From positions 186,001 through 250,000 of the forward strand of contig CATOTH010000008.1 in the NCBI GenBank assembly GCA_951813065.1: a stretch of 64,000 nt of DNA, given 5' to 3'. The translations under genes and the position numbers were made by a program. Shown here piece after piece: positions 1-64,000 of the stretch (the stretch's first letter is position 1; each line of letters begins with the position of its first letter). Source of the DNA: an uncultured Bryobacterales bacterium (GTDB taxonomy: Bacteria; Acidobacteriota; Terriglobia; Bryobacterales; UBA6623). Below the pieces are notes generated by a model. The model was not told the origin of the DNA. It worked only from the letters and a program-made list of their open reading frames with translations, and ran no database searches.

Positions 1-339
1 CCCGTTGAAACCTTTTCGATCGGTGTGCAAGGAGCGGTGGAGGTGTCGGGCATCCGCCCGTACTACGACCAAGATTTCCAGACCCACGTGAAGGCGTTCA
101 TCGCGAATCATTCCGACGAGCCGCAATCGGTTGCCCTGCAGGTTCTATTGCGTGTGCGAGAGGCGAGTCGACAGGCTCCGCCGCTGGCGACGTTCGATGT
201 AGTCGTTCCAGATCCCATCGGTCCGAATGGCGGTACCGAAGTTGATGTTGTGTTGCACGCGATGGGCAGTTTGCAAAGCCTGCCTCCGTGGCACGAGATC
301 AGAGTTGATGTTGAGCCGCTTGCCTCGCAAGGCGACTAG
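1..339 (+). CDS. C-terminal end of an unidentified protein (5' truncated by window edge)
   Basis: An open frame runs from the first base to a TAG at 337-339, so only the last 112 residues are visible. A GTG at 25 could be mistaken for a start, but the frame is open upstream of it. The visible part is a mix of short beta-strand-like segments (AFIANHSDEP, FDVVVPDP, HEIRVDVEPL), which suggests an immunoglobulin-like or FxLYD-like extracellular fold; that is inference. No catalytic motif or membrane segment is visible. The next gene is on the opposite strand. I do not recognise the family. Confidence 0.6.
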   Translation, partial: PVETFSIGVQGAVEVSGIRPYYDQDFQTHVKAFIANHSDEPQSVALQVLLRVREASRQAPPLATFDVVVPDPIGPNGGTEVDVVLHAMGSLQSLPPWHEIRVDVEPLASQGD

Positions 340-635
340 GCAGTTCTCGCCATCGCGGAGCACGGCGCTCTTTGCGGGCCTCGACAGGAGAATCTGCTGT
401 AGTTGTGGGTCGGCCACCTGGATCGATCTACCCGGTGCGCCGAGTCGTCCCGATAATACTCCCGGAAGTGCGTTAGCAACTTTCTGACGTGGAGTCGGCT
501 TTCCCCGCGGCTACCGTCCACGAGCTGTGCCGCAGTGCGGTTGGCGGGGCGGAATTGCGCCCGTTCCGCTTGGATCACGTCGTCCGCACGATCCGGTTCG
601 CTGGCGGTGTCGGATGCGGAATGCGAGGCGACTGC
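340..635. other. Convergent intergenic region, nothing recognised
   Basis: About 300 bases between the stop of the truncated gene and the stop of the sulfatase. Open frames here have no recognisable product. I see no strong terminator hairpin with a T-run and no RNA gene. Confidence 0.5.
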
Positions 636-2132
636 CTACGCCTCCGGGATGTCCTCAACGCGAGGGTCGTTCGTTTCTTGCATCCATCGGACCAGTTCGG
701 CATGCATGTGCTGGACGGCGCCACGGGCGCTTGGCTCGCGTATGAGGTTCTTGGTCTCCCCGGGGTCGGCAGCCAGATGATAGATCTGCGAGTCGCCGCG
801 CGAATGATAGCTGTACTTCCACTCGTGTGTCCGGATGAGCCTTTGGAAATGGCCTCCGGCGGTTTCCCCTGCGGCACCCCGGTCTCGCTCCGCGAAAATC
901 GGGCGATCCAGTTTCTCCTCGCCGTCGATAAAGCCTCTCAAACTCTGACCGGCCAGCTTCGCCGGCACGGGAAGTCCGAGGTAGTCCAGGATAGTTGGAG
1001 AGACGTCGCAACTGCCCGCCTGGGTCTTGATCGTTTTTCCAGACGGAACCCGGCCGGGCCACCGGAGCAGCAGCGGGACGCGGGTCGTCTCCTCGTACAT
1101 CGAGTAGGCAGTCTTGCCGTACATTCCGTGACCGCCCTGCATGTCGCCGTGGTCGGAAGTGAAGACCACAAGAGTGTTGTCCTCTTCGCCAGACAGCCGC
1201 AATTCGTCGAGGATGCGGCCGAGGTTGGCGTCCATCATCGAGACCATCCCGTAGTACACGCCCAGGTACTCCCGCATGCCTTCGTCGCCAAGAAGCTGTC
1301 CGAAACGCCAAGCCGCTGTACTTCGATCGACATCCTGCACCGAATGACGATTGGCCGGCAGGCGGATCTCCTGGCGAGGGTGAAGGCTGTAGTAGGGCTC
1401 GTTTATGGCCCACAGCGCGTGCGGTGCCGGGAAGCTGACCGTTATGAAGAACGGTTTGCCTGATAGCATTCGAAGAGCCTCGATCGCCCTGTCCGCGATC
1501 CAAGCTTCCTCAGTATGCTCCGGTGGGACGTCGGTGCGGCCGATCCATGAGTTTGGCGGTCCGTCGCCGTCGTACCTGGCATTTGCGGATCGCACGGCCT
1601 CGGTTGAATAGATGGGCCGTCCGACCCGACTGGTTGGCCCGGCGGGTGGCTGGGGCATTCGCTGACCAATGGACCGAAAGTAGTCTCGATAGCTGAGTTC
1701 CGGATCCTGTGCATAGGAGGGTACGCGGGTCTTCTGGCCGAGATGCCATTTGCCGAACTGCCGGGCAACGTACCCGGCGTCGAGCAACGCCTGCTCGGTG
1801 GTCGGCAGGTCCGGGTCCAGCCCCGCGCTATTGCGGCTGAGGTTCTTCGTGATGCCGTGTTGGTGCGGATACAGGCCGGTCATCAGCGAGGCCCGCGTCG
1901 GGCTGCAAAACGGCGTTGGACAGAGAGCGTTCTCGAATCGCACGCCGTCGCGGGCCAGGCTGTCAATGTTGGGCGTTTGGACTGTCGCGTTTCCCGCGGA
2001 CGCGATGGCTTGGTGGTGGAGCTGGTCAGAAATGACGAGCAGTACGTTTGGGCTCCGGACGGTCTTCTCGGCGCCCGAGACCATGGTCCCGGTCAGTGCG
2101 GAAAGGACCGATCGGCGGGTGAGTGCTGACAT
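636..2132 (-). CDS. Sulfatase (formylglycine-dependent, exported)
   Basis: Alkaline-phosphatase-superfamily sulfatase of 498 residues, predicted to hydrolyse sulfate esters of a carbohydrate or aryl substrate in the periplasm. The formylglycine signature CSPTR is at residues 76-80, so Cys76 would be the residue oxidised by a maturase. The N-terminal metal region reads NVLLVISDQ, followed by TPNIDSLARDG, and a later TSDHGDMQG block supplies further metal ligands. The N-terminus has TRRSVLSAL, a possible twin-arginine or Sec signal. The frame extends further upstream, but the ATG at 2130-2132 is preceded by AGAGGG at good spacing and begins the signal-like sequence, so I start there. It faces the divergent beta-oxidation gene. 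No sulfatase-maturing enzyme lies next to it. Exact substrate is not readable from sequence. Confidence 0.93.
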   Translation of the reverse strand: MSALTRRSVLSALTGTMVSGAEKTVRSPNVLLVISDQLHHQAIASAGNATVQTPNIDSLARDGVRFENALCPTPFCSPTRASLMTGLYPHQHGITKNLSRNSAGLDPDLPTTEQALLDAGYVARQFGKWHLGQKTRVPSYAQDPELSYRDYFRSIGQRMPQPPAGPTSRVGRPIYSTEAVRSANARYDGDGPPNSWIGRTDVPPEHTEEAWIADRAIEALRMLSGKPFFITVSFPAPHALWAINEPYYSLHPRQEIRLPANRHSVQDVDRSTAAWRFGQLLGDEGMREYLGVYYGMVSMMDANLGRILDELRLSGEEDNTLVVFTSDHGDMQGGHGMYGKTAYSMYEETTRVPLLLRWPGRVPSGKTIKTQAGSCDVSPTILDYLGLPVPAKLAGQSLRGFIDGEEKLDRPIFAERDRGAAGETAGGHFQRLIRTHEWKYSYHSRGDSQIYHLAADPGETKNLIREPSARGAVQHMHAELVRWMQETNDPRVEDIPEA

Positions 2133-2528
2133 TGACCCTCTGGCGTCTCGCGAAGGTTGCGATCTGATTGTAGCGCCTAGAGCCAGCTGCTCGGGAGAGC
2201 AAGGAACGGTCTCTAGCAACGCGGGATACCGGTTGGCCCGCCAGCCTGGTCTCGTATTGCGCGAATTTGCTGCCCACGTCTTGGCGCTAGGTTCCGTCTC
2301 TGGCGTGAGCGAGGCCAGTTCTGGCTCGTGAAGGCCTCTAGCCAGAGGCCGGCTTTGGCGCCTTCGTCGCCGCTTCCATCGATGCGGGGATGGGATTTGC
2401 CGAGGACTTGAGCCGGGACCTGCGAAGCTCCGGGTCAACTGGCAAGCCCGATGTTCTCAGTCCGGTACGCTAAAGGACTTGGGCGCCTCGGAGACGACTC
2501 CCGGCGCGACGATTTCAAGGAGGTATCC
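2133..2528. promoter_or_regulatory. Divergent promoter region between sulfatase and beta-oxidation gene
   Basis: 396 bases separate the two divergent starts and must contain promoters for both. No convincing -10/-35 pair was picked out. It contains one perfect 7-bp inverted repeat at 2333-2350 (listed separately). Reading frames crossing this stretch are continuations of the flanking frames without homology. Confidence 0.4.
2333..2350. repeat. Inverted repeat, 7-bp perfect arms with 4-nt loop
   Basis: GGCCTCT and AGAGGCC are separated by AGCC. It is not followed by a T-run, so a terminator is unlikely; its place between divergent genes allows an operator, but no regulator is known. Confidence 0.45.
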
Positions 2529-4661
2529 ATGGGCGATCTAGTCCGTTTGAGCGTCGAGGATGGTGTCGGTGTAGTTACGGTTGAGAACCCTCCCGTCAAC
2601 GCACTCAGCCCCGGCGTGCCCGAAGGCATTCTGGACGGTGTCCAGCGCTTCGGCAGCGACGAAAACGTCAGGGCGATAGTCCTGATCGGAGGCGGCAGGA
2701 CCTTCATCGCCGGGGCCGACATCAAGGAGTTTGGCAAGATCACCTCCGGCGAGAAGAGGCGTGGTCCGGGTCTGATTTCTGTGATCGAGGCCTTGGAGAA
2801 CTCTTCCAAGCCAGTCGTGGCGGCTATTCACGGAACGGCGTTTGGCGGCGGGCTTGAAACTGCGCAAGGTTGTCACTATCGAGTCGCACTTCGCTCTGCT
2901 CAAGTAGGTCAGCCCGAGGTAAAGCTGGGCATCATTCCGGGTGCTCACGGCACCCAGCGGTTGCCGCGCCTTGCCGGCCTGTCGAAGGCACTCGAGATGT
3001 GTGCCCTTGGCGATCCCGTGTCCGCTGCGGATGCAGCGGACCATGGAATCGTCGACCGCTTGATCGACGGAAGCGGTTACACCGAATTGCTGGCGGGCGC
3101 GGTGTCGTTCGCCGCCGAGAAGGCGGCGGCGGGTGGACCGCACCCCAAGGCGAGCGAGCTCACTGATAATCTCCCCACCCCTGACGAGGCGGCACCCGTG
3201 TTCGCGGCTGCTCGTGAATTGGCAAAGGCGAAACGACGAGGGTTCATGGCACCGTTGAAGGCGATTGATGCGGTCGAGTGCGCGGTGACCCTGCCGTTCT
3301 CGGAAGGGATCAAGCGCGAGGCCGAGATTTTCCAGGAATGCCTTTTCTCGACGCAGTCGAAAGCGCTGATCCACGCTTTCTTCTCGGAGCGCCGGGTGCG
3401 CAAGGTGCCCGACGTGCCCAAGGAGACGGCGACCCGCGAGATTCGATCCGCGGCCGTGATCGGTGCAGGCACGATGGGCGGGGGGATCGCCATGGCCTAT
3501 GCCAACGCCGGAATCCCTGTGCGGCTGAAAGAGGTCACGCAAGAAGCGCTTGATTGCGGCTACGCGACGATACGCAAGAACTATGAGCGATCTGTCCGGC
3601 GAGGCCGCTTCACGCCGGAGTACGTCCAGCAGCGTCTGGCCCTGATTACACCCCAGACCGGTTGGGACGGTTTCGAGGCGGCCGACATCATCGTCGAGGC
3701 TGTGTTCGAGAACATGGCGCTGAAGAAGGCAGTGTTTGGCGACATCGACAGGCTGGCGCGGCCCGGCGCGATCCTCGCGTCGAACACGTCAACGCTTAGC
3801 ATCGACGAAATCGCATCGTCGACGTCCCGCCCGCAGGACGTTATCGGTCACCATTTCTTCAGCCCGGCCAATGTCATGCGCCTGCTGGAGATCGTGCGCG
3901 GTGCCGCGACATCCAAGGACGTCGTCGCAACTTCCATGGCCCTCGCCCGCAGACTGCGCAAGGTCGGCGTCTTGGTGGGCAATTGCCACGGATTCGTCGG
4001 GAACCGGATGTTTCATCCATACCGGCGTGAGGCTCAATTCCTCGCGGAGGAGGGTGCCCGACCGGCTGAGGTGGACCGCGTCCTGTACGAGTTCGGGGCC
4101 GCCATGGGGCCGATGGCGGTGGGCGATTTGGCCGGCCTCGATGTTGGAATGCGGGTCCGCAAGGAAGCGCCGCACCTGTATCCCCCCGGTACCCGCCGGC
4201 CGCTAGCCGAGGATGCGCTGTGCGAAATGGGTCGGTACGGGCAAAAAACGAAGGCGGGCTGGTACCGGTATGGCCAGGACCGGAGCCGCCATGAGGATCC
4301 GGAAGTGGATGCAATGCTCAAGCGAGTCGCGGCTGAGGCCGGGATCGAGCAACGCGAGATCTCTGACCAGGAAATCCTCGACCGCGTGGTCTACGCGTTA
4401 GTGAACGAGGGCGCCCGCATTCTTGAAGAGGGCTTTGCCTTGCGAGCCTCGGACATCGACATCATTTATCTGTACGGTTATGGCTTCCCGGCGTTTCGCG
4501 GGGGGCCGATGTTCTACGCTGACACGGTCGGTCTTGGGAAGGTGCTGGCTAGGGTGGAGGAATTCCACTCCCAGCACGGGCACTGGTGGCGGCCGGCATC
4601 CCTGCTGAAGGAACTGGCGGAGAACCGCGGCACGTTTTCCGAGTGGGACCGATCGCGCTGA
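2529..4661 (+). CDS. fadJ: Bifunctional enoyl-CoA hydratase / 3-hydroxyacyl-CoA dehydrogenase
   Basis: Two-domain beta-oxidation enzyme of 710 residues, cytoplasmic. It hydrates trans-2-enoyl-CoA and then oxidises the 3-hydroxyacyl-CoA with NAD+. The N-terminal crotonase half has the oxyanion segment [21 protein letters not shown] with the first catalytic Glu and [11 protein letters not shown] with the second. The middle starts the dehydrogenase with the Rossmann motif [10 protein letters not shown], then [10 protein letters not shown] carrying the catalytic His and [12 protein letters not shown]. The frame is open 26 codons upstream, but the ATG at 2529 has AAGGAGG five bases before it, so I use that start. 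Length and order match the FadJ/FadB alpha-subunit family; the partner thiolase is not adjacent. Whether it is short- or long-chain specific cannot be told. Confidence 0.94.
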
Positions 4662-4683
4662 CGTCGATTCTTGCCGACTTTGC

Positions 4684-4971
4684 CTAGGTTCCCACGCGAA
4701 GCTTATTGACCACGTTCTTGACGCCCTTCACCGAGGCTACTTTGGTCGCGCGCTTCTTGAGTTTCTCGCTGCGCACTATTCCCTCGATCGTGACCACGGC
4801 ATCGACCACGGTCACTTTGAGATCGCGAATCCGGAGGGACAGGTTGTTGTTCAGCTTTCGATGGACTCGGTCATAGAGGAGTCCGTCGGCATCTTCCGCG
4901 TTCAGCAGCGCTACGGACAGGGGCAGTGCTGCCAGCAGTGCGCGTCGTGTGCGATCCCCCGATCTAGCCAT
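4684..4971 (-). CDS. Small exported BON-domain protein
   Basis: A 95-residue protein with a basic N-terminus and hydrophobic stretch (RRALLAALPLSVALL) that looks like a signal peptide, followed by a single BON domain from about residue 28 to the end. The domain shows the usual pattern of DLKVTVVDAVVTIEGIV, then KKRATKVASVKGVKNVVN. BON domains are thought to bind phospholipid or envelope surfaces (OsmY-type), so a periplasmic, envelope-protective role is likely. GAGGGG eight bases upstream of the ATG supports the start. It ends facing the beta-oxidation gene and lies 16 bases downstream of era, so it may be the last gene of that operon. Confidence 0.88.
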   Translation of the reverse strand: MARSGDRTRRALLAALPLSVALLNAEDADGLLYDRVHRKLNNNLSLRIRDLKVTVVDAVVTIEGIVRSEKLKKRATKVASVKGVKNVVNKLRVGT

Positions 4972-4987
4972 CGGCTTGTCCCCTCGA

Positions 4988-5884
4988 TCACCCGGCTTCG
5001 AGGATCTTTCGAAAGTCTAGATCCTGGACGAATCCGCGCTTGTTGCGCCAATTGCGACGCACCTTCACAAACACCTCCAACTGGACCGGGCGCGCGAATC
5101 GAGTTTCCAGTGTCAGGCGCGCCTTACTGGCCAGTTGCTTCATTTTCTCACCTTTCTTGCCGATCAAGATAGCCTTCTGGCCATCGCGTTCCACCACGAC
5201 CACAGCTGCGATGCGTAGCTTCTTGCGGGATTCTTCCCATCGCTCGATCAGCACCGCCACGGCATGGGGGATCTCGTCGTGAGTCTCTCGCAGGATGCGT
5301 TCCCGGATCAGCTCAGACGCCATGAATCGTTCGGGCTGGTCCGTCACGTACCCGTCGGGATAATATTGCGGGGACTCCGGCAGATGTTCAAACACGGAGT
5401 CTAGCAGGACGCCCAGATTTGCGCCTCGGGTCGCGGAGACTGGGATGAATTCCTCGAATTCGTGTAGCTGGCGGCAACGGTCCAGGAATGGCAGCAGTTC
5501 CCCCTTGCGAGCTACCTTGTCAACCTTGTTGGCGAGCAGGAAGGCCGGCATCGAGAGTTTTTCCGCCAGCGCGATCACTCGCGCGTCGGACTCGTCCACG
5601 GGCTGGCTCGCATCGACCATCAGCAGCACAAGATGGCAGCCTTGGGTAGCGCGCTCGACCTCTCGCATCATTCGTTGCCCCAGTTCCTTCGACGGGTCAT
5701 GGACGCCTGGGCTGTCAACGAACACCACTTGGCCCCGGGGCTCGCTCAGGACTCCCTGGATCGCGTCGCGCGTCGTCTGCGCCCGGCGGCTGACGATGGA
5801 TACCTTCGTCCCAACCAGGGCATTGAGCAGAGTGGATTTGCCTACGTTGGGTTTTCCGAGGATGGCGACGAATCCCGACTTCAC
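4988..5884 (-). CDS. era: GTPase Era
   Basis: Ribosome-associated GTPase of 298 residues that binds the 3' end of 16S rRNA and assists 30S maturation. All G motifs are visible: GKPNVGKST (G1), RAQTTRD (G2), DSPGVHD (G3) and NKVDK (G4). The C-terminal KH domain contains AILIGKKGEKMKQL. The start is the GTG at 5882-5884, which overlaps the TGA of the upstream CBS protein (GTGA), with AAGGGA seven bases upstream; a longer frame upstream lies inside the neighbour and is rejected. Last of the phoH-ybeY-corC-era cluster, a common ribosome/RNA-quality arrangement. Confidence 0.97.
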   Translation of the reverse strand: MKSGFVAILGKPNVGKSTLLNALVGTKVSIVSRRAQTTRDAIQGVLSEPRGQVVFVDSPGVHDPSKELGQRMMREVERATQGCHLVLLMVDASQPVDESDARVIALAEKLSMPAFLLANKVDKVARKGELLPFLDRCRQLHEFEEFIPVSATRGANLGVLLDSVFEHLPESPQYYPDGYVTDQPERFMASELIRERILRETHDEIPHAVAVLIERWEESRKKLRIAAVVVVERDGQKAILIGKKGEKMKQLASKARLTLETRFARPVQLEVFVKVRRNWRNKRGFVQDLDFRKILEAG

Positions 5885-7158
5885 TTGGCCGTCCCTTGCG
5901 CCATTGGCTGGATCGAGCGGCGGCGTAAGTGCACGCGGCTTACATGCCGGCCGTCCGAGGCCAAGACCTCGACCTCCATGCCATTGAGCCGAACCTTGGC
6001 ACCGGCTGCCGGCACTTGTCCAAGGTGCTCGCAAACCAGGCCGCCGATTGTCGTCGACTCAAGCTCCTCGTCGGGGCGATAGCCCACGAGTTCCTCCAAG
6101 CGGTCCAGGTCCAGCCCGCCTTGCGCGATGAACGAATTGTCACCCTGGGGCTCGACATCCCGGACCGGGTCCGTCTCATCCTCGATTTCGCCGACGATCT
6201 CCTCCATCATGTCTTCCATGGTGACCAATCCTGCCGTCTGACCGTACTCGTCGATCACCATCGCGATCTGGCTGTGCGCCTCTTGCATCTCTCGCATGAG
6301 TTCTTGGATCCGCTTGGTCTCTGGAACCAGGTCGATCGGGCGCACGATCGCTCGGGCTTCGCGGTTGACGCGCTCCTCCTTGGCGTAGTCGAGCGTGTCC
6401 CGACTGTGGATGAAACCGATCACGTTGTCGATCGAATCGGCGTAAACGGGGATGCGCGAGTGCTCTTTTTCCCGAATCAACAGCCGTACCTGTTCCAGAT
6501 CGCAGTCAGCGGCGATAGCGGTGATTCTCGGTCTGGGAGTCATCACCTCCCTCACGGTCTTGTCACCAAATCCAACCACGGAATGGATCAGCTTGCGGTC
6601 CTCGCCGTCAATCAAGCCTTCTTTCTGGCCAGCGTCCAAGAGCGCGTCGATTTCTTCGCTGGGCTTTTGCGCTTGCTCACCGGAATTCGAGTCCCCGCCC
6701 ACGGCTGCAACAGACGAGGCGAAATCGCCGAGAATCAGCAGGGGCACTGGAAGCCAGCCGAGAACCCGGCTCGGCCAGGCGAGGTGCGCTACCCAGCGTC
6801 CCTTGGTGCGCACTGCGAGGATGGTAGGCAGCACTTGTGCACAAACGAAGACTGCGATGGAAGTGAGCGCCAGAGCTTCCACGATGGCGATTCCGGCGCT
6901 GGACTGCTCCATACCCAGATACAGCAGGTCCATGCTGAGCAGGATCAGGCTTCCGAATTGCACGAGCGTATACCTGTCCTTGCCGTCCTCGGCGCTGTGA
7001 CCGAGCAGGGGCTGGAATTCAGTCGCGAAGTATTCGAAACCCCCGCGGTCGCGACGCTTGCGGAGGCTTAACGCCTCGCTGTACATCCGCACGAGGAAGG
7101 ACGAGAGGGTGAGGCTGCAGCACAGCAGGAACGCAATTCCGAGCAGGGCTATGGTCAT
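5881..7158 (-). CDS. CNNM/CorC-family membrane protein with CBS pair
   Basis: A 425-residue HlyC/CorC-type protein. The first 150 residues hold several hydrophobic segments (a divergent DUF21/CNNM transmembrane domain), then a cytosolic CBS-domain pair around residues 190-310 (VREVMTPRPRITAI, then VIGFIHSRDTLDY and QIAMVIDEYGQTAGLVTMED), then a CorC_HlyC domain (VEVLASDGRHVSRVHLRR). The family is linked to Mg2+/Co2+ efflux or homeostasis. Its ATG overlaps the ybeY stop (ATGA) and its own stop overlaps the era start, so the genes are translationally coupled. The C-terminus ends PMAQGTAK. Confidence 0.93.
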   Translation of the reverse strand: MTIALLGIAFLLCCSLTLSSFLVRMYSEALSLRKRRDRGGFEYFATEFQPLLGHSAEDGKDRYTLVQFGSLILLSMDLLYLGMEQSSAGIAIVEALALTSIAVFVCAQVLPTILAVRTKGRWVAHLAWPSRVLGWLPVPLLILGDFASSVAAVGGDSNSGEQAQKPSEEIDALLDAGQKEGLIDGEDRKLIHSVVGFGDKTVREVMTPRPRITAIAADCDLEQVRLLIREKEHSRIPVYADSIDNVIGFIHSRDTLDYAKEERVNREARAIVRPIDLVPETKRIQELMREMQEAHSQIAMVIDEYGQTAGLVTMEDMMEEIVGEIEDETDPVRDVEPQGDNSFIAQGGLDLDRLEELVGYRPDEELESTTIGGLVCEHLGQVPAAGAKVRLNGMEVEVLASDGRHVSRVHLRRRSIQPMAQGTAK

Positions 7159-7610
7159 CCCCTTGCCCTCGCGATGAGTCCGGACTTGAGACCGTACTTG
7201 GCGCGGAGCCGCTCTTCTTCGCCGCTCATCTCGCCTCGGTCCGATTCGTGGTCGTACCCGTTCAGATGCAGGATTCCGTGCAGCGCCAAGGTGTTGATCT
7301 CGTCTTCGACCGAATGGCCGTGGTCCCTGGCCTGCTTGGCTGCTCTGGGGGCTGCGATCAGCAAATCGCCCAAGTAGCCGTCCTCTCCATCCGGGAATGA
7401 GAGGACGTCAGTCGTCTTGGACTCGTTCCGGAAGCGCCGATTCGCCTTCCGAACGGCTTCATCCGAACTGACTACCACAGAGAATTCGCCGCCCTCAGCC
7501 AAGTCCCTTGCCAAACGGGAAAGGAAATCACAGACCTTGCTCTCGTCGAACGCTATCTTGCGCTGACGGTTCTCGAAATACCAAGGTTCGTCGGGTTCGC
7601 CTTCGTTCAT
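7155..7610 (-). CDS. ybeY: Endoribonuclease YbeY
   Basis: A 151-residue UPF0054 protein, the zinc-dependent endoribonuclease needed for 16S rRNA 3'-end maturation and ribosome quality control. The family zinc signature is intact: HGILHLNGYDH, with three His ligands. TDVLSFPDG and LGDLLIAAP are the other conserved blocks. It lies four bases after phoH and overlaps the CNNM gene by four bases. Confidence 0.97.
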   Translation of the reverse strand: MNEGEPDEPWYFENRQRKIAFDESKVCDFLSRLARDLAEGGEFSVVVSSDEAVRKANRRFRNESKTTDVLSFPDGEDGYLGDLLIAAPRAAKQARDHGHSVEDEINTLALHGILHLNGYDHESDRGEMSGEEERLRAKYGLKSGLIARARG

Positions 7611-7614
7611 TGCC

Positions 7615-8619
7615 TTAGTCAGGCGCCGGTTGCTTCTGCCGTCTCTCGCCTCTCGATGACGGCGGCTTCAACTGATTCGCATTATAGCGGTCGTAGGCGC
7701 GAACGATTCGCTGGACAAGGCCGTGGCGCACCACGTCGTGCTCATTGAAATCCACAAATCGCACGCCCTGGACGTCAGACAGCACATCAATCGCCTCGAT
7801 CAGTCCGCTGCGCTTTCCGGCGGGCAGGTCGATTTGCGTAATGTCGCCGGTGATCGCTGCCTTCGATCCGAAGCCTAGGCGGGTGATGAACATCTTCATT
7901 TGCTCGGCCGTTGCGTTCTGCGCCTCGTCGAGAATGATGAAGCTCTCATTCAGCGAGCGACCGCGCATGAACGCCAGCGGCGCGACTTCGATTGTGCCGT
8001 TGGCCAAGCTGCGCTCCACCCGTTCCGCTTCGAGGAGGTCTTGTAGCGCGTCGTAGAGTGGGCGCAGATAGGGGTCCACCTTTTGCTGCAAGGTGCCGGG
8101 AAGAAACCCCAGCCGCTCGCCGGCCTCGACGGCCGGCCGCGCGAGCACGATGCGCTGGACATGCTTGCCGAGGAGCGCGGATATGGCGAATGCCACTGCC
8201 AAGTACGTCTTGCCGGTGCCGGCCGGGCCGACGCCGAACACCATGTCTGAGCGCTCCATGGCCTCCAGGTAGCGGAGTTGGTTGAGGCTACGCGGTGTGA
8301 CCGGCTTGCGCCCGCACATCCTCTGGCGGCTGCTTTCAACGAGGCCCTTGAAACTGATCTCCGGATCGGCCGTCGCTACCCGGAGGAAATCGCGAACGTC
8401 ACCGTTGCTGAAGCGGTGCCCGTCGCTGAGGAGCGCCAAGTAGTCGGCAATGATCTCGTCGGCGCGCCGGACTTGGGCCTCGCTGCCCTCGATCTCAAGG
8501 GTATTGGGCGAGAGATTGGCAGTGATTCCCAGCGATCGCTCAAGAATCCGGAGATTCTGGTCTCGCGTTCCAAATAACGACTGGATGCCGTGGCCGACTG
8601 CGATGGATGATTTGCTCAA
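7615..8619 (-). CDS. phoH: PhoH-family ATPase (PhoL)
   Basis: A 334-residue PhoH/PhoL protein with an N-terminal KH-like region and a P-loop NTPase core. Walker A is GPAGTGKTY, Walker B is FIILDEAQN, and the sensor block AITGDITQIDLP is present. Family members are RNA-associated ATPases that commonly sit next to ybeY and era, as here. The start is a TTG at 8617-8619; no ATG lies near and the ribosome-binding site is weak (a GAGAGAG run about 14 bases upstream), so the exact start is the least certain part. First gene of the four-gene operon. Confidence 0.95.
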   Translation of the reverse strand: MSKSSIAVGHGIQSLFGTRDQNLRILERSLGITANLSPNTLEIEGSEAQVRRADEIIADYLALLSDGHRFSNGDVRDFLRVATADPEISFKGLVESSRQRMCGRKPVTPRSLNQLRYLEAMERSDMVFGVGPAGTGKTYLAVAFAISALLGKHVQRIVLARPAVEAGERLGFLPGTLQQKVDPYLRPLYDALQDLLEAERVERSLANGTIEVAPLAFMRGRSLNESFIILDEAQNATAEQMKMFITRLGFGSKAAITGDITQIDLPAGKRSGLIEAIDVLSDVQGVRFVDFNEHDVVRHGLVQRIVRAYDRYNANQLKPPSSRGERRQKQPAPD

Positions 8620-8793
8620 TTGGTTTTCGAAGTCTCTCTCGGTGCTTTGGGCTGCTCGGATCCACGCCGACTCCGGGGATCGGCCTCAGGCGTTCTCCCG
8701 CCGCGAATCAGTTCGGGTCGAGATTGCGGGCTCACGCATCTATCGAGACTATACAAAATCGGCAGGGAAGTACCGAGACCGCATTTTCACGTT

Positions 8794-10260
8794 TCAGGAA
8801 AGAACCTCGTCAATTACCTGTCCGTGCACGTCGGTCAGTCGGAAGTCGCGTCCGCCGAAGCGATACGACAGCTTGGTGTGGTCGATCCCCAGCAGGTGCA
8901 ACACGGTTGCGTGCAGGTCGTGCACGGTCCGGATTCCCTCGATTGCGTGGTATCCGTACTCGTCAGTTGCGCCGTAGGTCATGCCCGGCTTGATTCCGCC
9001 ACCTGCAAGCCACAGGCTGAAGCCGAACGGATTGTGGTCGCGGCCGTTAGTTCCTTGCACGAACGGAGTGCGACCGAACTCTCCGGAGAAGATCACCAGG
9101 GTTTCGTCGAAGAGTCCGCGGGCCTTCAGGTCCTGGAGCAACCCGGCGACCGGTTGATCAACGGCATACGCGTTGCGGCCGTGACCCAGGATCAGATCGG
9201 TGTGTTGATCCCAGGGGTTTGACGAATTCCCCTTGCCCCGGTTGCGACCATCGACCATCGTCAGTTCGACGAATCGCACGCCTCGCTCGACGAGCCGCCG
9301 CGCGATCAGGCATTGCAGCGCGTAGTCGCGCTTCGGCGGGAATGTCGAGTCGAGGCCATACAGCTTCCGGGTTGCCTCAGTCTCGGATCCGATGTCCACC
9401 AACTCCGGAACCGCCGACTGCATGTGGTAGGCGGTCTCGTAGTTCTTGATCGCTGCCTCGACTTCCGGATCGCCTGCAGTCCGCTCCAGGTAGATGGAAT
9501 CCAGAGCGCGGACGAATTCCAGTCTTCTTCGCTGCTTTGCGTCCTCCTCGCTTGGACGGATGTTGGCCAGCGGCTCCTCAGCGCCAGGGTAGAGCAGGGA
9601 CCCCTGGTACTCGGCCGGGAGAAAGCCGCTGCTGAACATGTTGATGCCGCCGAGAGGGATGCCTCCGGTCCCAATCACGACGAATCCCGGCAACTCCTTC
9701 GACTCCGTGCCGAGACCGTAGTTCACCCAAGCGCCCATCGACGGGAAGCCGGTGAAAGGCTGGCCGCAATGGAAATAGAAATTGCCTTGCGCGTGTTCCA
9801 TGAACCGTGCGGTCATTGAGCGGATGACAGCGATTTCGTCCACCTGGGTCGCGATGTGCGGAAACAGGTCGCTAACTGGAATCCCGGCTTCGCCGTAGCG
9901 GTGGAAGTCCCACGGAGATGGCATGATGTTGCCGTCCTGGTTGAACATGGTCCGGGCCGTCTCGAACGGCATGGGATCCCCGGCTTCCTTGGCTAGACGT
10001 GGCTTGGGATCAAACGAATCGATATGCGACAGGCCGCCCGACATGTAGCAGAAAATGACGTTCTTCACCTTCGGGGTGAAATGCGGGCCCGCTGCATCAG
10101 GTTCGTTGGCGAGACCGGCGTAGGCCGGGTCGGCCATCAGTCCCGAAAGTGCCAGCATGCCGAAGCCCGTGGACGTGCTCCGCAGCATTTCCCGACGCGA
10201 AATCGGCACACGCGGGCGAGGATGGAATCTAGGATCGACCTGCACTGACGAGTCAATCAC
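8794..10260 (-). CDS. DUF1501 protein (exported, alkaline-phosphatase-like fold)
   Basis: A 488-residue DUF1501 protein. Diagnostic blocks are KNVIFCYMSGGLSHIDSFDPKP, here the metal-site-like N-terminal strand, then FSGEFGRTPF and GRDHNPFGFSLWLAGGG near the C-terminus. SRREMLRSTSTGFG near the N-terminus is a twin-arginine signal. The start is the GTG at 10258-10260 with GGTGGG seven bases upstream; the frame is open beyond this but runs into the oxidase gene. Its function is unknown; the fold resembles sulfatases but there is no CxPxR. It is the third gene after the PQQ dehydrogenase and SolA-like oxidase, 73 bases behind the latter, probably in one transcript. Confidence 0.93.
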   Translation of the reverse strand: MIDSSVQVDPRFHPRPRVPISRREMLRSTSTGFGMLALSGLMADPAYAGLANEPDAAGPHFTPKVKNVIFCYMSGGLSHIDSFDPKPRLAKEAGDPMPFETARTMFNQDGNIMPSPWDFHRYGEAGIPVSDLFPHIATQVDEIAVIRSMTARFMEHAQGNFYFHCGQPFTGFPSMGAWVNYGLGTESKELPGFVVIGTGGIPLGGINMFSSGFLPAEYQGSLLYPGAEEPLANIRPSEEDAKQRRRLEFVRALDSIYLERTAGDPEVEAAIKNYETAYHMQSAVPELVDIGSETEATRKLYGLDSTFPPKRDYALQCLIARRLVERGVRFVELTMVDGRNRGKGNSSNPWDQHTDLILGHGRNAYAVDQPVAGLLQDLKARGLFDETLVIFSGEFGRTPFVQGTNGRDHNPFGFSLWLAGGGIKPGMTYGATDEYGYHAIEGIRTVHDLHATVLHLLGIDHTKLSYRFGGRDFRLTDVHGQVIDEVLS

Positions 10261-10333
10261 ACTATAGCCCACCAGTACGGGCGATCTGGGCCGCGAATCT
10301 TGAGGGTCCGTACCCGACGCTGGGGCAGTCCGG

Positions 10334-11470
10334 TCAGTAGTTGGTGGTTCGCACGCGCTGGAGACGGAAGCGCCCAATGTCCCAAGAGGGTTCCTGCTGC
10401 AGGCAATGCTCAGCCATGATCTTGCCAACCACGCTGCAGAACTTGAAGCCGTGGCCCGAGAAACCGGTCGCGACGTAGACATTCTCCTCGCCTGGAACCC
10501 GGTCGAGGACAAAGTCACTGTCGGGAGTGTTGGTGAACATGCACGCCGCCATCCTGCGTGTCGCTCCATTGGCGAGAGGGAAATACTCCCGGATCCCCTC
10601 GCGCAGCACGGATTCGTCTTCCGGATGACAGGAGCGGTCGAGTTCGTCCGGATTCTCCAGCGCTTGCTTCAAGTGGTGGTACTTGCCGATCTTGAACCCT
10701 TCGCCGTTATGGTCCGGGAATCCGTAGTACCGTCCCGTCGGAGCCTCGAGATTGAATACCGGGAACCGCGAGGGAGTGAAGGCCTCAGCCTCCACCGGCG
10801 TGGTCCAAAGCATGACTTGGCGTTCGGGTTTGCAAACCGTCCGTAGGGCGGGGCATAGTCTGCCGACCCAGGCTCCTGCCGTCACCACAAGCCGCTTGGT
10901 GCGGTATTCCCGGCTGTTCGTCACGACCCGCAAGCCATGCGAACTGCTGTTCCAGCGTTGCACCGTCTCGTCAGAATGGATTTCCGCGCCATGCTTGCGG
11001 GCCTCCGAGGCGTAGGCAGCGATCGCGACCTCCGAGAGAAGGTAACCGCCTTCTGTGTGGTACACCGCGCTCATCGATGGCGGCAGGCGATAGCCCTGGA
11101 ACCGCCCATTGACTTCGCCAGCCTCCAATTCCTCGAACTCGATGCCGTGTTCCATGCACGATTGGCGCGATCCACGCACCGTCCAGCTGGTCTTCGCGCC
11201 GATGTCGAGGCCACCGGTAGTCCGCAGGATGGATTCACCCGAAGCACTTCCGATTTCCCGCCAGTACCGGTAGGCCGCCCGCAACAAGGGCACGTACTCG
11301 GGCCCTTCCGTATAGGCCAGCCGGATGATGCGTGTCGATCCATGCGAGGAGCCTTGACGGTTCGGAATCCCGAACTGCTCCAAGCCCAACACCTTGCAGC
11401 CAGCGCGCGCCAGATGGAAGACGGTGGCGCTGCCCATCCCGCCGATTCCGATAACGATCGCGTCGAACAC
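10334..11470 (-). CDS. solA: N-methyl amino acid oxidase, SolA / monomeric sarcosine oxidase family
   Basis: A 378-residue FAD enzyme of the DAO family, predicted to oxidise an N-methyl amino acid (sarcosine or N-methyltryptophan type) to formaldehyde, hydrogen peroxide and the free amino acid. The FAD Rossmann motif is GIGGMGS at residues 8-14, followed by SSHGSTRIIR. The segment ACMFTNTPDSDF holds Cys310, in the position of the cysteine that binds FAD covalently in monomeric sarcosine oxidase. FSGHGFKF near the end matches the family. No signal peptide, so cytoplasmic. It starts nine bases after the PQQ dehydrogenase stop. Exact substrate is inferred only at family level. Confidence 0.92.
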   Translation of the reverse strand: MFDAIVIGIGGMGSATVFHLARAGCKVLGLEQFGIPNRQGSSHGSTRIIRLAYTEGPEYVPLLRAAYRYWREIGSASGESILRTTGGLDIGAKTSWTVRGSRQSCMEHGIEFEELEAGEVNGRFQGYRLPPSMSAVYHTEGGYLLSEVAIAAYASEARKHGAEIHSDETVQRWNSSSHGLRVVTNSREYRTKRLVVTAGAWVGRLCPALRTVCKPERQVMLWTTPVEAEAFTPSRFPVFNLEAPTGRYYGFPDHNGEGFKIGKYHHLKQALENPDELDRSCHPEDESVLREGIREYFPLANGATRRMAACMFTNTPDSDFVLDRVPGEENVYVATGFSGHGFKFCSVVGKIMAEHCLQQEPSWDIGRFRLQRVRTTNY

Positions 11471-11479
11471 GACCGGGTC

Positions 11480-13621
11480 CTAGAGCCGGCTCCTCGTAAC
11501 GGAGAGCGCATGGAGCTTGAGGATCTCGTCCTGGCTGAGCAATTCGCGGAACGAAGGCATTCCGTCGCTACCCACAATGACAGCTTCGATGAAACTCCGA
11601 GCTCCAAGTCGGGTTCCGAAGAGGTTTGGGCCGCTCCCGCCGCTCGACTTATGACACCCCAGGCACCGTGTGCGATAGATGCCTTCGGCTTCCGCGATGG
11701 CACCAGGGTTGGCGAGGTACGGGTTGTTGACTTGCTCCCCGGCACCTGCGGAACCAGTAGTGGGTTGCGGTGGCGGGGAAGTCTTGATTGGCTCGCTGCC
11801 TTCTGTCTCAGGGAATCCGTACCCGGGCAGCACTCTGCCACCCAGAGTGTGCCCGGGCTCGCCGACCCGCGGCAGGCTGCCTTCCAATGTGACGAGATTC
11901 GTTCCAGGCGCCACGCGCGCCGGACCGCCTCCATCGAGCGCGAACACCCACACATTCCCGGCTTTCGGCTCGGTGTAGTAGAACGTCATGTCGCCGCCGA
12001 TGCCTCCCGATGGGACCGCGATGTACTGAGTTCCATCGAGCTGATAGGTGATCGGGCTGCCAATTATGCCCGACCCTGTCTGGAACTGCCAAAGCAAGGT
12101 GCCCGTGCGGGCATCGAACGCCATGAAGTAGCCCCGCATGTCGCCTGTAAAGACCAAGCCGCTCGATGTAGCCACCGAGCCTGCCCAGAATGGAGCGGGG
12201 CTGGTCTGTTGCCAGACGATTCTTCGCCGCACCACATCAAATGCGAGGAAGTTGCCGGGGTAGTCACTCGTCAGGTACTGCTGGTAGTCAGCGCCGAGAT
12301 ACCACTCGCCGTTTGTCGGAGGCTGGAAGGTGTCTTCCTCCCAGAACTTGTATCCCATCGCCCACTGGTTGGACATGAAGTACAGGGTCTTCAGGACGGG
12401 GTTGTACGCCAAGGGCTGCCAGTCGATCGCGCCCTCCAAGCTGGGAATGATCGGCCCGACCTCTGGACCTCCCGACTCGGCGACCATGTCTGGATTCACT
12501 TCAGGGCGGCCGGTTTCAGGGTCTAGGCCGAGGGCCCAGTTGATGCCTGGAACAATCGGCTCGCCGTACAGAAACTTGCCGTTGGTTCTGTCGAGCGCGT
12601 AGAAGAACCCGTTCTTGTCGTAGTGAAACAGCGCTTTGACCGGACCGTGCTCTCCGAGTTCCAGATCCGCCAGGACCGGTGTACTCACCGCGTCGTAGTC
12701 CCAGCAGTCCCAAGGCGTGTACTGGAATCCCCAGGCGATTTCGCCTGTTTCGTCGTCCATTGCGATCGTGGCGGCAGTCCACTGGTTGTCCCCCTTGCGG
12801 ACCTGGCAATTCCATGGCGCGGCGTTGCCGGTGTTCCAATACACCAGCCCGAGACCGGGGTCGTAGACGCCGGTTGTCCAGGTGGGTCCGCCACCGTTCT
12901 TCCAGGTGTCCCCCGGCCATGTCTCGTTTCCCGGCTCTCCCGGGCCTGGGATCGTGTAGGTTGTCCAGCGGAGGTCTCCGGAATCAGCATCGAAAGCCTT
13001 GACGAAGCCCCGCACGCCGAATTCACCGCCGGCCATGCCTGTCAGCACCATGTCCTTCACCACAAGAGGCGCTCCCGTGATGCTGTACCCCTGCCGCCAG
13101 TCCATCACCTCGGCTTCCCACTCGACGGTTCCGGTGTCCTTGTTCAGCGCGACTAGACGGGCGTCCATCGTGCCCACGAAGACGCGGTCCCCGAACAGCG
13201 CTACGCCTCGGTTGATGGAACCGCAGCAGGCGACGCGTTCAGCCTCCGGCGAGATCTCGGGGTCGAAACTCCACTTCTTGGCGCCCGTTCGGGCGTCGAT
13301 CGCAAACACGCGTGAGCCGTCGGCCGAGACATAGAGTACTCCGTCTCTGATCAGCGGCGTGGCTTGAAGGCCGCGGTTCGCCCCTCCCGTGGCGAACATC
13401 CAGACCGGGTGCAGGCGATTGATGTTAGCCGGCGTGATCTGGTCAAGCTCGACGTATCGGTGAGCGTAGTAGTCGCGGCCGTACATCAGCCAGTCGCGCG
13501 TGTTGCTTGCGGCGTGCTTCAGGTCCGAATCGCCCACGGCCTGTGCCGCGGCGGTCGAGGTCAAGATCATGTTGATTGCCAAGCACTGAAGGATGGTTCC
13601 AATCTTCTTGCGGTGCGGCAT
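11480..13621 (-). CDS. PQQ-dependent alcohol dehydrogenase fused to cytochrome c
   Basis: A 713-residue periplasmic quinohaemoprotein. Residues about 40-590 form the eight-bladed PQQ propeller; the vicinal disulfide Cys132-Cys133 (RVACCGS) and the segment WDCWDYDAVS at 304-313 are typical active-site parts. Asp308 fits the catalytic base; Asp310, two residues later, is the position that marks lanthanide-using members of this superfamily. Proline-rich linker, then a c-type cytochrome domain with TRCLGCHKS near the end. The N-terminus (MPHRKKIGTILQCLAINMIL) is a signal peptide; the ATG at 13619-13621 has GAGGG upstream and the 30-codon extension is rejected. It oxidises a primary alcohol or aldehyde and passes electrons through its own haem. 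First gene of an operon with solA and a DUF1501 gene. Confidence 0.94.
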   Translation of the reverse strand: MPHRKKIGTILQCLAINMILTSTAAAQAVGDSDLKHAASNTRDWLMYGRDYYAHRYVELDQITPANINRLHPVWMFATGGANRGLQATPLIRDGVLYVSADGSRVFAIDARTGAKKWSFDPEISPEAERVACCGSINRGVALFGDRVFVGTMDARLVALNKDTGTVEWEAEVMDWRQGYSITGAPLVVKDMVLTGMAGGEFGVRGFVKAFDADSGDLRWTTYTIPGPGEPGNETWPGDTWKNGGGPTWTTGVYDPGLGLVYWNTGNAAPWNCQVRKGDNQWTAATIAMDDETGEIAWGFQYTPWDCWDYDAVSTPVLADLELGEHGPVKALFHYDKNGFFYALDRTNGKFLYGEPIVPGINWALGLDPETGRPEVNPDMVAESGGPEVGPIIPSLEGAIDWQPLAYNPVLKTLYFMSNQWAMGYKFWEEDTFQPPTNGEWYLGADYQQYLTSDYPGNFLAFDVVRRRIVWQQTSPAPFWAGSVATSSGLVFTGDMRGYFMAFDARTGTLLWQFQTGSGIIGSPITYQLDGTQYIAVPSGGIGGDMTFYYTEPKAGNVWVFALDGGGPARVAPGTNLVTLEGSLPRVGEPGHTLGGRVLPGYGFPETEGSEPIKTSPPPQPTTGSAGAGEQVNNPYLANPGAIAEAEGIYRTRCLGCHKSSGGSGPNLFGTRLGARSFIEAVIVGSDGMPSFRELLSQDEILKLHALSVTRSRL

Positions 13622-13868
13622 CGCTGGCCCTCGGCCCAAGCCGAAATCCATTCTCGCAGGCGAGTGGGTGCCAGACCGATTCGACATTGCCGCAGCAATC
13701 GCATCTGGCACAGGCGACTAGCCGCTTCGGGTGCCCTCTCGGGGGCGAGTTGGGGTCGTCGATCTATAATGTCGATTGCCACGGAGCTACCGCACCTCAT
13801 CAGCGGACGCAGTGCACCGAGCCGACTCGCATGTCCTCTGACGAAAGCCCACGGCAGGCAGGCGAATC
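13622..13868. promoter_or_regulatory. Divergent region between PQQ dehydrogenase and small helical gene
   Basis: 247 bases between two divergent starts, so promoters for both should lie here. A perfect TATAAT is at 13765-13770 on the plus strand, 99 bases before the next gene, but I see no matching -35 box 16-18 bases upstream, so it is only suggestive. Confidence 0.35.
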
Positions 13869-14297
13869 TTGACGGACCGCGATTGGCTTCTAGAGCTTCA
13901 CGGAGCATTGCCTGACGATCAGGCATTGCAGATTGCCATGCGACGCGTGGAGATAGCGGAGCGGGCGTTCATTGCATCGCGGCAGTCCGCGGACCTGGCG
14001 GCTAGGGTTGCGAAGGCGAACATGGACGAGGAGATGGAGCGCTCGATGAGATGGGATCGCCCTGTCCCGCCCAATAGCCCGCTGATGGCAAGGATCGATA
14101 CGGCGCTCGAGAACAGGAGAGTCCATGCGTTGCAGGTGTTGGATGCGATGGAACGCCTGACTTGTGCCTTGGCCATCCTGCAAGGGGTCATGAAACGCTG
14201 CGAGCGTTGTCAGGACGCGGCCGCGATCTTTGAGCGGTGCGTCAAGGCGATGGCGGACACAACAGACTTCGCCGACGAAATCCTCCCCAAACGATAG
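13869..14297 (+). CDS. Hypothetical helical protein
   Basis: A 142-residue protein of unknown family. Codon use is consistent with real coding (high GC at third positions). It begins at TTG with AGGCAGGCGAATC upstream, so the start is weakly supported. The protein is rich in Ala, Arg, Glu and Met and looks almost entirely alpha-helical: helices around 20-60 and 70-105, then ERCQDAAAIFERCVKAM, where cysteines recur (CERCQ and ERCVK). No signal, no membrane segment and no catalytic motif. It may be a small coiled-coil or four-helix protein. Confidence 0.6.
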   Translation: MTDRDWLLELHGALPDDQALQIAMRRVEIAERAFIASRQSADLAARVAKANMDEEMERSMRWDRPVPPNSPLMARIDTALENRRVHALQVLDAMERLTCALAILQGVMKRCERCQDAAAIFERCVKAMADTTDFADEILPKR

Positions 14298-14913
14298 CCT
14301 GAGACCCTGTTTCTCGCACTCGATGGAGTTCCGGGCGAAGACGCCAATTGCCGACAATAACCCCGGGGCCAGCGTTGGTTGCCGTGGGTCTGTGGCATTC
14401 GAATGAGCTGTTCCCGGCCGGTCCCCCCCTTTTGAAATGAGCAGTCGGCTCTTGTACCTTCGATGCGAGAACGGCCCCTTGGACTCCGCGTGACCTGTTC
14501 GAGAATGTCGAGCGGCCGGTGCGAAAGGGGAAAGGTCGTGTGGACAGGGTTTGCGGCTGCTTTGAACGAGTGCTGGGGAAGTCAAGCCCCCGATGAGGTG
14601 ACCGATGCGCTGAGCCTGGATTGCCCGGAAGCATAGGGTGAACCGGATGGCGTCCGCGGGATAGGCAGTCAACGGGTTCCAGAACAGGCGGAGTGATGAT
14701 ACGTTGAAGTGCCATGCAGTGGGCGGCCTTGACCCGGCGGACGGGGCAGTCGAGGAGGTGCGAGCCGACCGCTCTGGATGATTCGGAGACCGCAGCCAGC
14801 TGGTTGTCCATGGCATACCTTGCAAATCTGACAAGATCCACGGGCTGGAAGTCAGCATTGAAGACCTATTGGTAAGATGATCTGGACTGGACGTTGACGC
14901 TGAAGGTGTTCCT
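14298..14913. other. 616-base gap without a recognisable gene
   Basis: Frames here are open on both strands but their translations are Arg/Ser/Pro-rich shadow-like sequence with no family I know; the longest, on the minus strand from 14841 down, has no ribosome-binding site and continues into the antisense of the hypothetical gene. I looked for rnpB, SRP RNA and tmRNA signatures and terminal inverted repeats and found none. It may be decayed coding DNA plus the promoter for the next gene. Confidence 0.45.
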
Positions 14914-17280
14914 GTGTGCGGGATTGGAGGAATGAACCCCCGAAGTTCCCAGCTGGTTCTGCGCATTCTTCCGCTCCTAATGGCCGGAGTCGTTGCCTCT
15001 TCCGCAGCGCCTGCCCACGAGTCTTCGTTTTCCCCCGAACAGCGCGCGTACTGGGCATTCCAGCCGGTGGTCCGTCCGATGCCGTCCGCGACACCGGATA
15101 CGGCTTGGGTCCGCAACCCGGTCGACGCATTCGTGCTGGCTGGTCTCGACGCCGAGAGCTTGGAGCCCGCTCCTCCAGCGGATAAGGCGACCCTTGTCCG
15201 ACGGGTGTACCTCGACCTGACCGGGCTTCCGCCCTCTCCTGCCGAAGTGGCCGCGTTCGTCGCGGACGACTCTTCGGCTGCCTACCATCGGCTCGTCGAG
15301 CGACTCCTGGCGTCACCTCACTACGGCGAGCGTTGGGGTCGGCATTGGCTCGACCTGGCACGCTACGCGGAGAGCACGGGTTTCGAGCAAGACGTCACGC
15401 GGCCGAACGCCTGGCGATATCGGGACTATGTCATTGATGCCTTCAACGCCGATGTGCCCTACGACAGGTTCGTCCAGGAACAGGTTGCCGGGGACGAGCT
15501 CTGGCCGGACATTCCCGCTGCGCGGATTGCCACAGCGTTCAACCGGAACTATGCCGAGGAGCCGAACCAGAAGGATCTCCTACTGGCGCGGCAGGAGACG
15601 CTCCATGACATCACAGGCGTCGTCGCCTCCACATTCCTGGGACTGACCTTCAGTTGTGCCCAGTGCCACGACCACAAGTTCGATCCGATCACGCAACGGG
15701 ACTACTACCGCCTCCAAGCCTTCTTTGCAAGTGTGAATCACGACGATTCTTTCCCCATTGTTCCCGCGACCGAGTACGACGAGTACGAACGTAGGCTCGC
15801 GATCTGGGAAGAGAAGACAGCGGCGATCTGGCAGGAAATGTACGACATGCTGGAGCCGCAACGGAAGTTCACACTCAAGCAACTGCTCCATCGCTACCCC
15901 GATTTCGTGATCGAGGCGATTGAGACCCCGGCTGACCGGCGGGATCCTAACCAGGAATGGATGGCCAGCCTTCTTGAAAGAAAGGTCTGCGGAACCTGTC
16001 CGTTCGAACCGAAACCGTATATGGACCCACGGTTTCGGACCCGCGCAAGAAAGCTCAAGGAAGCAGAAAAGCAGCGATTCGAGGAACTCGAGGCGGAGTT
16101 GGCGAAGTTCGAGCACCTGAAGCCGGACGACGTGGAGCGAGGGACGGGAATCTTCGATGTCAGTCCGAATCCGCCGGCGACCCACGTACTTGGTGGGGGA
16201 CTCTACACGAACGCTGGCGAAGAGGTGCAGCCGGGCTTCCTGTCAATACTCGAGCCCGAGCCGGCTAGCATTACACCGTCTCCAGATGGACGGTCGACGG
16301 GCCGACGCGCCGCATTGGCCAAGTGGCTGACCGACCCTGCCAACCCGCTGGTGGCGCGAGTCATGGTGAACCGTATCTGGCATCACCATTTCGGTCGAGG
16401 AATTGTCGCGACTCCCAGCGATTTCGGCGTGATGGGCGAGCGCCCCACACATCCCGAGCTTCTCGACTGGCTGGCGGCGGAATTTGTGGATAACGGCTGG
16501 AGCGTCAAGCACCTCCATCGGGTGATCCTCCGGTCGAGCACGTATCGCCAGGCTGCAAAGCCATTGGGTGAGGCAACGCCCGTTGCCGGGCGCGCCGGCG
16601 TGTCGGAAAGCGCGACAGAGCGTGCCTGGAATGTCGATTCTTCCAACAAGCTCCTCTGGAAGTTCCCCGCTCGGCGCCTGGAAGGTGAGGTGTTGCGGGA
16701 TGCGGCCCTATCTGTGGCCGGGCTGCTGAACCCCAGGGTCGGAGGGCCGAGCGTGTTCCCGCCATTGCCAGAAGGCGTCCCCAACCCGACCGGGGGCTGG
16801 AGCGAAACCAGGTCGGCTGCCGATCATCGCAGACGTAGTGTGTACATCTTCATCCGGCGCAACACGCCGTATCCGATGCTCGCGACCTTCGATTTTCCCG
16901 ACACCCACGAATCCTGCGCCAGACGGAATCGCACGACGACAGCACCTCAGGCCCTGGCGCTGCTGAACGGACAGGAGCCTGCCGAGTGGGCGAGGGCGTT
17001 GGCCGGGCGCGTCTTGTCAATTGCCGGTGCCAATCCGATCAAGCAGGTCGGCGTCGCGTACAGCCTGGCGTATGCGCGTGTTCCGGACCCCCGGGAGAAG
17101 GATCTGGCCCTGACGTTCCTTGAGCGTCAGGCGCGGATTGTCTCCGACCGGCCAGAAGGGACAGAGCCGGCGTCCGTGCCGGAGTCCCTTCCCCCGGGAG
17201 TGTCGGCAGAGCACGCTGCTGCGCTCGTTGACTACTGCCTGATGTTGCTCAACTCAAACGAGTTCGTCTACAGTCTGTGA
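14914..17280 (+). CDS. DUF1549/DUF1553 (PSCyt2/PSD1-type) exported protein
   Basis: A 788-residue protein with a signal peptide (RSSQLVLRILPLLMAGVVASS), a DUF1549 domain (LARYAESTGF, FSCAQCHDHKFDPI) in the first half and DUF1553 in the second (VMVNRIWHHHFGRGIV, LLDWLAAEFVDNGWSVK, RRRSVYIFIRRNTP). CAQCH is a CxxCH, so a c-type haem is possible, although no separate PSCyt1 domain is present. The GTG at 14914 has GAAGG at good spacing; an ATG at 14932 has GGAGG only one base away, so I prefer the GTG, with modest certainty. It overlaps the following DUF1501 gene; such pairs are common in Planctomycetota and Bryobacterales and often lie near sulfatases. Biochemical role unknown. Confidence 0.92.
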   Translation: MCGIGGMNPRSSQLVLRILPLLMAGVVASSAAPAHESSFSPEQRAYWAFQPVVRPMPSATPDTAWVRNPVDAFVLAGLDAESLEPAPPADKATLVRRVYLDLTGLPPSPAEVAAFVADDSSAAYHRLVERLLASPHYGERWGRHWLDLARYAESTGFEQDVTRPNAWRYRDYVIDAFNADVPYDRFVQEQVAGDELWPDIPAARIATAFNRNYAEEPNQKDLLLARQETLHDITGVVASTFLGLTFSCAQCHDHKFDPITQRDYYRLQAFFASVNHDDSFPIVPATEYDEYERRLAIWEEKTAAIWQEMYDMLEPQRKFTLKQLLHRYPDFVIEAIETPADRRDPNQEWMASLLERKVCGTCPFEPKPYMDPRFRTRARKLKEAEKQRFEELEAELAKFEHLKPDDVERGTGIFDVSPNPPATHVLGGGLYTNAGEEVQPGFLSILEPEPASITPSPDGRSTGRRAALAKWLTDPANPLVARVMVNRIWHHHFGRGIVATPSDFGVMGERPTHPELLDWLAAEFVDNGWSVKHLHRVILRSSTYRQAAKPLGEATPVAGRAGVSESATERAWNVDSSNKLLWKFPARRLEGEVLRDAALSVAGLLNPRVGGPSVFPPLPEGVPNPTGGWSETRSAADHRRRSVYIFIRRNTPYPMLATFDFPDTHESCARRNRTTTAPQALALLNGQEPAEWARALAGRVLSIAGANPIKQVGVAYSLAYARVPDPREKDLALTFLERQARIVSDRPEGTEPASVPESLPPGVSAEHAAALVDYCLMLLNSNEFVYSL

Positions 17281-18752
17281 CAAGGATGGATAGCCCGCCG
17301 AGAGCCCGCCGACGAGTTGCACCCTCTCGGCGCGCTTTCCTTTCCCGAACCGGGAGCGGCCTGGGAAGTGTCGCACTCGCGCACTTACTCACTGTGGAGG
17401 GTGTGCTGGCGCCCGCCCAGGCGGCCTCGACAAACTCCTCGGAGGCAAACCGGCCGTATCATCCGCCTAGGGCGAAAGCCGTGATCTGGCTGTTCATGGA
17501 AGGCGGTCCGAGCCACATCGACCTTTTTGATCCAAAGCCGGAACTCGAAAGGCTTGCGGGCCAGGTCACCCCGCCGTCATTCAACCTTCCCGTCACGAGT
17601 GCAACGGGGTCGCATCGCATGCCGCTCGTGGCCTCGCAACGGAAGTGGCAGCAGCACGGACAGGGCGGGCTGTGGGTTTCCGATTGGTATCCGTATATCG
17701 CGGAGCATGCGGATGACTTGGCAGTCATTCGGTCGTGCTGGTCAAACGGCGTCAACCATGTCGGAGCCAACCGCCAGATGAACACCGGGTCGATTCTCGC
17801 CGGAAGGCCTTCCTTGGGGGCGTGGACGACGTACGGACTGGGTGCCGCCAACCAGGAGTTGCCGGCGTTCGTCGTGCTAACGGACAACAAGGTCGTGAGG
17901 GGAGGCCCGACGAACTGGGGCTCCGGATTCCTGCCCGCGTCCTACCAAGGCACGCACTTTCGGAGGGTTGGCCCGCCGATTCTTGACTTGCAGCCCCCGA
18001 ACAACGTCACAGAGAGCCAGCAGCACAGCCGCTTGGAGTTGCTGCGTGAACTCAACAGCATCCATGCGGACAACTGGCCGGCGGAGGATGAGCTCGAGGC
18101 GCGGATCGAGTCGTACGAACTCGCCTACCGGATGCAACGGGCCGCCCCAAACGCCATCGATTTGGATAAAGAGTCAGAGACCACCAAGCGCCTCTATGGC
18201 CTTGACGAGGAAGTGACGAGGCAGTTCGGCACGAACTGCCTGCTCGCTCGCCGCCTGGTTGAACACGGTGTCCGATTCGTCGAAGTGTACTGTGGAAGCG
18301 GTAGTGGCTGGGACGCTCACTCCGGTCTCGAAGAGAATCACCAGAAGTGGTGCAAGGTGTCGGACAAGCCGATTGCGGGTCTGCTCAGGGACCTTAAGTC
18401 TCGCGGTCTGCTGCAGGACACCTTGGTGGTCTGGGGCGGGGAATTCGGCCGCACGCCGTTCAGCGACTCGAACTCTCTCGTGGAGACCGCGGAGAAGTAC
18501 GGACGTGATCACAACCCTTGGGGATTCACGATCTGGATGGCCGGCGGCGGGATCCGTGGGGGGCGGACAATCGGATCGACGGACGAGATCGGTTTCCGGG
18601 CGGTCGACAAGCCGTACCACGTTCACGACATTCACGCCACGATGCTGCACATGCTGGGACTGAACCACCTGCACGTGACGTACATGCACAACGGGCGCGC
18701 CGAGCGGCCGACCGTCAATGGAGGCGTGCTCATGGAAGAGGTTCTGTCCTGA
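17277..18752 (+). CDS. DUF1501 protein, partner of the DUF1549/1553 gene
   Basis: A 491-residue DUF1501 protein. RRVAPSRRAFLSRTGSGLG is a twin-arginine signal and the hydrophobic stretch follows. Core blocks are WLFMEGGPSHIDLFDPKP, WGGEFGRTPFSDS and YGRDHNPWGFTIWMAGGG. The GTG at 17277 overlaps the preceding TGA (GTGA), giving translational coupling; an ATG at 17286 is the alternative start. It is a paralogue of the DUF1501 gene ending at 8794, but with a different N-terminal half. Function unknown; the pair probably acts together on a periplasmic substrate. Confidence 0.93.
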   Translation: MTRMDSPPRARRRVAPSRRAFLSRTGSGLGSVALAHLLTVEGVLAPAQAASTNSSEANRPYHPPRAKAVIWLFMEGGPSHIDLFDPKPELERLAGQVTPPSFNLPVTSATGSHRMPLVASQRKWQQHGQGGLWVSDWYPYIAEHADDLAVIRSCWSNGVNHVGANRQMNTGSILAGRPSLGAWTTYGLGAANQELPAFVVLTDNKVVRGGPTNWGSGFLPASYQGTHFRRVGPPILDLQPPNNVTESQQHSRLELLRELNSIHADNWPAEDELEARIESYELAYRMQRAAPNAIDLDKESETTKRLYGLDEEVTRQFGTNCLLARRLVEHGVRFVEVYCGSGSGWDAHSGLEENHQKWCKVSDKPIAGLLRDLKSRGLLQDTLVVWGGEFGRTPFSDSNSLVETAEKYGRDHNPWGFTIWMAGGGIRGGRTIGSTDEIGFRAVDKPYHVHDIHATMLHMLGLNHLHVTYMHNGRAERPTVNGGVLMEEVLS

Positions 18753-18918
18753 CGCCAGTTTCCCCCATTCGCGCGACCAAGCGGATTGCCTGCGCGGACT
18801 AACCCCGGTTCACCGGACTCCTGGCACCCGGCTCAATAGGCAGAGTTGGGGCGCATTGTGCGGCGCGGAGTGGGGACGGCGGAGGGAGCCGCTATCCAAA
18901 CCCGATGAGACATGCTGG

Positions 18919-20406
18919 CTAGGAGTCGTCCTCGTTGTGCCATTGGATCTGTTGCATGTTGGTCTTTGGAGGTGGGGGCCAGTGGTGTCCGCGCTGGCTC
19001 GAAAGGCCCCGATTGGGGCCTGGCCGGAATCTCCGGGCTGGCCGTCCCTCCAGCCGCCCTTCGTGCGCCCACTCCTCGTCTCCGCCGTAGAACTGACCGA
19101 TCAGGATAGTGCTTAGATCGTCCAGAATTGTTGCGTAGCTTGGCTGGCCGGATAGATTCTCCAACTCCAAGGGGTCGGCCTCCAAGTCAAACAACTGGCG
19201 TACGTTCCCGGCGGGGTAGTAGATCAACTTGAAGTTGTCCTTCCGGATCATTCGAGTGGCGTGGTCTCCTTCGCCCACTTCGCCGTACAGCCACTGACGT
19301 TTCTTGTCACTGACCATCGAGAGCCCTTCGACGCTTTCCGGGCGCTCGATGCCTGCCAGGTCCAGGAGTGTCGGCATCACGTCCTGCCAGCCCACGAGTC
19401 GGTCGTCGACTCGGTGGTGTCCGATGCGACGGTCCCCTTCAGCACCCACTAGGATCAGGGGAATATTCGTGGAAGGCTCATAGAAGAGTCTCTTGGCCCA
19501 CATGCCGTGACGTCCCAGCATGTCGCCGTGGTCCGACGTGAAGCAAATTACGGTGTTGTCGAGCAGTCCCTCTTCTCGAAGCGTCCCGACAACCACTCGC
19601 AATTGGTGATCGATGTGGGTGCAGAGTGCATAGAACGCTTGCAGGGCGTCGCGGGTCTGCCGCGGTCCCATGTGGGCGTTACGACCCCGCACAGCCTGGA
19701 GAAGGTACGGCAATTCGCCGTGGCACCAGGAGCCTTCTCTTGGCAACTCCAGGTCGGCGGAGCGGTAGCTCTCCAAGTAGGCCTCGAGCGGGACCATCGG
19801 CGGGTGCGGGTGCCTGTATGAGAGGTACCAGAATGCCGGCCTGCCCGGATCGCGACGCTTGACGGTCCGAACCATCTCTTGCGTGGCCCAGTTTGTCGCG
19901 TGCAGGTTTTCGGGCAGGTGCCACGTGCGCACCGTATAGTCGTTATTGCTCATGCCGTGGTCGAATTGTGCTCCGGCGCAGCCCTGGTTTGCGAGGAACG
20001 CTTCGTAGTCGTCGACGACTCCATACTGCGTCCGGCCCTCCTCGTCGAGGGTCACGTCGTCGAAGCCGATTCGGTTCCGCTGCGGGTAGACGTGCAGTTT
20101 GCCCACCGCGTAGGCTTGGTAGCCCGCGTCCCTGAATGCCTGCGCCATCGTCGGCAAGTCGGGCATCGGCATTGTCTCGCCAAAGTCCCGGTCGCCATGT
20201 GTTCGAGGACTCACGCCTGTCATCAGCGTTCGGCGGGCCGGGATACAAACCGGGCATTCGCTGTAGGCGTTGCGGAATCGCACTCCGCTGCGCGCCAACT
20301 CGTCGAGGGTCGGAGTCAGGATGCTCGGGTGTTCGGCCGCACCCAGTAACTCGGCCGGCCAATGATCGGTGGAAATCAGTAGTACATTCGGTTGCTTTGC
20401 CGTCAT
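18919..20406 (-). CDS. Sulfatase, apparently cytoplasmic
   Basis: A 495-residue arylsulfatase-type enzyme. Cys54 lies in CIPAR (54-58), the formylglycine signature; NVLLISTDHWPAELL and TSDHGDMLGRHGMWAK supply metal ligands. Unlike the other three sulfatases here there is no signal peptide: the sulfatase core starts seven residues after the ATG at 20404-20406. If matured, it would act on small sulfated compounds in the cytoplasm. The last 50 residues are Arg/Pro/Gln-rich and probably outside the fold. It lies just downstream of the tRNA-Sec gene on the same strand. Confidence 0.93.
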   Translation of the reverse strand: MTAKQPNVLLISTDHWPAELLGAAEHPSILTPTLDELARSGVRFRNAYSECPVCIPARRTLMTGVSPRTHGDRDFGETMPMPDLPTMAQAFRDAGYQAYAVGKLHVYPQRNRIGFDDVTLDEEGRTQYGVVDDYEAFLANQGCAGAQFDHGMSNNDYTVRTWHLPENLHATNWATQEMVRTVKRRDPGRPAFWYLSYRHPHPPMVPLEAYLESYRSADLELPREGSWCHGELPYLLQAVRGRNAHMGPRQTRDALQAFYALCTHIDHQLRVVVGTLREEGLLDNTVICFTSDHGDMLGRHGMWAKRLFYEPSTNIPLILVGAEGDRRIGHHRVDDRLVGWQDVMPTLLDLAGIERPESVEGLSMVSDKKRQWLYGEVGEGDHATRMIRKDNFKLIYYPAGNVRQLFDLEADPLELENLSGQPSYATILDDLSTILIGQFYGGDEEWAHEGRLEGRPARRFRPGPNRGLSSQRGHHWPPPPKTNMQQIQWHNEDDS

Positions 20407-20460
20407 GGAACACCGGACGGTTGCTGAGTCCGGGCGTCTTGTGCTCGGATCAGCGCTGGA

Positions 20461-20555
20461 TGGCGGAAGCTAGTGGGAGTCGAACCCACCCTTGACGCTG
20501 AGCGCCAAACAGCGGTTTTGAAGACCGGGCCCGACACCGGCCGGGATTAGCTTCC
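20461..20555 (-). tRNA. selC: Selenocysteine tRNA (anticodon UCA)
   Basis: Exactly 95 nt including an encoded CCA. The acceptor stem is 8 bp (GGAAGCTA with TAGCTTCC), discriminator G, T-stem 5 bp (GTGGG/CCCAC) with loop TTCGACT, the 8+5 arrangement of bacterial tRNA-Sec. The D-stem is 6 bp (CCCGGC/GTCGGG with one G-U) and the long variable arm folds as TGGCGC-TCA-GCGTCA. The anticodon loop is CTTCAAA, with TCA at 20519-20521. No ordinary tRNA has this shape. It implies that the organism decodes UGA as selenocysteine, so selA, selB, selD and at least one selenoprotein should exist elsewhere; none is in this window. Confidence 0.97.
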
Positions 20556-20586
20556 GTTGCCCGATTCTATCAACCGCCGTGCGCGA

Positions 20587-21648
20587 TCAAGTGATATGGG
20601 CCCCCTGGGCCTCGACGTAGACAGCGTATAGGCTCTGGCTCGCCGTCATGAACAGCCGGTTGCGCTTCACGCCTCCGAAACAGACGTTCGAGCAGATTTC
20701 GGGCAGCTTGATCAGTCCGATGCGGTCACCGTCTGGCGCGAAGACATGCACACCGTCGTAGCCGTCCCCAATCCAGCCTGCGGACGACCAGATGTTGCCA
20801 TCCGTGTCGCAACGGATGCCGTCAGCATTGCCAGCTTGCTCGAATCCGTCCATTTGCATGGACACGAAACGTCGGCCGTTGCGTAGCGACCGCCCGTTGT
20901 CGACATCCCAGACCTTGATCTCGCGGTCCGCCTCGGGGTAATGCGACGCACCGGTGTCAGCGACGTAGAGCATCTTGTAGTCCGGCGAGAAGCAAAGCCC
21001 GTTCGGCTTGAAGATCTCGTCCGCGACCAATTCCATCTTGCCGGTTGCACCATCGATGCGATAGACGGCTTCCTTGATCTCAAGAGGTGCCTTGTTGCCT
21101 TCGTAGTGCATCAGGCTGCCATAGCCAGGATCCGTGAACCAGATATTGCCGTTCGGATCGACGACCGCGTCGTTCGGAGCATTCAAGCGCTTTCCCTGCC
21201 AGCTGTCTGCCAAGACAGTCACCGTCCCGTCGTGCTCGTACCGCACGAGGCGCCGGTTGCCGTGCTCGCAGGAGAGCTGCCTGCCGTCCCAGTCGAACGT
21301 GTTGCCGTTCGAGTTGCCCGACGGGTTGCGGAAGACGCTAACGTGCCCGTCGTCGTCGAGCCACCGCATTTGCACGTTGTTGGGGATATCCGAGAAGACT
21401 AGGTATCTTCCGACGGCGCTCCATGCCGGTCCCTCCGCCCAGAGCGTTCCAACATGCAATCGCTGGATCGGCGTGTTGCCGAGCTTGTACTTGTTGAAGC
21501 GACTGTCGAGCGCAATGATGTCTGGATCGGGGTACCGCGTAGGCGTGACATTGGTCCAGTCGCGTTCCGCCAATGAACTCGCTGGCGCCGCGAGTGTTGC
21601 GGCTGCGGCTCCGAGAAACGCCCGGCGGCTTGTCCCTGGATGTTCCAT
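20587..21648 (-). CDS. SMP-30/gluconolactonase-family protein, Tat-exported
   Basis: A 353-residue six-bladed beta-propeller of the SMP-30/gluconolactonase/LRE family, which opens sugar lactones with a bound divalent metal. Typical blocks are LWAEGPAWSAVGRYLVFSD with the metal-binding Glu, RLNAPNDAVVDPNGNIWFTDPGYG with Asn/Asp ligands, and NADGIRCDTDGNIW with the catalytic-side Asp. SRRAFLGAAAATLAAP is a clear twin-arginine signal, so it acts in the periplasm. The frame is open 51 codons further, but the ATG at 21646-21648 starts the Tat signal. It follows the tonB gene on the same strand with a 71-base gap. Confidence 0.92.
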   Translation of the reverse strand: MEHPGTSRRAFLGAAAATLAAPASSLAERDWTNVTPTRYPDPDIIALDSRFNKYKLGNTPIQRLHVGTLWAEGPAWSAVGRYLVFSDIPNNVQMRWLDDDGHVSVFRNPSGNSNGNTFDWDGRQLSCEHGNRRLVRYEHDGTVTVLADSWQGKRLNAPNDAVVDPNGNIWFTDPGYGSLMHYEGNKAPLEIKEAVYRIDGATGKMELVADEIFKPNGLCFSPDYKMLYVADTGASHYPEADREIKVWDVDNGRSLRNGRRFVSMQMDGFEQAGNADGIRCDTDGNIWSSAGWIGDGYDGVHVFAPDGDRIGLIKLPEICSNVCFGGVKRNRLFMTASQSLYAVYVEAQGAHIT

Positions 21649-21719
21649 CGCTCTGAAAATGTAGCAGATCCCAAGGGGTGGGATTCCTGCGCGCTTGGCG
21701 GCTGGTGGACCGGGAGGTG

Positions 21720-22994
21720 TTAGAGGAGACGGAAACTCACTTGGATCTGCGCCAGGACCTTGACCGGCTTGCCGTCCTTCTTGCCGGGCGAGAATTTCCA
21801 CTGCTTGACGGCTTCGACCGCCTTTTCGTCCAAGCCTAGTCCCAGGCTGCGCAGCACGCGGATGTTATGGGCCACGCCGTCTTCCCAGACTTCAACTGAC
21901 AACATCACAGTGCCTTGGTACTTGGCCTTGCGCGCCTCCTCAGAGTATTCCGGCTCAACCTTGAACAGCAGTCTCGGTTGCGACACGCCGCCACCAATGC
22001 GGAAGACGCCGCCGCCGATTCCGCCTCCGGAACCCGGACCGACACCCGAGCCGCGCCCTGAACCCACGCCGGTTCCCCGTCCTGAACCGATGCCGCCACC
22101 AGTTCCCGGACCGGCCGACGGGGGGCCGTCTGCTCCGAACGGATCACCGAAGACCGAGAGATCCATACCGGGCACGGTGATGTCGGGCGGTACTCGCACG
22201 GTCGGCTCGACGGACAGGATCGGATTCTCGTTCCGGATGATTGGGCTCGGCGGTGCCAACTGGGGATCCAACGAGAATCTCGGCAGCTTGCCACGGCTGG
22301 CTGGCATCGGGGAATTCGTCCCGCCCCCGCCCCCGCCCCCGCTCTCGTCGGCCTTTTGCGGAGCGCGGAGTTGCGCCAGGTACGGCGAAATGTCGACCGG
22401 GATGATCAGAGTGACGGAGCCCTTGTTCGCTTCAACGTAGTCGTCTCCCTGGAAACCAAATACCCCGATCACGAACAGCACATGCGCGAGCGCCGTGATC
22501 CACATGCCCTCGCGCCGGCGGCTGAACCCTCCCCAGATCTCCTTGACTTGGACTGGCTTCGAAGTCAGCTTCAGCGGCGGAGCATTCTTGAGTTCACGAT
22601 CGAGCCGGTACGCTTCGTGAAGGCCGGACCACCACGGCAATGCCAGTGTCTTGATATTCAAGGGAGGCAGGTCGAGTTCCCCCGGTTGTGCTGCGGGGAA
22701 GGACGGGGGCGGGGGAAGTTTTCTTTCCGCAGAGACCGCGACCAATGTTTCCGGGATTCCGAGCCACCATGGCCGGCTCAGCGAATACACGTTGGCGTCG
22801 CCCAATTCGGGCACACCGGGAACTGCCGGGGGGAATTCTGGGAGCGGTCCGAATTTCGGGGGGTTAAGGCCATCGGCGACCTCCCGCATGAAGTGCCGCC
22901 ACCAGGGTTCATGGATCGATTCGATGACAAGCGGTCCCCTTCCCGGGATTCCGAGCCCTTGGTCGGTTGTTGCTTGAGACGAATCTTCCCGCAT
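21720..22994 (-). CDS. TonB-like energy transducer with long cytoplasmic repeat tail
   Basis: A 424-residue TonB-family protein. One transmembrane segment (about 164-180, WITALAHVLFVIGVFGF) follows a 160-residue cytoplasmic part containing three copies of a PWW motif at residues 30-32, 75-77 and 120-122, exactly 45 apart. After the membrane comes a Gly/Pro/Ser-rich periplasmic linker, with seven consecutive Gly and a GSGRGTGVGSG region, and a C-terminal TonB domain (EPEYSEEARKAKYQGTVML, LDEKAVEAVKQWKFSPGKKDG). It should couple the proton-motive force to outer-membrane receptors. The ATG at 22992-22994 has GAGAG upstream. ExbB/ExbD are not adjacent. Confidence 0.92.
   Translation of the reverse strand: MREDSSQATTDQGLGIPGRGPLVIESIHEPWWRHFMREVADGLNPPKFGPLPEFPPAVPGVPELGDANVYSLSRPWWLGIPETLVAVSAERKLPPPPSFPAAQPGELDLPPLNIKTLALPWWSGLHEAYRLDRELKNAPPLKLTSKPVQVKEIWGGFSRRREGMWITALAHVLFVIGVFGFQGDDYVEANKGSVTLIIPVDISPYLAQLRAPQKADESGGGGGGGTNSPMPASRGKLPRFSLDPQLAPPSPIIRNENPILSVEPTVRVPPDITVPGMDLSVFGDPFGADGPPSAGPGTGGGIGSGRGTGVGSGRGSGVGPGSGGGIGGGVFRIGGGVSQPRLLFKVEPEYSEEARKAKYQGTVMLSVEVWEDGVAHNIRVLRSLGLGLDEKAVEAVKQWKFSPGKKDGKPVKVLAQIQVSFRLL
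22320..22340 (-). repeat. G-rich hexanucleotide repeat with G-quadruplex pattern inside tonB-like gene
   Basis: On the coding (minus) strand three GGGGG runs and one GGG run are separated by single C bases, fitting the four-tract, short-loop G-quadruplex pattern. It encodes the seven-glycine stretch of the TonB linker. The repeat unit is six bases, so slippage would add or remove Gly pairs without shifting the frame. Confidence 0.8.
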
Positions 22995-23070
22995 GGTCAG
23001 CTCTCAATGATGGACGCAGCTAGCCCAGCTGCCGTTACATTACGTGGCATTGGCTCGGATCAAAGAGGTG

Positions 23071-23087
23071 CTTGGAAATATGCCAAG
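23071..23087. repeat. Short inverted repeat upstream of the tonB-like gene
   Basis: CTTGG and CCAAG with a 7-nt AT-rich centre, about 80 bases upstream of the ATG, inside a 202-base AT-richer stretch between the ridA stop and the tonB start. It could be an operator; no regulator is identified. Confidence 0.3.
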
Positions 23088-23196
23088 TAACCACATTATT
23101 CCATTTTCCATCATGCGCATCCGAGATTCCACTTCGCGCGATGCAGCGCGCCATTGTATCGGGGCACACGGCGGCAGTTTGCTCGACACCGGGCTG

Positions 23197-23601
23197 CTAT
23201 TCCCCCACAAAGGCCACGCAGTCGATTTCGACCTTTAGTCCCGTAGCGGGTAGAGTGGCTTCGACTGTTGTCCGGGCGGGTTTGGATTCGCCGAAATACT
23301 CTGCATACACCGCGTTCATCGCCGCGAAATCACGAATGTCCGCGAGGAATACCGAGCACTTGACAACGTCGGCGAAGCTGGCGCCAGACGCCGCGAGGAC
23401 GGCCTTGATGTTCTCGAGAGTACGGCGCGTTTCCTCGGCGACGGATCCGTTGATGGGCTTGCTCGTCGCTGGATCCAGCGCCGCCTGTCCGGACACGTAG
23501 ACGAATCCGCCCGCTTTGACGGCGTGGGAATACGGCCCTTGCGGATTCGGCGCGTTCAATGCCGTGATCCGTTCAATCGGTTCTCTGTCTCGGTTGCTCA
23601 T
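23197..23601 (-). CDS. ridA: RidA-family enamine/imine deaminase
   Basis: A 134-residue YjgF/RidA protein, normal length. Hallmarks are GPYSHAVKAGGFVYVSGQ, VVKCSVFLADIRDFAAMN and PARTTVEA with the Arg that anchors the substrate carboxylate. RidA hydrolyses reactive 2-aminoacrylate and related imines released by PLP enzymes. GAGAGA six bases before the ATG supports the start. It is 52 bases behind the D-serine-dehydratase-like gene on the same strand, so the pair probably forms an operon in which RidA clears the intermediate made by its neighbour; that link is inference. Confidence 0.95.
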   Translation of the reverse strand: MSNRDREPIERITALNAPNPQGPYSHAVKAGGFVYVSGQAALDPATSKPINGSVAEETRRTLENIKAVLAASGASFADVVKCSVFLADIRDFAAMNAVYAEYFGESKPARTTVEATLPATGLKVEIDCVAFVGE

Positions 23602-23653
23602 CGGTGATCTCTCTCGTTCTTAGTGCTGCGCGCGCAGTTTCTCCACGTCTGGC

Positions 23654-24748
23654 TTAGTGGAGCTTGCCGCGGCCCTTGACTGGCCACGACCGTTCGACCC
23701 GTTCTCCGCGGATTCCGTGGGCGGTTGAGTGCATGTTGACGGTCACGCAGACATGGTTCGGCACGATCCGCAAGCGCTCTCCGATCTGGGGAGGGCGTGC
23801 CTGGTGGTCCCCTAGATCGAGCACACCGTGTTCCTCGCTCATTTTCTCAAAGCGCACGGCAGACATTCCAACGATGGATCCAAAGCCGGGTTCCTGCGGG
23901 CGCACTGGATCCGATGTGAACGTCTTCGATCCACCGTCGATCACCGCCGAGCCGGGCGAGGGCCTCGATACGACCGTCGTCATGATTGTCGCGGCGCAGT
24001 CGTTCCAGCTGCATGCGCCCATCGCGACTTGCGAGCGGTCATTGAAGACGTAAGTGCCCGGCCTGATTTCAGTCGTGCCAGGCACTCGATGCGAATGGTA
24101 CAGGGTCGGAGTCGAGCCGCCGCTGACGACGGAAGTGGAGAGCCCATCCTGTCGGAACCCATCAAGCGCTTCCGCTAGCCCGGCTGCAACAGCCTCCAGT
24201 TCCTCCTCCCCATTCGGCGCGGCCAAGTTCACGTGGCCCGGGTAGAACATCAGCCCTTCGAGCTTGAGGCCCGGCATCCTGTCGACCGCTCGGGTGAAGT
24301 CTCTGAACCGCTGCCCCGGGGGGAATCCGCAACGGCGCATGCCGAGATCGACTTCGGCCAGGATCCCGATCGTCAAGCCCGTGCGGACCGCGTGTCGAGA
24401 CAGTCCCGATGCGGGCTCTTCGCTATCCAGCGCCACCGCGATTGGGGCTGTCTTGGCAATTTCCGTCAGCCGCGACCACTTGGCGTCTCCCCAGACCGGG
24501 TAGGCCAAGAGCAAGTCTCCCAATCCGTCAGCGGCCATGACCTCGGCCTCGCTGACCTTCGCCACGGTCAGGCCCGCGGCACCGTGCTCGACTTGCCTAC
24601 GTCCGAGGTAGGGTGACTTGTGCGTCTTGGTGTGCGGCCGCAGGCGTAAACCGTGCCCTTCGGCGTATCTGGCGGCTCGCTCGAGATTCGCCTCCATCCG
24701 GTCGAGATCGATCAGTAGAGCCGGAGTATCGAGTTCCCAGATTGTCAT
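23654..24748 (-). CDS. Fold-III PLP enzyme, D-serine dehydratase-like / D-threonine aldolase family
   Basis: A 364-residue alanine-racemase-fold PLP enzyme. Lys41 in LRPHTKTHKSP is the expected Schiff-base lysine. The C-terminal metal site reads NHVC (His332, Cys334); in eukaryotic-type D-serine dehydratases this pair is His-Cys, in D-threonine aldolases it is usually His-Asp, so the dehydratase reading is favoured. Other blocks are EVDLGMRRCG, GLMFYPGHVN, SGGSTPT and EIRPGTYVFNDRSQ. Cytoplasmic, no signal. No strong ribosome-binding site precedes the ATG at 24746-24748. The product of D-serine dehydration is 2-aminoacrylate, the RidA substrate, which fits the neighbour. Confidence 0.88.
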   Translation of the reverse strand: MTIWELDTPALLIDLDRMEANLERAARYAEGHGLRLRPHTKTHKSPYLGRRQVEHGAAGLTVAKVSEAEVMAADGLGDLLLAYPVWGDAKWSRLTEIAKTAPIAVALDSEEPASGLSRHAVRTGLTIGILAEVDLGMRRCGFPPGQRFRDFTRAVDRMPGLKLEGLMFYPGHVNLAAPNGEEELEAVAAGLAEALDGFRQDGLSTSVVSGGSTPTLYHSHRVPGTTEIRPGTYVFNDRSQVAMGACSWNDCAATIMTTVVSRPSPGSAVIDGGSKTFTSDPVRPQEPGFGSIVGMSAVRFEKMSEEHGVLDLGDHQARPPQIGERLRIVPNHVCVTVNMHSTAHGIRGERVERSWPVKGRGKLH

Positions 24749-24828
24749 CGGCCCGGGCCCGAACGGCCATGTCGCAACCTCGCGGAATCGCGCGCCGAGG
24801 CGTAGCCGCAGTCTATCATGGGGCGCTG

Positions 24829-25581
24829 ATGGTCATTGAAGCCATGCCGGTGTCGATGGTCCGGGTACTGGCATGTCTGTTCCTGATTGCCCGGTTCGCA
24901 GCCGGGGAGAGCGCGAGGGAATTCAGCGAATGGACGGAGTCAGGATTCGCGGACGCCGGGCAACGGATTCTCGACTCCACGGAAATCTACCCGAGGGGAC
25001 GGCCCAGCCTTGAGTATCGCCTCGATGCGACGGTGCTCTATGCCCGAGGCACTTCGTGGACGCAGGCTAGGGCAATCCGCCAGATTCGTCGCACGGCGGC
25101 GATTCTCGAGCCATGCGGAATCACGCTCGGCAGCGTGCGATTGGTGCGGTTGCGCTTGGATCCGGGCCAGCGCAGGATCGACGCCGCCCTCGCGGATCCG
25201 GACTCAGGCGTGCCCCCCGGTGTGGACTCGCTCTCGGCCGCCCTTCCGTTGGGCGCCCGCTATCCGGCGGCTTTCCTGATCGGGCGCGTGGATGGGAGCG
25301 AATCGCTGGCCGTGTCATACCGGGCCGAGGACGAGCATGGTCCCCAGGCCAAGTACTTCAACACGGCTTGGATCGGCTACCAAGCCCACTGGCTCCCCCG
25401 GCCTGATGACCGGTATTCACCCTTGGCCCATGAGGTCGCGCACCTCCTTTGTCGTTGTGGCCATACTCGCAGCGCCAAGCGCCACTTGCTGCACGAGGCC
25501 CGTAACTTTCTGTCGTCCGAAGTGCTTCCCGAGCACTGCAAGCGCTTCAAGACAAGTCCGTTGCTTTCGGCAAGTCCTTGA
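24829..25581 (+). CDS. Putative secreted HExxH metalloprotein, family unknown
   Basis: A 250-residue protein with a hydrophobic N-terminal signal (VRVLACLFLIARFAAGES). Near the C-terminus lies HEVAH (201-205) followed by LLCRCGH, so a zinc site with a third His at 212 is possible; HEARN follows. Two Cys in CRC and a Cys at 237 could make disulfides or bind metal. The frame is open further upstream, overlapping the divergent PLP gene, so I start at the ATG 24829; ATGs at 24844 and 24856 are alternatives. The motif and signal suggest a periplasmic zinc peptidase, but I cannot assign a known family. Confidence 0.72.
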   Translation: MVIEAMPVSMVRVLACLFLIARFAAGESAREFSEWTESGFADAGQRILDSTEIYPRGRPSLEYRLDATVLYARGTSWTQARAIRQIRRTAAILEPCGITLGSVRLVRLRLDPGQRRIDAALADPDSGVPPGVDSLSAALPLGARYPAAFLIGRVDGSESLAVSYRAEDEHGPQAKYFNTAWIGYQAHWLPRPDDRYSPLAHEVAHLLCRCGHTRSAKRHLLHEARNFLSSEVLPEHCKRFKTSPLLSASP

Positions 25582-25785
25582 ATACAAAAGCGTTATATGA
25601 GCGTTTCGCCAAGTAAGCAATCTGGATTCGGCCCATAAAAATTATCTTCTTGCCCCTTTCGGTGGGGTTACCTAAGGTGGGGTTTCGGGTAGAACGAGCA
25701 TCGGCTCTCGTGGCCCGGAGAAAAACCCGAGCCCGCAGCTCGCAGTTCAGATCACTTGGTTGCGGCTTGGCATCAGGAGGACACC
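25582..25785 (+). promoter_or_regulatory. AT-rich leader upstream of the porin gene
   Basis: 204 bases; the first 90 are clearly more AT-rich than the surroundings (TACAAAAGCGTTATATG and CATAAAAATTAT), as expected for a promoter. The later part contains short complementary G/C runs (GGGTTTCGGGT and AACCCGAGCCC) that could fold in the leader. No confident -35/-10 pair. Confidence 0.4.
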
Positions 25786-27189
25786 TTGAAACACCACATG
25801 TTGAAACTGCTGGTTGTCGCGCTGTGCGCGACGCCACTCTTCGCGGCGCCCGCGGCCGGGGAGCCGGAATCGAGTGCTGCGGCCGTCGAGGCAGAGATTC
25901 GCGAGGAACTGACGTCGTTGCGGGCACGGCTGCTCAAGCTCGAAGCGATGCTGGATTCGCTTCAGGAGCAAGAGGCGGCCCCTGCCGTCGCCGCAGCTGT
26001 TGAACCGGCCGCAGCTTCTCTGGGCACTGCGACCGCTGAGGCGACTGCTCCGGCATCGGCCGAGCCGCTTGTCGCGGACATCGGAAATCGCAAGGCCACT
26101 TGGACGCCTCCGAAGGCTGTCAGCGACGCCGAGCCCAGCCAGGAGACGCCCGTTGGCATCGCCAGCAGTGGTGGCCAGACAATCTCGTTCACCGGACTGC
26201 TCGATACCTATCTGAGCTACAACACGAACAATCCCGGGAACGGCTACAACGACCTGTACTACACGAACCCGAACTCGCGCGGGTTCGGCCTGAACCAGGC
26301 CAAGCTCGAAATCGATGCGAGCGGCGACGGGCCAATCGGCTTCCGCACCGACATCTGGTTCGGTTCCGGTGCCCGCTTGTTCGTCCTGGAGCCGAACGCG
26401 GACCAGATCGGTGAGAGGCTCTACCTTCAGCAAGCGTACGGCTACTACCAGTTCGACAACGGCGCGGAGCTTGACGTCGGACTGTTCGGTACGATCGCAG
26501 GGCTGGAGGTGGCTGAGTCGCACTTGAACTGGAACTATAGCCGGGGAATCCTGTGGGCTTGGAACGAGCCTTTCGGGCACCTGGGCGCGAAATACAGCGT
26601 TCCGGTAAGCGACACTTTCACTGCGACCTTCATGCTGGTCAACGGCTTCGACAACACCTGGGACCAGAACAGCGGAAAATCGTATGGATTGCAGGGGTCG
26701 TTCGCTCCCAGCGACAGCTTCAACACTACCTTGACCTGGATCAACGGCCCAGAGAACTGGAACACGAACGAGGGCTGGCTCAAGAACGTGAGCTGGAACT
26801 TCTACGGAATGCTCCACGAGCGCTTTGAGATCATGGGCAATCTGGACTACATCCAGAATTCAGACGAGACCGGAAGCTACACTTCCTGGGGCATGGGAGG
26901 GTATGCCCGGGCACACCTTTCTGACCAGGTGCGGCTTGCCTATCGCATGGAGTTCCTGGATGACAGCCAGGCTAGGTCCACCGGTGTGGAACAGACACTG
27001 AAGGAGAGCACATTCACCTTCGAAGTCCAGCCTGTGAAGGATGACCCGCGCTTCCTGACACGCATCGAGTACCGTCGCGACTGGTCTGACGTTCCGTACT
27101 TCCTATGTTCGGATTGCCGTGACGGCGTCGCGTTGAACCAAAACACGATCACGCTAGGCTTCATGTGGGTGTTTGGGCCCAAAGAATAG
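25786..27189 (+). CDS. Outer-membrane beta-barrel porin (OmpL-like, BBP2 type)
   Basis: A 467-residue outer-membrane protein. The TTG at 25786 has a near-perfect AGGAGG five bases upstream, so it is chosen over the in-frame TTG ten codons earlier. The signal peptide is LKLLVVALCATPLFAAPAAG. Residues 25-65 form a coiled coil (EIREELTSLRARLLKLEAMLDSL), then an Ala/Pro-rich spacer, then an Asn/Gly/aromatic-rich barrel with alternating patterns (FTGLLDTYLSYNTNN, QQAYGYYQFDNGAELDVGLFG, RFLTRIEYRRDWSDVPYF). It probably makes a diffusion channel; the coiled coil may contact peptidoglycan. Followed by a strong hairpin. Confidence 0.9.
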   Translation: MKHHMLKLLVVALCATPLFAAPAAGEPESSAAAVEAEIREELTSLRARLLKLEAMLDSLQEQEAAPAVAAAVEPAAASLGTATAEATAPASAEPLVADIGNRKATWTPPKAVSDAEPSQETPVGIASSGGQTISFTGLLDTYLSYNTNNPGNGYNDLYYTNPNSRGFGLNQAKLEIDASGDGPIGFRTDIWFGSGARLFVLEPNADQIGERLYLQQAYGYYQFDNGAELDVGLFGTIAGLEVAESHLNWNYSRGILWAWNEPFGHLGAKYSVPVSDTFTATFMLVNGFDNTWDQNSGKSYGLQGSFAPSDSFNTTLTWINGPENWNTNEGWLKNVSWNFYGMLHERFEIMGNLDYIQNSDETGSYTSWGMGGYARAHLSDQVRLAYRMEFLDDSQARSTGVEQTLKESTFTFEVQPVKDDPRFLTRIEYRRDWSDVPYFLCSDCRDGVALNQNTITLGFMWVFGPKE

Positions 27190-27244
27190 TTCCCTCCTCC
27201 TAGAAGAGCGGCCGCCCACCCACCAAGCGGCGGCCGCCAACCGG

Positions 27245-27280
27245 CCGCGCCCTGGCTCTCGAGAAGCCCGGGCGCGGTTT
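27245..27280 (+). terminator. Rho-independent-like terminator after the porin gene
   Basis: CCGCGCCC (27245-27252) pairs with GGGCGCGG (27270-27277) and is followed by TTT; an inner GGCT/AGCC pair extends the stem. The T-tract is short (three), so it may be weak. Immediately before it lies a second structure in which GCGGCCGC occurs twice (about 27208 and 27229). Confidence 0.65.
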
Positions 27281-27313
27281 CCTGTACAATGACGGTGCTC
27301 GCAGGGGTCGGAG

Positions 27314-27859
27314 TTGGAACGCAGGAACTGGATCAAGACGGCGCTTGCAGGCACGGGCGCTGTCGCAGCGGGCCAGTTCGTTGGCCAGATTACCCCTGTG
27401 TCGGCAGCAGCCCAGGCGGTCTCTGCCGAGGATTGGGAGCCGCTGCTCTTCGACTCGCACCAGAATGAGACGGTCATCGCATTGGGCGAATTGATCATTC
27501 CGGAAACTGACACCCCTGGAGCGAAGGCTGCCAACGTCAACCGGTACATCGACTTGATGCTGCATGACGTGGACCCGGACAAGGGCCACGAGTTCATCAA
27601 GGGGCTGGGATGGCTGGACGGTCACTCGATCGGGCTGCACGGCTCGCCCTTTGTGACCCTCGCCGAGGAGCACCAAGTCGCAATCTTGCGGGCCCTGGAT
27701 GGTTCAAATGACGCCGGGCTTGCGGAAGGGGCGGCCTTCTTTGCCCGCGTGAAACGGCTCACGGTCGAGGGCTATTACACTTCGCGAATCGGCATTGCCG
27801 AACTGAACAAGAACGGCGTGCCCACGACATTCGCTTGTGAGCACTCAAGTCACGCTTGA
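27314..27859 (+). CDS. Gluconate 2-dehydrogenase subunit 3-family protein, orphan
   Basis: A 181-residue protein starting at TTG with GGGGTCGGAG upstream. RRNWIKTALAGTGAVAAG is a twin-arginine signal. The body matches the gluconate 2-dehydrogenase small (subunit 3) family: HQNETVIALGELIIPETDTPGAKAANVNRYIDLML and GYYTSRIGIAELNKNG. In known systems this subunit assists export of a GMC-type FAD dehydrogenase. Here no GMC oxidoreductase or cytochrome partner is adjacent: the porin is upstream and a CLC channel is on the other strand, its C-terminus overlapping by ten bases. Confidence 0.88.
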   Translation: MERRNWIKTALAGTGAVAAGQFVGQITPVSAAAQAVSAEDWEPLLFDSHQNETVIALGELIIPETDTPGAKAANVNRYIDLMLHDVDPDKGHEFIKGLGWLDGHSIGLHGSPFVTLAEEHQVAILRALDGSNDAGLAEGAAFFARVKRLTVEGYYTSRIGIAELNKNGVPTTFACEHSSHA

Positions 27860-29616
27860 GTCGCCTTCTCGCTTTGGGCGGGACTGTCCCTTTCGGCTGT
27901 TCTATTGCTGATTCCGTAGGCGCGATGCACGTCTTCCAAGCTCAGGGTACCGATCATGCTGCTCGGGTTGACGCGGCTTGCGACCGGAAGCAAGGGATAG
28001 ATCGCGAGCTTGCGGAGAGCTTGGTCTAGCGGCACGTCCGGATGAGTCCGAACCGCGGGCCTCGGCCTGAGCGCTTGATGAATGGGCTTGTCGCCATTCC
28101 CATCTTCGACAGCTCGCTCCAAGTCTCGTCTCTCGACCCAGCCCCACCGACCGTGCCGGACAGCGACCAGCAGTGCTTGTCCCCCGTTCTGTTCGACTGT
28201 TGCAAGTGCCTCGCGAACCATCATCTCTTTCGGAACGACAAGGCCGCGACCCCGTCGCATGGCGTCCTCGACATGCATGACGGGTGTTTCCCGCTGCTCC
28301 TCCGCCGAGGGTAGGTCCAGGCCATCCTGGTACCCGGCCAGTTGGAACACGGATTCGTGTTGGAGGCGCCTCGACACCAGGGTCGCGATCGTGTTCGCGA
28401 CCATCACGGGCAGGATGATTTGATAGCTGGCACTTAGCTCGAAGACCATGAACACCGATGTCATGGGCGCGCGAAAGACTCCGGCGAAGAACGTCCCGAT
28501 GCCTACCAGGGCGAAAGGCCCAATGGATCCCGATAGCGGCCAGATCTCGTTCGCCAAGCCTCCGATGCCCCCACCGACCATGGCTCCGATGAACAGTGTT
28601 GGCGCGAACAGGCCACCGGGCGTCCCGCAGCTGAAACACAGGGCCGTCGTTAGCAGTTTGAGCACGCCAAACATGAGCAGGGGTTCCCAACCGAATCGAT
28701 CGTGCAGGGCGCCGTCAACGACTTCGTAACCCGCACCTAGTGTTTCCGGCGCGTACAGCCCCACGATGCCGACGGCCAAGCCAGCCGCGGCCGGCAACCA
28801 AATCCTGCGACGCTCAGTGAAGCTCAGGAAGAACCCCCGCAGCGTGATCGCGTGCCGTGTAAAGAGAGCCGACAGGGCGCCGCCTGCAATGCCGATCGCC
28901 GCGTAGACAATGAGTTCGGAATAGTCTCCGAACTCGAACCCGGGCACACGGTACAGAGGATCGTCGCCGAGGAACCACCGGTTGACAATCACGGCGGACA
29001 CAGACGCCAGAACGATGGACCCGAGGACCCCTGCGTTCCATGCCGAGACGACCTCTTCCATGACGAACAGGACCGCCGTGATTGGCGTGTTGAAAGCGGC
29101 TCCGATCCCGGCTGCGGCCCCAATCGGGGCGATCAGGCGCATATGATCGCGGGTCAGATGGAAAATCCGGCCCAGCAAGGACGCGATTCCGGCACCCATT
29201 TGCAGAGCAGGGTCCTCAGGACCCATGGGATTGCCAGTGCCGATTGACAAGGTGCAGGTCGAGAACTTCCCGAGAACGCTGCTGAAAGGCACGTAGCCGT
29301 CAGATGCATACACTGCAGTCTTGGTGTAGTTCACTCCCGTGCCTCGCGCAGTGGGAACGATGTACTTGATGACCATGTATGCGACGAAACCGCCGACGGC
29401 GGGCCACAACATGAGGATCCACTTCGAAGGGGGGTGGAGCGAGGCGATCGTGATCCAATTCAGGAACTCGATCGAAACATGGAAGCATACGACGACAAGA
29501 CCGGAGAAGATGCCGATCACGATCGAGAGCAGGACGAACCGCTGGGGCTCGTCGAGCACCGGGCTCGTCCGACTCATGGCCAGTAGCTTGGCCAGGATTT
29601 CGCGCAACGGCTTCAT
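27850..29616 (-). CDS. CLC-family chloride channel/antiporter with CBS pair
   Basis: A 588-residue membrane protein with about 12 hydrophobic segments, then a cytosolic CBS pair from about residue 440. CLC motifs are present but altered: the GSGIP region reads RGTGVNY, GREGP reads GPEDP (the gating Glu is kept), and the GIFAP region reads GGLFAPTLFIG. The EEV in LFVMEEVVSAW matches the inner proton Glu of exchangers, so an H+/Cl- antiporter is plausible. The start overlaps the stop of the zinc-ribbon/TPR gene (ATGA), so the two are coupled. Confidence 0.92.
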   Translation of the reverse strand: MKPLREILAKLLAMSRTSPVLDEPQRFVLLSIVIGIFSGLVVVCFHVSIEFLNWITIASLHPPSKWILMLWPAVGGFVAYMVIKYIVPTARGTGVNYTKTAVYASDGYVPFSSVLGKFSTCTLSIGTGNPMGPEDPALQMGAGIASLLGRIFHLTRDHMRLIAPIGAAAGIGAAFNTPITAVLFVMEEVVSAWNAGVLGSIVLASVSAVIVNRWFLGDDPLYRVPGFEFGDYSELIVYAAIGIAGGALSALFTRHAITLRGFFLSFTERRRIWLPAAAGLAVGIVGLYAPETLGAGYEVVDGALHDRFGWEPLLMFGVLKLLTTALCFSCGTPGGLFAPTLFIGAMVGGGIGGLANEIWPLSGSIGPFALVGIGTFFAGVFRAPMTSVFMVFELSASYQIILPVMVANTIATLVSRRLQHESVFQLAGYQDGLDLPSAEEQRETPVMHVEDAMRRGRGLVVPKEMMVREALATVEQNGGQALLVAVRHGRWGWVERRDLERAVEDGNGDKPIHQALRPRPAVRTHPDVPLDQALRKLAIYPLLPVASRVNPSSMIGTLSLEDVHRAYGISNRTAERDSPAQSEKATQA

Positions 29617-30830
29617 CGAGCCAACTTCGCCAGCACCAGACCGAGAGGTTCGTCAGTCCCGCCGCTTCCTTCACATAGCGACGTGGATCTGTCCCAAAGC
29701 TCTTCCGCCAACAGGATGTTGGTTTCCACCTTCTCGTCGCTCGGACTGTCCCGCGTCTGGCGCAACACGCCTTCGGCAGCGTCGAGTGCGCTGCGAAGGT
29801 CTGACGGAAGCGGCGGCAGCGGCCCGACAAAACCGTCTCCCAACGGATTCTGGCAATCCATCACGAAGCTGCGCGTGCGGTCGACAAGCACGCGGCTCCG
29901 GCGGTAGCGCTCTGCCACGGAAATGCCACGTCTGGTAGGGTCGAGTTCGATCACACGGTTGCACAAGGCAATCCGTTCACTTGTTGCCGGATCAGTCCCC
30001 AAGGCCTGGGCTCTGTTGTAGTGTGTTCGGGCCGTGAGGTAGTTCCCGAGACGGAACTCGGCTTCCGCTCGTCCGAGTAGGGCGACTCGATCACGAGGGT
30101 CTGAATTCAAGAGCATCGAATAGTTCTCCGAAGCCTTTTCCGGGGCTTGGATGTCGAGCAGTTTGGCTGCGTAGCGATGCCTGAACTCGCGGTTGTTGGG
30201 ATCGATTTCCGTCAACTCCTGGAGGGCCACTGCGAGTTCCCGGTCGCGCCCGGACTCCTCGAGCAGATCAATCAATTCGAGCCGGACTCTGACCCTGATT
30301 CCGTCTCCAGTTGCTTCGGTCGCGTCGTCCCAGTGACCGTACACAGCGGTTCTGTAGTAGGCGACAGATTCGTCGATGCGTCCGCCCCTGTGGGCCAGCT
30401 GGGCCAACCTGTAGTTCACGATGCCTGATGTCGGATCGAATCCACGGAGTTGGACAAGACGGTGCTCTGTCTCCGGAAACTCCTTGGCGGCAAACAGCGC
30501 GTTTGCCAGTCCCAGTTGGTAGGAAGTCTCTGTCCGGGAGTACAGCAGGGCGTCTCGATAATGCTCAATCGCCTCGTCGAAGTTTCCTTCCGTCATCAGC
30601 GAATTGGCCGACTCGAAGTGCTCCTTCCCGCGATCGCGCCGTTCCTGCTCAAAAGCTCCGGCGAGCAGCGTTGTGAGTGCGAAGCAGCCGATCATCACGG
30701 CAAACACGATGACCAGAATCCTGGGCGATGCGCCCTCAGCGATCACGGAGCGGCTCTTGCAGTACGGACACTCTTCACCCGGTCGGACGATTTCGTTCTG
30801 GCAGATCTGGCAGGTGAATCGCTGTTGCAT
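29613..30830 (-). CDS. Zinc-ribbon, single-pass membrane TPR protein
   Basis: A 405-residue protein. The N-terminus is a four-Cys zinc ribbon (Cys7, Cys10, Cys21, Cys24), residues about 37-60 are one transmembrane segment (ILVIVFAVMIGCFALTTLLAG), and residues about 68-280 are TPR repeats (AIEHYRDALLYSRTETSYQLGLANALF, AYYRTAVY, ASENYSMLLNSDPRDRVALLGRAEAEF). The last 100 residues are helical. It looks like a scaffold at the membrane. Its stop overlaps the CLC start; it lies 81 bases after yhaN on the same strand. No enzymatic motif; function unknown. Confidence 0.82.
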   Translation of the reverse strand: MQQRFTCQICQNEIVRPGEECPYCKSRSVIAEGASPRILVIVFAVMIGCFALTTLLAGAFEQERRDRGKEHFESANSLMTEGNFDEAIEHYRDALLYSRTETSYQLGLANALFAAKEFPETEHRLVQLRGFDPTSGIVNYRLAQLAHRGGRIDESVAYYRTAVYGHWDDATEATGDGIRVRVRLELIDLLEESGRDRELAVALQELTEIDPNNREFRHRYAAKLLDIQAPEKASENYSMLLNSDPRDRVALLGRAEAEFRLGNYLTARTHYNRAQALGTDPATSERIALCNRVIELDPTRRGISVAERYRRSRVLVDRTRSFVMDCQNPLGDGFVGPLPPLPSDLRSALDAAEGVLRQTRDSPSDEKVETNILLAEELWDRSTSLCEGSGGTDEPLGLVLAKLAR

Positions 30831-30911
30831 GCCGGGATCGCCTCAGGCTATTTCTCAGCATAGGAAACCAGAGCAGCGTGTTCCGATGTGTGCTCGCAGG
30901 GATGAAGTCGC

Positions 30912-33900
30912 TCACGATAGTCGTTGAATCGGAATCGGTTGGGGCAGCGCGGCCTGCGCGATGCTGACCAAGTGCTCGTGGTGGGTCAGGAAAATCACTT
31001 GGCACTTGCGCGCCAGGTGGCCGAGCGCTCGGAACCCGGCCTTTGCGCGCTGGTCGTCGAAATTGACAAACAGATCGTCAGCGATGAACGGCAGTCCTGG
31101 CGCGTTCTCAAGGTACTGTTCCAGGGCTGCAATCCGGACCGCCAGGTACAGTTGATCCACGGTGCCTTCGCTCATTCCGCCCACCTCCACCCGCGCACCT
31201 TCCGGCCGCCGTCCGACGAGTCTGCGCCGGTCCTGGTCGTCAAAGTCGACCTCCAAGTTCTCGAATGAGCCCGATGTCAACTCCGAGAACAGGTTCCCGG
31301 CCGCCCGCAGCAGGGGCCCTTGCTTCTCGTTGCGATTGCGATCGATTGCCCATCGCACGATCAGCGCGGCAGTGCGGGTCCGGACGTACTGCTCGGCGAT
31401 CCCCCGCATGTCAGCGAGCGCGCTCTGTCTCACTGTTTCCGCGACAGCTGCGGCGTCGCTGCCTCCGACCGCCTCAAATGCATTGCGCGCCTCGTTCAGC
31501 GCGTCCCGGGCCTCCATCAGTTTGATCTGGATCTGCTGGCCTTCTTGGGCCAGCGCCTCCTCGCGAAGAGCGGCTTGGTCCAGATCGACTCCGTCACACT
31601 CGGCGATCAAGTCCTCGATCGAGAATCCGTCGCCTTCCTTGCGCAAGGCCGCGAGGGTCTTGTTCCGCTTGAATTCGAGCTCCTGGAGTCGTTCGATTTT
31701 CTCGATCTCCTGACGCAATCCGTCGATGTCGGCCGCTCCAGCCGCGGCCTGAAGTCTTAGAACCGCCTCGGCTGCCAACCGCCTGTCGTTTTCCAGCCGG
31801 TCGATTCTCTCTTGCAGGGCGGCGATGTCGCTGTCCTTGGCCTCGGCATCCTTGCGCGCTTGCCGTGCGTGTGCCAAACGTCGGTGCAATTCCAGCACAG
31901 CCGCATCCGGGTCGCTCTCGCCTAGGTCCGGGGCGATCGACTCTATCGCAGTCTGGACCGCGCCCTCGAACCCTTCCAGGTCCCGCCTGATCTTCCCGAC
32001 GCGGCCGATCCGAAGATCGGCCGCCTTGTCCGCCACGGACCGTGTCTCGTCGATCAGGTCCAGCTGCTGCCCGATCGCATCGGGGCCGAGAGATGGGTCG
32101 AGTCCCAGGTCGCCGACGGCTGCGGACCACCGGAGCTGCCATTGCTGTGTCTGCGCATTCTCTCGGCTCAGATCCGCGCGCTTGTCCTCGGCTTCAATCT
32201 CGACCTTGCGGACCTGGAGTTCCAGGCTGCGCTTCGAGGCTTCGGCCTGCTCGTGTCGGCGGATCACTTCACTCGCGAATTCGAGCAGCGTCCGCAAGCC
32301 TTGATCGGCCGAGGGGCATTGGTTGGCACTGACCGCGCGCAGTTGCGAAATGATTCGATCGATCGCCTTGGCCCTCTGCTCTTCGAGCGCCGCGGCGCGG
32401 CGCTTTGCCTCCGCGTGCTTGGCAGCGCAATCGACCAGGTTTTCGCGGGTGGCCAGCCAAGGCAGCATTTCGTCTGGACTGAGCGGTTCGATCTCTGAGC
32501 GTGCCCAGAGTTCATGCCAGTGCGCATCGAAGGAGTCGGATTCTTCCGTAAGCTCTTCCAGTTCCGTCCGAAGTTGCTCAAGCTGCCTTTCGCACTCGGT
32601 CGCCGACCGAATCGCCTCAGCGAGGCGAGCCGTCGCCTCGGCCGTCTGGAATCGGCGGTCGACGGTTTCGTCAACAGCCCTCACTGCCGCTTCGTACGCT
32701 GCAGCCGTGTCCGGGTGGGCGTCCGAGAATTCCCGGAGGGCTGAATCCGAGACTGGTTCACCGTCCAGGTACTTGCGCCGGATCAAAGACCAGCCCTTGT
32801 CTCGTTCGGAGCGCAAGCGCTCGACCATCGTCTCGGAAACGGGTTGCTCGGTCGTTAGAATTCGCTGTTGCAGATCTCTCTTCCCCGCGAGCTCTCCTTC
32901 CGAGGAACGAATTTGCTCTCGGCAGCCGGCGAGTCGTTGATCCAAGGTGCGCCGGGCGTCGCGCCTGTCCTGCACGACTGCTACATCCGGCACACCCATC
33001 GAGATCGCGGACTCGATGGAATTGGCGAGCGGCCTCATGGAACGGTAGAGCCGAGTCGACTCTGCTGCGAACCTTGCGACGTCGAGTTCGGCGGCCGTGA
33101 TTTGTGAGTCGATGTCCCCGGCATCTCGGTTCGTTGCCTTGACGAGCGCCGCGAGGTTTCTCGCGTCTGAGGGCATGCCAGCCGCATCCAGCTGCCGCTC
33201 CGCCTCCCTTAGCCGTCCTTCAGCTTCCAAAACGGCCCTGCCAGTTGACTCGGCCCGCTCACGCGCAACGAGGCCTTCGTTCAAGAGGGAACGGGTCTGG
33301 GTGACCGCGGTCCGACGCGGAATCCGTTCGATGATCTCCCCGACATCGTTAGCCTGCCAGCCGAATTCGGTGGCCAGGTCCCGGATCCGCGCTTCGGCGG
33401 CGGCGAGCTCCGCCTCGCGTTTCGGCAAGTCGGCCCGTTCCTCTTGCATTTGGATGCGCCGATCATTGAGCCGCTCCACGTCCTTTTCCCTGAGCAGCAG
33501 GGAGTCATCCCAAGCTAGGCGTCTCCGGGCTTGTTTAGCTCGCTCCAGCATCTTCCCCTGCTCACGCAGGCTGACAGTCGCCAGCATCTCGGCCTGCTCG
33601 GCGTTCTCAAGTGTCTTGCGCGCGTCGTCCGGAATCTGTCGGACGCTGCCGAGTTCCGAGATTGCCACCTCCAGAGACGCTTTGTCGCGAACGTAACGGG
33701 CGACTCGCCGGATTCGGCTGAGCTTTCGCGACTCCGAGGAGTTGCTGCGCATCGAGCTTAATAGTTCGTCGTACTCGTCTTGGCGTGCCTGGAGATCTCG
33801 CTGGAGCTCAAACCACTTGGACGCGGTCACGGTGTGCTCGCGGAGCGCGGTTTCGGCTCGCTTCAGTCGATCTGCGGCCTTGTAGAATTCCCGCTTCGCG

Positions 33901-34436
33901 GACCGACGATAGGACCACAACGCGTTGGCTTCTTCGTCCAGAGCCCTCAATCTCCCTTGAAGGTCTTGGATCGCCGAGCCTGCGGAGAACAGCATCGATC
34001 CGACCTCGTCGCGATCCTCCAGAATCGCTTGACCGCCCCTGCGCAGGCGCTCGTGGTCCAGGCTGAACATCCGTTCAAAGAACTCCCGGCTGGTACTGCC
34101 GCGATACGGTTCCAGGGCGTGCTCGCCGGCCGCGATGACGGCATCGTCCGGTCCGAGCAGTGTGTTCTTGAAGCCCTTGCGCCGGCGGACTTCCATTCGC
34201 TGCTGGTCTGCTTCCAGAACTGCCCCGAGCTTCATGCTGGCGTACTTGTGCTGAAAGTCCTGGGTGGACCGTTGCGGAATGCCGAAAAGAAGGTCGCCTA
34301 GAGCCTCCATCATTGTGGACTTGCCCGCTTCGTTCGGTCCCACCACCAAATGGATATCGGGCTGGCCCTCCGGCATCTCCAGGCTGGCATCAGTGAAACG
34401 GCCGTAACGGATCAGGTCGAGGCGCTTGATTCGCAT
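30912..34436 (-). CDS. YhaN-like AAA ATPase (Rad50/SbcC-related)
   Basis: A 1174-residue SMC-like ATPase. The N-terminus carries IKRLDLIRYGRFTDASLEMP and Walker A GPNEAGKST at about residues 33-41. Long coiled-coil arms fill about 200-950, broken by short non-helical pieces. The C-terminal end holds a signature motif (GGMSEGTVDQLYLAV) and Walker B with LPFIADDLFVNFDD, then the switch region FLTHHEH. It should pair with the metallophosphoesterase upstream as a Mre11-Rad50-like complex that handles DNA ends; unlike classical SbcC it follows the YhaN pattern. It starts three bases after the yhaO stop. Confidence 0.93.
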   Translation of the reverse strand: MRIKRLDLIRYGRFTDASLEMPEGQPDIHLVVGPNEAGKSTMMEALGDLLFGIPQRSTQDFQHKYASMKLGAVLEADQQRMEVRRRKGFKNTLLGPDDAVIAAGEHALEPYRGSTSREFFERMFSLDHERLRRGGQAILEDRDEVGSMLFSAGSAIQDLQGRLRALDEEANALWSYRRSAKREFYKAADRLKRAETALREHTVTASKWFELQRDLQARQDEYDELLSSMRSNSSESRKLSRIRRVARYVRDKASLEVAISELGSVRQIPDDARKTLENAEQAEMLATVSLREQGKMLERAKQARRRLAWDDSLLLREKDVERLNDRRIQMQEERADLPKREAELAAAEARIRDLATEFGWQANDVGEIIERIPRRTAVTQTRSLLNEGLVARERAESTGRAVLEAEGRLREAERQLDAAGMPSDARNLAALVKATNRDAGDIDSQITAAELDVARFAAESTRLYRSMRPLANSIESAISMGVPDVAVVQDRRDARRTLDQRLAGCREQIRSSEGELAGKRDLQQRILTTEQPVSETMVERLRSERDKGWSLIRRKYLDGEPVSDSALREFSDAHPDTAAAYEAAVRAVDETVDRRFQTAEATARLAEAIRSATECERQLEQLRTELEELTEESDSFDAHWHELWARSEIEPLSPDEMLPWLATRENLVDCAAKHAEAKRRAAALEEQRAKAIDRIISQLRAVSANQCPSADQGLRTLLEFASEVIRRHEQAEASKRSLELQVRKVEIEAEDKRADLSRENAQTQQWQLRWSAAVGDLGLDPSLGPDAIGQQLDLIDETRSVADKAADLRIGRVGKIRRDLEGFEGAVQTAIESIAPDLGESDPDAAVLELHRRLAHARQARKDAEAKDSDIAALQERIDRLENDRRLAAEAVLRLQAAAGAADIDGLRQEIEKIERLQELEFKRNKTLAALRKEGDGFSIEDLIAECDGVDLDQAALREEALAQEGQQIQIKLMEARDALNEARNAFEAVGGSDAAAVAETVRQSALADMRGIAEQYVRTRTAALIVRWAIDRNRNEKQGPLLRAAGNLFSELTSGSFENLEVDFDDQDRRRLVGRRPEGARVEVGGMSEGTVDQLYLAVRIAALEQYLENAPGLPFIADDLFVNFDDQRAKAGFRALGHLARKCQVIFLTHHEHLVSIAQAALPQPIPIQRLS

Positions 34437-34439
34437 TGC

Positions 34440-35702
34440 TCAGTCTCTGTCTCCCGCCAGCCGCGCCCTCGCGAACGGACCCGCCAATTCGATGACGCGA
34501 GCGTAGTCCCGCTCAGCGGCCGCGCCTAGCAGCGGATCTTCTGCTTGGTCGCGAACCTCCGGCGGCAGCGCCGAGACGAGCGCTCCGATATCCCGTTTCA
34601 CCTGGTCCTGCAGCGAGTGGTCTTCGAGAGCGTCCGCTAGGTCGCCAAGCGCGTCCTCGAGGACAGGGTCGGCTCCAGTACCCAGGTCAGGGGCGGTTGC
34701 GGTCACGACACGCTCGACCCATGCCTGCTCCTCGCCCAGGCCCTGGGCGGCAGCCCGGGACTCCGCCAGAAGCCACTCTTGGTGCCCCAGAATCTCGTCG
34801 TGGATCCTGGTGCGTCCTGTGATTTGAATTCGGCAAGCGAGCAGGCGCCCGTCCGATCTCTCCGCGACGGCGCCTTCCACGGCATCTCGGATGCGTTCGG
34901 AAATGTCCTGCCTGGTCTCGCAACCTCTCGCCGACACTTCGACCATCGTCCATCGCACGACATCGATGTGGAACGGAACCAGCTCCGTGATCTCGCCGTC
35001 CTCGACCGTTACGAGAACAGCCCCTTTCGGCCCGGTCTCCTTGATGTGGCGGCCTTGGATGTTGCCCGAATACACGACATACGGGCGCTCGTGACGCACG
35101 CTTGCGTGGTGAACGTGGCCAAGGGCCCAATAGTCGTACCCTTTGCTTGTCAGTTCGGAAAGCGTGCAGGGCGCGTAGTTCTGGTGGCCTTCCTCGCCGC
35201 CAAGGCCAGTGTGCAGAATGCCGATGTTCAGCGCGTCCGGAACTGGTTCGGGATATCGGCGGGCCAGGTTCTCGCTGACATCCCGCTGCGCGAAGCTCTG
35301 TCCGTGCAAGGCAACGCCTATCTCCTTGATTTGAACTGTTTCCGGTTGTTTGTGAGAGAACATCGTCACGTTCTCGGGCAAACTGAGCCTGCGGGTGATC
35401 ACGCTCTGCGCGTCGTGGTTGCCCTGGACCAGGAACACGGGGATGCCCGCCTTGCGCAGCAGGCCCATCTGTCCGACGAAGAACAGCCCCGTCTGGTAAT
35501 CTCGCCAGTTCCCGTCGTAGAGGTCTCCCGCGATGACCAGGAATGCAGCCTCCTCTTCGATCGTCCGGCTGACAAGCGCCTCGAGTGCGGAACGGGTAGC
35601 TGATTGGATTGCCTCGACGGCGCTCCCCTCCAAGCCGGCTAGGCCCTTCAGAGGGCTGTCTAGATGGATGTCGGCTGCATGGACGAAACGAAACGATCTC
35701 AT
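34440..35702 (-). CDS. YhaO-like metallophosphoesterase (Mre11/SbcD-related)
   Basis: A 420-residue calcineurin-like nuclease subunit. Metal-site motifs in order are HAADIHLDSP, VIAGDLYDGNW, VQGNHDAQS, ILHTGLGG and ALGHVHHASV. The C-terminal third is helical and probably binds the ATPase arm bases. The ATG at 35700-35702 begins the motif region; an in-frame GTG 14 codons upstream has no better ribosome-binding site. The yhaN gene follows immediately, so the two subunits would be made together. In Bacillus, YhaO/YhaN-type genes are thought to act in DNA repair; the exact role here is inferred. Confidence 0.93.
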   Translation of the reverse strand: MRSFRFVHAADIHLDSPLKGLAGLEGSAVEAIQSATRSALEALVSRTIEEEAAFLVIAGDLYDGNWRDYQTGLFFVGQMGLLRKAGIPVFLVQGNHDAQSVITRRLSLPENVTMFSHKQPETVQIKEIGVALHGQSFAQRDVSENLARRYPEPVPDALNIGILHTGLGGEEGHQNYAPCTLSELTSKGYDYWALGHVHHASVRHERPYVVYSGNIQGRHIKETGPKGAVLVTVEDGEITELVPFHIDVVRWTMVEVSARGCETRQDISERIRDAVEGAVAERSDGRLLACRIQITGRTRIHDEILGHQEWLLAESRAAAQGLGEEQAWVERVVTATAPDLGTGADPVLEDALGDLADALEDHSLQDQVKRDIGALVSALPPEVRDQAEDPLLGAAAERDYARVIELAGPFARARLAGDRD

Positions 35703-35831
35703 GGATTCACTGCTGCCCGTTGAGGCCAGGGATCGGATGCCCACCCGGCATGCGCTCGGCTAGGGAACGGCCGTGGCTCCAGCCCGCATGCGAACAGTTA
35801 CTGGACAGTCCTGAGTCTGGCACGGGCTCCG

Positions 35832-36176
35832 TTGGATTGCAAGCGCGCTTGGCATCAGAGCGTTCATCGCGGATTTGAGATCGTTGTGTGCTCGCGGAGA
35901 TTGGTCGGTGTGACGGTACCGGTGTTCATTGACCCGAGCACGGGGGAAGATATCGATGGCACGCTGGAAGCAGCCGAGCGGTGGCGGCCGACCGCAGAGC
36001 GCGAAAAGCAGGCATTCCAGCAGCGAGTCAGTGCAGCAGAGCAGCGAGCGAATGTGGCGGGCGAGAGAGCGCGGGCACTGGAGGAGCGACTCCGGGTTCT
36101 GACGGCCCATGCCCCCCGTTGGAACGTGACCCTTAGAGTCGAGGCGCCGTCCCGCAAGATCGTCATTCTATCGTGA
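35832..36176 (+). pseudogene. Uma2-like C-terminal tail remnant
   Basis: A 114-codon frame whose second half, from PVFIDPSTGEDIDGTLEAAERW to the coiled coil EREKQAFQQRVSAAEQRANVAGERARALEERLRVL, resembles the tail of Uma2-family (PF05685) proteins, with the DPxTGE block and Ala/Glu/Arg-rich coil. The nuclease core that should precede it is absent, and the upstream 130 bases show nothing like it. The last 25 residues are unlike Uma2. It may be a decayed fragment, or a small free-standing protein of unknown role; I favour the first. Confidence 0.4.
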
Positions 36177-36846
36177 GGATGAGGGTCGGTGCCTCAACAT
36201 GCCTCGGCTCGTACACCTAGCCTTCCATCCAGACCCGCAATCCACAAGTCTCGGGATCATGGCGTTGATGATCGACGTCGGTTTCCGAGCATTCCATGTC
36301 TTCCCTTGTTGGTCTGAGCGTGCCTCGTTAGACCTCCTCCCGGTACGACACCGTGTTGACAGCAGGCTCTTCGCAATCCCGGGCCCGTGTTTGACTGCGT
36401 CGTTGGTGTCTCAGTACCCCTCCGCGAAGCGGGCCTTGGGGAGTTTGAACAGTGAAAGCAAATCCTCGGCACCGCAGTGTGCGACTTCATTCAGGCTGAG
36501 ACCGACGCGCTGCTGCGCCGCCGCGAGGAGGCATTGCCTCACCCGGAGGACATCGAGACCGCCGCGCGATGGAGACAGCGACCCGACGATGAGAACACTG
36601 CAGGATTCTCGCTACCGTTGGAGCGAGGGACCGGGACTTCTTGCAATCTCTCACCTGAGCTTGCCGGTGGCCGCGAATGCTGCGGGTGCGCTCTGTTTGG
36701 GACATAATGCGAGGTGTTGTCCAGAATCCCGACGACGCGTACTTCAGCTCATTCGCGGTGGAGCACGGTCGTTCTCCCTGATGCCCGGGTCTGCGGGCTC
36801 ACCAAAGGACCTGCCTAGGTCCGCGCTCTCGGAAACCCTAGTACGT
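36177..36846. other. 670-base gap without a supportable gene
   Basis: A plus-strand frame is open into the ABC ATPase gene from 36199, but its upstream part is Arg/Ser/Pro/Cys-rich, has no domain and no ribosome-binding site, and the ATPase fold begins at 36847. Minus-strand frames look like shadows. No RNA gene was recognised. The ABC operon promoter is presumably in the last 100 bases. Confidence 0.45.
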
Positions 36847-37824
36847 ATGGAAACTGCCATCGAGATGACGGGTGTCACCAAGACATTCGGCAAGACGACC
36901 GCTGTGAACGACCTGGACCTCAAGGTGCCGAGGGGTGGGCTATACGGATTCATCGGGCCCAACGGCGCCGGCAAGACTACCTCGATCCGAATGATTCTGT
37001 CGATCCTGTTTCCGGATTCGGGAGCCATATCGGTGCTGGGCCGTTCGTCGGCCCTAGACGCCAAGGACCGGATCGGCTACTTGCCGGAAGAGCGGGGCGT
37101 TTACAAGAAGATGAGGGTTCGGGCGTTCCTGCGATACATCGCGCGCCTCAAGGGCCACGACGGTTCAGATCTGGACCATCGCATCTCCGAGTGGCTGGAC
37201 CGGGTTGGCCTTTCTGGAATCGGTTCCAAGCGACTGGAGGAACTCTCAAGAGGGATGTCGCAGAAGATTCAGTTCGTGTCGGCTGTCATTCACGAGCCGG
37301 ATCTGCTGATTCTGGACGAACCCTTCAGCGGCCTCGATCCGATCAGCGTACGGACGCTTCGCGAACTGATCCTGGACGAGCACAATCGTGGAGCCACCGT
37401 CGTGTTCTCCACCCACGTCATGCCTCAAGCGGAGGAAATCTGCGAGCAAATCGTGATGATGCACAGGGGCAGGAAGGTTCTGGATGAGGCCCTCTCTGCA
37501 ATCCGCAATCAGTACGACCCGCGAGTAATTCAATTCGAACCGCTGGATCCTGACGTCGACACCGCGACTCTGGTTTCGATACCAGAAGTCGAACGGTTGC
37601 AGAGCAGGGATCGAGGTCTGGAGATCACGCTTCGGGAAGGGGCGGATCCGACCGCAGTGATGCACCGTCTCATCGACACGGCGCCTGCTGCGCGGATTCA
37701 ACTGTCCCGGCCTCGACTCGAGGACCTTTTCATCGAGTTGATTGCAGACAAGACCTCCGCAGGCGAAGAGGATCGGCTCCGCACGGAATTCCGGAACGCC
37801 GCAGCGAAAGGCGCGGCAGCATGA
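36847..37824 (+). CDS. ABC-2 type exporter ATPase (NatA-like)
   Basis: A 325-residue ABC ATPase. Walker A is GPNGAGKTT, the Q-loop area is IGYLPEERGVYKKM, the signature is LSRGMSQK, Walker B is LLILDEPFSGLDP and the switch His is in FSTHVM. The C-terminal 90 residues form the accessory domain seen in Na+-efflux and antibiotic exporters. The ATG at 36847 has only a weak ribosome-binding site. It overlaps the permease gene (ATGA), which encodes its membrane partner. Likely Na+ or toxic-compound extrusion; the cargo cannot be read from sequence. Confidence 0.94.
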   Translation: METAIEMTGVTKTFGKTTAVNDLDLKVPRGGLYGFIGPNGAGKTTSIRMILSILFPDSGAISVLGRSSALDAKDRIGYLPEERGVYKKMRVRAFLRYIARLKGHDGSDLDHRISEWLDRVGLSGIGSKRLEELSRGMSQKIQFVSAVIHEPDLLILDEPFSGLDPISVRTLRELILDEHNRGATVVFSTHVMPQAEEICEQIVMMHRGRKVLDEALSAIRNQYDPRVIQFEPLDPDVDTATLVSIPEVERLQSRDRGLEITLREGADPTAVMHRLIDTAPAARIQLSRPRLEDLFIELIADKTSAGEEDRLRTEFRNAAAKGAAA

Positions 37825-39191
37825 ACCGCATTCTCCGAATAGCTCTGCGCGACTTCTTGGCCACGGCAGCCACGAAGGGATTCATCATCGGTCTGCTGTC
37901 GACTCCGGTCATCGGCGCGGCTCTGGTTGTGCTGGGCCCCCGGCTCTTCCTTGACCAGGACTACCAGATTGAAGGCGAATATGCCGTTGTTGATCCGACA
38001 GGTCTCGTGCTGCAGGAAATGAATCACCTGCTCGATCCGGAAATGATCTCGGAGCGACGGCTCGAGGAGTTCCGCCGAGGCATGGACCAAGCGCCCGAAA
38101 TCGCGCGCGACTTCGCCGAATTGACCCTCCGGGAATCGATGGACGAAGCCCTCGGGCCGGCGCCCGACATTCGGTTGGCCGCCTTACCCGCCGACACGGA
38201 TATCGAAGCCAAGAAGTCCTGGCTGAATGAGGAATCTGAGGGGATGCGCCACACCGCGCTGATTGTGATTCACCAGAACGCCGTGCAAGCATCCGGCCCC
38301 GAGAGCGGGCTTGGGGCCTACGACCTCTACGTCCCTTCAGGTCTCGACGATCGGGACCTGGACTTCATACACGACACCGTTCGGGAAGCGATCCTCAGTG
38401 CGCGCATTTCGGCACAGTCCTTGGATCGAGCCGTCATCGACTCCCTTACCCGCGTCCCTCGGCAGCGCTCGACAACCATTAGCCCAGAGGCGGAGCGGCA
38501 GACCGTCGGCGGTTTCAGTTTCATCCTACCGGCGGTTTTCATGATGCTGCTGTTCGTCGGGATCATGACTGGCGGGCAGATCATGCTGACCTCAATGATC
38601 GAGGAGAAATCGAGCCGCGTCGTTGAGGTTCTCCTGTCAGCCGTGTCACCGATGGAGCTCATGGCCGGAAAGCTGATCGGAAGCGTGGCTCTCAGCTTGG
38701 TCGCAATGGGCCTCTACATCGCTCTCGGACTCATCCTGCTGTCGTTCTTTTCGCTATTCAATCTTCTTGACCTCTGGTTGATTCTCTATCTCTTGATCTT
38801 CTTCCTGATTGGATTCTTCGTGATCGGCTCCCTGATGCTGGCCGTCGGAGCCTCCGTTAATACCGTCAGCGAGGCCGGCCAACTCCAGACCCCGGTGATG
38901 ATGATCCTCATGGTTCCCTTGCTCATCTGGCCTGCGGTGTCTCGCAATCCGAACTCGATGCTTGCGGTTGTCGTAAGCCATCTTCCGCCCATCAACTCGT
39001 TTGGGATGCTTGTCCGAATGGCATCGAGCCAACCGCCGCCGTGGTGGGAGGTCTGGCTGTCGATCGGGATTGGCGTCGCGTCGGTGTTCGGGGCTGTCTG
39101 GGTGGCGGCGAAAGTCTTCCGAATCGGGTTGTTGATGTACGGGAAACCGCCGAATCTGAGGACCCTGTTCCGATGGGTTCGTGACGCTTGA
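37821..39191 (+). CDS. ABC-2 type permease (NatB-like)
   Basis: A 456-residue permease. One transmembrane segment at about 20-42, then a 200-residue extracytoplasmic domain, then five or six segments from about 230 (GGFSFILPAVFMMLLFVGIMTGG, LIGSVALSLVAMGLYIALGLILLS). The EEKSSRVVEVLLSAVSPMELMAGKLIG block is the characteristic ABC-2 coupling helix region. It is coupled by a 4-base overlap to the ATPase. Together they form one exporter of the NatAB kind. Confidence 0.93.
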   Translation: MNRILRIALRDFLATAATKGFIIGLLSTPVIGAALVVLGPRLFLDQDYQIEGEYAVVDPTGLVLQEMNHLLDPEMISERRLEEFRRGMDQAPEIARDFAELTLRESMDEALGPAPDIRLAALPADTDIEAKKSWLNEESEGMRHTALIVIHQNAVQASGPESGLGAYDLYVPSGLDDRDLDFIHDTVREAILSARISAQSLDRAVIDSLTRVPRQRSTTISPEAERQTVGGFSFILPAVFMMLLFVGIMTGGQIMLTSMIEEKSSRVVEVLLSAVSPMELMAGKLIGSVALSLVAMGLYIALGLILLSFFSLFNLLDLWLILYLLIFFLIGFFVIGSLMLAVGASVNTVSEAGQLQTPVMMILMVPLLIWPAVSRNPNSMLAVVVSHLPPINSFGMLVRMASSQPPPWWEVWLSIGIGVASVFGAVWVAAKVFRIGLLMYGKPPNLRTLFRWVRDA

Positions 39192-39615
39192 GCACACACC
39201 ATCGGCGCGTCGCTCTGACCGTTCATTTCCAGCGAGCTGGCACGTTGGAGCGTCCTGATCGGCGGCCTCTGGAGGAGTGCAGCCGGAACGTGCGCTCGTT
39301 TCCGAATCCCAAGGTTCGAGACGGGCCAGTTCGACGAGTGCCAAACACGATGGCATGCAAGAACACTGCAAGTCGGCCTACGGAACGGCTCCAAGACGCG
39401 CTTGGACGCACTGGATCGCCGACGGGCCATTCCATCCTCTCCGCATGCTCAGTGGTCGATTTGGGGCTTTATGGGCCTAGCTGTCAACTCAGACCGCTCC
39501 ATCTCAGTGCGCTGACATGTACGCGCAGGAGGGCAGGCCCGCGGACTCCTGCGGTTCCTTCTCCAGAGGTCGAATGGCAGGAACCGAAACGCATTCCCAG
39601 GGGCACGGAGGAATC
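39192..39615. other. Convergent 424-base gap, nothing recognised
   Basis: Lies between the stops of the ABC permease and lptD. Frames on both strands overlap without homology or ribosome-binding sites. No strong hairpin with a T-run was found. Confidence 0.45.
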
Positions 39616-41904
39616 TCAGAACATGCGCTCGGCTGGCCTGAGCGTGCCAAAGGACCCCACGTTTGCGATCGCCAGGCTGATCCGGATCTGGTTGTCGCTA
39701 CGGGCATTGCCAATCGAGAGCCTGCGGAGTTCGACGCTGAACCCACAGCAGTCCGTGTTGTACGTGATTTGCGAGATCGAGTACAGAAAAATCGATTGCC
39801 GGTAGTCGTACACGTTGTGCAGGGAGATGTTCCAGCCGCGTCGGTTGTAGTCACCGTAGCGAGCGCCTACCAAGAGTTGGTTGCCCGGCGGAGTGATCCG
39901 GCTCGGCACCTTAACCGCCCGATGGCCCGCAGTGAGCGCAATCCTGGGACTGACCTGTACCGCCGCGTCCGCCGTCGTGTTCGCCAGCTTGCCTCGGAGC
40001 GGGTCGTAGTCGTTTCGCCAGCGCAGATTCCAGCGAGGGCCGGGCGACAACTTCAGAGAGGTCGCGATCGGGGAATAGTTGCGGGCTTCCGAGAGAAACG
40101 CGAACGGTGAGAAGTCGAGCGTGGACTCCAGAACGTTGCGGTCTCCGGGCACGATGGCACCGCCAAATTCGGGTTCAAAGTAACGGCGTTGCCAGACCTC
40201 GAGACTGGCGATCTCCCGGACGCGTCCCGTGGAGTCGTTCTTCGCGTAGAGCCGGTTGGTCACCGAGACTTCGGCTTCATTCGTGTTGTGGACCAAGTCG
40301 CGCGCGTCGAAGCGGATTGCGCTGTCGAAGTCCTCGACGCCGCGCGTGTACCGGTAGCGCAGGCGTGGCTCGATCACGTGCTTGACTCTGTCACCCAGCC
40401 ACTTCGGGGCTCGGAAGACCCGCTCGAAAGCCGGAGCAGCCACGTCGACTGCGATTTCGCCGGTTCGCCGGTAAAGGTTCTCGCCCCGCAGGCCGTCGTC
40501 CGTGCGGCGCTGCCCGTAGGCAAACGCCCGCGCGCCCAGCGTCGGCGTGACCGTGAACCCCTTGAACGAGAGCCTCGTCGAGACCCTCGGGAAGAACATC
40601 CCGCGCTGCACGAACCGCCGGGTTTGGAAACTGCGCTGGGTACGGCTGATCAGGTCCAGCGACGAGTTGAAGCTCAGCCATAGCGGCAGCTTCGAGCTTC
40701 CGAACTGTCGCATGCGGCTATTGAACTCGATGCTTGGAAGCTTGCGAATCACGATATTGTCGTCCCGCGTAACGCTCTGAAACTGCACGTTGCGCAGCAG
40801 AGCCGCGTTGAAGGAAAACGTGGAGAAGTTCTTCGTCAAGAACCCGATCGAGCGGATCTGGGAGAACACGGCTTCCTCGTACGACTGGGTGAACGCCTGC
40901 CGGAACTCAAGCGAACTCAGGTAGTGGAGGTCGGCCACGCCGCGCCAACCATCGCCGAACACTATCTGGCCCTTCATGTCGAACGAATTGCCGCCTTGCT
41001 TCAGCCGGGACCCGTCCCCGAGTTCACGCCCCCGGTCCCGCATGTCGAAGAAGATTGCGCTGAAATCCGAATTCTTCGTGGGGCGCCCACGGAGGCTGGC
41101 GTTGGTGGCGAATCCGCGAGACGTGTATAGCGTTCCGCCGAACGTCAGGTCATAGCTGCGGTTGATGGCCCAGTAGTAGGACTGCCCGAGAATCCGCCCG
41201 AAGCGTGAACTGTTGCCGACGGTTGGCGTCAGCAGCCCGCTCTGACGTGGCATCCGCTTCAGGGACTTTCGGAAATACGGGACATACAGCAGCGGGATTC
41301 CGCGCAGACGGAGCACGCCATTCCTCACCACCGCGGAGTTGCCGAGCTCGAGTTCCGCCCGCGATGATCGCAGCGTCCACCAAGGGCTTTGGGGATCGCA
41401 GTTCGTTACCCGTCCGTCATGGATCGTGTAGTGATTGCCGGCCTTGTGCACAACGCGCGCCTCGAACTGGAAGGGATTGTCTGTGGTGAGGATTCTCGCG
41501 CCGCCCTGGCTCGCGGACGATGCTCTCCCTCGGGCATCGTAGAATGTGCCGAGTTCCGTCAGGGTGTTGTAGGACATCGTGGAAGCCTGCAAGTCCTGCT
41601 CGCCGTTTAGGGTGCGGTAGTGGACATTGCCTCGTGCCTCGACGCCTCCGCTGGCTTCGTCGTACTCCAATTCGTCGGCAGTCAGCACGACGCTCTTGTA
41701 GCGCAGTTCCACATCTCCGACCGCCCGCCGGAGCGCACCATCCTGGAACTGCGAGTGCGCACGGATTTCCACCGCAGCGCGCGGGGCGGGGAATCGCGCT
41801 TGAGAGGGAGCGGGCGAAGTATCGGGAGGCGTTTGCCCGCTCGCGACTGCAAGGCATCCGCCGAGAGCGACTAGCCAGCGGTTCAATGGACGGCTTGCTC
41901 GCAC
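39616..41904 (-). CDS. lptD: LPS assembly outer-membrane protein LptD
   Basis: A 762-residue LptD/OstA protein that inserts LPS in the outer leaflet. The N-terminal periplasmic OstA domain is visible as VVLTADELEYDEASGGVEARGNVHYR. The rest is a large beta-barrel, with GIPLLYVPYFRKSLKRMPRQSGLLTPT, then YDYRQSIFLYSISQITYNTDCCGFSVELRR near the end, the conserved paired-Cys region. The signal region is PLNRWLVALGGCLAVASGQ. The frame continues about 134 codons upstream over the divergent gene; I start at the GTG 41902-41904, with a TTG at 41884-41886 as alternative. Confidence 0.92.
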   Translation of the reverse strand: MRASRPLNRWLVALGGCLAVASGQTPPDTSPAPSQARFPAPRAAVEIRAHSQFQDGALRRAVGDVELRYKSVVLTADELEYDEASGGVEARGNVHYRTLNGEQDLQASTMSYNTLTELGTFYDARGRASSASQGGARILTTDNPFQFEARVVHKAGNHYTIHDGRVTNCDPQSPWWTLRSSRAELELGNSAVVRNGVLRLRGIPLLYVPYFRKSLKRMPRQSGLLTPTVGNSSRFGRILGQSYYWAINRSYDLTFGGTLYTSRGFATNASLRGRPTKNSDFSAIFFDMRDRGRELGDGSRLKQGGNSFDMKGQIVFGDGWRGVADLHYLSSLEFRQAFTQSYEEAVFSQIRSIGFLTKNFSTFSFNAALLRNVQFQSVTRDDNIVIRKLPSIEFNSRMRQFGSSKLPLWLSFNSSLDLISRTQRSFQTRRFVQRGMFFPRVSTRLSFKGFTVTPTLGARAFAYGQRRTDDGLRGENLYRRTGEIAVDVAAPAFERVFRAPKWLGDRVKHVIEPRLRYRYTRGVEDFDSAIRFDARDLVHNTNEAEVSVTNRLYAKNDSTGRVREIASLEVWQRRYFEPEFGGAIVPGDRNVLESTLDFSPFAFLSEARNYSPIATSLKLSPGPRWNLRWRNDYDPLRGKLANTTADAAVQVSPRIALTAGHRAVKVPSRITPPGNQLLVGARYGDYNRRGWNISLHNVYDYRQSIFLYSISQITYNTDCCGFSVELRRLSIGNARSDNQIRISLAIANVGSFGTLRPAERMF

Positions 41905-42205
41905 TCCGAGTTTGCAACGTAGCACGCGCCGAAACGCCCCTGCAAGAGAAGTGCAAGACCACGCCTCAAGATGGAGTCCCGGTTTGGGGCACTCTGGCAC
42001 CGCGCAGGAGGCCTGACAGCTTGCCACCGCATCGACTGCGCGAAGTCTCGTACCGTGCCTCGATGCGCTACGGCGCGGTTGCCCGGGCCCGCGCCTACCC
42101 GCTGCACAGGCCGCAGCGGCGTGCTGGCTGCCGAGCGTCCTCTGCCGGGTTGTGGTCGCTTGGCCGGATCGAAAATGTCCAGGCGTGATCTGGTACGGTT
42201 TCTGA
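41905..42205. promoter_or_regulatory. Divergent region between lptD and the third sulfatase
   Basis: About 300 bases that should carry both promoters. Frames run through it from both sides but carry no domain. No clear boxes or operators were identified. Confidence 0.35.
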
Positions 42206-43645
42206 ATGCTATTCCGTTGCGTCTTCGCCCTGTGCATGGTCAGCGCGGGCCTGTCCGGCCAAGACAAGCTCAACGTCTTGTTCATTGCGTCCGACGACAT
42301 GAACAATGACTTGGGAACGTACGGCCATCCGGTCGTTCAGACACCGAACTTCGACCGCCTAGCCCGGCTCGGCATCCGCTTCGACCAAGCCTATTGCAAC
42401 TACCCCGTCTGCAATCCGAGCCGGGCTTCGTTGATGACCGGGCTGTACCCCGATCAGACCAAGGTGCGCAACAACGGGGTGCACTTTCGCAACAGGATTC
42501 CCACTGTAAAGACGCTTCCGCAGATGTTCAGGGAGAACGGCTACTTCGTAGCTCGCGTCGGCAAGATCTACCACTACGGGGTTCCAGGAAACATCGGCGA
42601 GGACGGTTTGGACGACCCGGCTTCCTGGGACGCAACCGTCAATCCGCGCGGTCGTGACAAGTGGGAAGAGGACCGGATCTACAGCATCGATCCCGTCACC
42701 GGGAGTCTCGGAGGAACCCTGAGCTGGATGGCACAGGACGGCACTGACGACGAGCAAACGGACGGAATTGGCACGACTGCGGCGATCGAGCTGTTGAGAC
42801 AGTCGCGGGACAGGCCGTTCTTCCTCGCGATGGGCTTTTATCGCCCGCACACTCCCTATGTCGCACCGAAGAAGTATTTCTTCCAATATCCCTTGCGACT
42901 GATTCGCCTGCCCGCCGAGCCGTTGGACGACCTCGTGGACATTCCGCCGGCCGCATGGGTGGACCGGCCGTTCCAACTCAACCTTTCCAAGAAAAAGCAG
43001 CGGGAAGCAATCCAAGCGTATTATGCTTCGATCACTCTTGTCGATACTCTGCTCGGTCGTCTGCTTGACGAATTGGAACGCTCGGGTCTAATGGACCGGA
43101 CACTGATCGTGTTCTGGTCGGATCACGGGTATCACATGGGCGAGCACAAGCTTTGGCAAAAGACCACGCTGTTCGAGAACTCGGCTCGCGTTCCGTTCTT
43201 GATCGCTTCGCCAAACCATCGCAAGACTGCGGGCTTGAGCACGAAGTCGCTCGCGGAACTCGTGGACGTATACCCCACGTTGGCCGACCTCTGTGGGCTG
43301 GACCCGCCGGAGCATCTTGTGGGTCGCAGCCTCGTTCCGATCCTCGAGGACCCAACGCAATCAGTCCGTGATTCGGCCCTGACGACCTTTGACACGCATG
43401 ACCGCGTCAACGGTCGGCGCCCCTTGCGGCCACGGACGGTGGGGTACACGGTCAGGACGGAACGATGGCGCTACACGGAGTGGGGACCGGATGGCCGGTA
43501 CGGCGCCGAACTCTACGACCACTGGCATGATCCCAAGGAATTTGTAAATCTCGCTCTCGCGCCTGGCGAGAGCGAAACCGTTGCCCGGCTCAAGGAACTA
43601 CTAAAGGAACGGATCGCCGAAGCGACCCGCGATCCCAGCTTGTAG
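42206..43645 (+). CDS. Exported sulfatase, iduronate-2-sulfatase-like
   Basis: A 479-residue sulfatase. CNPSR (69-73) gives Cys69 as the formylglycine precursor. NVLFIASDDMNNDLGTYGHPVVQTPNFDRLA and WSDHGYHMGEHKLWQKTTLFE are closest to the iduronate-2-sulfatase branch, as are PHTPYVAPKKYF and TAGLSTKSLAELVDVYPTLADLCGL. A short hydrophobic N-terminus (LFRCVFALCMVSAGLSG) ends with Gln, so it is probably Sec-exported. Substrate is likely a sulfated uronate or similar glycan; that is family inference. The DUF1080 gene follows 78 bases later, likely in the same transcript. Confidence 0.94.
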   Translation: MLFRCVFALCMVSAGLSGQDKLNVLFIASDDMNNDLGTYGHPVVQTPNFDRLARLGIRFDQAYCNYPVCNPSRASLMTGLYPDQTKVRNNGVHFRNRIPTVKTLPQMFRENGYFVARVGKIYHYGVPGNIGEDGLDDPASWDATVNPRGRDKWEEDRIYSIDPVTGSLGGTLSWMAQDGTDDEQTDGIGTTAAIELLRQSRDRPFFLAMGFYRPHTPYVAPKKYFFQYPLRLIRLPAEPLDDLVDIPPAAWVDRPFQLNLSKKKQREAIQAYYASITLVDTLLGRLLDELERSGLMDRTLIVFWSDHGYHMGEHKLWQKTTLFENSARVPFLIASPNHRKTAGLSTKSLAELVDVYPTLADLCGLDPPEHLVGRSLVPILEDPTQSVRDSALTTFDTHDRVNGRRPLRPRTVGYTVRTERWRYTEWGPDGRYGAELYDHWHDPKEFVNLALAPGESETVARLKELLKERIAEATRDPSL

Positions 43646-43723
43646 CTCTCCGCACCATGGCTTTCGGGAGTTCTGTGGTATACCTTGGCGGGGCTCCGGC
43701 GGCCTTCGGGAGCGACGACGCGA

Positions 43724-44362
43724 ATGCAGAGAAAGACTCGACTACCTGATCGGCGCGCCTTCATTGCCGCGATTTCGGCATTTCCGGCGCTCGGAATCGC
43801 GCAGGGTGCGGAGGAGGGGTTCGTGCCCCTATTCAACGGAGAGGACTTGACGGGATGGGATGGTGATCCTTTCCTTTGGAAAGTGGAGAACGGGATGATT
43901 GTCGGCAGATCGCCCGGTATCGGTTACAACGATTTCCTGACGACTGCCAAGGAGTATAAGGACTTCGTGTTGCGGTTTGAGATCCACTTGTTGAACGACG
44001 TCGGCAACAGCGGGGTCCAGGTCCGCAGCCGCCGGGTGCCGGGCTCCATGGAGATGATTGGATACCAAGCCGACGTTGGCCCGTCTTGGTGGGGCAGCCT
44101 CTACGACGAGTCTCGGCGACGCGTCACTCTTGCCAAGCCCTCCGAGGCAACTCTGCACCGCGCACTCAATCCCGACGAATGGAACGAGTACGAGGTGCAG
44201 GCGGTCGGAAAACGCATCGTCCTGAAGCTGAACGGAACCGTCACGGTGGACTACACCGAGGATGACGACGCTATCGAGCAGACTGGTTTGATCGGGCTCC
44301 AAGTGCATTCCGGGCCGCCCTTGGAGGTGCGTTTCCGCAACATTCGCATCCAAGAGCGATAG
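43724..44362 (+). CDS. DUF1080 (3-keto-disaccharide hydrolase-type) protein, Tat-exported
   Basis: A 212-residue DUF1080 protein with a concanavalin-like beta-sandwich. Typical blocks are FVPLFNGEDLTGWDGDPFLWKVENGMIVG, KDFVLRFEIHLLNDVGNSGVQVRS, EWNEYEVQAVGKRIVLKLNG and IGLQVHSGPPLEVRFRNIRIQE. DRRAFIAAISAFPA is a twin-arginine signal. The ATG at 43724 is used; a TTG 13 codons earlier has no ribosome-binding site. DUF1080 members hydrolyse 3-keto-glycosides in some systems or bind carbohydrate. Downstream of a sulfatase, it fits glycan degradation. Confidence 0.92.
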   Translation: MQRKTRLPDRRAFIAAISAFPALGIAQGAEEGFVPLFNGEDLTGWDGDPFLWKVENGMIVGRSPGIGYNDFLTTAKEYKDFVLRFEIHLLNDVGNSGVQVRSRRVPGSMEMIGYQADVGPSWWGSLYDESRRRVTLAKPSEATLHRALNPDEWNEYEVQAVGKRIVLKLNGTVTVDYTEDDDAIEQTGLIGLQVHSGPPLEVRFRNIRIQER

Positions 44363-44512
44363 CTCGGTCTAGACGTGGACCGGGAGGTGGGTCATCTCAA
44401 ATGGCTCCAGCACCATCGCTTCGGGGTGTTCTCACGGGATGCGTTTCGACCATAGTGGCGCGGTCTGCCAGGGTCTCGGCGCCGGGCCGTCGAGCAATCT
44501 GCTGACTTCGGG

Positions 44513-45088
44513 TCATTTCAGTCCCTGCGGGCGCTGAGCCACTCTTGCATGGTGTCTTGATTCCTGCCCGTGGCGTTGCAATCGGGTTGGGGCGCACCGC
44601 GCGGCAAGGCTGCCCAACAGCGGGAGCTTGATTTCCTTTCCGTGCCATGCGCGGTACGCGGCTAGAATTAGCGCAGCAAGGAAGGCGATCGCGAGGGCCA
44701 CCGGGAGTACGAACCAAAGAACGGCGGAGGGCGACTCGACGCCGACCAGGGAGTATGACAGGGTGCCGACGAAGGCAATCGCGGCTGCTACCGCCGCAAG
44801 CGTCACGAACAGGCATTGGTAGCTATGGAAGCGCACGAAGCGGCTATTGCTCATGGGCGGGCACAGCAAGAAGAACAGCGCCACGAGGGGTGTGAGGTAG
44901 GCCAATGCCCCCATGTGCGATTCGGTGATGGCTCCGAACTCCGCTCTGCCCGCGGGCTCGCTCTTCCGCTCGCCCGCTGACATCGGTCCCGCCCAGCGCT
45001 TGGGAAGATCTGGCTCGACCGGCGCGCCGCACCGGCCGCAGAAGTGCCCATGGCCCAACTCCGCGCCGCATTGAGTGCAGAAGTGCAT
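44513..45088 (-). CDS. Zinc-ribbon membrane protein (DUF4870-like)
   Basis: A 191-residue protein. The N-terminus is a zinc ribbon (FCTQCGAELGHGHFCGRCG, Cys4, 7, 17, 20). Residues about 60-145 contain three hydrophobic segments with ALAYLTPLVALFFLLCPPMSNSRFVRFHSYQCLF, the DUF4870/Tic20-like pattern, and KEIKLPLLGSLA closes it. The last 35 residues are basic and do not match the family, so a frameshift or late stop mutation after LGSLA is possible. Function unknown. Confidence 0.82.
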   Translation of the reverse strand: MHFCTQCGAELGHGHFCGRCGAPVEPDLPKRWAGPMSAGERKSEPAGRAEFGAITESHMGALAYLTPLVALFFLLCPPMSNSRFVRFHSYQCLFVTLAAVAAAIAFVGTLSYSLVGVESPSAVLWFVLPVALAIAFLAALILAAYRAWHGKEIKLPLLGSLAARCAPTRLQRHGQESRHHARVAQRPQGLK

Positions 45089-45173
45089 GCCGATAGTGGT
45101 CCCGAATCAACTCTTGGGAGTAGTATAGGCCCTATGCGAGTCCTCCGATCGGGCAGGCAAGCGCTCTGATGGA

Positions 45174-45965
45174 ATGTTGTTCCTTGCCGCACTTCTCGTC
45201 TTGCCGATAGCCGCCTTCGGAACGGAGATCGTTGCCCACCGCGGAGCCTCGTACAGTGCTCCGGAAAACACACTTCCGGCTGTGCTACTCGGCTGGGAGA
45301 GCGGTGCGGATGCCGTTGAAATCGATATTCACAGGACTCTTGACGGACGGATCGTCGGGATTCACGACAAGGACACCAAGCGAACCACCGGGCAGGAGGG
45401 ACTGGTCGCGCAACTGTCCCTGGCGCACTTGCAGTTGCTCGATGCGGGTGCATGGAAGGGTCCGCAATGGAGGGAAACCCGGATTCCCACCATTGAGCAA
45501 GTGCTTAGCACTGTTCCTCCCGGCAGGACCCTCGTGATCGAGATCAAATGCCCGATCGGAGTCCTGCCTGAGCTCGAACGCGTCTTGGACGCTTCGGGCA
45601 AGCGAGACCAAGTAATGCTCATCGCGTTCGACTACGAGACGATTGCCGAGGCGAAGAGGCGCATGCCGGAATTGCGGTCCTGCTGGCTCTATGGATTCTC
45701 GGGCACGGAGGCCGCACGCTACAAGATTGCCGGTCCGGAGAGCTTACTCGAGAGGGTTGGCGAGGCTGGCTTGGACGGGCTTGACGTGAAGCATGATGGG
45801 CCGTGGGTCGAAGACCTGTCGCGGTCCCTGGCGGCTCTGGGCAAGGCGCTCTACGTATACACGGTCAATGACCCCGGCAAGGCGCGCTGGCTCAGAGACA
45901 TTGGCGTAACGGGAATTACGACAGACCGGCCGGGTTTCCTGCGCGATGCACTGGCCGGCGAGTGA
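45174..45965 (+). CDS. Glycerophosphodiester phosphodiesterase (GDPD)
   Basis: A 263-residue GDPD-family enzyme that cleaves glycerophosphodiesters to glycerol-3-phosphate and an alcohol. Catalytic blocks are IVAHRGASYSAPENTLPA, EIDIHRTLDGRIVGIHD, with Glu/Asp/His, and VIEIKCP. The N-terminus (LFLAALLVLPIAAFGTE) is a signal peptide, so it acts in the periplasm. The start ATG at 45174 has only a weak ribosome-binding site. It faces the divergent zinc-ribbon gene across 85 bases. Confidence 0.94.
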   Translation: MLFLAALLVLPIAAFGTEIVAHRGASYSAPENTLPAVLLGWESGADAVEIDIHRTLDGRIVGIHDKDTKRTTGQEGLVAQLSLAHLQLLDAGAWKGPQWRETRIPTIEQVLSTVPPGRTLVIEIKCPIGVLPELERVLDASGKRDQVMLIAFDYETIAEAKRRMPELRSCWLYGFSGTEAARYKIAGPESLLERVGEAGLDGLDVKHDGPWVEDLSRSLAALGKALYVYTVNDPGKARWLRDIGVTGITTDRPGFLRDALAGE

Positions 45966-46037
45966 AATGGAACGTTTCGGGCAAGAACCGTATCGCGTGC
46001 GCCGACTGGTGCCGACAAGTTGGTCCCGGTCCAGTCG

Positions 46038-46394
46038 ATGAATCGCTCGTTACTGACGAAGATCGCGTGCCTGGGCGTCGCCGCGGGCGTAACCTCGCTC
46101 TTTTTCATCCAATACTGCGACCTGCTGTTCGACTGCGGATGCCAGGCCCATTGGGCGGCGGCGGCGGACTATTGCAACATCCACAATGCAGAACCTCCGC
46201 ATTGCCCGTGGTGCAGAGAGGACAGCGTGAGTGGCCGGTGGTCCTTCCGGCTTACCATCGCTTCGCAGGCGATCCTTGCGCTGTGGCCTGGCAGGCTGGG
46301 TCGTATCCGGGCGGCGATGGTCTTCCTTGCGTTCCCCGTCGTCGGGGCGGTTGGCGCGATTGCCGCTGGAATGGCGACAGGGTATTGGATGTAA
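46038..46394 (+). CDS. Cys/His-rich small membrane protein
   Basis: A 118-residue protein. Two or three membrane segments (IACLGVAAGVTSLFFIQ, then ASQAILALWPG and AAMVFLAFPVVGAVGAIAAGMATG). Between the first and second lies QYCDLLFDCGCQAHWAAAADYCNIHN followed by PPHCPWCRED: six Cys (27, 33, 35, 46, 56, 59) and three His (38, 49, 55), an unusual density for a loop of 40 residues. The loop could bind haem, iron or copper, or hold disulfides. I know of no characterised family. The frame has in-frame GTG/ATG codons just upstream; ATG at 46038 gives the best hydrophobic N-terminus, but no ribosome-binding site is clear. Confidence 0.72.
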   Translation: MNRSLLTKIACLGVAAGVTSLFFIQYCDLLFDCGCQAHWAAAADYCNIHNAEPPHCPWCREDSVSGRWSFRLTIASQAILALWPGRLGRIRAAMVFLAFPVVGAVGAIAAGMATGYWM

Positions 46395-46460
46395 GCGCTC
46401 CGAGGTGACGCGGAGGCTCGCTGCATCAGCGGGAACTGCCTGCCAGGGCCCAGCCTGGGG

Positions 46461-47771
46461 TTACACGGTGCTTGGCACTACAAACGGGTGCCGATATCGC
46501 CGTGTCAACAGGGCGTTGGCCATCCCGTTTCCCACAAACAAGCCTGTTTCAGCATCGAGATGCAACTGCTGCTGGCAGCGGTAGCTGATGTTGCCCAGGT
46601 GGCAAAGGTTCGCCGCGGCGACACCGATCTGGATGTCGGCGTTCAGCGCGTACTGGTTGCGGGAGCGCACCGCCTCGATGAAGTTCGCCATGTGCGGCTT
46701 GGGATCCCAGATTCGCTCCTCGTGGGGCTGCTCTTCGTGGGTCTTCTCCCGCTCGTCGCCCAGGAAGATCCGGAATCCGTAGGGGTCGACCACCATGTAG
46801 CCCTGGTCGCCAAAGAAGATATTGCCGACGTAGCTGGCACCGCGAAGGGGCGCTCCTCCTTCGTTGGGGCTGGGGAGATTTCGAACGTCAAAGACAATCT
46901 CGGAGCCCCCGAAATTGAAGTGCGCCTGCTGCGTGTTCGGCGTCTCTTGGTCGTCCTTCCAGACGAACTTGCCGCCGGTCGAGGTGACTGTCTTGGGTGC
47001 GTTGTACTCGCCCAGACCCCAGCGGCAAATGTCCATTTCGTGGACGCCTTGGTTGCCGATGTCGCCGTTGCCGGTGTCCCAGAACCAGTGCCAGTTGTAG
47101 GCGAAACGGTTTTTCGTGTAGGGACGCATCTGGGCGGGTCCCAGGAAGGTGTCCCAGTCCAAGCCGGCGGGAACCGGTTGCTCGGGAGTGCGGCCGATCG
47201 ACTTGCGACGGCGAAAGCATAGTCCGCGCGCCATGTAAACCTTGCCGATCGCCCCCTCCCTAAGCATTTCCATTGCCCGGCGCTTGTGTCCGATCGACCG
47301 GCTTTGGGAGCCAACCTGAACCATTCGCCTGTACTTCCGGGCTGCCTTGACAGCTTGCTCGCCCTCGAACACGTTGTGGTTCGCAGGTTTCTCGACGTAT
47401 ACATCCTTCCCGGCCTGGCAGGCCCAGATTGTCGCCAGCGCATGCCAGTGGTTCGGCGTTGCGATCGAGACCGCCTGGACCTCGTTGTCCTCGAACAGTG
47501 CTCTCAAGTCGGAGTATTCCTTGGGCGAGTGGCCTTGAAGCTTGCGCACGATGGCGGAGGCTCGTTCTCGGGCTTCCTGGTTCACGTCGCAGATCGCCGC
47601 CAGCCGTGTTCCCGGCACCTCCGAGAAGTATTGGAGGTGTCCTCGTCCCCGGCCACCTGTGCCGACCACTGCGAGATTCACGGTGTCGTTGGCACCGAGG
47701 ACCGGAACTGCCCGGGTTGCTACGGTCGCAGCGGCACCCTGCAAGATGCGTCTGCGGGTCGTATTGGTCAT
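46461..47771 (-). CDS. Gfo/Idh/MocA-family oxidoreductase, Tat-exported
   Basis: A 436-residue NAD(P)-dependent sugar-type dehydrogenase. TTRRRILQGAAATVATRAVP is a twin-arginine signal. The nucleotide site is VGTGGRGRG, the active-site Lys is in VEKPANHN, and GIGNQGVHEMD-like residues appear as GDIGNQGVHEMDICRWGLG. The C-terminal domain is the alpha/beta substrate sheet. Exported members of this family occur in Bryobacterales and Planctomycetota and are associated with sugar oxidation or keto-glycoside formation; a link to the DUF1080 enzyme, which may use 3-keto sugars, is inference. Only about 54 bases separate it from the divergent M28 gene. Confidence 0.93.
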   Translation of the reverse strand: MTNTTRRRILQGAAATVATRAVPVLGANDTVNLAVVGTGGRGRGHLQYFSEVPGTRLAAICDVNQEARERASAIVRKLQGHSPKEYSDLRALFEDNEVQAVSIATPNHWHALATIWACQAGKDVYVEKPANHNVFEGEQAVKAARKYRRMVQVGSQSRSIGHKRRAMEMLREGAIGKVYMARGLCFRRRKSIGRTPEQPVPAGLDWDTFLGPAQMRPYTKNRFAYNWHWFWDTGNGDIGNQGVHEMDICRWGLGEYNAPKTVTSTGGKFVWKDDQETPNTQQAHFNFGGSEIVFDVRNLPSPNEGGAPLRGASYVGNIFFGDQGYMVVDPYGFRIFLGDEREKTHEEQPHEERIWDPKPHMANFIEAVRSRNQYALNADIQIGVAAANLCHLGNISYRCQQQLHLDAETGLFVGNGMANALLTRRYRHPFVVPSTV

Positions 47772-47825
47772 GGCGTTCAGCGTACTACAGCCAAACCGCC
47801 CACGGCCTGTGCTACGTTCAGTTCC

Positions 47826-49307
47826 TTGTTGCTTGCACGCCCCTTAATCGTCTGCCTACTAGCGACCGGCTTGGGTGCCGATACACCCGATGTCCTGGCT
47901 GGGCGCCGGGTCGACTCGGAGATCAGGGTCTCGTCGCGCCTAGAAGCCGACCTGCGGACCCTCTGCGACGGGATTGGATCTCGGATGTCGGGGACACCGG
48001 GCATGCGCCAGGCCTTGGATTGGGCGCGGACGGCATTCATCGAGGCAGGCTTGGCCAACACCGCGCTCGAACCCGTGGCAATGCCCTTCCGGTGGGAGGA
48101 AGGCGAGACTCGACTCGAAGTGATCGCGCCCCATTCGTTCGGTGTGCGGGTGGCTGCGGCGGCGAAGGCCCCGGCGGTCCCTGAAGCGATTGAAGCGAGT
48201 CTGCTGGATGGGGGTTCCGGAAGGCCCGGAACCATCTCGGATGCAGGGAATCGATTTCGTGGGGCGGTGCTGATCGTCGAGTTGGACCAAGTCGATTCCT
48301 TCGACGATCTCGCACGTGAGCAGCGGGATGCGATGATCGCCATTCGCGAGGCGGCCGAAGTTGGGGCTCAAGCGGTACTGTTCGTCTCGACGCGCCCAGG
48401 CCAGTTGCTTTACCGGCACGTCAACAGTGTTTCGAGCCACCTCGACCCCATTCCCTCGGCGCTGGTCGGCCGGTCCGACGGGATGCGATTGCTGCGGCTA
48501 TTGCGGTCTGGTGAATCCATCCGGGTCCGCTTCTCGATGCCCAATCGAATCGGAGAGGCGTACGAGACCGCCAATGTCATCGCTGAGATCCCGGGACGGG
48601 AACTGCCGGAGGAGATCGTCTTGCTGGGGGCGCACCTTGATTCCTGGGACATGGGAACGGGCTGCATGGACAATGCCTCGAACGCTGCGTTGGTAGTGCA
48701 CGTGGCTCGGTCGATTTCGCAGGCAGACGTGCGTCCGAGGCGGACCATGCGGTTCGCCCTGTTCGGGGGCGAGGAGTTCGGCCTCTTCGGATCTCTGGCT
48801 TACGCTGAGCGGCACCGGTCTGAACTGGACCGGCACGTCGCGACCGTCGTGCATGACATGGGTGCCGGCCCTCTTCTGGGCTACGCCAGCGGAGGCCGCG
48901 CGAGACTTGTGCCACAGGTAAAATCAATCCTTCGCTCGGCCGAACTGGCCGGCGCGTTGCGCCACACGGACGAAGCCCACTTCATCAGCGACAATTTCAC
49001 GTTCACGCTGCGAGGGGTGCCGTCGCTATTCGCGGTGCAAGACACGTCTGGCTTTTTCCTTGGGTACCACGCCGAATCCGACACGCTCGACAAGGTGCGC
49101 GTCAAGGATGTTCGGGATGCAGCGTCTGTAGCCGCCGTTCTCACCCTCGGCATCGCGAACCAGCCCGAGCGGTTCGGTGAGCGCCTGCCGGATGGTGTTG
49201 TCCGGGCGTGGCTCCGTCGAGAGCGACTCGACCAGCACCTGCGTTTTCTCGGTGTCTGGGACTCGTGGTACGAGCGAGCCGAGGACGGCGAGCTTGGAGC
49301 GGAGTGA
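47826..49307 (+). CDS. M28 family peptidase (aminopeptidase-like), exported
   Basis: About 493 residues. The di-zinc site is readable: LLGAHLDSWDMGTGCMDNAS (His and bridging Asp), FALFGGEEFG (Glu-Glu), VVHDMG (Asp) and FLGYHAESDTLDKV (His). A PA-like insertion lies in the first half. The N-terminus (LLLARPLIVCLLATGLGAD) is a signal peptide. The frame is open far upstream over the divergent oxidoreductase, so start choice rests on the signal: TTG at 47826 or 47829, both without a good ribosome-binding site. It is likely a periplasmic or surface aminopeptidase or carboxypeptidase Q-type enzyme. Confidence 0.85.
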   Translation: MLLARPLIVCLLATGLGADTPDVLAGRRVDSEIRVSSRLEADLRTLCDGIGSRMSGTPGMRQALDWARTAFIEAGLANTALEPVAMPFRWEEGETRLEVIAPHSFGVRVAAAAKAPAVPEAIEASLLDGGSGRPGTISDAGNRFRGAVLIVELDQVDSFDDLAREQRDAMIAIREAAEVGAQAVLFVSTRPGQLLYRHVNSVSSHLDPIPSALVGRSDGMRLLRLLRSGESIRVRFSMPNRIGEAYETANVIAEIPGRELPEEIVLLGAHLDSWDMGTGCMDNASNAALVVHVARSISQADVRPRRTMRFALFGGEEFGLFGSLAYAERHRSELDRHVATVVHDMGAGPLLGYASGGRARLVPQVKSILRSAELAGALRHTDEAHFISDNFTFTLRGVPSLFAVQDTSGFFLGYHAESDTLDKVRVKDVRDAASVAAVLTLGIANQPERFGERLPDGVVRAWLRRERLDQHLRFLGVWDSWYERAEDGELGAE

Positions 49308-49802
49308 GGTGGCGGAGGCCGGCTGGTTCGGGCGGGACTGCAATATTGACTCGATCTGTGCAGTTCTTGAATGCTGCCCGATCGGTTGGGCGGGATTATG
49401 ATCGAGACGCAAATCTTGCTTGACGTGCCGCGGAGCAGCTTCGATCGGGCCTTTCCTGACCACCGTCAAACGATCTTGGGTCGCGTAGCATACGGCGCTG
49501 GCTTACAATCAGGCGTTGGCACAGTTCTAGGCGAATCTTGGCGCGGGTGTGTGGCGTAGGAGTAGGGCGTAGACAGGAGATTGGAGCGGGCGAAGACCCT
49601 ATGCAGCCGTGCCAGCGGAAAGTTTCGTGAGAGCGGGCGTGAGGAATCCCGCCGTAACAAGCCTTGTTCATGAGCTCGACCGAATTACGACGTATCTCGG
49701 ACCGGCAGCCTCATCGGAGTTGTCGGACAAACGGTCACTCCCCCGGCGCGCGAGTTGTACCGGAGATGCAGATCATGTTGAGCGTTAGGGGTCCCCGACT
49801 CT
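49308..49802. other. 495-base gap, nothing recognised
   Basis: Between the M28 peptidase stop and the carboxylase start. Short frames on both strands have no homology. No tRNA, CRISPR or inverted-repeat element was recognised. The promoter for the next gene is presumably in its last part. Confidence 0.45.
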
Positions 49803-51464
49803 ATGGCCTTTCCCCTTGAGCCGCAGGAAGGTTTGGCAGTGCCCGGACGCGAAGAGCGGCGGGAGCGGGCTCGTTGCATGCGGGAACTGCTCTGTGAGCT
49901 GGAATGCTTGGCGGAGACGGTGCGACTGGGAGGCGGCCCTCGGCGCATCGAACGCCAGCGCGCTGCCGGAAAAATGCTTGCCCGAGAACGCATTGCGGCG
50001 TTGCTGGATCCGGGAGAGACGTTTCTTGAGATCGGGCTCTTGGTAGCGTACGACTCGCACGGCGGCATTGCTCCGGGAGCTGGTGTCGTCACCGGTATTG
50101 GTCGTGTCGGTGGGCGGCCCGTTGCCGTGATGGCCAACGACCCAACGGTCAAGGCCGGAAGTTGGTTTCCCGAGACGGTATCGAAAATCCTGCGAATTCA
50201 GGAAGCGGCAATGCGTTGCTCGATCCCCATCGTGTACCTGGTGGATTCAGCCGGAGTCTTTCTTCCGTTGCAGCACGGGACGTTCCCCGGCAGGTATGGT
50301 GGCGCACGGATTTTCCGAAACTGCTCGCTCATGCGGAGACGACTGCGAATCCCGCAGATCTCGGCCGTGATGGGCCAGTGCATCGCGGGGGGCGCGTACT
50401 TGCCGGCGCTGAGCGACGTGATCCTGATGGTCGAAGGAACGAGCTTCATGGGGCTTGGTGGGCCCAACCTGGTGCAAGGCGCGATCGGCAAGAGGGTGGA
50501 GGCCGAGGAATTGGGTGGGGCTTCCATGCACACCGGTCGTAGCGGAGTGGCGCATTACCGGGTCTCCAGCGACGCCGAATGCTTGGATCGCATTCGGGCG
50601 CTGATTCTGGATCTGCCCCGATCAGCGGCCAATCCAAGGAGCGTATCCGAGCCGGAAGACGGGGTGCCCTTGGATGAGATCCTTCCTTGTGACCACCGTC
50701 TGCCATACGACGTGCATGAGGTTGTGAAACGGGTCGTAGACCGGGAGGGCTGTATTGAGTTCATGGCGGACTTCGCCCCGGAAATCCTATGCGCGAACGC
50801 CCGGATCGATGGCTGGCCAGTAGGGCTGATCGCCAACCGACGCGGGCTGTTTCGCCGCGCTGGTCAGGCTCGGGTCGGGGCCATCCTGTATGCCGATACC
50901 GCCCGCAAGACGGCCGAGTTCGTCGAGAAATGCGACCGGCAGGGCCATCCCTTGGTCTATCTGCAGGACGTGACCGGATTCATGGTGGGCCCCGAGGCCG
51001 AGCAGAGCGGGATTATCCGCGCGGGCGCCGAAATGGTCGAGGCAATGGCCGTGACGCGAGTCGCCAAGATCGTCGTCACCCTGCGACACGCGAGCGGAGC
51101 CGGTTATTACGCGATGGCAGGGCAAGGGTTTGATCCGGATTTCATCTTCGGCTGGCCTACGGCGCGGGTTGGCGTAATGGAGGGGGAATCCGCTGTTCAG
51201 GCGCTTTTCGCCGCCGAGTTGCGCCGATTGCAGGAGTCTGGAGAGATCCCCTCGGGTGACTTGCAAAGGTCAATCGAGAGCACGCGCGAGGAGTACGAGC
51301 GTACGCTCGACGCAAAGTGGTGCGCGGCCAGGGGGCATGTCGACGCGATCATCCGACCAGACCGGACCAGGGCGGTTCTGGCCGCGTGCCTGGAGGCAGT
51401 GAGCGGGCAGGGCTACGCTGCGATTCCCGGTGCGGGGACCGGGACCCCGGGGGGCCTTTCGTGA
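49803..51464 (+). CDS. Acyl-CoA carboxylase beta (carboxyltransferase) subunit
   Basis: A 553-residue biotin-dependent carboxyltransferase of the propionyl-/methylcrotonyl-CoA carboxylase type. Two crotonase-like halves are visible: SWFPETVSKILRIQEAA, then VMGQCIAGGAYLPALSDVILMVEGTSFMGLGGPNLVQGAIGKRVEAEELGG in the N half, and FLRRAG-like LFRRAGQARVGAILYADTARKTAEFVEKC, then VTLRHASGAGYYAMAGQGFDP in the C half. The ATG at 49803 has AGGGG about 11 bases upstream. No biotin carboxylase or carrier gene is adjacent, so its alpha subunit must be encoded elsewhere. Confidence 0.92.
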   Translation: MAFPLEPQEGLAVPGREERRERARCMRELLCELECLAETVRLGGGPRRIERQRAAGKMLARERIAALLDPGETFLEIGLLVAYDSHGGIAPGAGVVTGIGRVGGRPVAVMANDPTVKAGSWFPETVSKILRIQEAAMRCSIPIVYLVDSAGVFLPLQHGTFPGRYGGARIFRNCSLMRRRLRIPQISAVMGQCIAGGAYLPALSDVILMVEGTSFMGLGGPNLVQGAIGKRVEAEELGGASMHTGRSGVAHYRVSSDAECLDRIRALILDLPRSAANPRSVSEPEDGVPLDEILPCDHRLPYDVHEVVKRVVDREGCIEFMADFAPEILCANARIDGWPVGLIANRRGLFRRAGQARVGAILYADTARKTAEFVEKCDRQGHPLVYLQDVTGFMVGPEAEQSGIIRAGAEMVEAMAVTRVAKIVVTLRHASGAGYYAMAGQGFDPDFIFGWPTARVGVMEGESAVQALFAAELRRLQESGEIPSGDLQRSIESTREEYERTLDAKWCAARGHVDAIIRPDRTRAVLAACLEAVSGQGYAAIPGAGTGTPGGLS

Positions 51465-51526
51465 TGCCGGGAATATGGATTTCAGGGTGCCATGCAACAA
51501 TCAAGGACAGAGTTAGAGACTCGTCT

Positions 51527-54500
51527 ATGAGAATCGCGAGGACATTCGGGATCGCCGTCTTTGCGCTTGGATCGGTCTTGTCGTTGGGCGCCGCCCCGCT
51601 CTTCACTGACAAGGTTGCCTGTGGTGCGCCCCACACCGCGGCGGAGTCCCTGTTCCTGCACCAGCAGCGGATTCTGCACCAGCCCTGGACGGCAAGAGCG
51701 CAAGAAGAAGTTGCGGCAGGGTCGTATGACGATGGCGACATTGCTGTCATCGAGGCGTCCCAGCACTTGATCGCGCCGGCCAATCCGATTGACCTATCGA
51801 ACCAGAAGGTAACAATTGCTCCGGGAGAGGACGGTTTCACAGTGTCGGCCTCTGCCCTGATGTTCGACGTCGCGTCCGCTGAGCGGGGCCTGCCCGTCTC
51901 CTTGGATGACGATGACTTCGCTTTCGTCGAATTGCCGTTCTCCTTTCCGTACTTTGGAGAGCCTTACGACTACGCCTTTGTGCACTCGGACGGCAACGTG
52001 ACGTTTATCGGGCCCGAGCCAAGTTCTACGCCTCGCAGCTTTTCGCGGGCTGTCGGAGGCCCGCCCCGAATTGCTCCGCTGTTCCGCGACCTGGACCCGA
52101 GTCGCGGCGGAAGGGTGAGATTTGAGTCGCTGGCCGACAAGGTCATCGTGACCTGGTACCAGGTGCCCGTATTCGTCAGCGAGGGCACCGGAGCTGTGCA
52201 GACATTTCAGGTCGAGCTGACCTCGAGCGGCACGATCGAATTCCGGTATGGATCCCTCACTGCGGACGGAGCGGTCGTCGGCATCATGCCGGGCGATGCG
52301 TCAAACGTTGCAGATGTGGTCGATTGGAGTTCTACCACGGCTGGGTCGTTTGCGAGCGACCATATCTTGGCAGAGATCTTTTCCAGCGAGGCTGCGCTGG
52401 ACGAGTTCGCCGTAGCCCAGGCTTTCTTCAGCACCCACGAAGATGCGTATGACCAGCTGATCGTCGTTAACGACTTGGATTTCGAAGCCAGCGCGTCTTC
52501 CCTTGCGCACGCATATGCCGTCCGCAACGAAGTCCGTGGGATTAACCAAGACATTGGCAGTTTCGGTCGGTATCTCGGTTCCCCCAGGCGCTTATCGGGG
52601 TTCGTCAACATGGGCTCGTTCAACGACTATCCGGGCAGTCCCTACGCACCGCTTCGGGCGGGGTCCTCCTCCTCGATGCTGAGTATTCTTGCGCACGAAA
52701 TAGGGCACCGGTACTTGGCGTACCCTAGCTTCATTGACCCCGCCACCGATTCGTTGTCCACTGCAATACTCGGTCGCGACTTGGCGCATTGGAGCTTTTT
52801 CTTTCACTCGAACGCATCAGTTCTGGAAGGCAATGCGATCAGGGACAATGGTGTCGGAGCGGACCCGCGCTTCGAGACATACGCCGCTACGCAGACTTTC
52901 AGCCTGCTTGATCAGTACTTGATGGGACTAGTGCCAGCAAGCGAGGTCCCGGCAATGTTCCTGGTCGACAATCCCACGGGAGCCCCGGGTTTGGGCTCGC
53001 CCAGTCGCGCCCCACAAACCGGCGTGAGTTTTAGTGGCACTCGAAAAGAGGTGCTGGTCGATCACATCATTGAGGCAGAGGGAGAACGTCGGCCTGATTC
53101 ATCCGTGTCCCAGCGGCACTTCCGGCATGCGTTCGCCCTGGTCGTTGAGGATGCAAGCGCTGACAACACCGAGTCGATTGCGAAAATGAACTTGCTCAGC
53201 AGGGGGTGGCTCCAGTTTTCGCGACTCCACTTGGGATCGAATGCGACGATGACTACCGGGCTCGTCAAGATGCTCCATCTCTCAACGTGGCCCGCCGGGG
53301 GTGTGATTTCAGGCGCAAACGGGAAAGCCCGGGTTGAGATTTCCGAGTCGCGTGACACCGACCTGACGGTTTCCCTGACCTTGGACCATGCGATTGCAAC
53401 CGTCCCCGCGACCGTCACGATTCCGGCCGGGTCAGTCAATGCCGAGTTTGAAATCAGTGGGCTCCAGACAGGCATCACAACTTTGAAGGCACACACCTCG
53501 GAGTCCGGATACGACGAAGCCGTGACGCGCCTGAACGTGCGGGCCGAGGTCGCGGGGCTGACCCTTGAGGACGGGCATCCGGAACAGCTGTACGGAGTCG
53601 CAGGGGCGGGCGTTCCCAGACCGCTGAGGTACAGGGTTCGCGACGAGAATCTCATACCGTATAGCGGAATCGAAGTGGTTTTCGGGGTTTCCCCGGCCAG
53701 CGCGCCGTCGATCTCTTCCGCGTCTACCGATGCCGATGGCGAGGTTTCGACATCTTGGCAGCTTGGTGCGCTACCGGGCGAATACGAGGTCACCGCGAGC
53801 CTGACAGGAGATCCAGACCAGAAAGTCGTGACGCAGGCGGAGGCGGTGACTCAGGCACCGACTCTCGATCTGGCTACCGCGGTGAATGCGGCGAGCTTGG
53901 AAGCCCCCGCAACGGGCCAAGGATTCGCTCCCGGGAGCCTGGTCACGATCGGCGGGTCTGGTCTCGCCTTGGAGACCCTGTCCGCGGACGCTCTGTTGGC
54001 CTCCGGAAATCTGTCGCTACCCGATCTGCTCGGCGGCGCTCAAGTCGCCGTGGGAGGTTTGGCTGCACCCCTTCTTCGCGTTGAGCCAACGAAAGTGACG
54101 TTTCAGGTGCCGTTCGATACTCAGGGTTCCAGCACGCACGTGGTCATGTCGACCCGGTACGGACGGACCGAGGTGATCACTCTACCCGTGAGTCCCACCC
54201 AGCCGGGGCTCTTCCCGGACCGTGCCCGAGCCGGGTCGACTGGCTCGGTGCTTGGTGCGACTCCCGGCACGAGCGAGTTGCCGCAGGCTGGCGGATTGCT
54301 CGAGATTCAGGGAACAGGTCTCGGTCAGGTCGACCCTTCCGGCCGAACCGGGTTTGCGGGGCAGCTCGCTCCGGTGCAAGACGTCGTAGCGACAACAAGG
54401 GCGTGGATTGATGGTAGCGAGGCCGACGTCAAGGCAAGCAAGCTATCGGTGCTTGAAGCGGGGGTGTACGTAGTCTTGGTCGATCTCCCGGACACGCTTG

Positions 54501-54634
54501 CTCCCGGCGAGCACAAGGTCAAGATCGAGGTGGGCGGACGGGAGAGCAACGAAGTGACCTTCCAGGTAGCGGAACCACCTGAATCGGACTTCAATTGGAG
54601 CCTGGGGGGGCCGTGGACCGGCCATGTAAAATGA
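51527..54634 (+). CDS. Large secreted metalloprotease with TIGR03437-like C-terminal domain
   Basis: A 1035-residue exported protein. The signal peptide is RIARTFGIAVFALGSVLSLGAAP. Residues about 125-270 form a nidogen-like/beta-sandwich domain (PFSFPYFGEPYDYAFVHSDGNVTF). The zinc-peptidase motif HEIGH is at residues 390-394. From about 600 to 780 are Ig-like beta-domains. From about 784 the chain (AVNAASLEAPATGQGFAPGSLVTIGGSGLA, then VEPTKVTFQVPFDTQGSS) matches the C-terminal domain typical of Bryobacterales/Solibacter secreted proteins. Likely a surface or secreted protease. Start at ATG 51527 is chosen for the signal; the frame opens earlier over the carboxylase gene. A 62-base gap follows that gene. 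Confidence 0.9.
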   Translation: MRIARTFGIAVFALGSVLSLGAAPLFTDKVACGAPHTAAESLFLHQQRILHQPWTARAQEEVAAGSYDDGDIAVIEASQHLIAPANPIDLSNQKVTIAPGEDGFTVSASALMFDVASAERGLPVSLDDDDFAFVELPFSFPYFGEPYDYAFVHSDGNVTFIGPEPSSTPRSFSRAVGGPPRIAPLFRDLDPSRGGRVRFESLADKVIVTWYQVPVFVSEGTGAVQTFQVELTSSGTIEFRYGSLTADGAVVGIMPGDASNVADVVDWSSTTAGSFASDHILAEIFSSEAALDEFAVAQAFFSTHEDAYDQLIVVNDLDFEASASSLAHAYAVRNEVRGINQDIGSFGRYLGSPRRLSGFVNMGSFNDYPGSPYAPLRAGSSSSMLSILAHEIGHRYLAYPSFIDPATDSLSTAILGRDLAHWSFFFHSNASVLEGNAIRDNGVGADPRFETYAATQTFSLLDQYLMGLVPASEVPAMFLVDNPTGAPGLGSPSRAPQTGVSFSGTRKEVLVDHIIEAEGERRPDSSVSQRHFRHAFALVVEDASADNTESIAKMNLLSRGWLQFSRLHLGSNATMTTGLVKMLHLSTWPAGGVISGANGKARVEISESRDTDLTVSLTLDHAIATVPATVTIPAGSVNAEFEISGLQTGITTLKAHTSESGYDEAVTRLNVRAEVAGLTLEDGHPEQLYGVAGAGVPRPLRYRVRDENLIPYSGIEVVFGVSPASAPSISSASTDADGEVSTSWQLGALPGEYEVTASLTGDPDQKVVTQAEAVTQAPTLDLATAVNAASLEAPATGQGFAPGSLVTIGGSGLALETLSADALLASGNLSLPDLLGGAQVAVGGLAAPLLRVEPTKVTFQVPFDTQGSSTHVVMSTRYGRTEVITLPVSPTQPGLFPDRARAGSTGSVLGATPGTSELPQAGGLLEIQGTGLGQVDPSGRTGFAGQLAPVQDVVATTRAWIDGSEADVKASKLSVLEAGVYVVLVDLPDTLAPGEHKVKIEVGGRESNEVTFQVAEPPESDFNWSLGGPWTGHVK

Positions 54635-54790
54635 GTCTTGGCGGGAGATCTTCGGCACGTTTCCCCGATTGATTGCGGTCTTTTCAAGCCCCCCTCCGGA
54701 TTCTTCGATCGGTCAATTCACGGGGCAGGTAGGGGTCGTCTCAATTCACCAACCGCGACGAACCTCGCGTAAGCCGGGTAGACTCGTCAC

Positions 54791-55462
54791 ATGAGCGGAA
54801 CCTGGATCCGCTGGAGCGCGGTCGCTCTATTCGTTTTTGCGGTTGTGATCATACCGTTCGCCTTGTTCGAAGCCTCGATTCTCGGGGCTGTCGAAGCCTT
54901 GACGGGGTCCGGCACCAGACGTCTCGCGGTGGCGCTCACCATTGCACTGCTCTTGGCTTTCGATGTCTTCCTGCCGATTCCCTCAAGTGTGCTCGCGACG
55001 CTTTCGGGGCTCTCGTTGGGTCTTGGGTCGGGAGCTCTGGTTACATGGGCAGGCATGCAGGCTGGAGCGCTCATCGGCTATGTCGTGGGCCGCTGGGTTG
55101 GCACTAGCGCGGTAGCTCGGTTCGTAGGACCGGCCGAACTCGAGCGCGCGGCGGAGTCGCATCGCCGCTGGGGGTGGTTTTCACTGGTCGCGTCGCGGGC
55201 CGTTCCAGTCCTCGCCGAAAGTTCCGTACTCCTTGCTGGAACGGTTCGCATGCCCGTGGCTCGGTTTGCATGGTGTACAGGTGCCTCCAACGCGGGTGTC
55301 GCATTGGTTTATGCCGTGGTCGGAGCGTACGCTGTGGAGGCGCGCGCCTTCCTGCTGGCGTTTGTCGCGTCCATTCTCGTCCCCGGGGCGGCGATGTTCG
55401 TGCATCGAGCTTGTACCGGCCACAGTGAGGGTCGCCGAGAGATCGGCGAGAATGCGTCCTGA
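54791..55462 (+). CDS. VTT-domain (DedA/SNARE-associated) membrane protein
   Basis: A 223-residue membrane protein with about five segments. The family core is visible: DVFLPIPSSVLATLSGLSLGLGSGALVTWAGMQAGALIGYVVGRWVG, and later RAVPVLAESSVLLAGTVRMPVARFAWCTGASN. VTT-domain proteins are thought to work as lipid scramblases or flippases. It ends in the TGATG overlap with the SAM-cleaving gene, so the two are co-translated. Confidence 0.9.
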   Translation: MSGTWIRWSAVALFVFAVVIIPFALFEASILGAVEALTGSGTRRLAVALTIALLLAFDVFLPIPSSVLATLSGLSLGLGSGALVTWAGMQAGALIGYVVGRWVGTSAVARFVGPAELERAAESHRRWGWFSLVASRAVPVLAESSVLLAGTVRMPVARFAWCTGASNAGVALVYAVVGAYAVEARAFLLAFVASILVPGAAMFVHRACTGHSEGRREIGENAS

Positions 55463-56295
55463 TGGAAGATTCTATTGGCGTTCGATCCGGAGCGCTCACA
55501 TTCACTACGGACTTTGGCACCCGCGACCATTACGTCGGAGCCATGAAGGGGGTCGTCGCAAGGGTTGCGCCAGAGGTCAGGGTTTTCGACATCACACACG
55601 AGGTGCCCCACTTTGACATTGCCGAGGGCGCCTTTGCGATCGCGCAAGCATACTCGTATTACCCTGTCGGCACCGTGCATGTAGTCGTGGTCGACCCTGG
55701 TGTCGGTTCGGCCCGCCGCCCGCTGGCGGCGGCTATTGATGGCCATTTCTTCGTGGCTCCCGATAACGGAGTCCTGTCACAGGTTCTCGACGGGGCGGAC
55801 GGTGCCGAAATTCGGACCATCGAAATGCGCCATGGCCTTTGCCAGATGAGCCAGACGTTTCACGGCCGCGACCTGTTCGCGCCGACAGGCGCGAAACTAG
55901 CCGGCGGGATGCCTTTCGAGGGAATCGGAGAACGCGTGGAGGACCCAATTCGTCTTCCTCCTGTGGCCGTTTCCTGCGGAGTTGGCCAAGTGCTGCACAT
56001 CGATGCGTTCGGCAACATCGTGACCAGCTTCGGCATCCACGATCTTTCCGACGGCGCTGCCCTTGCCGTTGCCGGGAAGCTCGTCCGGTCACGGTCGGAA
56101 ACCTATGCTTCAGCGCCGGCCGGCGAACTCTTCATGATTGCCGGCAGTTCCGGCTATATCGAGGTATCGCTAAGCTGCGGATCGGCAGCGGCGGCGATCA
56201 GCGCTGGCGTCCGGGCCGGGGACCGGGTAGTGATCAGTCACAGCGGCTCGGGCGTTGCCGGGGACTCGGTTCAGTCAGCCAGCGACATTTCGTAG
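55462..56295 (+). CDS. SAM-cleaving DUF62 enzyme (SAM hydroxide adenosyltransferase)
   Basis: A 277-residue member of the fluorinase/chlorinase/DUF62 family, the branch that splits S-adenosylmethionine with water to adenosine and methionine. The family triad fits: Asp78 in VVVVDPGVGS, Arg85 or Arg86 in SARRPL and His134 in QTFHGRD. The N-terminus TLTTDFGTRDHYVG-like segment (ALTFTTDFGTRDHYVG) matches. No halide-site insert typical of fluorinase is apparent. Its ATG overlaps the VTT gene stop. It ends 25 bases inside the convergent M23 gene. Physiological role in bacteria is unclear. Confidence 0.92.
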   Translation: MEDSIGVRSGALTFTTDFGTRDHYVGAMKGVVARVAPEVRVFDITHEVPHFDIAEGAFAIAQAYSYYPVGTVHVVVVDPGVGSARRPLAAAIDGHFFVAPDNGVLSQVLDGADGAEIRTIEMRHGLCQMSQTFHGRDLFAPTGAKLAGGMPFEGIGERVEDPIRLPPVAVSCGVGQVLHIDAFGNIVTSFGIHDLSDGAALAVAGKLVRSRSETYASAPAGELFMIAGSSGYIEVSLSCGSAAAAISAGVRAGDRVVISHSGSGVAGDSVQSASDIS

Positions 56296-57140
56296 GTACG
56301 TTCTCTGTTCCTGAGGTACTTGTAAGGGTTTACCTTCAGCCCGTTGTAGTGCACTTCATAATGCACGTGCTTGCCGGTCGTGCGGCCGGAATTCCCGAGC
56401 AGCCCAATGACCTCTCCACGCCTCACGCGCTGGCCCTCCCGCACGAAATACTCCTTCAAGTGGCCGTACACGGTCCGGAATCCGTTCCTGCCATGAAGGA
56501 TCTTCACGCAATGGCCCAAGCCCCCCTCCCATTCCGCGAACACCACGAAACCGTCGGCTGTAGCGACGACAGGGGTTCCGTAAGTGCTGGAGATGTCGAG
56601 CCCGGGGTGGAAAACTCCCGTGCCGTTGAAGGGATCCTCCCGACTGCCGAAGCTACTCGTGATGCGCCCCTTGACAGGCCAGATCGAGGGCGTCCGATTC
56701 ACCAGCATTGTCGAGGTCGGAACACCCATGTCGGTTCCCGCAAGCGTCGTCCTCAGCTGCTCAAACTGGCTGAGCGAAGCGTGGTATACCGGCTCAAGGT
56801 CGGATCCGAGAGCGATTTCCGCGCCTTCTTCGTCGCGGCGGATTCCATAGGCGATCGAAACTTGTTGAGCTAGGCTGCTGAGAGACTCCAGTTGCCTGTC
56901 GCGCTCCTCTATGGTCAGCAGGAGATTGTCGTACTCCCCTTGGAGGGCGACATTCTGGGCAGCGAGGTGCTCTGCCGCCTTAGTCTGCTTGTAGTAACTT
57001 GCGCCCAGTCCGATTGCAACGATCATCGCCAATACTGCCAAGCCGGAGCCGACATACAAGGCGGAATGCGGGACATGGAGCCGCTTGATACGTCCATGAA
57101 GGGGGTGCGCAATGATCACCAGAAATCGATTCGGGACCAT
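56271..57140 (-). CDS. M23 peptidase with coiled-coil, membrane-anchored (murein hydrolase)
   Basis: A 289-residue LytM-type endopeptidase. An N-terminal membrane anchor (ALYVGSGLAVLAMIVAIGLG) and coiled coil (AEHLAAQNVALQGEYDNLLLTIEERDRQLESL) precede the catalytic domain. Zinc ligands are intact: FHPGLDIS (His, Asp) and KHVHYEVHYNG (the HxH pair), with the further His in YGHLKEY. Active as a D,D-endopeptidase in cell separation, by family. No strong ribosome-binding site precedes the ATG at 57138-57140. Transcription converges with the DUF62 gene. Confidence 0.93.
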   Translation of the reverse strand: MVPNRFLVIIAHPLHGRIKRLHVPHSALYVGSGLAVLAMIVAIGLGASYYKQTKAAEHLAAQNVALQGEYDNLLLTIEERDRQLESLSSLAQQVSIAYGIRRDEEGAEIALGSDLEPVYHASLSQFEQLRTTLAGTDMGVPTSTMLVNRTPSIWPVKGRITSSFGSREDPFNGTGVFHPGLDISSTYGTPVVATADGFVVFAEWEGGLGHCVKILHGRNGFRTVYGHLKEYFVREGQRVRRGEVIGLLGNSGRTTGKHVHYEVHYNGLKVNPYKYLRNRERTYEMSLAD

Positions 57141-57304
57141 AAGGAATTGCCGCGGCAGGTGTAATTACGACCCGTCCGGCCAAGCTTGACCGAACAGGTA
57201 CACGCTTGCCACCCAGTTACACTGACAATAGACGAGTTAGCGCTTCCCTGTCAAGCCGCCGCTTGCGTGGAATCACCTAGCGTCCCCCGGAATGGAAGTT
57301 CGAT

Positions 57305-58261
57305 ATGCCCACTGCGGCGGGCGATCCTAGTGAGGAGGGACGTCTGATCGCTGAGATCGAGACGCTTTGGGAAGGCCGCTCCAATTCCGGGCTGATCCTA
57401 GCTGGTGGAGACGACTGCGCGATCGTGCAGCCGCCCGCTGACGGAGTGGAACTGTTGCTCGCCACAGACCAGATCGTCGAGGGCCGCCACTTCGTGCCGG
57501 ACAAGCACCCGCCCTCCGCCCTGGGGCGCAAGGCGCTGGCTCGTTCCCTGAGCGACATTGCCGCGATGGGAGGCCGCCCGCTCTATTTCTTGCAGGCACT
57601 CTGCCTGCCGCAGTGGGCGACCGGCGACTGGCACAGGGCGTTTCAGCGGGGTATGCGCGAGCTGGCATCCAACGCGGGACTTGCCGGGCTCGCCCTGGCC
57701 GGCGGCGATATCTCCGGCGGAGACAGTTTCGTCGCTAGTCTGACCGTTGTCGGGTGCGTGGAGCAGGGAACTGCGATGCGGCGGTCCGGTGCCCGCCCCG
57801 GCGACCGCGTCTACCTGTCCGGATCGGTAGGGGGCTCCGCCATGGGCCTTGAGCTATTGCTGGGCGAGGCCGCTTCGGACTTGGACCATCCGGCAATTCG
57901 CAGGCACTGCGAGCCCCTGCCTCAACTCGAACTGGGCCGCGCCCTCAGGTCCCTGCCGGCGTCAGCGGCGATTGATCTCAGCGACGGGCTGGCGACGGAT
58001 GCTAACCGTCTGGCAGCGGCCAGCGGCGCCGCAATCCTCCTCGACAGCTCGTCAGTGCCGCTGTTTGCCGGAGCCCGTATAGAGAACGCCGTGCGCTCCG
58101 GAGAGGAGTACGAGTTGCTCTTCACGCTCCCGCCCGGCTCGGATCCACCGCAGGGGTTCGCCACAACCGAAGTCGGCCGCGTGGACTTCGGCACGGGCGT
58201 TTGGCTCGACACAGGTCTAGGCCGGTCGCGTCTCGGTCCGGAAGGCTTCTCGCACTTCTAG
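57305..58261 (+). CDS. thiL: Thiamine-monophosphate kinase
   Basis: A 318-residue ThiL, which phosphorylates thiamine phosphate to TPP, the last step of thiamine synthesis. Family blocks are GGDDCAIVQPP, LATDQIVEGRHFVP, LALAGGDISGGDSFV, YLSGSVGGSAMGLELL and DLSDGLATDANRLA. GGAAG is six bases before the ATG. The AIR-synthase fold is shared with SelD, but the motifs and length are ThiL. No TPP riboswitch was recognised upstream. The gene is monocistronic in appearance. Confidence 0.96.
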   Translation: MPTAAGDPSEEGRLIAEIETLWEGRSNSGLILAGGDDCAIVQPPADGVELLLATDQIVEGRHFVPDKHPPSALGRKALARSLSDIAAMGGRPLYFLQALCLPQWATGDWHRAFQRGMRELASNAGLAGLALAGGDISGGDSFVASLTVVGCVEQGTAMRRSGARPGDRVYLSGSVGGSAMGLELLLGEAASDLDHPAIRRHCEPLPQLELGRALRSLPASAAIDLSDGLATDANRLAAASGAAILLDSSSVPLFAGARIENAVRSGEEYELLFTLPPGSDPPQGFATTEVGRVDFGTGVWLDTGLGRSRLGPEGFSHF

Positions 58262-58276
58262 CGACCGCAGTTGACG

Positions 58277-59749
58277 CTACAGGTCGAGTAGAGCGTCCAT
58301 GTCCGCGCTCAGGTCCCGTCTTGGGGTGGCTACGGAAACCAGCACGAAGACCGAGGTTGAGACCAGCAGCGCAACCGCTCCGACCGCCAATCCCGGCGGC
58401 AGGAGCGGGTTTCCGTGCCGCGCCGAGACCTCCAGCACAAAGTTCAAGATCACGCTTACCGTGATAGAAGCCACGCAGGCTTCGCCGGTCGCACGCTTCC
58501 AGTTCATGCCGATGCAGACACTGGGCACGATGGCAGCGGCAAACGTGCCCCAGCCGAACGTCCCGAGTAGCGCGATCAGGTTCTCCATGTAGAGGGCGAA
58601 CACCGCCGAGAGCAGTAGCAATGCACCTGTTGCGACCCGGCACCAGAAAAGCTCACGGCTGAGTGGCCTTCCACGAATCGCGATCGGGATGTCTCGCACG
58701 ACCGCCGCGGCTCCCAAGTTGAGGAAGGAATCTGCCGTTGACATGATCGCAGCCAGCAAGCCCGCGAACACAATTCCCGCGAGCAACTCTGGTGTGTAGT
58801 GCAGGAGGAACTGGGGGGCCGCCAGATCCGGGTTTTCGAGCGCCGGGTGGTCGCCGCGGGTGACGAGCGTCCGCATTGCCAGTCCGATACCCATCCAGAG
58901 CATTGCCAGCACCACATAGCTTGCCCCGGTTGCCAGAGCGCTCCATTTCAGCTGGCGGATGTCCTTGAGCATCATCAGCTTCGTGATGGCATGCGGCTGC
59001 CCGGCGGCGCCAATGCCGAACAGCAGCATCCAACTCAGAGCCGCCAGGTCACCCCGGCTTCCCCAAGGGCCAATGTACTCAGGATCCATCGTCCAGAGCG
59101 TCTCGCTGATCGCCGCCATCCCCCCGCCAACCTCAAGGCAGCGCAACAGCACCGCGATGGCCGCTCCCAGCATGAGGACGCCTTGGAACAGATCCGTGTA
59201 TACGCCTGCGACGATGCCCCCGGCGATCGAGTAGAACGCCAGCACGCCTAGGCCGATAGCCAGTGCCGCGATCAATTCGACTCCAAGGACGGCCTTGAGT
59301 ACCGTGCCGATCGCCAATACCTGCGTGCCCAGATAGCCGAGCACTCCTAGAATCATGGCGACGCTCATCGCGAGGGCGGGCGCGCGGCCGCCATATCGAG
59401 CTCCGACCGCTCCGGGAAGAGTCAGCACGTCGCGCACCTCGACCAGCAGGCGCAGTCGCTTGCCAGTCAGCATGAAGGCTACGGGCAGGCTGAAGGTCGC
59501 CACGAAAACCATCCACAGCGAACTGGACCCGGATTCGTACACCAAGCCCGGTCCGCCCACGAACCCGAATCCACTCATCACGCTCGAGATCGTGGCCATC
59601 ACCAGGACGATCGGCCCGATCGACTTGCCCGCAAGAAAGAAGTCGGCGGTTGACGACGTCCGCCGCATCGCCCACACTCCGACCCCGAAGCAAATCGCCA
59701 GGTAAACGACGACGCATACGATGATCAGCTGGGAGTCGGCAGTTGGCAT
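58277..59749 (-). CDS. Sodium:solute symporter (SSS family)
   Basis: A 490-residue SSS-family transporter with about 13 hydrophobic segments. Typical blocks are FFLAGKSIGPIVLVMATISSVMSGFGFVGGPGLVYESG, LGYLGTQVLAIGTVL, FYSIAGGIVAGVYTDLFQGVLM and FAGLLAAIMSTADSFLNLGAAAVVRDI, the last being the family signature. It imports an organic solute with Na+. The ATG at 59747-59749 is used. Third gene after a small membrane protein (13-base gap) and a sulfatase, all in one direction. Solute is unknown, plausibly a sulfatase product or related sugar acid. Confidence 0.94.
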   Translation of the reverse strand: MPTADSQLIIVCVVVYLAICFGVGVWAMRRTSSTADFFLAGKSIGPIVLVMATISSVMSGFGFVGGPGLVYESGSSSLWMVFVATFSLPVAFMLTGKRLRLLVEVRDVLTLPGAVGARYGGRAPALAMSVAMILGVLGYLGTQVLAIGTVLKAVLGVELIAALAIGLGVLAFYSIAGGIVAGVYTDLFQGVLMLGAAIAVLLRCLEVGGGMAAISETLWTMDPEYIGPWGSRGDLAALSWMLLFGIGAAGQPHAITKLMMLKDIRQLKWSALATGASYVVLAMLWMGIGLAMRTLVTRGDHPALENPDLAAPQFLLHYTPELLAGIVFAGLLAAIMSTADSFLNLGAAAVVRDIPIAIRGRPLSRELFWCRVATGALLLLSAVFALYMENLIALLGTFGWGTFAAAIVPSVCIGMNWKRATGEACVASITVSVILNFVLEVSARHGNPLLPPGLAVGAVALLVSTSVFVLVSVATPRRDLSADMDALLDL

Positions 59750-59762
59750 TGGCAGCCGAGGG

Positions 59763-60170
59763 TCACTTCTTGGAGAATCGCTTCAGGAATTCCCGTTGTT
59801 TATCGAGGGGCAGTATCTCGCTATCGAAAGTCAGGCCGTAGAGCACGCCAAGTGCGATCCCGAGTGGCGCGATGCCGTAGATCAGCATGGCGGTCCCAGC
59901 TGGAAAACCGCCGATGGTCGTGAGCGGGCCCGCCGGGTCGTGCAAGCGGAAGCAGAGCGCCAGGAGAACGCAGAACGCTGCCCCGTATGCGATCAAGGTC
60001 AGGATCGTCGACTTCGATGAGGTGCGGGGCGTTCGCAGGCCGATCGCGCTCAGCAGCACGATCATAGCGACTGCCAGCATGCCAAGTGCCAGGGCTTGGC
60101 CCGCCAGTCCCGCCGCCAAGGCCGCCAAGCTGGCGACTGCGCCGCCGAGGGCCACTGGAGTGTTGTTCAC
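59763..60170 (-). CDS. Small four-segment membrane protein, symporter-associated
   Basis: A 135-residue protein with about four hydrophobic segments (AALAAGLAGQALALGMLAVAMIVLL, LIAYGAAFCVLLALCF, AMLIYGIAPLGIALGVLYGLTF) and a basic, charged tail (KQREFLKRFSKK). It overlaps the sulfatase stop (ATGA) and precedes the symporter by 13 bases. Small membrane partners of SSS transporters are known (for example with PanF-type proteins), so an accessory role is likely, but the sequence does not match one I can name. Confidence 0.78.
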   Translation of the reverse strand: MNNTPVALGGAVASLAALAAGLAGQALALGMLAVAMIVLLSAIGLRTPRTSSKSTILTLIAYGAAFCVLLALCFRLHDPAGPLTTIGGFPAGTAMLIYGIAPLGIALGVLYGLTFDSEILPLDKQREFLKRFSKK

Positions 60171-61615
60171 TTCCAGGGCGGTTCCCTCTCCTCCAGAACG
60201 CGGTAGGCGTCGGCGTATGTGCGCGCCATTCGCTCTTCCCAGGCGGCGGCGATGGCCGGATCTTCCGGATTCTCGCCTTGGTCGCCGGTGTGCTGGATCC
60301 AGGCGTCAAGGACCGACGCCATGCGCGTCAGCACTTGCTGGTGCGCCTCCGAGCCGGCGAGGTTCGTGAGCTCATCGGGATCCTCAATTGTGTCGTACAG
60401 TTCCTCTTTGGGGCGCGTGGGTGACAGGAACGGATAGTCCTCGGCCGTGATCTGGCCGTTCATCTCTAGCCGCTTCATTTGCCGCCAAATCGGATAAGAG
60501 ATTTCCTTGTAGCGATTGAGCTGCATGTAGGGACGGTCAGGATAGTAGTTCCGAATGTACTTGTAGCGCTTGTCTCGCACAGCGCGGATCCGGTCGACAG
60601 TTTCGTCGCAGCGGTCGCGCGCGGCGAATACGTACTCCCTGTCCGGCGCCTTGTCGTCCCCGAGAAAGATCCGTCCTTCGATATGGTCGGGCACTTCGAT
60701 ACCAGCCCAAGCAAGGGATGTTGCGGACAGATCGATCATGTTGACGAGTTCGTCTCTAACGCTGCCCGGCTGCAATTGGCCGGGCCACCGGATGATCAAT
60801 GGGACGTGGATACCGCCGTCGTATAGGAATTGCTTGTCCCGAGGCATCGGCCGCCCGTGGTCACCAAAGAACGCGACGATCGTTCGGTTGGCCAGGCCGT
60901 CTTCATCGATGCGGTCGAGCACCCTGCCGACTTTCTCGTCCAGCAGCCTCACTGCATCCAGATAGCCCGCCCAGTCCTTACGAGAGATCTCGTCCGTTGG
61001 ATAGTACCTGGGCACCGACACGGCTTCCGGGTCGGTGGGGTTCTCAATTCCGTCCGTGAAGCTCCATGTGTCCGGGGGGCGGCCCCTATGCGGCTCGAAA
61101 ATGTTGACTTGAGCGTAGAACGGCTGGCCGGGATCGCGGTCCCGCCAGTCGCTGCCGTCGAACGCGCCCGCGTACTGGAAGTTGAAGTCGGTCTTGTTGC
61201 GCCCACCCAACCCGCTCTCGTGATCGTTGACCGTGTAGTAGCCCGCCTCGCGGAAGTAGTCGGTAATCAGCCGGACTGGCTCGGGAAGAGCGTAGCCGTC
61301 ACCCCGATGGCTGCGATGCGCGTGGGCTCCGATGCTGGTCTGGTACATGCCCGTGATGAGCGCGGAGCGAGACGGCGAGCACACCGGGCAGGTCACGTAG
61401 GCGTTGGTGAAGCGCGCACCCTCTGCCGCCAGCCGGTCGATGTTCGGTGTGCTGACGTCGGAGCGCCCATAGCAGGAGAGATCGGCCGAGAGGTCGTCGG
61501 CGATGATCCAGACAATATTCCACGGGCCGGGGTCCGCGTCGCCACACGACACGAAGGCCGACAGCGCTCCTCCGGCGGCAACGCCGCCCAGAAACTTTCG
61601 ACGGCTTTGCCTCAT
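60167..61615 (-). CDS. Exported sulfatase, sulfamidase-like
   Basis: A 482-residue sulfatase. CSPSR (79-83) gives Cys79 for formylglycine. The region WNIVWIIADDLSADLSCYGRSDVSTPNIDRLAAEG and the shape of the second half (DRCDETVDRIRAVRDKRYKYIRNYYPDRPYMQ) resemble the heparan N-sulfatase (SGSH) branch. SRRKFLGGVAAGG is a twin-arginine signal, with FVSC soon after, close to a lipobox, so a Tat-exported lipoprotein is possible. It leads the sulfatase / small membrane protein / Na+ symporter operon. Confidence 0.94.
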   Translation of the reverse strand: MRQSRRKFLGGVAAGGALSAFVSCGDADPGPWNIVWIIADDLSADLSCYGRSDVSTPNIDRLAAEGARFTNAYVTCPVCSPSRSALITGMYQTSIGAHAHRSHRGDGYALPEPVRLITDYFREAGYYTVNDHESGLGGRNKTDFNFQYAGAFDGSDWRDRDPGQPFYAQVNIFEPHRGRPPDTWSFTDGIENPTDPEAVSVPRYYPTDEISRKDWAGYLDAVRLLDEKVGRVLDRIDEDGLANRTIVAFFGDHGRPMPRDKQFLYDGGIHVPLIIRWPGQLQPGSVRDELVNMIDLSATSLAWAGIEVPDHIEGRIFLGDDKAPDREYVFAARDRCDETVDRIRAVRDKRYKYIRNYYPDRPYMQLNRYKEISYPIWRQMKRLEMNGQITAEDYPFLSPTRPKEELYDTIEDPDELTNLAGSEAHQQVLTRMASVLDAWIQHTGDQGENPEDPAIAAAWEERMARTYADAYRVLEEREPPWK

Positions 61616-61684
61616 GCCTGTTCTCGCAGTCCGCGAAGCGATCCAATCTCGCGAATCGCCCGGGAGGATCGGCGCGACCCTCCA

Positions 61685-63052
61685 TCAGGGATTGCGAATA
61701 TTGTACAGGAAGGTGAACTGCAGACGGATGTCCTGGCCGAGATACTCCCCCGGAAGCGGCGGGAACGGGTTCGACGCGCTGATGCCAGCCACGGCTGCGC
61801 GGTCCAGCGGAGGGTGGCCCGAGGTCTTGGCGATCACCAGCTTGGGCACGCTTCCGTTGCGCGAAACGGAGAACTGAATCAAGGTTCGTCCGCGATTCAT
61901 GCCCATCCGCGCGCTCTCCGGAATCACTGCGAACCAGTTCCGACGGACTGCCGCCAGGATTTGGGTCAGGTACGGTCGGAAGTCGACGCCGCGAGGGTCG
62001 CTCAGCAACTCCACCGCGCTACCGGAGTTGGATGGGCCGGAGGGCAGCACTCCTGCCGAGGGGAGGCCGCCGAGGCCGTCTCCAACGGCTTGGCGGCCGC
62101 CGCCTCCCCGGATCAAAGTCTGCAGGGCATCCTCAACCGCTTGACCGGGGCCGGCCGTCAGTTCCAAGGTGCCCAGCTGGCCGGGACCGGGACGGCTGGG
62201 CATGCGGGCCTTGGGATCCTCCAATTGCAGCGCAGGCCGTTTGCGCGAAGGGGCCTTCGGCATGGGCAGAAGCCGCGGATCGCGGGACTGGGCCAGCTCG
62301 GTGCCTTCCTGGAATTCGCCCGGGTCCGGGCTCTGCGAGACCGGGGCCTCGGCCACCTGCGGTTCTTCTTCCGCCTCAAGGGCAGCGGGTTTCTCGGGCT
62401 CCTCGGATTCCGGCGCCTCTACCGGCTGTGACACCTCCGCAACCTCTTCCGGCTCAACCGGAACATCGGGCAACTGTGAGGGCCCCGGCGCCGGCTCCAC
62501 GGCCGGCTGGGACAGACCTCTGAAGCCGCCCTCGCCTTCGCCTGAGACATCGGAATCCCCTCGCAGCGGGGGCAAGTCGTCCAAGATCGGAGTGGAGAGG
62601 GTGATCTGGATGGAATCCCAGTCTGGCGGCTTGACGGTTTCCAATTGCCTCGTGGCAGGGATGAGCAAGTATGTCATTGCCATTGCATGCAATACGGTTG
62701 TCGCGGCCCAAGGATGGATCTTCCGAGAGGCCCACTTGGTTTCAATATCCAGCGGCGTTGAAGAGTCCGCCGGCCAGATGCCGGATCCTGGGGCTCGCCT
62801 CAATCGGGCTGTCGCGTCGAAAGTATGAACTAGTAGCTCGGGAGGAGGGGTATTTGACGGGGCAATGCGGGTTGCCTCCGGGTTCTGGCGAAACTGCCAT
62901 TCCAGCCTGTGCTGGAAGTCCGCCACTCTCAACCAGATCGGCCGCTCGGACGGAGCCAGCTCGACGGAGCGAACCGCTGACACGCGCCGCCGCAGACTCC
63001 TGCCGTAGTCCTCAAGCAGGAGGAGGATCTCAGAATTGCCTCGGTTGTCCAA
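61685..63052 (-). CDS. TonB/TolA-like transducer with cytoplasmic N-terminal region
   Basis: A 455-residue protein. About 115 cytoplasmic residues, one membrane segment (WAATTVLHAMAMTYLLIP), a long Pro/Glu-rich periplasmic spacer (PEEVAEVSQPVEAPESEEPEKP) and a C-terminal TonB/TolA domain (YLTQILAAVRRNWFAVIPESARMG, LIQFSVSRNGSVPKLVIAKTSGHPPLDRAAVAGI). The start is the TTG at 63050-63052, directly after the TAA of the Gfo/Idh gene (TAATTG), so coupling is likely. It should energise an outer-membrane process; a TolA-type role is also possible. Confidence 0.88.
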   Translation of the reverse strand: MDNRGNSEILLLLEDYGRSLRRRVSAVRSVELAPSERPIWLRVADFQHRLEWQFRQNPEATRIAPSNTPPPELLVHTFDATARLRRAPGSGIWPADSSTPLDIETKWASRKIHPWAATTVLHAMAMTYLLIPATRQLETVKPPDWDSIQITLSTPILDDLPPLRGDSDVSGEGEGGFRGLSQPAVEPAPGPSQLPDVPVEPEEVAEVSQPVEAPESEEPEKPAALEAEEEPQVAEAPVSQSPDPGEFQEGTELAQSRDPRLLPMPKAPSRKRPALQLEDPKARMPSRPGPGQLGTLELTAGPGQAVEDALQTLIRGGGGRQAVGDGLGGLPSAGVLPSGPSNSGSAVELLSDPRGVDFRPYLTQILAAVRRNWFAVIPESARMGMNRGRTLIQFSVSRNGSVPKLVIAKTSGHPPLDRAAVAGISASNPFPPLPGEYLGQDIRLQFTFLYNIRNP

Positions 63053-64000
63053 TTACTTGCTGGCCGCCACGGTTCTCGCAACCAGGCGTGAGTGCTCCTC
63101 GATGGCCTCCCTTATTCTAATTGCCAGTTCGAGTGCCCGAAGGCCGTCTGGCCCACTTACGCGAGGGATTGACCGGTTCTGAACGCAATCCAGGAAAGCG
63201 TTCAATTGGCGCCGCAGGGGCTCTCCGTCGTCTGGCTGCAACTTCACAAAGCGGAGCCGGTTGCTTTCGTCCAGACCGATGCAGACGCCTTTCCTCTCGA
63301 TATAGTCGATCGAGACGTACTGTCGCGGCTGGAAAAAGCGCAGCTTGCGAATCTTCTCGGTGGAAACCCGGCTCGCCGTGAGATTGGCGACACAGCCGTT
63401 CTTGAATTGGATCCTCGCGTTGGCGATGTCCGTTCGGGACGAAACCACAGACAGGCCGCTGGCGTAAACCTGGTCAACCTCTGATTCCACGAGCGTCCGC
63501 ACGATATCCAAGTCATGGATCATCAGGTCGAGCACGACATCGACATCGAGACTGCGAGGGCTGAACTGGCTTAGCCGATGAATCTCGAAGAAGAGTGGCA
63601 AATGTGCAGCGGTGTACGCTTCCTCGACGATTGGATTGAATCGCTCCAGATGGCCAACCTGAAGGATCCGCTCGGTACGCTGCGCGACGTTGACCAGCTT
63701 CCTGCCTGATTCGACACTTGCAGCGATTGGCTTCTCGACCAGCAGGTCGATCCCACCTTCGAGTAGCGGTACTCCCACGCTGGCGTGGTGTTCCGTTGGC
63801 ACAGCCAAGCTAGCCGCAACAACGCGCCCGGCCAAGGCTTCTGAGTCGGTGAACGCCTCGCAGCCGAACTCGGATGCGACTTGCCTCGCCCGGTTTCCGT
63901 CCTGATCCACGACCGCCACAAGTCGGGCGTTTTCGAGCGATCGGTAGACGCGCGCGTGCTGACGCCCAAACGCGCCGGCGCCGACGACGGCTACGGGAAT
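63053..64000 (-). CDS. Gfo/Idh/MocA oxidoreductase, GnnA-like (5' end beyond the window)
   Basis: The frame is open to the window edge and begins inside the nucleotide-binding strand: IPVAVVGAGAFGRQHARVYRS, so at most a few residues are missing. The catalytic Lys is in VEKPIAAS; VGHLERFNPIVEEAY and RSLDVDVVLDLMIHDLDIVRTLV match the subgroup that includes UDP-N-acetylglucosamine 3-dehydrogenase (GnnA), which works in making 3-amino lipid A. The cytoplasmic location fits (no signal). The assignment to GnnA is inference; the neighbour beyond the edge would decide it. A GTG at 63919 is not the start. Confidence 0.85.
   Translation of the reverse strand: MPVAVVGAGAFGRQHARVYRSLENARLVAVVDQDGNRARQVASEFGCEAFTDSEALAGRVVAASLAVPTEHHASVGVPLLEGGIDLLVEKPIAASVESGRKLVNVAQRTERILQVGHLERFNPIVEEAYTAAHLPLFFEIHRLSQFSPRSLDVDVVLDLMIHDLDIVRTLVESEVDQVYASGLSVVSSRTDIANARIQFKNGCVANLTASRVSTEKIRKLRFFQPRQYVSIDYIERKGVCIGLDESNRLRFVKLQPDDGEPLRRQLNAFLDCVQNRSIPRVSGPDGLRALELAIRIREAIEEHSRLVARTVAASK

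Follow-up and report, generated by a model that had tools for sequence, protein, structure and literature searches.

The selC gene of this Bryobacterales bacterium is very probably functional and forms part of an ordinary bacterial selenocysteine (Sec) system with a dispersed gene arrangement, a reading given a probability of roughly 96%. Function is probable, and the lone position ordinary for this group, because the genome (5.59 Mb, 11 contigs, 95.6% complete) encodes the remaining selenium genes and at least six predicted selenoproteins elsewhere; the 64-kb window (the whole stretch of DNA analyzed) lies in contig C8. The evidence comprised an intact tRNA gene, intact selA, selB, and selD genes, conservation of the UGA codon and SECIS of a Trx7/PDZ gene, and the co-inheritance of selC with selA.

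An ARAGORN scan of the window revealed a single tRNA gene, tRNA-Sec, with the TCA anticodon at tRNA position 35 (Table 1), and Rfam model RF01852 matched over its full length at 20555-20465 (72.3 bits, above the gathering score of 47; E 7.3e-13). The gene was intact at 95 nt including the encoded CCA, and its acceptor stem, GGAAGCUA/UAGCUUCC, read from the sequence as 8 bp and its T arm as GUGGG-UUCGACU-CCCAC with a 5-bp stem. The UCA anticodon, long variable arm, and G73 were all present according to ARAGORN, the sequence, and the parse of selC loci, such that the claim of a complete tRNA-Sec in an earlier note made from the sequence alone was borne out. Of the 30 parsed selC loci (the window's own among them), 28 had the TCA, the CCA, and stems of 8 bp (acceptor) and 5 bp (T), and selC sequence and structure were maintained across the genus and order. 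The outer two consensus anticodon-stem positions are non-standard pairs, with the same letters in two genus members (L040 and L042). Counting against a functional selC were a crude scan that found no sigma-70-like promoter near it and, as described below, three genomes with selA but no strong selC match and the fold energies of three predicted SECIS hairpins.

Table 1. Positions of selC, its parts, and its two flanking genes in the 64-kb window.
Feature	Position	Strand	Basis
Sulfatase gene, directly downstream of selC, not in Sec system	18919..20406	-	Pfam PF00884; adjoins selC in genus and G014
selC, 95-nt tRNA-Sec gene with its encoded CCA	20461..20555	-	ARAGORN; RF01852 72.3 bits; parse of 30 selC loci
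selC G73 and encoded CCA (CCA = 20463-20461)	20461..20464	-	Sequence
selC acceptor stem, 3' strand, 8 nt	20465..20472	-	Sequence
selC T arm (5-bp stem, UUCGACU loop)	20473..20489	-	Sequence
selC anticodon UCA	20519..20521	-	ARAGORN; sequence
selC acceptor stem, 5' strand, 8 nt	20548..20555	-	Sequence
SMP-30/gluconolactonase gene, directly upstream of selC, not in Sec system	20587..21801	-	Pfam PF08450; kept beside selC in genus

The solitary position of selC between the sulfatase and SMP-30 genes was confirmed by their PF00884 and PF08450 domains, with no selenium gene adjacent; selC occupies a 180-bp gap between them and all three genes lie on the minus strand. Several members of the genus have this gene order, and in G014, from a different genus of the same family, selC is likewise adjoined by the sulfatase. 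Enterobacteria are known to have integrations at selC and tRNA genes are common targets of mobile elements, by which the gene could have recently arrived or been displaced; the shared flanks in the genus, the sulfatase in G014, and the presence of selC in 11/11 genus genomes leave this next to no probability. The conserved, in-line position on one strand could also reflect co-transcription of sulfatase, selC, and SMP-30, linking Sec capacity to the use of sulfated sugars in the genus, although this was considered very unlikely.

No Sec machinery gene besides selC was found in the window. A SelD-like match at 57398-58078 (64 bits, below the cut-off) was rejected as an AIR-synthase-domain protein that is probably ThiL-like. 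Every TGA in the window was scanned for coding potential and no convincing read-through candidate emerged, in agreement with the earlier statement that UGA-ended frames near selC lack a convincing continuation. Ten flagged sites were judged by inspection, without a homology search of each, and rejected as natural gene ends, adjacent-gene junctions, or wrong-strand frames.

The search for selA, selB, and selD that the earlier note had proposed was run on the genome and identified all three without internal stops. One clear copy of selA was encoded on contig C6 (131551-132897; TIGR00474, 509 bits against a cut-off of 268) and one of selB on C1 (186976-188850; TIGR00475, 358 bits against 242), while selD was located at 723148-724056 of C1 (TIGR00476, 295.6 bits against 125). 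These genes were far from one another and from selC, and fdhA was likewise dispersed. The selD gene constitutes the C-terminal half of an oxidoreductase-SelD fusion with an open frame of 753 aa, the TIGR03169 part of which scored 483 bits. At this locus (L012, contig C1 of G000, 1393-3648 on the minus strand), SelD follows the pyridine-nucleotide oxidoreductase domain and carries Cys, not Sec; its translation contains CKGCASK, which, judged by eye only, may correspond to the active-site Cys and Lys of E. coli. A search of the genome for SelU (ybbB) gave no match. The possibility that selC is a relic of Sec machinery since lost drew on its isolation and the absence of Sec genes from the rest of the window, and the earlier note had held that a genome devoid of selA, selB, and selD would make it so. 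With the three genes intact in the same genome, selC conserved in sequence and structure across the genus and order, and UGA-containing genes with conserved SECIS present, the relic reading fails and its probability is practically negligible.

For selC, we infer tRNA charging, Sec synthesis, and actual insertion from the established bacterial pathway of SerRS, SelA, SelD, and SelB steps (PMC1794560; PMC13188914). In this pathway, SerRS would charge tRNA-Sec with serine, SelA would turn the serine on the tRNA into Sec using selenophosphate from SelD, and SelB would bring the Sec-tRNA to SECIS-bearing UGA codons. Of the genes involved, selC, selA, selB, and selD were identified here.

A TGA scan around selA identified a Trx7/PDZ gene approximately 0.8 kb downstream of it with the site FLEFRCAP-UGA-RAGRAFDAQVVL and 358 codons beyond the UGA. 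The protein scored 402.3 bits against NF041199 (cut-off 300) and displays RCAPU as the CxxU motif of its thioredoxin domain, with the family listed as CxxU in a 2026 inventory (PMC13188914, Table 1). Its named relatives, at 63-68% identity, were from Acidobacteriota MAGs assigned to Bryobacterales or Terriglobia, which makes the organism almost certainly a member of Bryobacterales. The in-frame TGA was present in 20/20 orthologues of related genomes and in 96 of 100 loci drawn from two partly overlapping collections, with Cys in the remaining 4/100, which were Verrucomicrobiales, Akkermansiaceae, and Lentisphaerales records. A predicted SECIS hairpin (GCACA-GGU-UGUGC) lies 24-36 nt past the UGA, and its pairs were intact in 60 to 73 of the 73 distinct UGA sequences. 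Compensatory changes included, at one pair, the replacement of C-G by G-C or A-T and, at a second, that of G-C by C-G, and a shifted register restored pairing in five Planctomycetota sequences. The six hairpin codons also had the highest synonymous conservation among the 36 stretches tested (0.945 vs. a mean of 0.68 elsewhere).

These sites also bear on whether the tRNA inserts serine at UGA, or acts as a general suppressor, rather than serving Sec, since tRNA-Sec is first charged with serine in the established pathway and use outside Sec synthesis is conceivable. This reading was rated extremely unlikely given that the tRNA has the T stem, acceptor length, and long extra arm typical of tRNA-Sec, SelA and SelB are present, and UGA occurs at known kinds of Sec position where the four exceptions carry Cys, not Ser.

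Several further features of the Trx7/PDZ genes were observed. Homologues in two Planctomycetota MAGs (L162 and L166, near position 3100) contain two in-frame TGAs, giving R-U-x-x-U vs. CxxU, and are possibly a double-Sec form. The orthologue in G035 (L078) has one TAG in addition to the TGA, possibly from decay or assembly error. In the genome studied here, a small gene (L046:12521-13066; G000 C6) overlaps the end of the Trx7/PDZ gene and weakly matches DsbD_N (17.5 bits, below the cut-off), which suggests a linked thiol-redox partner.

Targeted searches of the genome identified six genes, as a lower bound, with an in-frame UGA at the Sec sites of described families: Trx7/PDZ, an FdhA-like gene, two peroxiredoxins, and two Prx/DsbD-N genes. 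The formate dehydrogenase alpha-like subunit has its TGA in CNRT-U-HAPSV. The frame scored 608.9 bits against TIGR01591, below the 666.25 cut-off, matching the profile from position 49 only, and as taken it may lack the N-terminus; PF00384 was over its cut-off and the FdhA-like label was given from the Sec motif and the family match. The two peroxiredoxins (AhpC-TSA domains) have their TGA in FTGG-U and LSGG-U, of which the former agrees with the known TxxU motif and the latter reads SxxU, T/SxxU/C being counted as the Prx site (PMC1794560). The two Prx-like/DsbD_N fusions have theirs in W-U-PYC and W-U-PFC. By motif, the FdhA-like, peroxiredoxin, and Prx/DsbD_N genes are predicted members of known selenoprotein types. 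The predicted hairpins of these genes varied in support (z-scores of -0.2 to -3.0), and for three of the six predicted SECIS hairpins the fold energy was not clearly better than that of shuffles. The CMD (AhpD-like) and DSBA families of the genome had no TGA forms, and a search of the genome for a SelW-like Rdx gave no match. UGA recoding in the organism, as originally proposed, is strongly supported by intact selA, selB, and selD together with the UGA-containing genes, at least six in number, that belong to known selenoprotein types.

Comparison of 61 related genomes revealed that selC and selA are co-inherited. A strong selC (over 60 bits, with strict RNA search filters) was identified in 49/61 genomes, all 49 with selA over the cut-off, and both genes were absent from nine. 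The other three (G018, G020, and G034), two of which are fragmented and incomplete, had selA without a strong selC match. All 11 genomes of the genus encoded selC. Most genomes of another genus, g8 (G019, G021, G032, G045, G050, and G058), were without selA and a strong selC, whereas the two genes are present in G040, a contrast likely due to the Sec trait having been lost or gained in particular lineages. The oddity implied by the earlier note in selC standing alone was not upheld, as the genes were separated by 22 kb to megabases in the seven genomes with selC and selA on the same contig (G008, G013, G014, G022, G031, G038, and G048); as far as contiguous genomes show, selC thus usually stands alone in the order.

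A possible puzzle is thus settled as ordinary, the lone selC belonging to a Sec system that is complete and dispersed. The literature searched contained no paper on selenocysteine in Bryobacterales. This Bryobacterales genus is to be counted among Sec-using bacteria. For annotation, standard gene callers would truncate or mis-start at least six genes of the genome at UGA.

Everything found belongs to described kinds, namely a dispersed bacterial Sec system and known selenoprotein families. The gene resembles bacterial tRNA-Sec (RF01852) in its 8+5 acceptor/T architecture, UCA, long variable arm, G73, and encoded CCA, and the only difference seen was in the two non-standard outer anticodon-stem positions. 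The Trx7/PDZ protein shares the Thioredoxin_7 and PDZ domains, CxxU site, and above-cut-off score of the NF041199 (seleno)protein; no difference was found, and the gene is placed near selA. Similar to known oxidoreductase-SelD fusions, the open frame joins an N-terminal TIGR03169 domain to SelD, although the SelD here is the Cys form and not itself a selenoprotein. A selC apart from selAB is familiar, such as in E. coli. Nested selB-selC genes are also known (PMC8124441), and selA-selB-selC operons with a neighboring fdhA occur in Alpha-, Beta-, and Gammaproteobacteria/Pseudomonadales (PMC1794560). The Bryobacterales genome has the same genes as these operons and a predicted FdhA selenoprotein, whereas its selA, selB, selC, selD, and fdhA are all dispersed.
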